Shown here: positions 1 to 33,351 of the stretch, in pieces
Layout: each line of letters begins with the position of its first letter
Position numbering within the stretch: position 1 is the first letter of the stretch
NCBI RefSeq assembly: GCF_000338295.1
Contig: NZ_ANMO01000157.1
Location: 1 to 33,351, forward strand
Length of the DNA: 33,351 bases
From: Rhodopirellula europaea 6C
Lineage (GTDB): Bacteria; Planctomycetota; Planctomycetia; Pirellulales; Pirellulaceae
Reading direction: 5' to 3'
Translations under genes and position numbers: made by a program
Notes under the pieces: model-generated
What the model saw: only the letters and a program-made list of their open reading frames with translations
Databases searched by the model: none
What the model was told of the DNA's origin: nothing

Positions 1-2226
1 AGCTGGGCTCAGAATCCACACATTCTGACTTCACCGCGGGCGGCCAGCCCAGGCGATTCCAATGAGGAGTTGTCCCAGACGATCGAGGCCCCCAGCAGCG
101 TCGGGGCCGAAGATGGTGCTCCGCGAACGGATGGCAATCCATTGACGGGCAATCCCACGGATGGTCAATCAGCGCTGGCGAAGTGCGAAGGCTTCTTGCC
201 GCCTCGTCGGATTGCGATGTTGAGCTCGGACCCAACCAAGGCCGACTGCGTGTCGCTGAAGGATGTCGAGTACCGATTGATCGGAACGCTGGGTAGTGGT
301 GGCACCGGGATCGTCTATCAAGCTCACCAGCGTGCCATTGATCGTGAGGTTGCAATCAAGGTGCTCCGACGTGAGCTCGCGGCCGATGCGTCGTCGCGGG
401 GGCGGTTCTTGGCGGAGGCCCGGGTGATCGGTGCGCTGGATCACCCCAACGTGATCGCGCTGCATGATCTTTGCATCGATGACGAAGGTCAGCTCTTCTA
501 TTCGATGAAGCGTGTCGATGGAGCGAGTTGGGAGCAGCAAATTGATACGCTTTCTTTGGAAAAAAACCTCAATATTTTGCTGCGAGTTGCCGATGCGATT
601 CGTTACGCCCATTCGCGAGGACTCGTCCATCGCGATTTGAAGCCCGAGAACGTGATGCTCGGTCGCTTCGGCGAAGTCTTGGTGGCCGACTGGGGGTTGG
701 CTCTCAGCAAATCTTCTTTGACGCCGTCGTCCGCGGTGGCCAGCACCGATTCGCATCACGCGATTGGTGGCACGCCCGCCTACATGGCACCGGAATTGGC
801 AGCGGGTGATTTGTTCGGCATCACCTACGCCACCGACATCTATCTTCTCGGTGCGATTCTGTTTCGTGTCGTCACGGGTTTCCCACCGCACCACGGCAAG
901 AGTTTGCTTGCTTGCATTCGAGCGGCGGCGAACAACAAAATCGAGCCCATTCCAGAAAACCTCGGCGACACCGAATTGGAATTGATTCAGATTGCTCTCA
1001 AAGCGATGGCAACTGAACCAATGGATCGGTTCACTTCGGTTGAAGCGCTGATCGAAGCGATTGAAGGTCACCGGTCGCACGAAGCGAGTGATCGGTTGGT
1101 GCGTCGGGCAAAGCGTCGTCTAGCTGAACTTGACGAACTGGATGCCGTCGAGGAAACCAAGAAGGAAAAGTCATCGTCCGGGTTGCGGGCTGATCGCTAC
1201 GAGCGTTTCGCGGCCGTCGATGCTCTGCTTCGCGAAGCCATTGAGATTTGGCCGGACAACCGTCGTGCGATTGACACTCTCCGCAGCACTCAGTTGGAAT
1301 TCGCACGCACCGCCACCGCGCAAGGGGACTTGGATTTGGCGTTGGTTCTGTACGAGTCTGCGGGGCAATCCGACAGCGAAGCAGCGGCCCGGGTTCGTAA
1401 GCAACGCGATCGTCGGGAACGGGTTCGTGAGAGTCAGGCGAAATACTCCACGTTGTTCACGCATTCGCCGGATGCCGGTCTGCTGATTCGGTGGTCTGAT
1501 GGCGTGGTGATGGAAGCCAACACGGCCTGCTTGGAATTGCTCGGTTACGAAAAGGAAGAAGTGGTCGGCCAGAAGATGACCTCACTGACCATTTGGGCAT
1601 GCCCGAAAGCCCGAGAAAAGTTCATCGACCAGCTAGCCCGCGAAGGTCAGATCGATAATTTCGAAACCCAGTTCGTCCCGAAGCAAACCAAACTGGAAAA
1701 CCCGATCTGTGATGATCAGCCGGTGAATCGGAACGAAGTCAAAGGTTTGATTGACGTTTTGATTAGTTCGCGGACGGTTCAGTTGGCCGGTGAAGAAATG
1801 CTGTTGTCGACCGTTCGTGACATCTCCGCTCGCAAGACCGCAGAGCACGAATTGGAATATTCCCGCCGGCGATTGCGAGACCTTCAGCGTTTGGCGGGGT
1901 TAGGTAGTTGGTCGTTCACCTTGCAAACGCAAGTGATTCATTGGTCTGAAGAAGCGTTTCGATTGACCGGGCGAGACATGCGTCGCGGGGCGCCGGATTA
2001 CAACGATTTTGTATTGTCGATTCATCCCGACGATCGCGAATCGCTTCAGGGGGCCATTGAACGCAGCGTGACACAAGGGACTTCGTATCAGTTGAAGTTC
2101 CGCTATCGTGATGACCAAGGCAAATATCGAAAGCTGTTTACGCGAGGGAACCCGGTCTTCGACGCAAACGACAACGTGATCGAGATTTATGGCATCTTGC
2201 AACATGTCGCCGCGGGCGGTGGCTGA
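1..2226 (+). CDS. Ser/Thr protein kinase with C-terminal PAS domains (5' end open)
   Basis: Hanks-type protein kinase followed by two PAS/PAC sensor modules. Numbering from the TTG at 70: glycine-rich loop at 73-81 (GTLGSGGTG), lysine K97 in VAIKVL, catalytic HRDLKPEN at 187-194, ADWG at 206-209 where DFG is usual, and GTPAYMAPE ahead of the P+1 region. A helical, repeat-like stretch (about 340-455) leads to PAS1 (about 455-595) and PAS2 (about 603-715). No histidine kinase, GGDEF or other output domain follows, so the PAS units presumably tune the kinase. No transmembrane segment is evident, so it is probably cytoplasmic. The frame has no stop back to base 1, so the real start may lie outside the window; TTG at 70 behind GAGGAG is the other possibility. 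The kinase assignment is firm; substrates and signal are unknown. Confidence 0.9.
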   Translation, partial: SWAQNPHILTSPRAASPGDSNEELSQTIEAPSSVGAEDGAPRTDGNPLTGNPTDGQSALAKCEGFLPPRRIAMLSSDPTKADCVSLKDVEYRLIGTLGSGGTGIVYQAHQRAIDREVAIKVLRRELAADASSRGRFLAEARVIGALDHPNVIALHDLCIDDEGQLFYSMKRVDGASWEQQIDTLSLEKNLNILLRVADAIRYAHSRGLVHRDLKPENVMLGRFGEVLVADWGLALSKSSLTPSSAVASTDSHHAIGGTPAYMAPELAAGDLFGITYATDIYLLGAILFRVVTGFPPHHGKSLLACIRAAANNKIEPIPENLGDTELELIQIALKAMATEPMDRFTSVEALIEAIEGHRSHEASDRLVRRAKRRLAELDELDAVEETKKEKSSSGLRADRYERFAAVDALLREAIEIWPDNRRAIDTLRSTQLEFARTATAQGDLDLALVLYESAGQSDSEAAARVRKQRDRRERVRESQAKYSTLFTHSPDAGLLIRWSDGVVMEANTACLELLGYEKEEVVGQKMTSLTIWACPKAREKFIDQLAREGQIDNFETQFVPKQTKLENPICDDQPVNRNEVKGLIDVLISSRTVQLAGEEMLLSTVRDISARKTAEHELEYSRRRLRDLQRLAGLGSWSFTLQTQVIHWSEEAFRLTGRDMRRGAPDYNDFVLSIHPDDRESLQGAIERSVTQGTSYQLKFRYRDDQGKYRKLFTRGNPVFDANDNVIEIYGILQHVAAGGG

Positions 2227-2397
2227 TTCGTTCAATCCCGCAGTCGGCAAATCTGCTTGATCAAAGAATTGCGATCATGCCCGTTCTGCTGAAGATTCGT
2301 TTCCCGCCGAACCAGAACACATCTTTGTCTTGCTGATTCATCCTGCCCTTTTTCCTACCCCTTCAGTGCCCTGACATCGCCGACCCAATCCACCGTC

Positions 2398-3108
2398 TTG
2401 CGTTACACGCAATCTGATCCCGACGTGCGGTTGATGCTGCGCGTGAAAGAGGACGATGCGGGCGCGTTTGAGGAATTGGTTCGTCGCTACCAAGCAAGAT
2501 TGGTTCGATTGATGCAACACCTGGCACCACGTGGAGGATTGGCTGAGGATTTGGCCCAAGAAACATTTTTGCGTGTCTATCGGGCTCGCCAAAGTTACAC
2601 GCCCGGTGCCAAGTTCTCGACTTGGTTGTTCACAATCGCCGGCAACGTTGCTCGCAACTCGAAACGGACCGCGTCGCGAAGGCATGAGACCAGCGAAGTT
2701 GATTCGCAAGTTGGTGCGGGTGATTCCGACGATGCTTCTTTCTTGGCGGTGACCGCGGTTGATAGCAGCGGTTTGATGCCAACTCGCCAAGTCGAAGGCG
2801 ACGAACGAGCGGCCATCGTTCGTTCGGCGGTGGCGTCGCTCAACGAGCGACAGCGAATGGCGTTGATCCTGTCTCGGTTTGAAAACATGAGCTACGTCGA
2901 AATCGCGGAAACGATGGGCCTGAGCACGAAGGCAGTGAAGTCACTGCTCAGTCGTGCTCGTGTGAGTTTGAAAGAAGCTTTGACGCCGTACATCGAGTCC
3001 GGACAACTCGGCGGAACGTTTGACCCAGCGATGTCGCTGCCATCAATCAACATGGATGACAAGTCGAAGCAGCTCACCGGTGAAGCCTTCGAGGAGGATC
3101 CATCATGA
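2398..3108 (+). CDS. ECF-type RNA polymerase sigma factor
   Basis: Sigma-70 family extracytoplasmic-function sigma factor of 236 residues. Region 2 spans about residues 20-90, with the AFEELVRRYQ helix, DLAQETFLRVY and FSTWLFTIAGNVARN. Region 4 spans about 146-194, with LNERQRMALILSRF, an AETMGLSTKAVKSLLSRAR helix-turn-helix and a basic end. A charged linker joins them. It reads with a TTG start at 2398; the first ATG, at 2434, would cut off a DPDVRL stretch that I recall as common in planctomycete homologues, so the upstream start is preferred. The stop overlaps the next gene's start (ATGA), which points to coupled synthesis with its anti-sigma factor. The target promoters cannot be read from this window. 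Confidence 0.92.
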   Translation: MRYTQSDPDVRLMLRVKEDDAGAFEELVRRYQARLVRLMQHLAPRGGLAEDLAQETFLRVYRARQSYTPGAKFSTWLFTIAGNVARNSKRTASRRHETSEVDSQVGAGDSDDASFLAVTAVDSSGLMPTRQVEGDERAAIVRSAVASLNERQRMALILSRFENMSYVEIAETMGLSTKAVKSLLSRARVSLKEALTPYIESGQLGGTFDPAMSLPSINMDDKSKQLTGEAFEEDPS

Positions 3109-4637
3109 ACGATCCAAAACGTTCGCTCGATCACCAAGCCGAATCCTCCCATTCAAATTCCAACGACACCGGTCAAGATTCGGGTGAGAAAACCCTTTCG
3201 ATGGAAATCCCAACCAAAAACCAAACGCGATCCGATCAAGGCTTTGATCCCAATGACGTGACACTGCGTGAGATACCAGTGGACCGTGAAGACGAGCAAT
3301 TGGTGGCATACCTAGACGGCGAACTCTCGGGGAAAGAACGTGCCGAACTCGAAGATCGGTTGATCAACGAGGAGTCGCTGCGTCTGCGGTTGCAGGGGCT
3401 CCAACGAGGATGGGACATGTTGGACGTGCTTCCAACGCCCGTCGCCGACGAACGCTCTGTTCAAACGACGTTGGAAATGGTGGTTCGCGATCTCACGCGA
3501 GCCTCGATGGGGACGGAACCAGTCGGATCTGTCAATGGAAGCGTCAGTTTGGATGCCCTGCCCCAGCAACGCAGACGAAAATGGATGCGCCGCATCGCCG
3601 TTTTCGGTGTCCTTGCATTGATTGTCTCTTCGTTGGTGACCTGGCGTTGGCAAGCGATGTCGCGTGAGCAACAACTCGCCGACCTTCCAATCGCGATCGA
3701 TCATCAGGCTTACGCTAGCACTGACGATTTGAATCTGATTCGAGAACTTGAGCAGTCGCCGCTTTGGATGACTCTCGCCAGTCGATCGGCGACGGAAGAC
3801 TTGGAGCGTTTGGTCGACCAATACGGTGGGACCGATGAATTGCTCGAGGCCATATCCGGACTCGATGGTGAGCAGCGTGCGACCGCTTACCGTCGCTGGG
3901 ACACGTTCAATAACCTATCGCCGCAAGCACGCGAAATCACTCGAAAACGTGCCAAACGCGTGGCGGAAGCGGAGGACTCGCAAAAATTGTTGGCAACCAT
4001 GCGGGCCTACTCGCGTTGGAAAGAACAGCTCAGTCGTGACACGCTCGCGTCGATCGAAAGCCAGACCGGTGAAGCTCGCCAGCTAGCAATCGAAGAAGGT
4101 GTGCATGAAACGATGAACGTCATCGGGCGGGTGACCGCAAAGGGACTGAGCGATGAAACGATCGAGCGGATCGCTTTCACCATGCGTCAAATTGTCGAGC
4201 AACGTGTCGAAGACGAAGAGCCCGCGGCAATGCGAATGATGGAATGGTTCCGTCGCTACGGTCGCGGCGAGACGGATAAAGCAACTGCCTATCACTTCAT
4301 CGCACATTCGATCATCGGTGATTCGCGTCGACGTCATAGCTCGCGAGACAAACGTCGCGGTCCTGAATCGCCTCCGTTGTCGCTGAGCGAGTTGCACAAA
4401 ATTGAAATCATGTTGCCACAGGATGACTTGGAGTTACTGCGGACTGTTTCGGCTAACGCGTGGTTCCGATCAATGGTGATCCGTGACTGGGCTGAGGAAG
4501 CCTTGCGACGTCGTGGTCGTCCGGATGCCGAATTGAAAACTTTGCAACAGGCCTACCAAGAAGCCTCCGCGGACCAAAAGGAAGTGTTGGACTTGTTGCC
4601 GCCCGGAGAAGTCCGCGACCGCCTGCTTCGTCCCTAG
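3105..4637 (+). CDS. Anti-sigma factor, single-pass membrane protein
   Basis: Protein of 510 residues whose start codon overlaps the sigma factor stop. The N-terminal cytoplasmic part is polar and then carries an anti-sigma-like helical segment around residues 63-110 (DEQLVAYLDGELSGKERAEL). This resembles the short anti-sigma domain paired with planctomycete ECF factors, without the HxxxCxxC zinc motif. A single hydrophobic segment (AVFGVLALIVSSLVTW, about 165-183) follows a basic RRRKWMRR stop-transfer signal. The long, charged C-terminal part would be outside the cytoplasmic membrane and is mostly helical; I do not recognise a domain in it. The role (sequestering the partner sigma until an envelope signal) is inferred from gene pairing and topology. 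Confidence 0.8.
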   Translation: MNDPKRSLDHQAESSHSNSNDTGQDSGEKTLSMEIPTKNQTRSDQGFDPNDVTLREIPVDREDEQLVAYLDGELSGKERAELEDRLINEESLRLRLQGLQRGWDMLDVLPTPVADERSVQTTLEMVVRDLTRASMGTEPVGSVNGSVSLDALPQQRRRKWMRRIAVFGVLALIVSSLVTWRWQAMSREQQLADLPIAIDHQAYASTDDLNLIRELEQSPLWMTLASRSATEDLERLVDQYGGTDELLEAISGLDGEQRATAYRRWDTFNNLSPQAREITRKRAKRVAEAEDSQKLLATMRAYSRWKEQLSRDTLASIESQTGEARQLAIEEGVHETMNVIGRVTAKGLSDETIERIAFTMRQIVEQRVEDEEPAAMRMMEWFRRYGRGETDKATAYHFIAHSIIGDSRRRHSSRDKRRGPESPPLSLSELHKIEIMLPQDDLELLRTVSANAWFRSMVIRDWAEEALRRRGRPDAELKTLQQAYQEASADQKEVLDLLPPGEVRDRLLRP

Positions 4638-4641
4638 CATC

Positions 4642-4657
4642 ACCAATCCGTTGGTGG
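4642..4657 (+). terminator. Small hairpin after the anti-sigma gene
   Basis: CACCAA-TCCG-TTGGTG forms a 6-bp stem with a four-base loop, five bases after the anti-sigma stop codon. There is no T-run behind it, so intrinsic termination is doubtful. The rest of the interval up to 4915 shows nothing recognisable. Confidence 0.25.
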
Positions 4658-4915
4658 ACGCGGAAACGAGTGCCCTGCTTAAAATTCGTGTGCCCTGTCA
4701 CTGCACTCATCGTGCTCAGGGCTCCATGGCCTCGTCCACCACGTCGATTTCAACGATCTCGCGTGAAACTCACGCACGCGATTTTCTTTCCGACTTGATC
4801 TTTTCGGCTCAAGTTTGCTACCCCGAAAGCCGACGCACCAGCGATTGCCGCTGACGCTCCGCAATCGCTTCGCAATTCACGGTTCCGCTCGGAGCCTCGG
4901 AAGGCCGGATAGCAC

Positions 4916-6880
4916 ATGAACGACAACACGATTCGACGACGATTTGGACCCGCAAGCATGTGGCTGTGCGCATGCATGGTCATCCCTTTCGCGATGTCAT
5001 CGAGCATCTGTGTGGCTCAAGAAGCCGCTGAGAAATCGAAGTCCAATTTCTTTCCGTTTCCCATTCAATTCGGAATGAAGTCGGAAGCGGAGATCAAAGG
5101 TAAGGTCGATCCGCCTCAGCAAACATCACCGCCAACCAAGTCGACAGAGGGCTCTGCATCAAAGTCCAACTCGCCGCGACGGATTCCCGTGAAGCGTCAG
5201 CTGACCAAACCCAAGTACGCCGCGTTTGACGATTCGCACGAAGACGACGGCAATCTGACCGTGGCTCAGGTCCAGCACATCGACGCAGGTGGTGTTCGAT
5301 CTTCTCGCGTGAAGCTGCCCGCCGACGGTCGCGTTGTCGTCCCCGGCACCGATGGGTTACCGCACTTTGAAACACCGGGTGAAGTGACCAGCGTCGAAAT
5401 TTTAGATGCGGACGGGAACCCGATCAGCAGCGAACTGCAAGAAGGCGAATACTACTACGGCTCACAACCTGCCCCGGTGCGAGTCGGCCAGCCACTACCC
5501 GGAACATTGTCGGTTCCCGCGCGAACGGCGCAAGCTCCGATGAATCGTTTCGTACCACACTCGGTCGACGGTGAAATGGTCGATGGAGTCGTCGTGGATG
5601 GCGAGTGGATGGATGATCAAGGAAACTATGTTGGCGAAATGGGCGAGACTTACATCGAAGGCGAAAGCATTTTGATGGAAGGCGGCTCTCACGGGCAGGC
5701 GTCCGCCTGCGATGAATGCGGTGGCAACTGCGTGGGTGCCTGTGACGAACGAATTGACGCCCGCATTCGAGTTCTCGCCTATGCCCTGTCGGATCCGCTG
5801 CACGATCTTTGGATCCGTGCGGACTACATGCATCTCTTTGTCGACGGGCAAAATGCACCGTCCTTGGTGACCACCGGTCGCGCCGGAACGGCTCGGGACG
5901 ACGCGGGTGAAATCGGACAAGTTGGAACTCAGACGTTGTATGGCGGAATGCTAAATGACGATGGACGCTCCGCCGGACGTTTTGAAGTCGGTCGCTATCT
6001 CGGCGACACGGGCCTCGCAATTTCCGGATCGATCCTTTTCTCGGAAGACATCTCCAGCCGATTTTTCGCGGACGGTTCGCAGTATTCCATCTTGGCTCGT
6101 CCCTTTGTCGACGTCACACCCGGTGGCACCGACAATGGCGAAGCCGCAGACTTGATTCAATTCAACAACGATTTGCGGGGCAGCATTTCCGTTGACTCAT
6201 CGACCGAGTTTGGCGGGGCCGACGCATTGGTGCGAGCTCTGTTGATCAACCAACGTGGGCGGCAAATGGAATCGTTTGTCGGCTACCGATTCCTGCAACT
6301 CGATGACCGGTTGACCATCCATGATGAACGCCGGGCACTCGTCGACGGCGGAGGCATGCAGGCAGGTTCGTTGTTGGAACAGACCGATGATTTTTCGGTC
6401 GAAAACCGTTTCCATGGTGCGACGATGGGAATTCGTTCAACAACGTCGGGTCCCGTTTGGTCGTTCAACACGGCCGTGCAATTGGGAATCGGCGTGACGC
6501 ACAGCAGCGTGGCGGCATCGGGAGCGTCGGTCAGCACCGAACCACAGGCTGGTGGCGGTGTCATCACCAGCCGATCGAACACAGGGTTGCTGGTTCGATC
6601 CACCAATTCAGGGGTGCGAGAATTCGACGAGTTGTCTGTGGCCCCCGAGATTCAGTTGTCGGTGACTCGGCACTTTTGGAATGACTGGGACGTGACGATC
6701 GGATACCAGTTCTTGTATCTCAGCCGCGTGCTGCGGGCTGCTGAGCAGATTGACCCATTGCTGAACCAAAGTGATCTGACGATCGGTGGATTCGAGGGCA
6801 GTCGCCGACCGAATGCCACCGGAACGTACAACGATTTGTTGGCACACGGGATCACATTTGGAGTCTTCCATGCGTTCTGA
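4916..6880 (+). CDS. BBP7-like outer-membrane beta-barrel protein
   Basis: Protein of 654 residues with an N-terminal signal peptide: basic NTIRRRF, hydrophobic WLCACMVIPFAMSSS, and probable cleavage near CVAQEA. A proline/serine-rich, low-complexity stretch and acidic repeats (residues about 40-250) precede a Cys-rich spot, CDECGGNCVGACDE. From about residue 285 (LWIRADYMHLFVDG) to the final aromatic residue the sequence alternates like beta strands: GRFEVGRYLG, ESFVGYRFLQLDDRL, DWDVTIGYQFLYLSRV and a terminal TFGVFHAF. This pattern fits the planctomycete BBP7 family of predicted outer-membrane barrels. The function of the family is not established. It has its own 278-base upstream gap and may or may not be controlled by the preceding sigma factor. 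Confidence 0.75.
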   Translation: MNDNTIRRRFGPASMWLCACMVIPFAMSSSICVAQEAAEKSKSNFFPFPIQFGMKSEAEIKGKVDPPQQTSPPTKSTEGSASKSNSPRRIPVKRQLTKPKYAAFDDSHEDDGNLTVAQVQHIDAGGVRSSRVKLPADGRVVVPGTDGLPHFETPGEVTSVEILDADGNPISSELQEGEYYYGSQPAPVRVGQPLPGTLSVPARTAQAPMNRFVPHSVDGEMVDGVVVDGEWMDDQGNYVGEMGETYIEGESILMEGGSHGQASACDECGGNCVGACDERIDARIRVLAYALSDPLHDLWIRADYMHLFVDGQNAPSLVTTGRAGTARDDAGEIGQVGTQTLYGGMLNDDGRSAGRFEVGRYLGDTGLAISGSILFSEDISSRFFADGSQYSILARPFVDVTPGGTDNGEAADLIQFNNDLRGSISVDSSTEFGGADALVRALLINQRGRQMESFVGYRFLQLDDRLTIHDERRALVDGGGMQAGSLLEQTDDFSVENRFHGATMGIRSTTSGPVWSFNTAVQLGIGVTHSSVAASGASVSTEPQAGGGVITSRSNTGLLVRSTNSGVREFDELSVAPEIQLSVTRHFWNDWDVTIGYQFLYLSRVLRAAEQIDPLLNQSDLTIGGFEGSRRPNATGTYNDLLAHGITFGVFHAF

Positions 6881-6987
6881 GCGGGCGAAAACGCGGGTGG
6901 AATTCAAGAGAAACTCGGCAAAATCGGTGCGTTCGAACGGCCGAAAAAAATTCCGCAGCGAACCCGCTGGAATCGGCCAGACTCCTC

Positions 6988-7016
6988 TTTAGCAACCAAG
7001 CAACGCGTGCTAAACT
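6988..7016 (+). promoter_or_regulatory. Candidate tRNA-Gln promoter
   Basis: TGCTAAACT gives a possible extended -10 (TAAACT at 7011-7016), 21 bases before the tRNA. The -35 candidate TTTAGC at 6988-6993 has 17-base spacing but matches consensus poorly. Placed mainly because a stable RNA must start close by. Confidence 0.3.
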
Positions 7017-7036
7017 TCCCGCTCAGTCGCACCCAC

Positions 7037-7108
7037 TACCCCGTGGTGTAATTGGCAACACAGCTGGTTTTGGTCCAGCCATTCTAGGTTCGAGTCCTAG
7101 CGGGGTAG
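7037..7108 (+). tRNA. tRNA-Gln (anticodon TTG)
   Basis: A 72-base cloverleaf can be folded by eye. The acceptor arms are TACCCCG and CGGGGTA with discriminator G. The D arm is around GTGGTGTAATTGGCAACAC. The anticodon stem GCTGG/CCAGC encloses loop TTTTGGT with anticodon TTG, reading CAA for glutamine. The T arm is CTAGG-TTCGAGT-CCTAG. CCA is not encoded. The 3' half is overlapped in antisense by the recombinase gene, the usual sign of a tRNA used as an integration target. Confidence 0.96.
7081..7108. other. Putative integration (att) core in the tRNA 3' end
   Basis: The T arm and 3' acceptor strand of tRNA-Gln are shared with the last codons of the adjacent recombinase gene, including its stop. 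Tyrosine recombinases encoded next to a tRNA normally use this part of the tRNA as the crossover site. I could not find a second copy of the T-arm segment further right in the window, so the other boundary of the element is either lost or outside. Confidence 0.45.
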
Positions 7109-8478
7109 CTTAAAGATAAGTCACCAAGAGCCGATGCGAGACAAACCCAGTTATTCAGGGGTTTTTTCGCATCGGCTTTTTTCGTTGGCGTGGTTTGTCT
7201 GCCCTTGTCCTGCACCGTCGGTGGTGGATTCGGTGGTGTTTTTTGTGGTGCCGTTTCGACGTTTGCTTTTGCCCCATCCGGTTGGGCATTCTGGTCGGGC
7301 AGTAAGACTCTCGCCGCCGGGTCTACCTTGCCGCCCTCGATGACAGCTCGATCGAAACTTGCTTGGGTCGCCATCGCGTAGTGGTCGTGAGCGATGGTGG
7401 GTGAGTTCCCCAGCCAGCTCGTCACATCCTTGGCCGGGAAGTGGGCCAGCAATTCGGTTTCCCGTGTCGCCCTTAGATTCTGCATCGGTTTTTGCCAGGG
7501 TACCAAACCGGCGGCGGTGATGATCTTTTTCAACGTGGTCAAGATGTTGGCTTGGTGGTCGTACCGGGTTTGCACGAACACGGCACCCTCGGGAGCCATT
7601 TCGCGGGCTCGCAACAAGTGCGGTCGTAACTCCCGAAAGATCGGGCAACGACGCACCGGCGGGTTTTTGTTGCTCCGCACCATCATCACGTTGTTGGCCA
7701 GGTCGATGTCTTCCCATTTTTGGATCCTCGTTTCGTGCGATCGCATCCCTGCGTACCGGGCAAACGCCAGGATGATCCGCCAATCCTCACACGGGGCTTT
7801 GCGTATGCACGCTTCGATCCAATCGGCAGGCACATTCACAAGACGCGAGGGGTTGCCTGTCGTTGCAGCGAGCTCATCAGCGAACGGGTTCTCCTCGATA
7901 TGCCTGTGTTTGACGGCGGCGCGAAACATCTCCTTCGACCGACCGATACGGCGGGGAACCGTGTTGTGGGCGAGTCCCGTTTTGTACTTCTTTCTTTCGT
8001 TGCCTTTCGTTTGCAACCATTTGCGGAAGTCCTCTGCATCACCCGGGGTGATATCATCGAGACGGCGTTCATTGCCAAACTTCTTGCAAAGTCCTCGGGC
8101 AACAATCTCAAGTTGTTCGATCGTTCCGTTTGCGCCGGGATGTTCTTGAATGTACCGGGCGGTCCATTCTTTCAATGTTGGTACCGACGCTGGCTCGGGT
8201 TCCGGTTCTGCAACTTGCCGGGGTGGGGCGAGTCCTTTTTTGACCAGCTTGGCATACAGCTTGCCGGAGTTTTCGGCCAACTTGGCTAGCCACTGAGCCA
8301 CTTCGTGGTCAGGTTCCGCACCGACAATTTGTCGTCCGACGATGTGATCGATCTTGCTGCCGATCGCTTGGGCGTCTCGCTTTGCGATTCTGCCTGGATA
8401 GATGCTCTGGGGTTTACCATTGGCATCCTTGAATCGGATTTCAATGGTCTTGTTCTGCTTTTGGATGATTGTTGCCAT
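7084..8478 (-). CDS. Tyrosine recombinase / phage-type integrase
   Basis: Site-specific recombinase of 464 residues, taken from the ATG at 8478 (MATIIQKQNK). An N-terminal beta-strand part that looks like an arm-binding domain is followed by a SAM-like core-binding region (PTLKEWTARYIQEH through GLAHNTVPRRIGRSKEMF). The catalytic domain then has FARYAGMRSHE with the first Arg, the second box NLRATRETEL with RxxR in place of HxxR, and AHDHYAM with the His and the nucleophilic Tyr. The Pro/Lys-rich tail ends in SYPARTRT, encoded antisense to the tRNA terminator and T arm. A strong hairpin lies in its 5' leader. It most likely inserted the element whose debris follows to 9749; whether it is still active is unknown. 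Confidence 0.88.
   Translation of the reverse strand: MATIIQKQNKTIEIRFKDANGKPQSIYPGRIAKRDAQAIGSKIDHIVGRQIVGAEPDHEVAQWLAKLAENSGKLYAKLVKKGLAPPRQVAEPEPEPASVPTLKEWTARYIQEHPGANGTIEQLEIVARGLCKKFGNERRLDDITPGDAEDFRKWLQTKGNERKKYKTGLAHNTVPRRIGRSKEMFRAAVKHRHIEENPFADELAATTGNPSRLVNVPADWIEACIRKAPCEDWRIILAFARYAGMRSHETRIQKWEDIDLANNVMMVRSNKNPPVRRCPIFRELRPHLLRAREMAPEGAVFVQTRYDHQANILTTLKKIITAAGLVPWQKPMQNLRATRETELLAHFPAKDVTSWLGNSPTIAHDHYAMATQASFDRAVIEGGKVDPAARVLLPDQNAQPDGAKANVETAPQKTPPNPPPTVQDKGRQTTPTKKADAKKPLNNWVCLASALGDLSLSYPARTRT
7129..7182 (+). terminator. Rho-independent terminator of tRNA-Gln
   Basis: AGCCGATGCGA (7129-7139) pairs perfectly with TCGCATCGGCT (7167-7177), followed by five more T residues. 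The 27-base interior contains a second, smaller stem (AACCC with GGGTT), giving a compact stacked hairpin. It lies 20 bases after the tRNA and inside the C-terminal codons of the antisense recombinase gene. Confidence 0.8.
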
Positions 8479-8510
8479 GACGTCTTTTTGTCGATAGATG
8501 TTCGCGAGGA

Positions 8511-8543
8511 CAGCAGGCTGGAGAGCGAGTCTCCAGCCTGCTG
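8511..8543. repeat. Perfect 14-bp inverted repeat in the recombinase leader
   Basis: CAGCAGGCTGGAGA (8511-8524) and its exact complement (8530-8543) flank the 5-base loop GCGAG. The hairpin sits 32 bases upstream of the recombinase ATG. There is no T-run, so it could be a leader structure that limits expression, or a dispersed repeat. Confidence 0.6.
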
Positions 8544-8700
8544 TGAAGATTTGTGAGGTGAGTTGCGCTGTATCAACTCGTGCCATCAGGTGTTGTGCTG
8601 CATCGCTAGTCTGCCCGTGATGGCTCAGTGTCTGGAGTCAACTTTGCTGTTGTCAGGTACTCCGGTTTCTCAGCGGTGTCATCCTATTGGTGCGTCTTCC

Positions 8701-9396
8701 CTATTCGGTTGGAGGTCGCCGGCGACGGGGTGGTCGTCTTTTCGGCAATTTCTTTTTGGTGTGTCGCCGCTTGCCGTCGGTTTTCTCTACCGCACTGTCC
8801 GCCTTCTCCTCGGACTGATTAACGCTCGAGGCCTCAAGCGGCTTCCGTTTCTTTTTCTTCCGCCGTGGTTGGTGTGTCTCCTGAGCCGAGCTCGATTTAC
8901 TTCCTTCGGGCGACTTCGGCGACACCTGCTTCGTTTTCTCCGGCAAGTCTTGCGTACCGTCGCCATCACATTCGGTTGGCAAGAGAACGATTTCACTGAC
9001 GCTGCGAGAATTTTCCCATTCGGCTAGGTTGTCGCGGACTAGTGTGTTGCAGTCTTCGCGAATCAGAGCCTCTTTGTTGCTTCCTCGATAACGTCGAGGT
9101 CCACGGTTGATGTCTCTTATCGTAGCTGACCCACCGTGACTCTTGATCCACTCGGCAAGACGGGTGGCGTTTCGGTTTTCAAGACCTTCGCGTTGGTCGT
9201 CTAGTTTCGCGACGTTCAAAGTGGCGTAGATCCGTTCGGTTTCACTGGCGAACCATCTCGAGAGTTCAATTCCGTTTTCGATACTCTTGCGACGGACTGG
9301 ACCGTCTGATCGGCAGTGTTTTTCACCGCAGGCGGCACGAACGAGGTGATCAACCAACGCAAATCTCATCGCGTACTTCCGGATGGCGAACTGCAA
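8701..9396 (-). pseudogene. Truncated DUF3987-like (primase-associated) protein remnant
   Basis: Reading frame of up to 231 codons without a convincing start. It opens abruptly with VLQFAIRKYAMRFALVDHLVR, which resembles the C-terminal part of DUF3987 proteins carried by integrated elements. It continues with a helical stretch (SRWFASETERIYATL), a winged-helix-like segment (LAEWIKSHGGSATIRDINR) and a Lys/Arg-rich tail (RRKKKKRKPLE). The missing N-terminal part should lie to the right, where the sequence is instead the opposite-strand end of a group II intron. The frame is closed by TAG just before the retained region. It is therefore read as a 5'-deleted gene, although a short intact protein cannot be excluded. 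The family assignment is tentative. Confidence 0.5.
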
Positions 9397-9658
9397 AACT
9401 CTCTATCGTGAGGTAGCAGGATGGATTCGGTTAAGATTACGGGCCAAACAGCTCTTGTTGTGGAAGAAACAGAAGCGTCTGATCCGCCGCTTGCGGCAGG
9501 TCGGCGTAGGTGGTGAGTTGCAGACGATGCGAATGTCCGCGTGGTGCACGTCCCGTAGTTCCTACGCCAGCTTGGCCATCAGCAATGGCTACTTGGCGGA
9601 ACTTGGCCTGTTCGATCTGACCGCTCTAGAGACCGGAGTCCTTCCCGAGGTCACTTAG
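9383..9658 (+). pseudogene. Group II intron maturase, C-terminal fragment
   Basis: The segment matches the end of group II intron-encoded reverse transcriptase/maturases. EVAGWIRLRLRAKQLLLWKKQKR resembles the maturase X/D region (usual form LDEWIRRRLR...WKQWKKP), and the final LAISNGYLAELGLFDL corresponds to the conserved tyrosine-glycine-leucine end. The whole reverse transcriptase domain (about 400 residues) is absent. The first codons (MANCKTLYR) probably belong to the flanking sequence, so the true junction is near 9400-9408. It cannot encode a working enzyme. Confidence 0.75.
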
Positions 9659-9749
9659 ACAGGTAAACATGAGCCGTATGCGGACCCGCACGTACGGTTC
9701 TGTGAGAGGGCTGAGTCAGCGGTCGCACCGCTGGCTCACCCTACTCGAT
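9400..9749 (+). mobile_element. 3' remnant of a group II intron
   Basis: A maturase tail is followed by a ribozyme end in the correct order and spacing. Domain V is at 9671-9700 (GAGCCGTATGCG paired with CGCACGTACGGTTC). A domain VI-like stem comes next (left strand GGGCTGAGTCAGCGG, right strand CCGCTGGCTCACCC), and the 3' terminus CTACTCGAT ends near 9749. The 5' exon junction, domains I-III and most of the open reading frame are missing, so this is a dead fragment. It is fused directly to the truncated DUF3987-like frame on the opposite strand. Confidence 0.8.
9671..9749 (+). ncRNA. Group II intron domains V and VI (degenerate)
   Basis: The domain V stem is well conserved, but its tip reads GCGGACCCGC. 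Related introns normally have a longer stem closed by a GAAA-type tetraloop, so about three bases including the GNRA loop appear deleted. That loop is a tertiary contact with domain I, so splicing would be impaired even if the rest were supplied in trans. Domain VI pairs with a bulge, and the end has the typical ACTCGAT form. Confidence 0.65.
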
Positions 9750-9804
9750 TGTGCCTGTTCGCGTAGCTTCGGCCATCAAGCATCTGGGGCGGATTGCTGC
9801 GGAA

Positions 9805-9813
9805 TGATATACT
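9805..9813 (+). promoter_or_regulatory. Candidate extended -10 promoter for moaA
   Basis: TGATATACT matches an extended -10 element (TGn then TATACT, five of six to consensus), 45 bases before the moaA start and after the intron end. No good -35 is visible. Confidence 0.35.
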
Positions 9814-9857
9814 AATCACGCAAGGTATTTCCGTTTTGTTAGAGGTTCGATTGTCGC

Positions 9858-10838
9858 GTGTTGGTGGATCGTTTTGGACGAAAGCATACGAGTTTGCGGG
9901 TCAGTGTGACCGATCGTTGCAACCTGCGATGCACCTACTGCATGCCGGCCGACACGCCGGACTATTGCGAGCGGGATTCGATTCTGACGTTCGAGGAAAT
10001 CACTCGGGTCGTGCGTATCGCGGCGGGACTTGGAGTTGATGATGTTCGATTAACTGGTGGCGAACCGTTGGTGCGGTCGCAGTTGCATAAGTTGGTGGCG
10101 TCGATCGGCGATGTCGCTGGCGTGAAAAAGGTTTCGCTGACCACCAACGCGATCCTGCTGGCGGACCAGCTGCCTGATTTGCACGCCGCGGGACTTCGCG
10201 GTGTCAACATCAGCTTGGATGCCTTGGACGAAGCTTCGTTTGCCGAAGTGACGCGCCGACCGGGAATGCAACGAGTCCTCGATGCGATTGACGCTTGCCG
10301 ATCGCTGGGCGTGAAAGTGAAGGTCAACGCGATCGCGATGAAAGACTTTACCGAACGTCAGATCGTCGCCTTTGGCGAGTTCACTCGGTTGACTAGCATT
10401 CCCATTCGGTTCATCGAGTTCATGCCGCTCGACGCGGATGGGAACTGGGACGATTCGCGAGTGCTAAGTGGGCAGAAGATTCTGGATCTGTTTGCCGAGC
10501 AAGTCGGACCGCTGTTTTCTAAGGGTGAACCGAACGCTTCGCCGGCGACGGATTACACCTTTGAGGATGGCGTTGGAACGATCGGCATCATCGCATCGGT
10601 GACTCAGCCATTTTGCAGCACTTGCAATCGGTTTCGTTTGACGGCGGATGGGCAATTGCGAAACTGCTTGTTCGGCAGCGACTCCGGTGACGTGCGATTG
10701 CTGCTACGAGACGGCAGCAGTGACCAAGAGATCGCCGACCGGATGGTGGCAGCTGTGATGGCCAAGAAGCGAGGTCACGGAACGGATGATTTGTCGTTCG
10801 ATCGTCCATCGCGTCCGATGTATTCAATTGGCGGGTGA
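9858..10838 (+). CDS. moaA: GTP 3',8-cyclase, molybdenum cofactor biosynthesis
   Basis: Radical SAM enzyme that rearranges GTP to 3',8-cyclo-7,8-dihydro-GTP, the first step of molybdopterin synthesis. The N-terminal cluster motif CNLRCTYC places cysteines at residues 21, 25 and 28. LTGGEPLVR is the SAM-binding GGE region, and NISLDALDE is typical of MoaA. The second, substrate-binding cluster is C253-xx-C256 and C270 (CSTCNRF...LRNC). The C-terminus is the GG tail of the family (YSIGG). The 326-residue length is usual. The start is GTG at 9858 (MLVDRFGRKH), which aligns with the normal MoaA beginning. It probably supports the molybdenum enzyme NapA encoded later in the window. It converges with the following gene, overlapping it by 15 bases. 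Confidence 0.96.
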   Translation: MLVDRFGRKHTSLRVSVTDRCNLRCTYCMPADTPDYCERDSILTFEEITRVVRIAAGLGVDDVRLTGGEPLVRSQLHKLVASIGDVAGVKKVSLTTNAILLADQLPDLHAAGLRGVNISLDALDEASFAEVTRRPGMQRVLDAIDACRSLGVKVKVNAIAMKDFTERQIVAFGEFTRLTSIPIRFIEFMPLDADGNWDDSRVLSGQKILDLFAEQVGPLFSKGEPNASPATDYTFEDGVGTIGIIASVTQPFCSTCNRFRLTADGQLRNCLFGSDSGDVRLLLRDGSSDQEIADRMVAAVMAKKRGHGTDDLSFDRPSRPMYSIGG

Positions 10839-11399
10839 GACTGCCGCAGGTGACTTGCCTGCCAATGGCATGGTGATGACGAGTCCGGCCGTGCGATCAT
10901 CATTGCTGGTGCGACGCTTGACGTGGCATTTCAGGCATTGAGAACCGAGACGGATCGGGCCGACGAACTGGTAGCGGTCCGCCGTGTTCTTTTCGGCAAA
11001 AGGCTTGCCGGCGGCAAGCAACTTGACCGCGTCCTTCTCGAAGGGCGTTTCGGGGTCATGATCGACATTGACGACGTCGGTGTTCACGGTCAGCCACTTC
11101 ATTTTGACATCGTAGCTGTCGCCCATCTCGTGAAAGACGTCTTCGAGGGATGCCGATGGAATGGCGTGTGCGTTGTCTTCGTCGAAGAAGTCGCGGTGCA
11201 TGATTTGAAGCGTGCCGCGAACCAACTCATGCAGCATCCTCGCTCTCGCCCGCGCTTCAAGCACCGAGCTGGCGGGTGCAATCCTTGTTTCATTTTCAGG
11301 ATCGTTGGTTCGAATCGACTCGTCGGCAATCACCGAAATCGTCATCAGCAACGCCATCGCAATGATGGCCCAAGCCCGGAGAACCTTGAAGTGTTTCAT
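10824..11399 (-). CDS. DUF3365 c-type haem protein, exported
   Basis: Protein of 191 residues with a signal peptide or membrane anchor (WAIIAMALLMTISVIA, residues 10-25), followed by a Tll0287/DUF3365-like sensor fold. It contains one haem-binding motif, CLKCH, at 155-159 after the family-typical FVGPIRLGSQ segment. Such domains are found alone or on signalling proteins and bind a c-type haem outside the cytoplasm. Here it is the last gene of an operon whose first gene is an Rrf2 regulator (4-base ATGA overlap with the upstream gene), so a redox or NO-linked role is likely but unproven. The C-terminus is Ala/Pro-rich. Confidence 0.75.
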   Translation of the reverse strand: MKHFKVLRAWAIIAMALLMTISVIADESIRTNDPENETRIAPASSVLEARARARMLHELVRGTLQIMHRDFFDEDNAHAIPSASLEDVFHEMGDSYDVKMKWLTVNTDVVNVDHDPETPFEKDAVKLLAAGKPFAEKNTADRYQFVGPIRLGSQCLKCHVKRRTSNDDRTAGLVITMPLAGKSPAAVSPAN

Positions 11400-11665
11400 T
11401 GGTCGTTCTCGGTCAAGATAGGCCGGTCGTCAGCAGGGGCACCTTCCACACATTTCTTGCACCCGAGCTCAAAGCCGATCATTGACTCGCGACCCGCGGC
11501 AGACTTCACCCACTCACGATGAACCAACGGGGGATCGTGGCGAACGTGTTGGTTGTGACCACAAGCCAACTGCGCGACCCAGTGACCCTCGTCGTCACGG
11601 TGGTACCCGTTGATCGGTTGCGGAACAGGGATTGGTTGCTCAACAGGGTTGGCTGTTGGATTCAT
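11396..11665 (-). CDS. DUF3565 small metal-binding protein
   Basis: Protein of 89 residues from the ATG at 11665. After a proline-rich start it has the DUF3565 pattern: INGYHRDDEGHWVAQLACGH, HNQHVRHDPP, REWV, GRESMIGFELGCKKC. The conserved CGHxxHVRH and the C-terminal CxxC suggest a zinc site. The start overlaps the Rrf2 stop (TGATG), and its own stop overlaps the next start (ATGA), so the three genes are translated as a unit. Homologues often sit beside NO- or nitrogen-oxide-related genes as far as I recall; the biochemical function is unknown. Confidence 0.8.
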   Translation of the reverse strand: MNPTANPVEQPIPVPQPINGYHRDDEGHWVAQLACGHNQHVRHDPPLVHREWVKSAAGRESMIGFELGCKKCVEGAPADDRPILTENDQ

Positions 11666-12090
11666 CACGAGACACTCTCGCAAAGTGGCACAATGGGGCT
11701 GGCCGATTCGACCAAGTCCTGAATCGTCACTCCGGCAAATGCTTTTTCGGTTGCCTCGTAAGCTCGATCAAGCTCCGCGTGCAACGGACAAAGTTGAGTG
11801 TGAGTCTTGAGCCCGAGCGGGCACTTTTTAATTCGCGCTATGGGTGCAACGGTATTGATCACGTCCAGGATCGTCAACTTGCTGGTCGCGTGCGTTAGTT
11901 CGTAACCACCGCCTGGACCGGGGCGCGACCTCACCATTCCTGACGCGCAGAGGTCTTGCAGCACCCGCGTTAGATAGCGACGCGGCACCTTCGTTTGCTC
12001 GGCCAGCAAATTCGCCGAAACCGGCCGATCGACTTGGCTTCCCATGCACGCGACCGCGCGAAGGGCATATTCAGCGGTTTTGGAAAGCAT
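11665..12090 (-). CDS. Rrf2-family transcriptional regulator (NsrR-like), copy 1
   Basis: Regulator of 141 residues from the ATG at 12090 ([13 protein letters not shown]). The winged helix-turn-helix covers about residues 1-75, with [19 protein letters not shown] as recognition region and GPGGGYEL as wing. The effector region has Cys90 and Cys101 in a [21 protein letters not shown] setting typical of Rrf2 proteins that may hold an Fe-S cluster. One cysteine present in its paralogue at 23505-23930 is missing. An NO- or redox-responsive repressor is likely, NsrR being the closest known role. A perfect palindrome 57 bases upstream of the start suggests autoregulation of this three-gene operon. 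Confidence 0.85.
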
Positions 12091-12147
12091 GCGGGCAGTC
12101 AACTGGAGTTTGAAAGCAAAGTAAAGTGGCGGTGAGCGAAGCCACAA

Positions 12148-12167
12148 TGTACACACTTGTGTGTACA
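12148..12167. promoter_or_regulatory. Perfect palindromic operator before the Rrf2 operon
   Basis: TGTACACACTTGTGTGTACA is two perfect 9-base arms around TT. It lies upstream of the Rrf2 gene on the minus strand, where a promoter is expected. The symmetry suits a dimeric Rrf2 repressor. The GTAC/TAC halves recall the palindromes at 23428 (hmp/Rrf2 copy 2) and 30035 (nap). Confidence 0.65.
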
Positions 12168-12282
12168 AATAAGTTTACCTCTCGGGAGAGTCCTGAACAA
12201 TTGCAATCCGACGAGAAGTTCTTGGCAGTCCCGAATTCGGCCTCGCATTCAATACGGCCAATCCATCGGTCGATCGGCTGGA

Positions 12283-12399
12283 ATGTTCTTTCGAGCCGGT
12301 TATGAATGCCAGCTTTGGCTCGACGCAGGCGGCCCCGTCGATTCCCACAGCACCATCGGCCTGGATGGCGTCACTCTCGCGGCAGGCGTGCAGTTCTAA
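12283..12399 (+). pseudogene. C-terminal remnant of an outer-membrane barrel protein
   Basis: The codons from MFFRAGYECQLWLDAGG to a terminal AAGVQF and stop read like the last two or three beta strands of a planctomycete outer-membrane barrel: alternating pattern, Gly-Tyr turn and final Phe. Upstream in the same frame the sequence is not barrel-like and there is no room for a full gene. This suggests a leftover gene end next to the Rrf2 promoter. The last bases overlap the 3' end of the opposite-strand YbaN gene. A chance resemblance cannot be ruled out. Confidence 0.4.
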
Positions 12400-12808
12400 C
12401 ATTACCGTCCATCGTGTTCTGATCTGTTTGGGCAACGGGCAAACGAACGACCACGGAGATGCCATAGACTGCGGCGGCGAGAATCATTGCTTTGAGGGGA
12501 AGGGAGAGGCTGCTGAACACCAGCGTCGATCCGACCAACAGGATGACCATCGTGTACGCCAGTCGCTTCACGCCGGGCCTTACGCCGCCTTGGTTGCGCC
12601 AATCTCGAAGCGGTCCGCCAACGATGGGCCATGCCATCGCCTTGGCGTGCAGGGACGGTGAAACGCGGATCAGGAAATAGCACATCAGTAGCAGAAACGG
12701 TGTCGTTGGAATGCCGGGCAGCACGACACCGATCATGGCGAGCATGAAGAAGAACACCGCGCCGCACCAGTACAAAATTCGCTTGAGGCCACGTACGGGT
12801 TCAACCAT
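12371..12808 (-). CDS. YbaN/DUF454 family inner-membrane protein
   Basis: Protein of 145 residues with the DUF454 signature. The hydrophobic segment YWCGAVFFFMLAMIGVVLP is followed by GIPTTPFLLLMCYFL, then SPSLHAKAMAWPIVGGPLRDWRN and two adjacent membrane segments (MVILLVGSTLVFS, AMILAAAVYGISVVV). About four membrane spans are predicted. The molecular function is unknown in the family. The start overlaps the end of the SdhB-like gene by 8 bases, so they are expressed together. Confidence 0.85.
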   Translation of the reverse strand: MVEPVRGLKRILYWCGAVFFFMLAMIGVVLPGIPTTPFLLLMCYFLIRVSPSLHAKAMAWPIVGGPLRDWRNQGGVRPGVKRLAYTMVILLVGSTLVFSSLSLPLKAMILAAAVYGISVVVRLPVAQTDQNTMDGNVRTARLPRE

Positions 12809-13628
12809 CGAAGAACTTCTTGATCACATGCAGAGTTGCACTACGGTTAACGCGGCCCCATGATTCCATCAACGGGATCGTTTTGGGGCAAACGGCTTGG
12901 CAATTCCCAGCCTTGCCGCAATTTTGAATGCCACCTGGTGCAATTAACGACTCGAGACGCTGCGACGCCATCGCCTGGCCTGTCGGGTTGGAGTTCATCA
13001 ACACGGCTTGGCTCATCGGAGCCGCCCCGATGAAGTGACGGTCCAGTTCTTCGTCCCGACGCTGCTCATACTCTTTGTCGGTTTCGTCGTCCTGTCGCTG
13101 GATCGAAACTTGCTGATACTGCGGGCACGCTTCCAGGCAACAGCCGCAACTCATGCATTGGCTGAGCGGGTAGTTCTGTTCCTGTTGCTGGACACTTTGC
13201 TTGGGGCCGCCACCCATGTCGTAGTAGCCGTCAACGGGAATCCAGCATTCCAGCCGCTCAAGAGCGCGGAACATTCGGTAACGATCCACGCACAGATCAC
13301 GCACGACAGGAAACTTGCTCATCGGACGCAATTCAATTCCGCTTGGGTCGTCTTCCAGCAAGCGGTCCACCAATGCAGAGCAAGCTTGTCGAACGCGGCC
13401 GTTAATTCGCATGGTGCACGAACCGCAAACCTCCTCCAAACATCCCGACTCGTACGCAACTGGCGCGACCTTCTCGCCAGCGTCTGTAACCGGGCGAGCG
13501 GAAATGCGTTGCAGGACTCCGGTCATGTTGAGTCCGGGTTCGTATTTCAGCAAGAAAGATTGCCAGTAACTCGGCTTGGAAGGATGGTCTTGTCGCTGAA
13601 CGCGAACTGTGAACGATTTATTCGGCAT
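12801..13628 (-). CDS. SdhB/FrdB-like iron-sulfur subunit without partner genes
   Basis: Protein of 275 residues, ATG at 13628 behind a GGAAAC sequence. It is built like the iron-sulfur subunit of succinate dehydrogenase/fumarate reductase. The plant-type [2Fe-2S] ligands are C63, C68, C71 and C83 (CLEEVCGSC). The bacterial ferredoxin half has C158, C161, C164 and C168 (CMSCGCCLEACP) for [4Fe-4S], and C237, C243 and C247 (NCGKAGNCQAVCPKTIPL) among the ligands of the other cluster. The form is nearest to the Bacillus-type B subunit. No flavoprotein (SdhA) or membrane anchor (SdhC) is encoded nearby. It may be a spare copy used when NO damages the housekeeping one, or part of a split sdh locus. 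Family assignment firm, role inferred. Confidence 0.85.
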   Translation of the reverse strand: MPNKSFTVRVQRQDHPSKPSYWQSFLLKYEPGLNMTGVLQRISARPVTDAGEKVAPVAYESGCLEEVCGSCTMRINGRVRQACSALVDRLLEDDPSGIELRPMSKFPVVRDLCVDRYRMFRALERLECWIPVDGYYDMGGGPKQSVQQQEQNYPLSQCMSCGCCLEACPQYQQVSIQRQDDETDKEYEQRRDEELDRHFIGAAPMSQAVLMNSNPTGQAMASQRLESLIAPGGIQNCGKAGNCQAVCPKTIPLMESWGRVNRSATLHVIKKFFDG

Positions 13629-13726
13629 TGATGTTTCCAATTGCGTGGTAGTCGCTCAATCGGTTTGCGGGTTGAATTCCGATCGGCGGAGCGTTCGGGC
13701 GACAATTCCCTTCTCAGCTTCCAAAC

Positions 13727-13742
13727 GCATACCTTTAGGTGC
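13727..13742. promoter_or_regulatory. Imperfect palindrome between the sdhB-like gene and the helical protein gene
   Basis: GCATACCTTTAGGTGC contains the palindrome ACCT-TT-AGGT and resembles, in reverse, the AAAGGTATAC site before hmp. It lies in the shared 175-base upstream region of two divergent genes. It is a candidate regulator site only. Confidence 0.3.
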
Positions 13743-13803
13743 AGAATAGGGCGAGCAAGTTAAACTGTCCAGGCCCGCGATGCCATGTAAGGAGATCGGA
13801 ACA

Positions 13804-14253
13804 ATGAAACAACCTCGAACGGTTTACGATGTACTGGTCATGTTGGCGGACTACCACGACCAGAGGGCCCTTCGTTATCGACAGCTTGTCGGTGCGAGCG
13901 TCGATCCCCAAGCCGACATCTTGTTGGATCATTTGGTTGAGCTGGAGACACGTTCATCTCAGGTGATTCGTGGTGAGATGGAGCAGCTGGAGCCAGAACA
14001 CGCAACCTACTTGATCACCGGCCCGCAACTGAGCAGCGATGCGATTCATGCTGCAGACTGTTGCTGTAGTGACGAGCCTAGCTTTCACGACGCGCTCGGC
14101 TGTGCCCTGACCTCGGATCAACGACTCACCGAGTTGCTCGATCGGATGGCGGATTGCACAGCAGCGGCATCCGTTGCGGAGTTGGCCCAGCGGTTGCGCG
14201 AGTTTGAAACGACGAAGGAAAGACAAATCGCCAAATTTACTCGCCAGGATTAA
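13804..14253 (+). CDS. Helical protein of unknown function (ferritin-like?)
   Basis: Protein of 149 residues, with the start chosen at the ATG at 13804 because AAGGAG lies 9 bases before it. It is predicted all-helical (YDVLVMLADYHDQRALRYRQLV, DILLDHLVELETRSSQVIRGEM, LTELLDRMADC, ELAQRLREFETTKERQ). The arrangement is like a four-helix bundle, with Glu and His residues spaced as in ferritin-like or hemerythrin-like proteins. I see no canonical ExxH pair, so metal binding is unproven. A triple cysteine (DCCCSDE) in the loop between helices is unusual. The stop is 5 bases before the Rieske ferredoxin start, so the two are co-translated and may be partners. Confidence 0.6.
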   Translation: MKQPRTVYDVLVMLADYHDQRALRYRQLVGASVDPQADILLDHLVELETRSSQVIRGEMEQLEPEHATYLITGPQLSSDAIHAADCCCSDEPSFHDALGCALTSDQRLTELLDRMADCTAAASVAELAQRLREFETTKERQIAKFTRQD

Positions 14254-14258
14254 CGCCG

Positions 14259-14567
14259 ATGGCATGGTTCAAAGTCGCGTGTGTCGCGGATGTTCCGCCT
14301 GGAACGGGACAAATGGTAATTGCTGACGATGAGCTCATCGCACTCTTCAACATCGACGGAACCTTTTATGCGATTGACGATGCCTGTCCGCACCAAGGTG
14401 CACCGTTGAGCGAAGGTTTGGTCAAGGGTTGCGTGACGGTTTGTCCGTGGCACGGAGCGGAGTTTGACGTCACCAACGGTCGGTTGCTGGGCGGCCCCGG
14501 CGGCGGAAACGTCCGCTCGTACACTGTTAAAATCGAGGACGATAACGTTTTGATCGAAATGGTTTGA
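14259..14567 (+). CDS. Rieske-type [2Fe-2S] ferredoxin
   Basis: Protein of 102 residues with the soluble Rieske fold. Cluster ligands are C43-x-H45 (CPHQGAPL) and C62-xx-H65 (CPWHGAEFD), followed by the usual FDVTNGR, the Pro/Gly loop GGPGGG and a closing VRSYTVKIEDDNVLIEM. It has the size of NirD-like or dioxygenase-type small ferredoxins and no signal peptide, so it acts in the cytoplasm as an electron carrier. The neighbouring, overlapping-spaced helical protein is the best candidate partner. No oxygenase or nitrite reductase large subunit lies next to it. Confidence 0.9.
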   Translation: MAWFKVACVADVPPGTGQMVIADDELIALFNIDGTFYAIDDACPHQGAPLSEGLVKGCVTVCPWHGAEFDVTNGRLLGGPGGGNVRSYTVKIEDDNVLIEMV

Positions 14568-14603
14568 AAGAGTGTCTTTCCAGTCAGGTGAAACATTATC
14601 GCT

Positions 14604-15329
14604 TCAATGGCTCAACGACTGATGCACCCGCGGGAACAGAATTGATTCTTCTTTATGAACATGATGACGAACATCGTTTTCGATCCAACGTAACAGGCCG
14701 TACATCTGAGCGAACTTCGGACACGCATCGCTGGGCGCTTTGAAATTCTCGGACGCGCTTCGTGCGTTCTTCAATGCCTTTCCAATGTCTTCGTGATTGA
14801 ATTGGATGCGGTGAATCATTTTGTTCAATGATGCTCGAAGGCTAGCGTCAGTTTTACCGCCTGCTTCAAGTTCCCGAATGGCGGGAAAAAGGCTACGCTC
14901 TTCTTCGGCCATCGCACCAAGGATATCGTCCCGCCAGTTCATGAAGTGCTGTTGGACTTCTTGCAAGGATTCGTGGCTCTCACCGTGAAGGGAAACGACT
15001 TCCGCCATCATGTCGCTAAGCAACGGCAACGTCTCCTTCAACAATTTGTGATGCGTGTGTTCGATTTCGTCACAAAGCTTGGTAAGAGACGCATGCATCC
15101 AGTCCGTTTCGTGATTGTTCCCCGCTTGCGCAACGGTGTGTTTCAGCAACGAATGAACTCGAATGACTTCGAGGCCATTCTCCCAACACGCATTCTCCAG
15201 CGGCTTGGCACCGTCGCAGCAGTAGTCAATTTGAAGCATGTCAAAGACTTCGGCCGTCTCGGGATAGTTGGCCACCCAATCTCCGACGGTCGCACTGGGC
15301 GGCAAACTGGCAATTCTTGAGTCAGACAT
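14604..15329 (-). CDS. RIC/YtfE-type di-iron iron-sulfur cluster repair protein, copy 1
   Basis: Protein of 241 residues of the repair-of-iron-centres family (ScdA/YtfE/DnrN). The N-terminal ScdA_N/DUF542 domain (residues 10-65) contains the TVGDWVANYPETAEVFDMLQIDYCC motif with Cys37-Cys38. The C-terminal hemerythrin-like domain (about 80-235) supplies histidines and glutamates for a di-iron centre (IEHTHHKLL, LHGESHESL, EEERSLFP, IQFNHEDIG, DVRHHVHKEESILFP). Such proteins restore or donate iron to Fe-S clusters damaged by NO or oxidants. It lies 29 bases after a small cupin gene on the same strand. A second copy is at 18836-19552. Confidence 0.93.
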   Translation of the reverse strand: MSDSRIASLPPSATVGDWVANYPETAEVFDMLQIDYCCDGAKPLENACWENGLEVIRVHSLLKHTVAQAGNNHETDWMHASLTKLCDEIEHTHHKLLKETLPLLSDMMAEVVSLHGESHESLQEVQQHFMNWRDDILGAMAEEERSLFPAIRELEAGGKTDASLRASLNKMIHRIQFNHEDIGKALKNARSASENFKAPSDACPKFAQMYGLLRWIENDVRHHVHKEESILFPRVHQSLSH

Positions 15330-15358
15330 GAGAGAAACCTCGCTAGAGAACGATGCCG

Positions 15359-15694
15359 CTATTTTGATCGGCTAAACACAATCGTGACCAAGACCGTGGA
15401 ATCTTTGATCGCTTCAACCGCGTGCGGGACGGCGGTTTCCAGGTACAGCATCTCGCCTCCGCTGAGCGTGTGCGAATTCCCATCGGCCGAAAAACTTATT
15501 TGGCCTTCGAGGCACTGGACGGTGATTTCACCGGGCGCTTTGTGTTCAGCGATTTGCTTGCCGGCGGGCAACACCAATCGGATCGCCTCCATCGTGTCGG
15601 TCTTGAACAGCGTATGAGTTTTCGAGCTTGCAATTTTATCACCCAGCGGCTCGAGGTTGATGACTTGCGCAGGCTTCGCGTGAGAGATGGCCAT
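15359..15694 (-). CDS. Small cupin-domain protein, copy 1
   Basis: Single-domain cupin of 111 residues. The ATG at 15694 is chosen because GGAAG lies 8 bases before it. Cupin motif 1 is around GKQIAEHKAPGEITVQCLEGQ and motif 2 around GEMLYLETAVPHAVEAI. Metal ligands (His, Glu, His) are partly present. There is no signal peptide. Homologues in NO- and nitrogen-oxide regions are often uncharacterised. It is immediately upstream of the RIC gene and likely shares its transcript. Confidence 0.85.
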   Translation of the reverse strand: MAISHAKPAQVINLEPLGDKIASSKTHTLFKTDTMEAIRLVLPAGKQIAEHKAPGEITVQCLEGQISFSADGNSHTLSGGEMLYLETAVPHAVEAIKDSTVLVTIVFSRSK

Positions 15695-15840
15695 GATGTT
15701 TACTTCCATTGGAAACGAGTGAAAACGGGTGTGTAGTCACTGGCCAGATAGGCGGCCAGTTCGGCGTTGTGTTTTTAAGCTAGCGTGAATGAGCTTGCTG
15801 CTAAAGCGACTTGATTGAGGGTTACGATTTCTCGCCTTCT

Positions 15841-17277
15841 TCATTTGGCTAGCTCTTTCGAGTTCTGCCCCACGCAGAACAGAGTCTGCCCGGTGCGGAT
15901 CAGCAACCGGTTCCTCGCGACCGCGACGCCGTAGACCATTGGATCGCCGTAGGAAAACAGTTGATGGAGTTGGCTTTCGGGCATGCCCGCGAAAACCTTT
16001 TCAGGACCGGACTTTGGCTTCGCCTGATCGGCCGGCACTGTGTTGGCATTGCGTTGTTTCTCTGCCGCCTCACGCGCGTCCATCATCGCGCTGGCATCGT
16101 AGAGTTGATTGCGGGCGACTTGGTCGTATTCGTTGCCGGGTCGCAGCACGATGGTGAAACCGTTTTTCAGCACGAAGTAGACGAGTTGTTCGCCATCAGG
16201 CTTCGTGACGCCAACAGCCGAGGCCCAGCAGGGATTGCCGATGCGTTTTGCGAAGACTTGATTCCCTGTTTCTTGGTTGACGCAGTACAAGACGCCGACC
16301 TTGTTCACATAGTAAACGTATCCGGCGAAGGCGAGCGGCGTTGAATAGTACGAGTTCGCTCGCTCGGCTCCCCAGCGTACTCTGTAGCCGAGTTTGCCGT
16401 CGTCTTCGGTCAGTGCAATGCAGCAATTCGATCCCGCGACTGCGTCTTCGTCGGTCGCACCGCCGTACATCGTGGTTGATCCTACAAAGATCTGGCTGCC
16501 GTCGACGGATGCTGAGGGAATGTGGTTGCCCTGCAAACCGTCGAGCTGCCACAGTGATTCGCCAGTCGCTGCGTCGTAGGCGTCCACGGTGTCGGCCGAA
16601 CTGGTGACCACGATGTTTCGCTTTCCAATCTTGGCGATCACCGGCGAGGACCACGACGGAACTCGGTCGCCGCGATCGGCTTTCCAGACTACGTCGCCGC
16701 TGTGTTTGTCAATCGACAACAGATACGAAGGCCCATGATGGTCAACCAGAACGAACAAGTGCGTTTCGGTTTGTGACAGCGAACTGGCGACGCCACGTTC
16801 GTTGTCGACTTCGCCGTACGTCTTGATGATCGGTGTGCTCCAGCGTGTATCACCCTGATGCGTCATCGCCGTAACATCACCGCTGGCGAAGAACGAATAA
16901 ACACCTGATTCATCGACGCAGCAAGTCGGCGCGGCACGACTATTGCGAAAGTAGTTTTCAACTTTCGTGGTCGCTTCCACATGCGTGGTCCAGAGCTTGG
17001 TTCCCGACTGCAAATCGAATGCGTGAACTTGGCAGTCTTGTTGCCATGGTCCCTCGCTGCTGGTCACGTAAACATGATCGCCCCAAACGACCGGGGACGA
17101 TTGCCCGTAGCCGGGGATATCAGCTTGCCAAGCGATACCCTCATCGGGCGACCAACGTGTCGGCAAGTCTGCAGTCACGGTCCCGCTGCCGTCGCCACGA
17201 AATCCGGTCCATTCTTGACCGAAGGCCGGGCAGACGAAAACAAAGTAGAAAAATTGGAGGCAGAAAGATTGGTGCAT
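15841..17277 (-). CDS. PQQ-like beta-propeller repeat protein, exported
   Basis: Protein of 478 residues from the ATG at 17277. The signal peptide is MHQSFCLQFFYFVFVCPAFG with likely cleavage before QEWTGFRG. The rest is made of PQQ-type beta-propeller blades with recurrent tryptophan-aspartate motifs (SSPVVWGDHVYVTSSEG, HAFDLQSGTKLWTT, DKHSGDVVWKADRG, DAYDAATGESLWQLDG, YCVNQETGNQVFAKRIG). It therefore lies in the periplasm or is lipid-free outside the membrane. It may be a sensor or scaffold; no dehydrogenase residues are recognised. Codons 4-11 of the signal peptide are encoded by one arm of a palindromic repeat. The longer frame to 17466 was rejected because it overlaps the preceding cupin gene. 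Confidence 0.8.
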   Translation of the reverse strand: MHQSFCLQFFYFVFVCPAFGQEWTGFRGDGSGTVTADLPTRWSPDEGIAWQADIPGYGQSSPVVWGDHVYVTSSEGPWQQDCQVHAFDLQSGTKLWTTHVEATTKVENYFRNSRAAPTCCVDESGVYSFFASGDVTAMTHQGDTRWSTPIIKTYGEVDNERGVASSLSQTETHLFVLVDHHGPSYLLSIDKHSGDVVWKADRGDRVPSWSSPVIAKIGKRNIVVTSSADTVDAYDAATGESLWQLDGLQGNHIPSASVDGSQIFVGSTTMYGGATDEDAVAGSNCCIALTEDDGKLGYRVRWGAERANSYYSTPLAFAGYVYYVNKVGVLYCVNQETGNQVFAKRIGNPCWASAVGVTKPDGEQLVYFVLKNGFTIVLRPGNEYDQVARNQLYDASAMMDAREAAEKQRNANTVPADQAKPKSGPEKVFAGMPESQLHQLFSYGDPMVYGVAVARNRLLIRTGQTLFCVGQNSKELAK

Positions 17278-17318
17278 GAATTTTGATACTGAGATTTCTC
17301 TACCTTCAATGTTTCTAC
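17245..17318. repeat. Imperfect palindromic element at the start of the PQQ propeller gene
   Basis: The left arm at 17245-17268 and right arm at 17295-17318 match in inverted orientation at 19 of 24 positions (core GTAGAAA-ATTG-AGG-AGA). The sequence resembles the element at 19576-19658 (TTGGTAGAAAATT type). The propeller gene's ATG lies in the loop, and the left arm codes for part of its signal peptide. Confidence 0.6.
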
Positions 17319-17335
17319 CAAAATCCATCCTGGAT

Positions 17336-17671
17336 CTACGCATTCGACTTCGCTCCCTTGAGCAGCAATAAAAGCATCTTTGTTGGCGTATTCGCCGTGA
17401 TGCTGTGCGACAGATTGGCGGCCATGTGAACGAACGTGCCCGTCGATGCGTGGATCGTTTCGTCACCCAAGGTCACCGTGGCGTCACCATCGAGAAACTG
17501 CAGGATCGCGGGAACCGCGGCGGTGTGTTCGGACAGCTCTTGGCCGGCGTCGAAGCCGAACAGAACCACTTTCAATCCGTCGTCCTGGTGCAGCGTTTTG
17601 CTGATCGTTCCGCCGGCTTGAATTTCGACTTCCGCGGCAACGTCCAGGTAGGTTTTCGCTAGGTCGCTCAT
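17336..17671 (-). CDS. Small cupin-domain protein, copy 2
   Basis: Single-domain cupin of 111 residues starting at the ATG at 17671, which overlaps the stop of the GYD gene (ATGA). Motif 1 lies around LSEHTAAVPAILQFLDGDATV and motif 2 around GTFVHMAANLSHSITA. The pattern is that of small YlqB/DUF-type cupins with His ligands. It is cytoplasmic. It is clearly related in size to copy 1 at 15359-15694, though the sequences have diverged. Translational coupling to the GYD protein suggests that the two work together. Confidence 0.85.
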   Translation of the reverse strand: MSDLAKTYLDVAAEVEIQAGGTISKTLHQDDGLKVVLFGFDAGQELSEHTAAVPAILQFLDGDATVTLGDETIHASTGTFVHMAANLSHSITANTPTKMLLLLLKGAKSNA

Positions 17672-17964
17672 GATACCGCCTTCAATACGTTCTCGAATTC
17701 TTGGTTGTCGTAGCAACGCATCGTCTGCGTACGCACGTTGCCGTCTTTAGCGAGGTTGATCAACAAAGCAGAACCGGTCGCTTCATCAGGCGTTTCAAAC
17801 ACGACGCAACCGTCGTACTGGCCAACGGTCCAAACTTGCGAGACCAGCTTGCCGCCAGCGTCACTGACAGACTGTCCAAAGTCCGATGCACGCTGAACCG
17901 ATTTGTCCACATTGCGAGCACCTTGGTCGGTGAATTGGATGAGGGTGAGGTAACGAATCATCAT
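17668..17964 (-). CDS. GYD domain protein
   Basis: Protein of 98 residues of the GYD family (dimeric alpha-beta barrel). RYLTLIQFTDQGARN opens the first strand and helix. The sequence VGQYDGCVVFETPDEATG holds the position of the family's GxYD motif, followed by LLINLAKDGNVRTQTMRC. Family members are mostly uncharacterised. It is the third gene of the methyltransferase group (24 bases after the methyltransferase stop) and is coupled to the following cupin. Confidence 0.8.
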   Translation of the reverse strand: MMIRYLTLIQFTDQGARNVDKSVQRASDFGQSVSDAGGKLVSQVWTVGQYDGCVVFETPDEATGSALLINLAKDGNVRTQTMRCYDNQEFENVLKAVS

Positions 17965-17988
17965 TACGTTCTTTAAAGTTGGGGAAAT

Positions 17989-18831
17989 TTAAGATTTCTG
18001 GCCGACCATCGTGACGGCGCAAAGGTGATCTTCATAACGGCGAAAAACGCGACGCATCGCGTGAATTCGTTTTCGTGCGGCGGGTGTTCGCAATACGTTG
18101 AAAGCGATCCGAGCGGTGCCGAAGAAACCTTCATCGGCCAGGACACGCCGCGGTTCCAATAAGTGCATCGGAGCGGTCACGCACGTCGATGAATCGACAC
18201 GCAATCCGGCCGCTTCGAGCGTTTGCCGCCACTCCGAAACGGTCAGCGGACGAGCGCCGACGTGGATCGCTTCGGAGACATCTTGCATGATCGCGTCCTT
18301 GAGCGATTCATCGAGGTCGTCCGGCATCAAACCGAGTTCGTGAATCGCGTAACGACCGCCGGGACGTAGAATTCGCCAGGCTTCTTCGGCGATCGCCTTT
18401 TTTTGACTGGCGACTTGCATCGTCAACATCGCTTCGCCGTAGACCACGTCGGCTGATTCGCTTGGCAAACCTGTTTGTGCCGCATTGCCTTGGACGCAGC
18501 GGTCACGCCGATCGGACACCAGAGCTTGCACTTGAGCCGCCGCGTCAGGGTCGCGTTCGACGGCGATGTACGCGGCCGGGCGCTTCGCCAGTGTCATGCG
18601 AGCCGTGGTGCCCAACCCCGGTGCGAGTTCGACGACCGTGTCGGAGGATGAAATCATCAATGAATCAAGCATCCGTCGGGTCAGTTCGATACCACCGGGG
18701 CGCAAGACTCGCTTGCCCATGCGTGCCAGCAGCCAATGCCCCGGCATCTTGGATGCGTCGAGTTTCTCGCCCGGCATTGCGGTAGGAGGCTTGGCGTGCG
18801 AAGCAGCTTTCGGATGAGTGGCCATGGTCAT
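17989..18831 (-). CDS. SAM-dependent methyltransferase
   Basis: Class I methyltransferase of 280 residues from the ATG at 18831 (MTMATHPK), four bases after the upstream RIC stop. GAAGG precedes the start at a suitable distance. The SAM-binding motif I is VVELAPGLGTTARMTL, with VERDPDAA as motif II acid loop, SADVVYGEAMLTMQ as motif IV and AWRILRPGGRYAIHEL as the post-motif strand. The C-terminal part (SVEWRQTLEAAGLRV type) is typical of small-molecule methyltransferases of the UbiE/CoQ type. The substrate is not deducible. Its conserved-looking position between an iron-repair protein and a GYD/cupin pair is the main clue. Confidence 0.88.
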   Translation of the reverse strand: MTMATHPKAASHAKPPTAMPGEKLDASKMPGHWLLARMGKRVLRPGGIELTRRMLDSLMISSSDTVVELAPGLGTTARMTLAKRPAAYIAVERDPDAAAQVQALVSDRRDRCVQGNAAQTGLPSESADVVYGEAMLTMQVASQKKAIAEEAWRILRPGGRYAIHELGLMPDDLDESLKDAIMQDVSEAIHVGARPLTVSEWRQTLEAAGLRVDSSTCVTAPMHLLEPRRVLADEGFFGTARIAFNVLRTPAARKRIHAMRRVFRRYEDHLCAVTMVGQKS

Positions 18832-18835
18832 CGTT

Positions 18836-19552
18836 TCAACCTTCGCCTTGTTCGAGTTCAATCGCTTTAGGAAACAACACGTTGTTCTCCTTGTGGATGT
18901 GCTGATGCATGTCGCGTTGGAGTTGCGCGAGTGAATCCAGCATCGCACGGTACGTGTTGCAGGCCCACTCGGGCGGCGTGTAGCCGTCGGTGGACTCACT
19001 CAAGATCGCCAGTGCATTACCCGCTTGGTCATGCTCGTGTTCCATTTGGCGAATCGGATTGGCGACGCTGCCACAGTGGTTCTCTTGCCGCTGGGCTGAC
19101 GCTTCCATTTGACGCACGATCGGAAACAGGATCTTCTCCTCTTTCATCATGTGTGGTTCCAGTTCTGCTTTGAGGGCGACGAAGGCCTCACGCATCTTGA
19201 ATAGCCGCTCGTCCTTGTCTCCGTGGACTCGCGAGACCTTCTCGGTCATGAAATCGAGCCGAGGCAGCTCTTCACGAAGATAGGCGTGGTGAGTGGTTTC
19301 GATGTGATCAGCCAGTTCGGTCAATCCCATTGCGTCGACATCCACCAGCGTGTCTGTGTCGGCTTGAGCATCGTTTGTCGTGATTGCTTGCAGCACTTGG
19401 TCGACCGCAATGCCGCGTTTTTCGCAAGCACGGTTGAGCGAAATCTTGCCGCCACAGCAATAGTCGATTTTGAGCGACTCAAAAACACGAGCGCGGGTTG
19501 GTTTCTGGCGAACGAAGTCGCCAACGGTTTGATCGGAATCGAGGGTTAGCAT
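18836..19552 (-). CDS. RIC/YtfE-type di-iron iron-sulfur cluster repair protein, copy 2
   Basis: Second iron-centre repair protein, 238 residues. The N-terminal ScdA_N part contains TVGDFVRQKPTRARVFESLKIDYCC with Cys32-Cys33. The hemerythrin-like domain has IETTHHAYLREEL, VHGDKDERL, HMMKEEKILFP, QMEHEHDQAG and DMHQHIHKENNVLFP, with His/Glu ligands. It is clearly paralogous to copy 1, but differs through most of the surface. It follows the NO reductase gene by 122 bases, which contain a palindromic repeat, and precedes the methyltransferase by 4 bases. Confidence 0.93.
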   Translation of the reverse strand: MLTLDSDQTVGDFVRQKPTRARVFESLKIDYCCGGKISLNRACEKRGIAVDQVLQAITTNDAQADTDTLVDVDAMGLTELADHIETTHHAYLREELPRLDFMTEKVSRVHGDKDERLFKMREAFVALKAELEPHMMKEEKILFPIVRQMEASAQRQENHCGSVANPIRQMEHEHDQAGNALAILSESTDGYTPPEWACNTYRAMLDSLAQLQRDMHQHIHKENNVLFPKAIELEQGEG

Positions 19553-19575
19553 CAGTGGGTTTCCTAGAAAGATGA

Positions 19576-19658
19576 ATTGGTAGAAAATTACTGGTGGAAA
19601 ATGGAAAAGAACCGAAAGACGACAAGTGAAAATCTTCTACCAACAATCTTCGACCAAT
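19576..19658. repeat. Palindromic repeat between norB and RIC copy 2
   Basis: Arms at 19576-19602 and 19632-19658 agree at 21 of 27 positions in inverted orientation. Each arm is itself two related 13-base units (ATTGGTAGAAAAT, ACTGGTGGAAAAT). It has the look of a mobile palindromic element. It separates two minus-strand genes and may form a strong hairpin in the transcript. Confidence 0.65.
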
Positions 19659-19674
19659 CGTCTTTTGATTCAGC

Positions 19675-22008
19675 TCAGCTCATCAGTGCAGGCTCACGTT
19701 CCAGTGCGCCGATTGACTCCGACGTGTCTTCTCCTTCGTTTTCGGGTGGGTCGAATCCATCCGGTTTCTTCGAGAACGAATGGCCGGTCCAGAGTCCGAA
19801 GATGAACCAGACAAGAGCAACCGCGCCGAGGAAGAAGATCGTGTCGCCAGGAACTCTCATCCACCGGAGTGTTTGCATCAAATCGGTTTGCATGAACTCG
19901 CTGCTGCGGGCGAACCAGTAACCGCTTTCAACGGATGCTTTGGTTTGCAACAGACCGACCGGCAAGAGGCTCAGCAGGCACATCGCGGCAAGCCCGATGT
20001 TCATGCCCCAGAATCCGATCTTCAACATGCCGTCTTTCCACGGTCGGCCGGGAATCAACACTCGTAAACACATCAGCATCAACCCAATGCCAAGCATCCC
20101 GTACACGCCGAATAGTGCCGCGTGTGCATGAAGCGGAGTCGTGTTCAAACCTTGCATGTAGTACAGGGCGATCGGTGGGTTGATCATGAACCCAAAGATG
20201 CCTGCACCGATCATGTTCCAAACCGCCACGGAGACGAAGAAGTAGATCGGCCACTTGTAGCGTTGTACCCACGGTGATGACTTGCTGCGACGAAGGTCTT
20301 CCATCGCGTCAAACCCGATCAGCGTCAGCGGCACAACTTCCAGGGCACTGAACACCGATCCCCAAGCGAGTGCCACGGTCGGTGTGCCAGAGAAATACAG
20401 GTGGTGCAGTGTCCCGATGATACCGCCGGACAAGAAGATCGTCGCGGCCAACAGCGCCGCCGCAGCAGCCAGTCCTGGACGAACGAGGTTCAACCGCATG
20501 AATACGAACGCGATCACGGTGGTGGCAAAGACTTCAAAGAAGCCTTCGACCCACAAGTGAACGACCCACCATCGCCAGTACTCGACCATTGTCAGGTGCG
20601 AGTGTTGACCCCATGTCAAACCGGCTCCGTAGAACAACGCAATCGCTCCGGTCGCAACGGCAAGCAAAGCGACGAGGTGACGCTGCGAATTGGCTTCGGT
20701 GGAGTTTGGGTCGCCTTTTTGCCGCAGCGCCGGCCATAGCACTCGAAGCATCAACACCAGCCACAGCAGCAAGCCGACCATCAATCCGATCTGCCATACG
20801 CGGCCGAGTTCGACATACTCGTATCCTTGGTGACCGAGGTAAAACGACACGGTGTCGCTCATGTAGTTCTTGACGCTCAACCATTCACCGGCCAGCGACC
20901 CGACGACGACCAACAGCAACGCACCGAACAGAACGTTTACGCCGAGTCGCTGAAACTTTGGTTCGTGATTGCTGACCAACGGACCGATGAACAATCCCGA
21001 AGCAAGCCAAGCGGTGGCAATCCAAAACAATCCGATTTGAACGTGCCAAGTTCGGGAGACGCTGTAGGGCAAATACTCAGCCAACGGAAAGCCGTAAAAG
21101 CCTTCCCCTTCGACACCGTAGTGGGCAGTGACAATCCCGAGTCCCATCTGAGCAAAGATTAACGCTGCGACGATCCAAAAGTACTTGATCGTTGCTTTTT
21201 GCGATGGCGTCGCTTGCCAGCGGGACAGCGGATCGTAGGAGGGAATGCTGTCGGGCTTCTCTTCTTCTTCACGCCGCGATGCGTACCACCAAGCCATCCC
21301 GGAAATGCCCGCCAGCAGCATGATGACGCTGACGCCCGTCCAAACAATGTTGTCGCCGGTCGGTCGATTTCCAACCAACGGCTCGTGGGGCCAGTTGTTC
21401 GTGTAGCTCGCGATGTCGTTTGGACGGGTTGTGGAAGCGGCCCACGATGTCCAAAACACGAACGCCGAGAACTTACGCAGTCGCTCTTCGCTGGAGATCG
21501 AATTGGCGGGAATGGCGTAGTCCGCGTTGCCGTCGATGAACACGGTTCGGTAGTGATCGACATTGGCGTTGAACGCTTCGGCCCGCAGCGGGTCAATCGT
21601 GACAATACCACTGGATTCGTCGAACGTGTTGGTTCGCATCAGGTCCGACAAACGACCGCTCAGTTGGGCTTGTCGTTCGGAATCGAGTTGAGCGAACGGC
21701 TGACTAAACTCAGCACTCGACCACTTGTCGAGAATGAACACGGATTCACGATGCAACCAATCGGCGGTCCAGTCCGGAGCGACGTAACTGCCGTGACCCC
21801 AAATGGAGCCGACCTGCATTCCGCCAAGCGACTGCCAAACATTTTGACCCTCGCCAACTTCTCCGCTGTCGATCAGCGTCACGCCATCGGTCGTGACATA
21901 CTTATCGGGAATCGGCGGCATCTCTTGATAGATTCGTGTCCCAATCCAGCCAAGGATTAGGAAGGAGACGATCATCACGGCCGCGAAGGCCATCCACAAG
22001 CGTTTCAT
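19675..22008 (-). CDS. norB: Quinol-dependent nitric oxide reductase (qNOR)
   Basis: Membrane haem-copper oxidoreductase of 777 residues that reduces 2 NO to N2O using quinol. An N-terminal membrane helix (FAAVMIVSFLILGWIGTRIY) leads to a periplasmic segment lacking a c-haem motif, as in qNOR rather than cytochrome-c-dependent NOR. The 12-helix catalytic core follows, with WGQHSHLTMVEYWRWWVVHLWVEG (haem and non-haem iron ligands and glutamate), GTLHHLYFSGTP (two His for FeB) and PLHAHAALFGVYG (haem ligand His). The length is that of fused single-subunit qNOR. It lies downstream of hmp, from which an inverted repeat separates it, and probably protects against NO or serves denitrification. Confidence 0.95.
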   Translation of the reverse strand: MKRLWMAFAAVMIVSFLILGWIGTRIYQEMPPIPDKYVTTDGVTLIDSGEVGEGQNVWQSLGGMQVGSIWGHGSYVAPDWTADWLHRESVFILDKWSSAEFSQPFAQLDSERQAQLSGRLSDLMRTNTFDESSGIVTIDPLRAEAFNANVDHYRTVFIDGNADYAIPANSISSEERLRKFSAFVFWTSWAASTTRPNDIASYTNNWPHEPLVGNRPTGDNIVWTGVSVIMLLAGISGMAWWYASRREEEEKPDSIPSYDPLSRWQATPSQKATIKYFWIVAALIFAQMGLGIVTAHYGVEGEGFYGFPLAEYLPYSVSRTWHVQIGLFWIATAWLASGLFIGPLVSNHEPKFQRLGVNVLFGALLLVVVGSLAGEWLSVKNYMSDTVSFYLGHQGYEYVELGRVWQIGLMVGLLLWLVLMLRVLWPALRQKGDPNSTEANSQRHLVALLAVATGAIALFYGAGLTWGQHSHLTMVEYWRWWVVHLWVEGFFEVFATTVIAFVFMRLNLVRPGLAAAAALLAATIFLSGGIIGTLHHLYFSGTPTVALAWGSVFSALEVVPLTLIGFDAMEDLRRSKSSPWVQRYKWPIYFFVSVAVWNMIGAGIFGFMINPPIALYYMQGLNTTPLHAHAALFGVYGMLGIGLMLMCLRVLIPGRPWKDGMLKIGFWGMNIGLAAMCLLSLLPVGLLQTKASVESGYWFARSSEFMQTDLMQTLRWMRVPGDTIFFLGAVALVWFIFGLWTGHSFSKKPDGFDPPENEGEDTSESIGALEREPALMS

Positions 22009-22024
22009 GGGGGGTATCTCTTGT

Positions 22025-22098
22025 GAGCCGACGGCGCTAACCGCGGGTGTCGAGTATGGATCAGGGAGTGTGGAACCTGCGGTTATCGCCGTCGGCTC
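22025..22098. repeat. Long inverted repeat between hmp and norB
   Basis: Arms of 24 bases at 22025-22048 and 22075-22098 match at 22 positions (GAGCCGACGGCG-TAACCGC-GGT) around a 26-base loop. There is no T-run. It looks like a dispersed REP-type palindrome and could also stabilise or separate the hmp and norB messages. Confidence 0.65.
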
Positions 22099-22122
22099 TC
22101 AGCGTTTACGAGGAATCCTGCG

Positions 22123-23349
22123 TTACGCGGTGACCAGTTCTTCCTTGGGGCCAAAAAATTCGTAACGAACGCGATGTTCGTCGACGCCGAGTTCTTGCAG
22201 GCACGCATGCATGTTCTGCATGAACGGCTTGGGACCGCAGAAGTAAAAGTCCGCGTCGGCAAACGGTGTCCAGTCGCGGAGCAAGTCCGTCGTGACGAAA
22301 CCGGTACCGTCGCACTTGCCGTCTTCGACATCGCCCGGAAGCGGTGCGTCGTATATGACTTTGGTGCGAACGTTTGATCCGGCTTGTGACAGGCTGGCGA
22401 GTTCGTCAGCGAACGCTTGCACCTTGCTGTTGCGAGCGGCTTGAATGAAGGTAACCTGCGCATCGGGATTGGCGTGAATGATCGACTTCGCCATCGACAA
22501 CAATGGCGTCACACCGATGCCGCCGGCGATCAGGACGACCGGTTTGGCGACTTCATTAGGATCAACAGTGAACTCGCCACACGGCGGGCCGAGCTGGATG
22601 GTGTGGCCTTCCTCGATGCCATCGTGCAGGTGATTGGAAATCAATCCATCGGGCGCATCGGCGGCGAGACGTTCTTCGCGTTTAACGCTGATGCGGTAGT
22701 GAGGTTGGCTGGCACAGTCCGAAAGGCTGTAGTTGCGTGGCGATGTCGGCGTATGTGGGTGGTCGATGTGGACCGTGATGTATTGGCCGGGTTTGAAAGG
22801 TGGCAGCGGTCCTTCGTCTTCGGGCTTCAAGTAGAACGACGTCACGATGTCGCTCTCGGGGACCTTCTTGGCGACAACAAAGGTTCGCGTGCCGTTCCAT
22901 CCGCCGGGTGCTGATGCTTGTTCTTCGTAGATCGCACCTTCGCGACCGATGAAGATGTCGGCGAGGAATCCATAAGCTTCGCCAACCGCTTCGACGATCT
23001 CGGGCGTGGCGGCATCACCCATCACATCGCCGATCGCGCCGAGCAGATTGCTGCCGACGATCGGATAGTGCTCCGCCTTGATGCCAAGCGACACGTGCTT
23101 TTGTGCGATCAATTCCACGGCCGGCATCAGCACGGCGGGATTGTCGATGTGAGTGAAGTAGGCACAGATCGCACCCGCGAGAGCCTTTTGCTGACCACCG
23201 GTGTGCTGGTGGGCTTGGTTGAAAAACACTTTCACTTCCGGATTCGCCTCGAACATCCGTTCGTAAAACCGACGCGTGATGGTTTCCGCGTTGGCGGCAA
23301 CCAGTGGCGTGATCTCTTTGACAATCCGAATCGTTTTTTCGCTCAGCAT
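22123..23349 (-). CDS. hmp: Flavohaemoglobin, nitric oxide dioxygenase
   Basis: Protein of 408 residues that turns NO and O2 into nitrate with NAD(P)H. The globin domain (1-140) has Tyr29 at B10 (RRFYERMF) and proximal His85 ([10 protein letters not shown]), the same positions as the E. coli protein. The FAD domain has PRNYSLSD, and the NAD(P) domain has [11 protein letters not shown] and [11 protein letters not shown]. It is complete. The start codon is 155 bases from the divergent Rrf2 gene, and this interval holds a palindrome and repeated half sites, so NO-dependent repression by the neighbouring regulator is likely. Confidence 0.97.
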
Positions 23350-23427
23350 GAACAGGTTTCTCGTTGGAGGGGCAGTTGGTGGGAAGAATCCGACGCCATC
23401 ATTCGCGTCGCCTCAAGACATTCACCC

Positions 23428-23466
23428 AAAGGTATACTTTCTATTGTGTACGTCAAGGTGTATGTT
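23428..23466. promoter_or_regulatory. hmp / Rrf2 divergent control region
   Basis: AAAGGTATACTTT (23428-23440) is a near palindrome centred on GTATAC. A related CAAGGTGTATGTT lies 26 bases further on, with GTGTAC between them. On the minus strand TTGACG (23456-23451) is a good -35 element for hmp, and TATAC boxes lie next to it. The layout fits a repressor site covering both promoters, but the exact start points cannot be fixed by eye. Confidence 0.5.
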
Positions 23467-23504
23467 CGGGGTGTCGATGCTTTTTCCTCCGTCTGACCTC
23501 CACG

Positions 23505-23930
23505 ATGCTCTCAAAAACCACTGAATATGCCCTTCGAGCAGTGACCTGCTTGGCCGGCCAAGCCGCCTGCGGCAAAACGCCCTCGTCCGCCGAAGAGATC
23601 GCTGGCATCACAAAGATCCCGCGTCGCTACCTGCACCGCGTGATGCAAAACTTGGCAAACGCAGATCTGGTGGAGTCGCGATGCGGCTCCCAGGGCGGCT
23701 ATTCGCTCGCCCGATCAGCCGAAGCGATCACAATCCTGGACATCGTCGACGCGGTGGAACCGCTCGGGCGAATTTGTAACTGCCCGTTGAATTTGCAATC
23801 CCACACGTCACTGTGCCCGCTGCACGCGGAACTGGACCGTGCCTACGCGGCGACGGAAGAAGCGTTTGCAAAAGTCACGATCGCGGGATTGCTGAATTCG
23901 ACTAACCCGATCATTCCGCTGGTCGAATGA
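23505..23930 (+). CDS. Rrf2-family transcriptional regulator (NsrR-like), copy 2
   Basis: Regulator of 141 residues from the ATG at 23505 (MLSKTTEYALRAV). The winged helix-turn-helix includes ITKIPRRYLHRVMQNLANADLV and the GSQGGYSL wing. The effector part has Cys91, Cys93 and Cys104 ([23 protein letters not shown]), three cysteines as expected for a [2Fe-2S] or [4Fe-4S] NsrR-like sensor. It is divergent from hmp and very similar to copy 1 at 11665-12090. The longer frame to 23364 was rejected because it reads through the promoter region. It probably represses hmp and perhaps the rest of the NO genes when NO is absent. Confidence 0.9.
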   Translation: MLSKTTEYALRAVTCLAGQAACGKTPSSAEEIAGITKIPRRYLHRVMQNLANADLVESRCGSQGGYSLARSAEAITILDIVDAVEPLGRICNCPLNLQSHTSLCPLHAELDRAYAATEEAFAKVTIAGLLNSTNPIIPLVE

Positions 23931-23936
23931 GAGCTC

Positions 23937-23983
23937 GCTAGCCGACGTCAGGGCGTTAGCGTGCGTTCCGGCTCGTCGCTAGC
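23937..23983. repeat. Palindromic repeat overlapping the HPP gene end
   Basis: CGCTAGCCGACG at the left and CGTCGCTAGC at the right pair with one base unmatched, with an inner GCGTTAGCGTGC. It fills the 17 bases between two convergent genes and extends into the last 11 codons of the HPP gene, which is consistent with insertion at the gene end. Confidence 0.5.
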
Positions 23984-24745
23984 CACGTCGTTCCAGCGAT
24001 CGGATGAAACACTCCGTTGCACGGCAACAGCCTCACTTCCATTCGTGTTGCCCACACGAGCCGCGATGTCGCTTGCGAGGTACAGCAAATCATCTTCGCT
24101 GACATCGACGAACGAATCGAGCGACCGGATGGAGGCCAAGACGTGCTTGTGAACGTCCTCCGAAACTTGCAAGTTCTCAGGCTCAGCTTCATCGAATCGG
24201 CGCACCAAGAAAGCCGGATAACGTCGCCAGCGGAACGGATAGTTGATCACGATCGCAAGTACCAGCATGACGGTGGCATTGAGTAGCACTGGGTACAGGA
24301 CAAAATAAAATCCCAGGTCATGGATCGCCGAACCGCCCATCACGGCAGTGAACGCGGTTGCGCCACCGGGCGGATGAATGCACTTGCATTGATACATCAC
24401 GCCGATCGCCAGTCCCACGGCGAGTGCGGTGGCTACGGCGGTGTTGTCGACAGAGTGGGCGCAACACACGCCAATGATTGCTGAGATCGTGTGGCCACCG
24501 ATCAATGGCCAAGGCTGCGACAGCGGACTATGTGGCACGGCATACAGCAACACTGCTGTCGCGCCCATCGACCCGATCACACCCGCCGCGGCGACGGCCG
24601 GCAAGCTGTAACGCGTGACGCAAAACACACAGAAGATCGCCAAGCAAGACCCAACAGCGGAAACGGTTTTTTCCGCCCAACTCACTTCGACCAGTTCAAT
24701 CCCAAGCCATTTGCATGCACGCATCCAAGACCATCCGCCTATCAA
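23948..24745 (-). CDS. HPP family integral membrane protein
   Basis: Protein of 265 residues. Four or five membrane spans occupy about 25-165 (AVGSCLAIFCVFCVTRYSL, AVAAAGVIGSMGATAVLLYAV, TAVATALAVGLAIGVMYQ and others). The family motif CIHPPGGATAFTAVMGG contains the HPP sequence, and SMGATAVLL is also typical. A short hydrophilic C-terminal domain follows (about 185-265), without CBS repeats. HPP proteins of plants and cyanobacteria have been linked to nitrite transport, which would suit a nitrate/NO region, but this is inference for a bacterial member. The last 11 residues come from a palindromic repeat. The start could also be the internal ATG at residue 8. Confidence 0.88.
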   Translation of the reverse strand: MIGGWSWMRACKWLGIELVEVSWAEKTVSAVGSCLAIFCVFCVTRYSLPAVAAAGVIGSMGATAVLLYAVPHSPLSQPWPLIGGHTISAIIGVCCAHSVDNTAVATALAVGLAIGVMYQCKCIHPPGGATAFTAVMGGSAIHDLGFYFVLYPVLLNATVMLVLAIVINYPFRWRRYPAFLVRRFDEAEPENLQVSEDVHKHVLASIRSLDSFVDVSEDDLLYLASDIAARVGNTNGSEAVAVQRSVSSDRWNDVASDEPERTLTP

Positions 24746-24887
24746 TAGATCCGATCGGCATCATGCAAGGCTGCGTCCGCTCACAGTCTCGTCGTGCGTC
24801 GATCGAATCAACAGAATAAAGCAATGAAAGTCAGAGTCAACGGAAGAACTGAGCAACCAACATGCGTGTCACCGCGAGTTGACACCC

Positions 24888-25157
24888 TTAGGCTGCCATC
24901 CTTCTTCGGTCGCTATAAGACGCGATCGCGAAGCCGTGTTGTTTCACGGCAGCCCGCTGGTCCATCGCAAGTTCGGTCGGCAAAGTGGATGTTCTTGAAA
25001 CCAATTCTGTTTCGACCTCGGGCGATTGGCTTTCCGCATATTTCGCGGCGAGCATTTCGACAACCGGCTTCGGCGTTCCCGCAGCGACAACGATGTCGAA
25101 ATGCAGGATCTCACCGTCGCGCCCAGTGGCGTAAGTATCGTAGCTATCAAACATCAT
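24888..25157 (-). CDS. DUF2024 family protein
   Basis: Small protein of 89 residues with the DUF2024 opening, MFDSYDTYATGRDGEILHFDIVVAAGT, then a helix (PKPVVEMLAAKYAES) and a C-terminal strand and helix. The function of the family is unknown. AAGGATGAATC precedes the two tandem ATGs, either of which may be used. It lies between the HPP gene and the nap operon on the same strand, with gaps of about 140-150 bases on both sides in which nothing else is seen. Confidence 0.75.
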   Translation of the reverse strand: MMFDSYDTYATGRDGEILHFDIVVAAGTPKPVVEMLAAKYAESQSPEVETELVSRTSTLPTELAMDQRAAVKQHGFAIASYSDRRRMAA

Positions 25158-25307
25158 CGTGATTCATCCTTGAAAGTGCGTCCGACCATTTGCCATCAGT
25201 GCCCTCCCGCCTAAAGGAAGTCAATCGTTGTCATCGGCACTAAGCGTTGCTTTCGATTGATGTGGCGGCGATTCATCGCTACAAATCGCCCAAACTGTGA
25301 CTGCGGT

Positions 25308-25631
25308 CTAGTGAACATTCGGAAGCCTGTTGCGAATGATCTTCGTGGTTGGATTGCCGGGCATGATGGTGTCGCACCACATCTCGCCCTCGAAGACGTA
25401 TCGCACTTGGATCGCTTGTGCTTCGTCGGCGGCGAATGCGGCTTCAGCGGTCGCTAACGTGACAGCAGCATCGGTTGCGTGCGATTTCATTTGCACCTGT
25501 TGAACGTCAGCACCACCGGCCAGATCGGCAAACAACTGCAAGACTTGGTCCTTGGCCCATTCGGCTTGCAGGATTTCCGGTAGCGGTTCGTTGTTTTCCA
25601 GATCTTCCAGCGTTAGTTTTTTCGATGTCAT
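25308..25631 (-). CDS. Unknown small protein at the end of the nap operon
   Basis: Protein of 107 residues from the ATG at 25631, which overlaps the napF stop (ATGA). It is acidic, begins with an amphipathic helix (TLEDLENNEPLPEILQAEWAKDQVLQLFADLAGG), and continues with beta and Ala-rich helix segments ending GEMWCDTIMPGNPTTKIIRNRL. There is no signal peptide, so it is cytoplasmic. I do not recognise the family. Coupling to napF makes a role in Nap maturation, electron transfer or accessory chaperoning possible. The longer frame up to 25832 lies within napF and was not used. Confidence 0.7.
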   Translation of the reverse strand: MTSKKLTLEDLENNEPLPEILQAEWAKDQVLQLFADLAGGADVQQVQMKSHATDAAVTLATAEAAFAADEAQAIQVRYVFEGEMWCDTIMPGNPTTKIIRNRLPNVH

Positions 25632-26395
25632 GCGTTGGGTGATCCAGGACGTGAGAATGCGGGCATCAACAGGATCGCGTTTTCGGGTGCTGGGCAAACG
25701 TAGCGGCACACGCCGCATCCGGTGCAGGTATCTTCGTTGATCGTTGGCTTGCCGTCGGTGACCGCGATCGCTCCGTCGACGGGACATCGTTCGCTGCACA
25801 CGGTGCATGTCGTTGAGTGATGAGCGAGGCACAGATGCTCAGTCACTTTTGCCGTGCCCATGATCGGTGGAATCGAATCAACCAACACGCCGGGTTCACA
25901 CGATGCGATGCAAGGAAAGTCGTCGCACATCATGCACGCAGACGTGTCGGCTTCGATGATGGGTGTGCCGGCAACGCTGCCGGTTCGCGCGGGAGCTTTG
26001 ACAATCGCATCGTAAGGACACGCGGTGATGCAGTCACCACATCGCGTGCAACCGGCAAGGAACTGGTACTCGTCAATGGCACCGGGCGGACGGAAAACCG
26101 GGATCGTTTGCGAGAACGCTTTGCCCCCCAAGTTCGTCGGCGGGACTGGGTCAATGTTGATGCCACCGATACTTCGCGGCTTTACTTCCGGAGATGATTC
26201 TACTTCCGGCTTCGGGTATCGCATCACCAGCGGTGCGAACTTGTTCGATGGAATGAATTTCCACAGACGACCTTGCAAAAGATCGCGTCGGCTTTGGTTG
26301 GGCTTGGAGCGTGCGAAGAGAAATTTTGACGCAGAGACGGGGAGACGGAGAGCCGCCGAGAGCAGCCGTTTGAGCGCAGAGAAGAATCTTTTCAT
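25628..26395 (-). CDS. napF: NapF-like ferredoxin with four [4Fe-4S] clusters
   Basis: Protein of 255 residues from the ATG at 26395. From residue 33 it follows NapF: NQSRRDLLQGRLW (E. coli NapF begins near SRRGILTGRW), then clusters CTRCGDCITACP (116-127), CMMCDDFPCIASC (154-166), CTVCSERCP with upstream Cys189 (to 204) and CTGCGVCRYVCP (224-235). NapF is a cytoplasmic protein that assists NapA maturation. The first 25-28 residues (MKRFFSALKRLLSAALR...) have no counterpart in NapF and are encoded by a palindromic repeat. The gap to napB is 83 bases, while all other junctions in this operon overlap by 4 bases, so the original start was probably displaced. Confidence 0.88.
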   Translation of the reverse strand: MKRFFSALKRLLSAALRLPVSASKFLFARSKPNQSRRDLLQGRLWKFIPSNKFAPLVMRYPKPEVESSPEVKPRSIGGINIDPVPPTNLGGKAFSQTIPVFRPPGAIDEYQFLAGCTRCGDCITACPYDAIVKAPARTGSVAGTPIIEADTSACMMCDDFPCIASCEPGVLVDSIPPIMGTAKVTEHLCLAHHSTTCTVCSERCPVDGAIAVTDGKPTINEDTCTGCGVCRYVCPAPENAILLMPAFSRPGSPNA

Positions 26396-26475
26396 AAATA
26401 CCAACTTTGCGTTGCCACTCTCCCACTCGTTCTCTGCGTCTCCCCGGCTCTTGCGTCTCTGCGTCAATTTTTCTC
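26319..26475. repeat. Palindromic repeat inserted at the napB-napF junction
   Basis: The left side (26319-26355) and right side (26430-26475) pair as inverted copies of a TTGACGCAGAGACG...GGGGAGACG-AGAG sequence, with some extra bases in the right arm. The CGCAGAGACG type is a repeat of a kind seen in many genomes. It occupies the whole intergenic space and the first codons of napF, including its ATG in the loop region. Confidence 0.7.
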
Positions 26476-26478
26476 CAA

Positions 26479-27270
26479 CTACTTCGCAACCACATCAAGC
26501 GGCGGCAACATCGGAACGATGTCGGCTTCGGGCATTTGATCGAGCGTTGCCGACGGAGCGTGACACTGGGTGCAGTTCGTTCGCCACGGGTGAGTCGATT
26601 CCATGCCAGCCCATCCATGCGGGCCACCGTGACACGCATTGCAGCTCTCACGCATCCACTGCGAATGCGGGATCGTCGGCGGTGCCCCCTGATAAGCTCG
26701 CTTGCCTTGTTTTGGTGCTGGCAAACCAACGAAGCTGGTATCGACGCTCGCATCAACGTCTTGAAACGGTGCGGGTGCCATCGGAGCGTGGCACTGCACG
26801 CAGTTGCCCAGGAATTGGTGCGACATCACGCTGGCTTTCAGGCCCGCCATCTTCACTCCGTTGGAATGGCATGCATAGCAAGCGGCATCCGTTGTGTTCT
26901 CGACGGGGTGAGGGATGATCGGCGGCGCGCCGTTGAAGGCGCGACGCGACGCGCGGAGCTTGCTCGATGCTTCTTTTTCAGCCTCACTCGGTTCGATCTT
27001 CGTATACAGATCGTAGTCCGCGCCCGGTAACGCTTGAGGCATCCCCTGCCATGGCTTCGTCGGCCCCATCGGCGTGCTCGCGATTTCCGCGTAGCTGACC
27101 GCCGGAATCAGCTTCACTTCACTTGCCACCGTTGCCGACAGCTCGCGATCGAGCAAAGGAGAATCGTACAAACCATCCGGCTTGGGTACGCCATCGCCGA
27201 GGCCGACGAAGTATCCGACCACCGCGACCGCCATGACCAGCGAAAGAAAGATTGTCGTCAGTCGATTCAT
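26479..27270 (-). CDS. NapB-like cytochrome c, internally duplicated (tetrahaem)
   Basis: Protein of 263 residues with an N-terminal membrane anchor or signal (TIFLSLVMAVAVVGYFVGLG). It has four haem motifs: CYACH (131), CVQCH (157), CNACH (210) and CTQCH (233). Two units are evident, 109-163 and 190-239. Each begins RRAFNGAPPIIPHP or KRAYQGAPPTIPHS and ends NCVQCHAP or NCTQCHAP, which is the NapB pattern. Usual NapB has two haems in about 150 residues, so this is a tandem duplication. It likely hands electrons to NapA in the periplasm. The ATG overlaps the napA stop (ATGA). The region between the signal and the first unit is unlike NapB. Confidence 0.85.
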   Translation of the reverse strand: MNRLTTIFLSLVMAVAVVGYFVGLGDGVPKPDGLYDSPLLDRELSATVASEVKLIPAVSYAEIASTPMGPTKPWQGMPQALPGADYDLYTKIEPSEAEKEASSKLRASRRAFNGAPPIIPHPVENTTDAACYACHSNGVKMAGLKASVMSHQFLGNCVQCHAPMAPAPFQDVDASVDTSFVGLPAPKQGKRAYQGAPPTIPHSQWMRESCNACHGGPHGWAGMESTHPWRTNCTQCHAPSATLDQMPEADIVPMLPPLDVVAK

Positions 27271-29699
27271 GATGACACCTTGGCATCCGCCTTCTTAACG
27301 ACTCGGACAGCGCACTTCTTGTAGTCGGGTTGTTTCGAGAATGGGTCGTGCGCGTCAAGTGTCACGTTGTTGATCAGCTTGGTCTCGTCAAAGAACGGAA
27401 CAAAGACTGTGCCGCGTGGCGGTCGGCCGCGACCGTCGATCCAGACCGGCAAATCGCAAACACCGCGGCGTGATTCGATGGTGACCACTTCCCCCTGACG
27501 AATGTTGGCCGCCTTGGCGTCTTCCATGTGCATTTCGACATAAGCCGTCGGCATCGCTCGGTTCAGAGGTGCGAGACGACGTGTCATCGTGCCGGTGTGC
27601 CAATGCTCAAGCACTCGTCCGGTACAAAGCCACATCGGAAATTCATCGTCGGGCATTTCCGGCGGTGGAGCGTACTCGTGGAACCAAATCTGAGCACGGC
27701 CGTCATCCGAAGACGAATGATAAAAGTCAAACTCCTGGCCTTCCTTGACGAACGGATCGTCGAATCCCGAGAAGCGGAATTTGGTCTCGCGCCAGGATCC
27801 GTCCTCTTGCTCGACCACTGGCCAACGTAATCCGCGGGCTTTGACGTATTCCTCGTACGGGGCCAAGTTCTTGTGCTTCATCGTCGTGAACAGACGGTAT
27901 TCCTCGAACAGATGCTTGTCGACGTTGGTGTCGTAGTAACGATCGAATTCCCAAACCGGAATTTCTTGGCCGTCGTCGTCTTTGACCGCAAAAATGAAAT
28001 CGCCATCTCTGTCCTTCATGCCTTCGTGGCCCATCTCGAACAACTTGTGGGCGATCGCGATTGTCATCCAAGTGTCATCACGAGCCTCGCCGGGCGGATC
28101 GACCATCTTGAACCACTGTTGAGTTCGACGTTCGCTGTTGCCGAACATCCCGTTCTTTTCCACCCACATTGCGGCGGGCAGAATTAGATCCGCGAGCGCA
28201 GTCGTCGCGGTCGGGTAAACGTCACTAACAATCAGGAACTTATCTTCGAGGCCTTTCTTGTCGTTGAAAAGGGCGTTCAAGTTCGGCAAGGTTTGGCCGG
28301 GGTTGGTGACCTGCACGAACATCGTCGTGATGTCGCCACCATCGGACGTTGGCGTAGTGAACTGCTCGAACATCTTCACGGTGTGGTAACCGGGCACTTC
28401 GTTGATGCTGCCTTCGCGAACATTCCAGAAACCTTCGCACTGCTCGCGATGCTCAGGCTTCGCAACCACGCGGCCACCGGGCAACGCATGAGCTAGCGTG
28501 CCGACTTCGCGAACCGTGCCGCAAGCCGACGGTTGACCAGTCAAACTCGTTGGTGCGTCGCCGGGACGACCGAAGTGACCGGACAATAGGTGCACGCCGT
28601 GAACCAGCGAATTGATCGCGGTGCCCATCGTGTGCTGGTTCATGCCCATGCACCACAGCGATGTGATGCGAATGTCATGATTGCCGAACAAATCGGCCAG
28701 CATGCGGATGCTATCCGCCGGAACGCCCGAAAGCTCTTCGACGAGTTCTGGCGTGTACTTGGCGATGCGTTTGCGAAAGTCGTCTTCGCTAATTTGCTCG
28801 CCTTGCAAGGTCGGCGTCAGTTCCTCCGCGCCGCGGAAGTTGCAGTGTTTCTCAACAAACGACTTGTCGTAATTGTCGTTCTCGATCAACAGATGCATGA
28901 TGCCCAGCGAGATCGCGACATCGCCGTGCGGCTTCATTTCCAAGTAGTCGTTGGCCGCATCAGTCGTGCGAGTTCGACGAGTGCCGATGTCGATGATGCG
29001 AACCGTCTCGCCGCGCGAACGCCGATCGGTCACGCGTGAAAACAATACCGGGTGCATTTCGGCCGGGTTGTTGCCCCACGTGATCAGCACGTCGCATTCG
29101 TCGAGGTCTTGGTAGCAGCCGGCCGGTTCGTCAACGCCATAAGTAGCCAAGAACCCGGTCACAGCCGACGCCATGCACAGCCGTGCGTTGGGGTCGATGT
29201 GGTTGTTGCCCAATCCGCCCTTCATGAATTTTTGTGCGGCGTAACCTTCTGGGATCGTCCACTGCCCGCTGCCGTAGAACGCGAAAGTCTCTGGCGAATC
29301 AAAGATGCGTTTGGCAATGATCTCGATTGCTTTGTCCCACTCGATCGCTTTCAAGCTACCGTCGTCTTGTCGCAGGAGCGGCTGCGTCAAACGATCCTTG
29401 CCGTACAAGATGCCGCCGACGTGATAGCCTTTAACGCACAGCAAGCCCTTGTTGACGTCGGCTGCCTTGTCGCCAGCGATCGCGACGACGCGGCCGTCTT
29501 CCACACCAACTTGCACATGGCATCCGGTGCCGCAGAAACGACACGGTGCTTTGTTCCATTCCATGCCCTCGCCGGTCGGCAAATCGTCGACGGCTTGATC
29601 GGCATGAACGACCGGCAGCGAAGTATTGCCGGCGACCATCGAACCGGCGGCGGCCATCGCGGCCGACTTCAAGAAATTTCGACGCTTAGAGTCCATCAT
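27267..29699 (-). CDS. napA: Periplasmic nitrate reductase, catalytic subunit
   Basis: Molybdopterin oxidoreductase of 810 residues that reduces nitrate to nitrite in the periplasm. The Tat signal is KRRNFLKSAAMAAAGSMVAG at residues 5-24. The [4Fe-4S] ligands are C53, C56, C60 and C88 (CRFCGTGC...GLLC), and the molybdenum ligand is Cys175 in DPNARLCMASAV. The C-terminal molybdopterin-binding domain has GRVLEHWHTGTMTRR and a closing SKQPDYKKCAVRV. The length is usual. The start overlaps the napD stop and the end overlaps the napB start (ATGA in both). It needs Mo-bis-MGD, for which moaA lies about 16 kb away. Confidence 0.97.
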   Translation of the reverse strand: MMDSKRRNFLKSAAMAAAGSMVAGNTSLPVVHADQAVDDLPTGEGMEWNKAPCRFCGTGCHVQVGVEDGRVVAIAGDKAADVNKGLLCVKGYHVGGILYGKDRLTQPLLRQDDGSLKAIEWDKAIEIIAKRIFDSPETFAFYGSGQWTIPEGYAAQKFMKGGLGNNHIDPNARLCMASAVTGFLATYGVDEPAGCYQDLDECDVLITWGNNPAEMHPVLFSRVTDRRSRGETVRIIDIGTRRTRTTDAANDYLEMKPHGDVAISLGIMHLLIENDNYDKSFVEKHCNFRGAEELTPTLQGEQISEDDFRKRIAKYTPELVEELSGVPADSIRMLADLFGNHDIRITSLWCMGMNQHTMGTAINSLVHGVHLLSGHFGRPGDAPTSLTGQPSACGTVREVGTLAHALPGGRVVAKPEHREQCEGFWNVREGSINEVPGYHTVKMFEQFTTPTSDGGDITTMFVQVTNPGQTLPNLNALFNDKKGLEDKFLIVSDVYPTATTALADLILPAAMWVEKNGMFGNSERRTQQWFKMVDPPGEARDDTWMTIAIAHKLFEMGHEGMKDRDGDFIFAVKDDDGQEIPVWEFDRYYDTNVDKHLFEEYRLFTTMKHKNLAPYEEYVKARGLRWPVVEQEDGSWRETKFRFSGFDDPFVKEGQEFDFYHSSSDDGRAQIWFHEYAPPPEMPDDEFPMWLCTGRVLEHWHTGTMTRRLAPLNRAMPTAYVEMHMEDAKAANIRQGEVVTIESRRGVCDLPVWIDGRGRPPRGTVFVPFFDETKLINNVTLDAHDPFSKQPDYKKCAVRVVKKADAKVSS

Positions 29700-29971
29700 G
29701 TTTCGTTCCTGATTGCATCATGTTTATCGGTCTCGGCATCTTCATCAAATGCGACCATGGCGACGGCTAAGTCAACCACTCCTGGCATCTGTTGTACCGA
29801 CTCCCAAATTTCTTGATCGCGGCGTTTGGTTTCTGAATCGACCACAATCGCCAACTTGCTGCCAGCGGATTCGCCGACGTCAATCTCAGGGATGGCAGCG
29901 ATTCGCTCGATGCTGTCCGCGTGTTCCGCGACCGATGACCGAAAGGTGACGACGAGTCCGCTGATTGGCAC
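29696..29971 (-). CDS. napD: NapD-like chaperone for NapA
   Basis: Protein of 91 residues that should bind the NapA Tat signal during cofactor insertion. The sequence VPISGLVVTFRSSVAEHADSI opens a ferredoxin-like fold, followed by EIDVGESAGSKLAIVVDSE and WESVQQMPGVVDLAVAMVAFDED, as in NapD. The GTG at 29971 is preferred (MPISGLVV), since NapD proteins begin there. The reading frame is open as far as 30244, but this would overlap the divergent cytochrome gene and add sequence unlike NapD. The stop overlaps the napA start by 4 bases. Confidence 0.85.
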   Translation of the reverse strand: MPISGLVVTFRSSVAEHADSIERIAAIPEIDVGESAGSKLAIVVDSETKRRDQEIWESVQQMPGVVDLAVAMVAFDEDAETDKHDAIRNET

Positions 29972-30034
29972 CGAGCTTGCATTCCTGAAAAGTGGATGTG
30001 TGATCAAATCTGAGGTATCGCTAAGGCGCACCTG

Positions 30035-30046
30035 AATGTATACATT
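30035..30046. promoter_or_regulatory. Palindromic site between nap and the tetrahaem operon
   Basis: AATGTATACATT is a perfect 12-base palindrome. It lies 39 bases before the cytochrome ATG and 64 before the napD GTG, in the short shared upstream region of two divergent operons. It shares GTATAC with the hmp region. A TTGAT-N4-ATCAA FNR-type box is not present. Confidence 0.5.
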
Positions 30047-30084
30047 ACGGGTCAACAGCGAAACCTCATTTGGAACAGAATTAC

Positions 30085-30762
30085 ATGCCGCGAATCGCAA
30101 ATCTGATTTTCGCGGGCGTGGTTTGTTTGATCGCTTCGATGTTGCTGGTGGCCGTCTGGCAGTCCGGCACGCGAGCGAATACGCACGCCGCTCCTGAAGA
30201 AACGCCCCAGGTCGCACAGTTACCGAGCGAAGCAACGACGACACACCCCGTCATCATCCGCAAGCCATCCGGTCCACCACGGATCGAACTGGCCGGCATG
30301 GACCCGCAGGGCCGAACCGGCAGCGTCGCTTGTTCGACTTGCCACGCCGTCCGTAAACCGAACCTGGAAAACGTGTCGGCCGCGACGCTGGACGAATTTC
30401 ATCAAGGCATGACTTTCAATCACGGCAAGATCGCTTGCTACGCCTGCCACAACCCTGACGATTCCGACGCACTGCGTTTAGCCGATGGAAAATCAGTCGC
30501 GTACGAAAACGTCATGACGCTGTGCTCACAGTGCCACAGCAAGCAAGCCGAATCGTTCGCCCACGGTGCTCACGGCGGCATGAACGGGCACTGGGATTTG
30601 AGTCGTGGTCCCCAGATGAAGAACAACTGCATCGACTGCCACGATCCGCACGCACCGAGCTATCCCAAAATGGTCGTCGGTTTCAAACCGAAAGACCGCT
30701 TCAACGCCCCGCTTGACGATCACCAGGACCACGAAGGAGCGGAATCTCATGACGACCACTAA
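30085..30762 (+). CDS. Membrane-anchored tetrahaem cytochrome c
   Basis: Protein of 225 residues from the ATG at 30085. It has an N-terminal hydrophobic anchor (LIFAGVVCLIASMLLVAVW), a Pro/Thr-rich linker, and four CxxCH motifs: CSTCH (83), CYACH (118), CSQCH (147) and CIDCH (182). A His-rich tail (DDHQDHEGAESHDDH) follows. It is not a NapC/NrfH-type protein by motif spacing. With the next two genes it forms a cytochrome / ferredoxin / NrfD set like other quinol-linked modules (Qrc, Act, DsrJOP types). It probably carries electrons to the NapB-like protein. Its end overlaps the ferredoxin gene. Confidence 0.82.
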   Translation: MPRIANLIFAGVVCLIASMLLVAVWQSGTRANTHAAPEETPQVAQLPSEATTTHPVIIRKPSGPPRIELAGMDPQGRTGSVACSTCHAVRKPNLENVSAATLDEFHQGMTFNHGKIACYACHNPDDSDALRLADGKSVAYENVMTLCSQCHSKQAESFAHGAHGGMNGHWDLSRGPQMKNNCIDCHDPHAPSYPKMVVGFKPKDRFNAPLDDHQDHEGAESHDDH

Positions 30763-31690
30763 GAACCCCAGCAGGCCTTCCCTACCGATCGTCGAGAACT
30801 TCACTCGCCGTGCGGCCGTCAAAGGTGCGTTCGCAACGTTGGGCGCGGGTGCTTTTGTCGCCGCAATTTCACCGCTACGGCAAGCTGCCAAAAACACGAC
30901 GGCCGCGGAGTTCATGCAACAGCATTACACCGAGCTATCGCCCGAGCAAAAAGCGGACGTGATCGCGCGTCTCGAAGCGGAAACGAAAGAGAAGTACGGC
31001 GCGGACGTCACGATTGCTGACGATCGACCGATCCCAGGAACGAAGTTCGTCTACGCGATCAACCTGAGTGTTTGCAACGGCAACGGCAAATGCGTCGAAG
31101 CCTGCCACAAAGAAAATAACCACGACCGCGATACGAACCAGTCCTACATCCGCGTTATCGAAATGCCCAAAGGCACGATGGACATGGAAAAAGGCAGCAC
31201 GACGTACACCGGAACAGTTCCCAAGGACGACAAGTTCTACCTGCCTGTTCAATGCCAACAATGCGACGAGCCACCGTGCGTCGACGTTTGCCCGGTGAAG
31301 GCGACGTGGAAAGAAGAAGATGGCATCGTGGTCGTTGACTACAACTGGTGCATCGGTTGCCGGTACTGCGAAGCAGCATGTCCGTATCACGCACGGCGTT
31401 TCAATTGGAAGAAGCCCGAAGTGCCTGCCGAAGAGGTCAATCCCGACCAAAGCTACTTGAGTAACCGTATCCGCCCGGTCGGCGTGGTCGAGAAGTGCAC
31501 GTACTGCTTGCACCGAACACGACGCGGCAAGTTGCCCGCTTGTTTGGAAGCCTGCCCCACCGGTGCTCGCGTCTTCGGCAACATCCTCGACAAGGATTCC
31601 AACATCCGCTGGATCCTCGAGAACAAACGCGTCTACATCCTCAAAGAAGAACTCGGCACGAAACCCGCGTTCTTTTATTACTTCGACTGA
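30749..31690 (+). CDS. NrfC-like periplasmic ferredoxin, four [4Fe-4S] clusters, Tat signal
   Basis: Protein of 313 residues from the ATG at 30749, which follows AAGGAG by 9 bases. The Tat-type signal FTRRAAVKGAFATLGAGAFVAA (residues 18-39) is followed by cysteine clusters CNGNGKCVEAC, CQQCDEPPCVDVC, CIGCRYCEAACP and CTYCLHRTRRGKLPACLEAC, the DmsB/NrfC/PsrB-type arrangement. It would join the NrfD subunit and the cytochrome at the outer face of the membrane. It overlaps the cytochrome gene by 14 bases. A 70-base palindromic repeat lies between it and the NrfD gene. Confidence 0.92.
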   Translation: MTTTKNPSRPSLPIVENFTRRAAVKGAFATLGAGAFVAAISPLRQAAKNTTAAEFMQQHYTELSPEQKADVIARLEAETKEKYGADVTIADDRPIPGTKFVYAINLSVCNGNGKCVEACHKENNHDRDTNQSYIRVIEMPKGTMDMEKGSTTYTGTVPKDDKFYLPVQCQQCDEPPCVDVCPVKATWKEEDGIVVVDYNWCIGCRYCEAACPYHARRFNWKKPEVPAEEVNPDQSYLSNRIRPVGVVEKCTYCLHRTRRGKLPACLEACPTGARVFGNILDKDSNIRWILENKRVYILKEELGTKPAFFYYFD

Positions 31691-31694
31691 CCCA

Positions 31695-31764
31695 CCGTAG
31701 CGGAACTCGTCAAGAGTTTCGGCCCCCGTCTCCATCACGAAAGTCTTGACGACTTCCGCTACCG
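31695..31764. repeat. Palindromic repeat between ferredoxin and nrfD genes
   Basis: Arms of 28 bases at 31695-31722 and 31737-31764 pair with a few mismatches around a 14-base loop (core GTAGCGGAA-TCGTCAAGA-TTTCG). It ends 9 bases before the nrfD ATG and so may mask the ribosome site. It looks like a REP-type dispersed element. Confidence 0.7.
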
Positions 31765-31773
31765 AGAAACGCT

Positions 31774-33039
31774 ATGAGCAGCATCACCGCCCCGCCGGAT
31801 ATCACCGAACCCGGCGACAACGAATCCCACATCACGAGCTACCCGAAATTCATCGGACGGTCGCTGTGGCTCGCCACCGAAGGGTCGCTTGCGTTTTACG
31901 CATGGATGACCATGTTGACCGCGTTGTTCTTGGTCGGTGCGAACGCTTGGGCGAACCAAGTTGCCGGCGGCATGGTCGGCACCAACATGACCGATCAAGT
32001 TTCGTGGGGACTGTACATCGCCAACTTCACCTTCATGGTGGGACTTGCGGCCGGCGGAGTCATGATGGTGATCCCGGCGTACCTGTATCATGACCGCAAG
32101 ATGCACGACGTCGTCATCATCGGCGAACTGCTGGCCATCGCCGCGATCGTGATGTGCTTGATGTTTGTCGTCGCCGACCTCGGGCGTCCCGATCGTTTCT
32201 GGCACATGATGCCCGTCATCGGCAAATTCAACTGGCCGATCTCGATGTTGACATGGGACGTGATCGTGCTGAACGGTTACCTCGTCCTGAACCTGCACAT
32301 CTGCGGCTATCTGCTTTACATGCGGTTCCTCGGACGCAAACCCAACCCGACGTGGTACATCCCGTTTGTAATGCTTTCGATCGTGTGGGCGATCTCGATT
32401 CACACCGTCACCGCGTTCCTGTACTGCGGCCTTGGCGGACGACCGTTTTGGAACACGGCATTGCTTGCACCACGCTTCCTCGCGTCCGCGTTTGTGTCCG
32501 GTCCCGCGTTCATCATCGTGTCGATGGTGCTGATCAAACGACTGACCGGTGTCGGCGGCCTCGATCATCCGATCGCCACACTGACCAAAATCATCCGCGT
32601 CACGATTTTGATCAATCTGCTGATGGTCGCATCGGAACTGTTCACCGAGTTCTACACCGGCGGCTCTCACGTCAGCGCCGCGAAGTACCTCTTCTTTGGC
32701 CTGCACGGCAAGACAGCTCTCGTTCCATGGACCTGGACCGCGATTGCTCTGAACATCTCAGCGGCCTTGCTGTTCCTCTGGCCCGGTTTGCTTGGATTCC
32801 GCTGGCGACCATTGCTCGTGACCGCTTGCGTGATGGCATTCGTCGGTGCATGGATCGAAAAGGGCATGGGCTTGATCGTCCCGGGCTTCATCCCCAGCAC
32901 GCTGCACGAGATCGTCGAGTACGTGCCCAGTCAACTCGAATGGAAAGTCACCGTCGGCATCTGGGCTTTCGGCTTAATGGTCTTCACCATCGCCATCAAA
33001 ACCGCGCTGCCAACGCTCAAGCATCCGGCCGAACACTAA
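31774..33039 (+). CDS. NrfD/PsrC-type membrane subunit (quinol oxidation)
   Basis: Integral membrane protein of 421 residues with about ten transmembrane helices (for example AFYAWMTMLTALFLVGANAWA, ISWGLYIANFTFMVGLAAGG-like, AIAAIVMCLMFVVADLGRPD, LLFLWPGLLGF). VADLGRPDRFWHM and HTVTAFLYCGLGGRPFWNTA are typical of NrfD. It should exchange electrons with quinol and pass them through the ferredoxin to the cytochrome and Nap. NrfD proteins replace cytochrome-type quinol dehydrogenases such as NapC in several pathways. The 3' end overlaps the convergent TenA gene by 4 bases. Confidence 0.93.
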   Translation: MSSITAPPDITEPGDNESHITSYPKFIGRSLWLATEGSLAFYAWMTMLTALFLVGANAWANQVAGGMVGTNMTDQVSWGLYIANFTFMVGLAAGGVMMVIPAYLYHDRKMHDVVIIGELLAIAAIVMCLMFVVADLGRPDRFWHMMPVIGKFNWPISMLTWDVIVLNGYLVLNLHICGYLLYMRFLGRKPNPTWYIPFVMLSIVWAISIHTVTAFLYCGLGGRPFWNTALLAPRFLASAFVSGPAFIIVSMVLIKRLTGVGGLDHPIATLTKIIRVTILINLLMVASELFTEFYTGGSHVSAAKYLFFGLHGKTALVPWTWTAIALNISAALLFLWPGLLGFRWRPLLVTACVMAFVGAWIEKGMGLIVPGFIPSTLHEIVEYVPSQLEWKVTVGIWAFGLMVFTIAIKTALPTLKHPAEH

Positions 33040-33351
33040 TTCAATGATGCGGTCTCAAGCGGGGCGGTAAAAAAATCGAACTCACACTGCATGGCGTACC
33101 GGTACGCGTCTCTCACTGCAACGGTGTCTGACGCAACTTCGTCGAGCAGACGCTCAAGCCCCTGGCAAAGCTCTGCGAATTCATCGCTCGAGTAACTCGT
33201 GATCCAATCACGATACGGGTGATCGTCGCGAAGCTTCGACATCAGCGATGTTCCAAGATGTCGGTAGAGCGTCATGCAAGGAACCATCGCCGCTAGGATT
33301 TCTGAAAGCTCTCCGTGCCAAGCACGCGACTGCAGAAACTCGGTGTAGGCG
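33036..33351 (-). CDS. tenA: TenA-family aminopyrimidine aminohydrolase (5' end cut by window)
   Basis: The C-terminal 104 codons of a TenA/THI-4 family protein (thiaminase II). It salvages the thiamine pyrimidine moiety. Visible features are MVPCMTLYRHLG, with the catalytic Cys after Pro, DWITSYSSDEF, and a final AMQCEFDFFTAP with the conserved Glu near the C-terminus. The reading frame continues without a stop to the right edge (codons for AYTEFLQSRAW), so the start lies outside the window. It does not appear functionally linked to the nap genes with which it converges. Confidence 0.85.
   Translation of the reverse strand, partial: AYTEFLQSRAWHGELSEILAAMVPCMTLYRHLGTSLMSKLRDDHPYRDWITSYSSDEFAELCQGLERLLDEVASDTVAVRDAYRYAMQCEFDFFTAPLETASLN

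Follow-up and report, generated by a model that had tools for sequence, protein, structure and literature searches.

Can a gene of nitrate respiration come to begin inside a palindrome? The napB-napF junction of Rhodopirellula europaea 6C raises this question. We analyzed a stretch of 33,351 nt (contig NZ_ANMO01000157.1; hereafter the window), whose minus strand encodes napA, napB and napF in this order.

The palindrome and the start of napF

An imperfect palindrome (26318-26475) lies between the napB stop codon (26479-26481, minus strand) and the SRR motif of napF. Its outer inverted arms (26318-26339/26454-26475) are 22 nt long and 91% complementary, and its inner arms (26333-26352/26432-26451) 20 nt long and 90% complementary. 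The repeat measures about 142 nt, from TTGACGC to GCGTCAA, or 158 nt including the outer ends. Folding of the stretch 26300-26500 gave z scores of -6.3 for the plus strand and -5.95 for the minus strand, which corresponds to the mRNA, and 0 of 200 shuffles were equally stable in either case. An earlier account of this DNA, made from its letters alone (the sequence-only reading), had proposed that a repeat fills the napB-napF gap and runs into napF, and both arms and fold confirm this. The features of the junction are as follows.

26479..27270, minus strand: napB (open reading frame; Pfam NapB, E 3.9e-9)
26318..26475, minus strand: palindromic repeat of a dispersed family, probably read as napF codons, about residues 1-50 counted from TTG 26467 (inverted repeats, fold, dispersed copies, recoding test)
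25628..26467, minus strand: napF with the proposed start, 279 codons (open reading frame; 4Fe-4S domains; NCBIfam napF below cut-off)
26473..26476, minus strand: GGAG, putative ribosome-binding site, 5 nt before the TTG
26465..26467, minus strand: TTG, proposed napF start (open frame; homologous starts in orthologs)
26393..26395, minus strand: ATG in the loop of the palindrome, here an internal methionine, residue 25
26318..26410, minus strand: codons of a predicted helix, residues 20-50 (AlphaFold2; block pLDDT 74-82 for residues 21-50)

The name NapF, which we took over from the sequence-only reading, fits the SRR..L.GR.W motif of the product, its 4Fe-4S domains and its place in the nap operon. 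The protein differs from NapF in having 58 residues before SRR when translated from the TTG, and it scores 60.3 bits with the NCBIfam napF model (TIGR00402), under the curated cut-off of 102.2. The NapG model PRK09476 gives the same product 102.4 bits, more than the napF model and below its own cut-off of 269.

We then considered where napF begins. The sequence-only reading had chosen the loop ATG at 26395, which is indeed in frame, is separated from the napB stop by 83 nt and places SRR at residue 35. The napF frame, however, is open across the entire repeat as far upstream as TTG 26467, located 11 nt past the napB stop at the outer edge of the repeat. We parsed 38 napF loci, 37 of which contain the SRR motif (it is absent in G293); loci L041-L047, L090 and L091, which came from napF searches, lie outside these counts. 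A 5' arm is recognizable in seven of the 37 orthologs, the window counted and two of them (G009 and G002) being close sisters and not independent. In all seven the distance from the napB stop to the arm is 4-18 nt and the arm reads in the frame of SRR with no intervening stop codon, and six have a TTG or ATG at the homologous place, the seventh (G001) having a GTG slightly upstream. Because frame and start position are matched in this way, napF probably starts at TTG 26467 rather than at the loop ATG, and almost all of the repeat, some 50 codons, probably codes for napF. The earlier idea that only the left arm is coding is not supported, as the frame is open through the full repeat. A TTG start also shrinks the napB-napF gap from 83 to 11 nt: the 83-base gap said to set this junction apart exists only if measured to ATG 26395. 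As for the 4-base ATGA overlaps described for the other junctions, they are present at napA/napB and between napF and the next gene, and an ATGATG is seen at napD/napA.

A dispersed repeat family within the napF reading frame

Copies of the repeat occur elsewhere. A DNA search of the window's own genome (G000) returned five further matches on two contigs (C195 and C11), two of which are one stretch matched on both strands, and matches also turned up in 7 of the 39 further genomes examined, among them the napF of G023 itself. Dispersed copies from several genomes span about TTGACGCAGAG to CTCTGCGTCAA and are 104-153 nt long (12 properly cut copies). Both arms of the window repeat are similar to copies outside napF, which makes it a member of this dispersed family. 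The repeat is not a high-copy element of its own genome, where a 13-mer allowing one mismatch or fewer had 23 matches, compared with 19 for the reversed control.

Several copies were observed in other settings. Repeat arrays flank a GxxExxY gene (TIGR04256, E about 7e-38) in the window's genome (L048:2397-3931, G000:C195) and in Aporhodopirellula aestuarii (G008; L053:1330-2655, G008:C80). A general link with GxxExxY genes was rejected, the arm pattern being found in 5 of 30 GxxExxY loci and in 3 of 35 nap loci (napF arms counted); 14 of the 17 matches at GxxExxY loci fall in the two arrays. In G009, a 111-nt copy (L069:1421-1531) lies about 5 kb upstream of napF, flanked by genes that read from their ORFs as iron-sulfur subunit-like and NrfD-like, and its 3' arm is close in kind to the napF 3' arm of the window.

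We further asked whether the coding DNA resembles the repeat more than its protein requires. Orthologs of the 37 entered each analysis in different numbers: 27 for recoding, 31 for the protein extension (plus six reference rows), 28 for translated repeats and 18 for folding. In the recoding test, the stretch before the helix (5' part) and the helix stretch (3' part) were compared with dispersed copies, against a null of 1000 synonymous recodings drawn with the codon use of the gene. For the window, similarity exceeded recoding in both parts (P 0.001 each, the floor of the test). The 5' part beat recoding in 8 of 27 orthologs (P<=0.011; G000, G385, G001, G009, G267, G002, G252 and G373), this part lying partly outside napF in species with overlapping starts. 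The 3' part did so in 5 of 27 (P<=0.05; G000, G023, G252, G009 and G001), with 1.35 expected by chance, and was not significant in G385 (P 0.11). Here G385 is Planctomycetes bacterium CA13 and G252 Planctomycetes bacterium K23_9; Rhodopirellula sallentina is G012. No significance was reached in this test by a group of six orthologs (G245, G284, G357, G462, G420 and G037; hereafter the g24 group), by family f7 (G217, G071 and G133), by G008 or by Rhodopirellula rubra (G003).

At the protein level, translated repeats matched the helix in G000, G385, G023 and G252 (P 0.005) and in G001 (P 0.015), among 28 orthologs tested with a library of 13 copies, one of which (L052) was cut at wrong coordinates. 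The helices of the g24 group did not match translated repeats significantly when tested directly (P 0.075-0.99), so they are linked to the repeat only via window-type sequences. The equation of helix and repeat therefore has two links: window-type helices resemble the repeat in DNA and in translation, and they resemble the g24 helices in protein. The 3' part of the window, G023, G252, G009 and G001 matches the repeat at the place where it aligns with helices of repeat-less orthologs.

The N-terminal extension and its helix among relatives

The sequence-only reading had presented the change as one that befell this genome. We compared N-terminal extensions as protein, anchored at SRR, with a reference of G000, G385, G023, G001, G009 and G252. 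Of 31 further orthologs, 16 have an extension like the reference (P 0.0005, the floor), one gave P 0.006 and 14 are unlike it; the change is thus not peculiar to its own genome. The 16 include the g24 group, G217, G071 and G488. In 13 of them no repeat arm was detected (the others being G002, G267 and G373), not all 16 having been in both arm tests. The sequence-only reading had itself named such an extension in repeat-less relatives as what would speak against it, and as it was worded this now weighs against a recent insertion. We accordingly rejected a recent, lineage-specific insertion with a start at the loop ATG, since relatives too have the extension and an upstream in-frame start. Aligning the operons also brought out relatives with short NapF proteins, as an insertion would lead one to expect: the napB stop and SRR are 17, 50 and 65 nt apart in G422, G486 and G489, where NapF begins close to SRR, as expected of an empty site. 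The distance is 157-187 nt in orthologs with the repeat against 122 nt in the g24 group, a difference of 35-65 nt. ATGA-overlap napF starts are found throughout the g24 group and in G488. The far end of the repeat, read by eye, lies eight codons ahead of SRR in G000, G385 and G023.

Two relatives have napF sequence with no napA or napB detected. In Neorhodopirellula pilleata (G010; L043, L138) napF is reduced to its end, which is 96% identical across residues 223-279 (numbering of the 279-residue form), and no napA or napB was found in 11 kb of sequence there, which marks it as the remnant of a lost operon. In Stieleria tagensis (G223; L076) napF stands with no napB or napA detected in the 5.5 kb upstream, and CHxxGVKMAG-like napB remains are fused close before it.

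The helix codons are mostly under purifying selection, as judged from few codons: across the 22 of them, ten of 13 pairs had a dN/dS of 0.15-0.65, two had values of 0.87 and 2.8, and one was undefined, the comparison using ungapped core columns that offer no good control. The AlphaFold2 model is poor outside the helix (mean pLDDT of the whole model 51, pTM 0.21). The sequence-only reading had the repeat donate an amphipathic helix. A helix is predicted, and in the window its hydrophobic moment stands out, being reached by 0.8% of shuffles; amphipathicity as a conserved trait was rejected, as shuffles reach the moment in 5% of cases for G245, 18% for G385 and 71% for G009. A role of the helix in membrane or partner binding would be a guess.

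The history of the locus was followed on a midpoint-rooted tree of napA, napB and napF from 35 genomes; the NapF core alone gave no resolved tree. The arm-bearing rows fall inside a weakly supported group of 18 (83/52). The g24 group (100/100) is sister to it, and both are joined at 99/96. Farther out come G133, then G008 and G003, and beyond them a mixed outer set, in which G422, G489 and G486 have short N-termini, G071 has the helix and the rest have N-termini of other kinds. Forcing the nine arm-scored rows into one clade lowered the log-likelihood by 227 (p-AU 5e-90), and a clade of the helix rows minus G071 was also rejected (p-AU 0.0175). At least six changes of the arm and at least five of the helix are required, with G293 (which had no extension test) and G395 (P 0.006) scored as helix-less. 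Since the arm-bearing orthologs are not a clade, either losses or several insertions are needed, and the tree by itself does not decide between one insertion and several.

Origin of the N-terminus

We lean, a little past even chances, toward a single old insertion where napF originally started, after which the protein was kept and the palindrome eroded at DNA level in the majority of descendants. In an ancestor of one lineage within the Pirellulaceae, a short palindrome of the dispersed planctomycete family would have landed at this start. Its outer end would have provided an in-frame TTG directly after the napB stop, and some 50 of its codons would have become the NapF N-terminus. The encoded helix would then have persisted as protein while most descendants lost the palindrome through decay; the palindrome is best preserved in the window and in Planctomycetes bacterium CA13. 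A ribosome ending napB at 26479 would meet the TTG 11 nt on and is probably what uses it: GGAG and TTG are both paired in the predicted mRNA hairpin of the window, so translation of napF may depend on that of napB. A single insertion followed by many losses or decays is suggested by the similar near-end place and frame of the arms and by the similar far-end place in three genes. That this was a single domestication, in which the repeat contributed some 50 codons as well as the start beside the napB stop, and that selection has since kept the helix across many genera, is a possibility we hold tentatively, somewhat short of even chances. Against a single insertion, G071 has the helix although it is placed outside the main group. 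In our own reading, the idea of an insertion would hold only for an old event, followed by decay of the palindrome in the majority of descendants. Of the original proposal, the outline of a repeat that became the NapF N-terminus and supplied its start is supported, by the repeat family and by relatives with short NapF proteins; the ATG, the coding by one arm and the restriction to one genome do not.

The chief rival is that a pre-existing helix was overwritten: the helix would be an old NapF feature, to which a later repeat added the 5' arm and the start, with the helix codons made similar to the repeat through conversion by dispersed copies or through template switching in the quasi-palindrome. 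We consider this rather unlikely. It would account for the helix of orthologs that lack repeat DNA (the g24 group, G217, G488 and the outlying G071), for the ATGA-overlap starts of the g24 group and G488, which fit an untouched operon, and for the lack of significance when g24-type helices are set directly against translated repeats. It is at odds with the match to the repeat, beyond recoding, right at the helix in the 3' part of the window and four orthologs (G023, G252, G009 and G001), and an added repeat of 104-153 nt should have lengthened the napB-SRR stretch far beyond the 35-65 nt found.

Slightly less likely still are several independent insertions or replacements at a junction that attracts repeats, with that of the window being fairly recent. 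Other, unrelated-looking inverted repeats lie at the napB-napF junction in G023 (L031) and G399 (L089), so the junction may attract repeats. G023 also carries arms of the window's family between napA and napB (L107:3770-3925), which places that family at two junctions of its nap operon. The scatter of arm-bearing orthologs outside a single clade and the palindrome of the window, far more intact than that of most orthologs, would fit such a history as well. Against it, the arm lies 4-18 nt from the napB stop in one frame in 7 of 7 arm orthologs, and the far end is alike in the three genes compared by eye.

That the repeat is an untranslated leader whose hairpin regulates napF, the gene then starting at ATG 26395 or in some other way, is improbable: the window's mRNA hairpin is strong and pairs GGAG and TTG, and ATG is the commoner start codon, but all seven arm-bearing orthologs maintain the frame across the arm and the hairpin stands out in only 3 of the 18 folded (z -4.5 in G000, -3.6 in G385 and -2.9 in G023, the last with another palindrome). 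The remaining 15 range from -1.7 to 0.6. A conserved regulatory hairpin was rejected for this lack of conservation, and with a strong fold of the window-type repeat left in 2 of 18 orthologs, a decaying relic fits better than a regulator.

The window repeat can be set beside several known elements. Rickettsia palindromic elements are described as 105-146 bp long, with terminal inverted repeats and in-frame fusions within conserved protein genes (PMC2229807), and RPE-1 at protein N-termini is reported as expressed in R. conorii (PMC3733652). The window palindrome agrees with them in size (about 142 nt, 158 nt with the outer ends) and in its fusion to the napF frame; it belongs to another organism, is likened to them by description and not by sequence, appears to supply the start, and encodes a peptide common to many genera. 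ERIC and the 107-bp form of Correia elements are described as small and MITE-like with inverted ends and open frames, mostly intergenic and sometimes fused in frame (PMC2229807), and the window repeat shares the small size, the inverted ends and the in-frame fusion. REP elements of the GTAG and CGTC superfamilies are palindromic, are reported from planctomycetes too and often lie just past stop codons; those at gene N-termini exist, many perhaps not coding, and the unit is described as 20-40 bp (PMC3733652), from which the 104-153 nt of the window's family (12 copies) differ. Coding palindromes of the Rickettsia type are thus already known, and the window case is a variant of them. The window case differs in that the repeat itself seems to supply the start and that the peptide persists across genera. 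Our literature search found no title or abstract opening naming a repeat-derived NapF N-terminus, and a published report may still exist.

Palindromic repeats within genes are mostly seen as tolerated passengers. If the favored reading is true, repeat DNA was turned into protein sequence at the start of a nitrate-respiration gene: the repeat starts a respiratory protein, and its peptide outlives the repeat, which would show the conversion of a repeat into protein. The transition would be traceable in living relatives, some having a near-intact palindrome and others a helix in which nothing of the repeat can be recognized.
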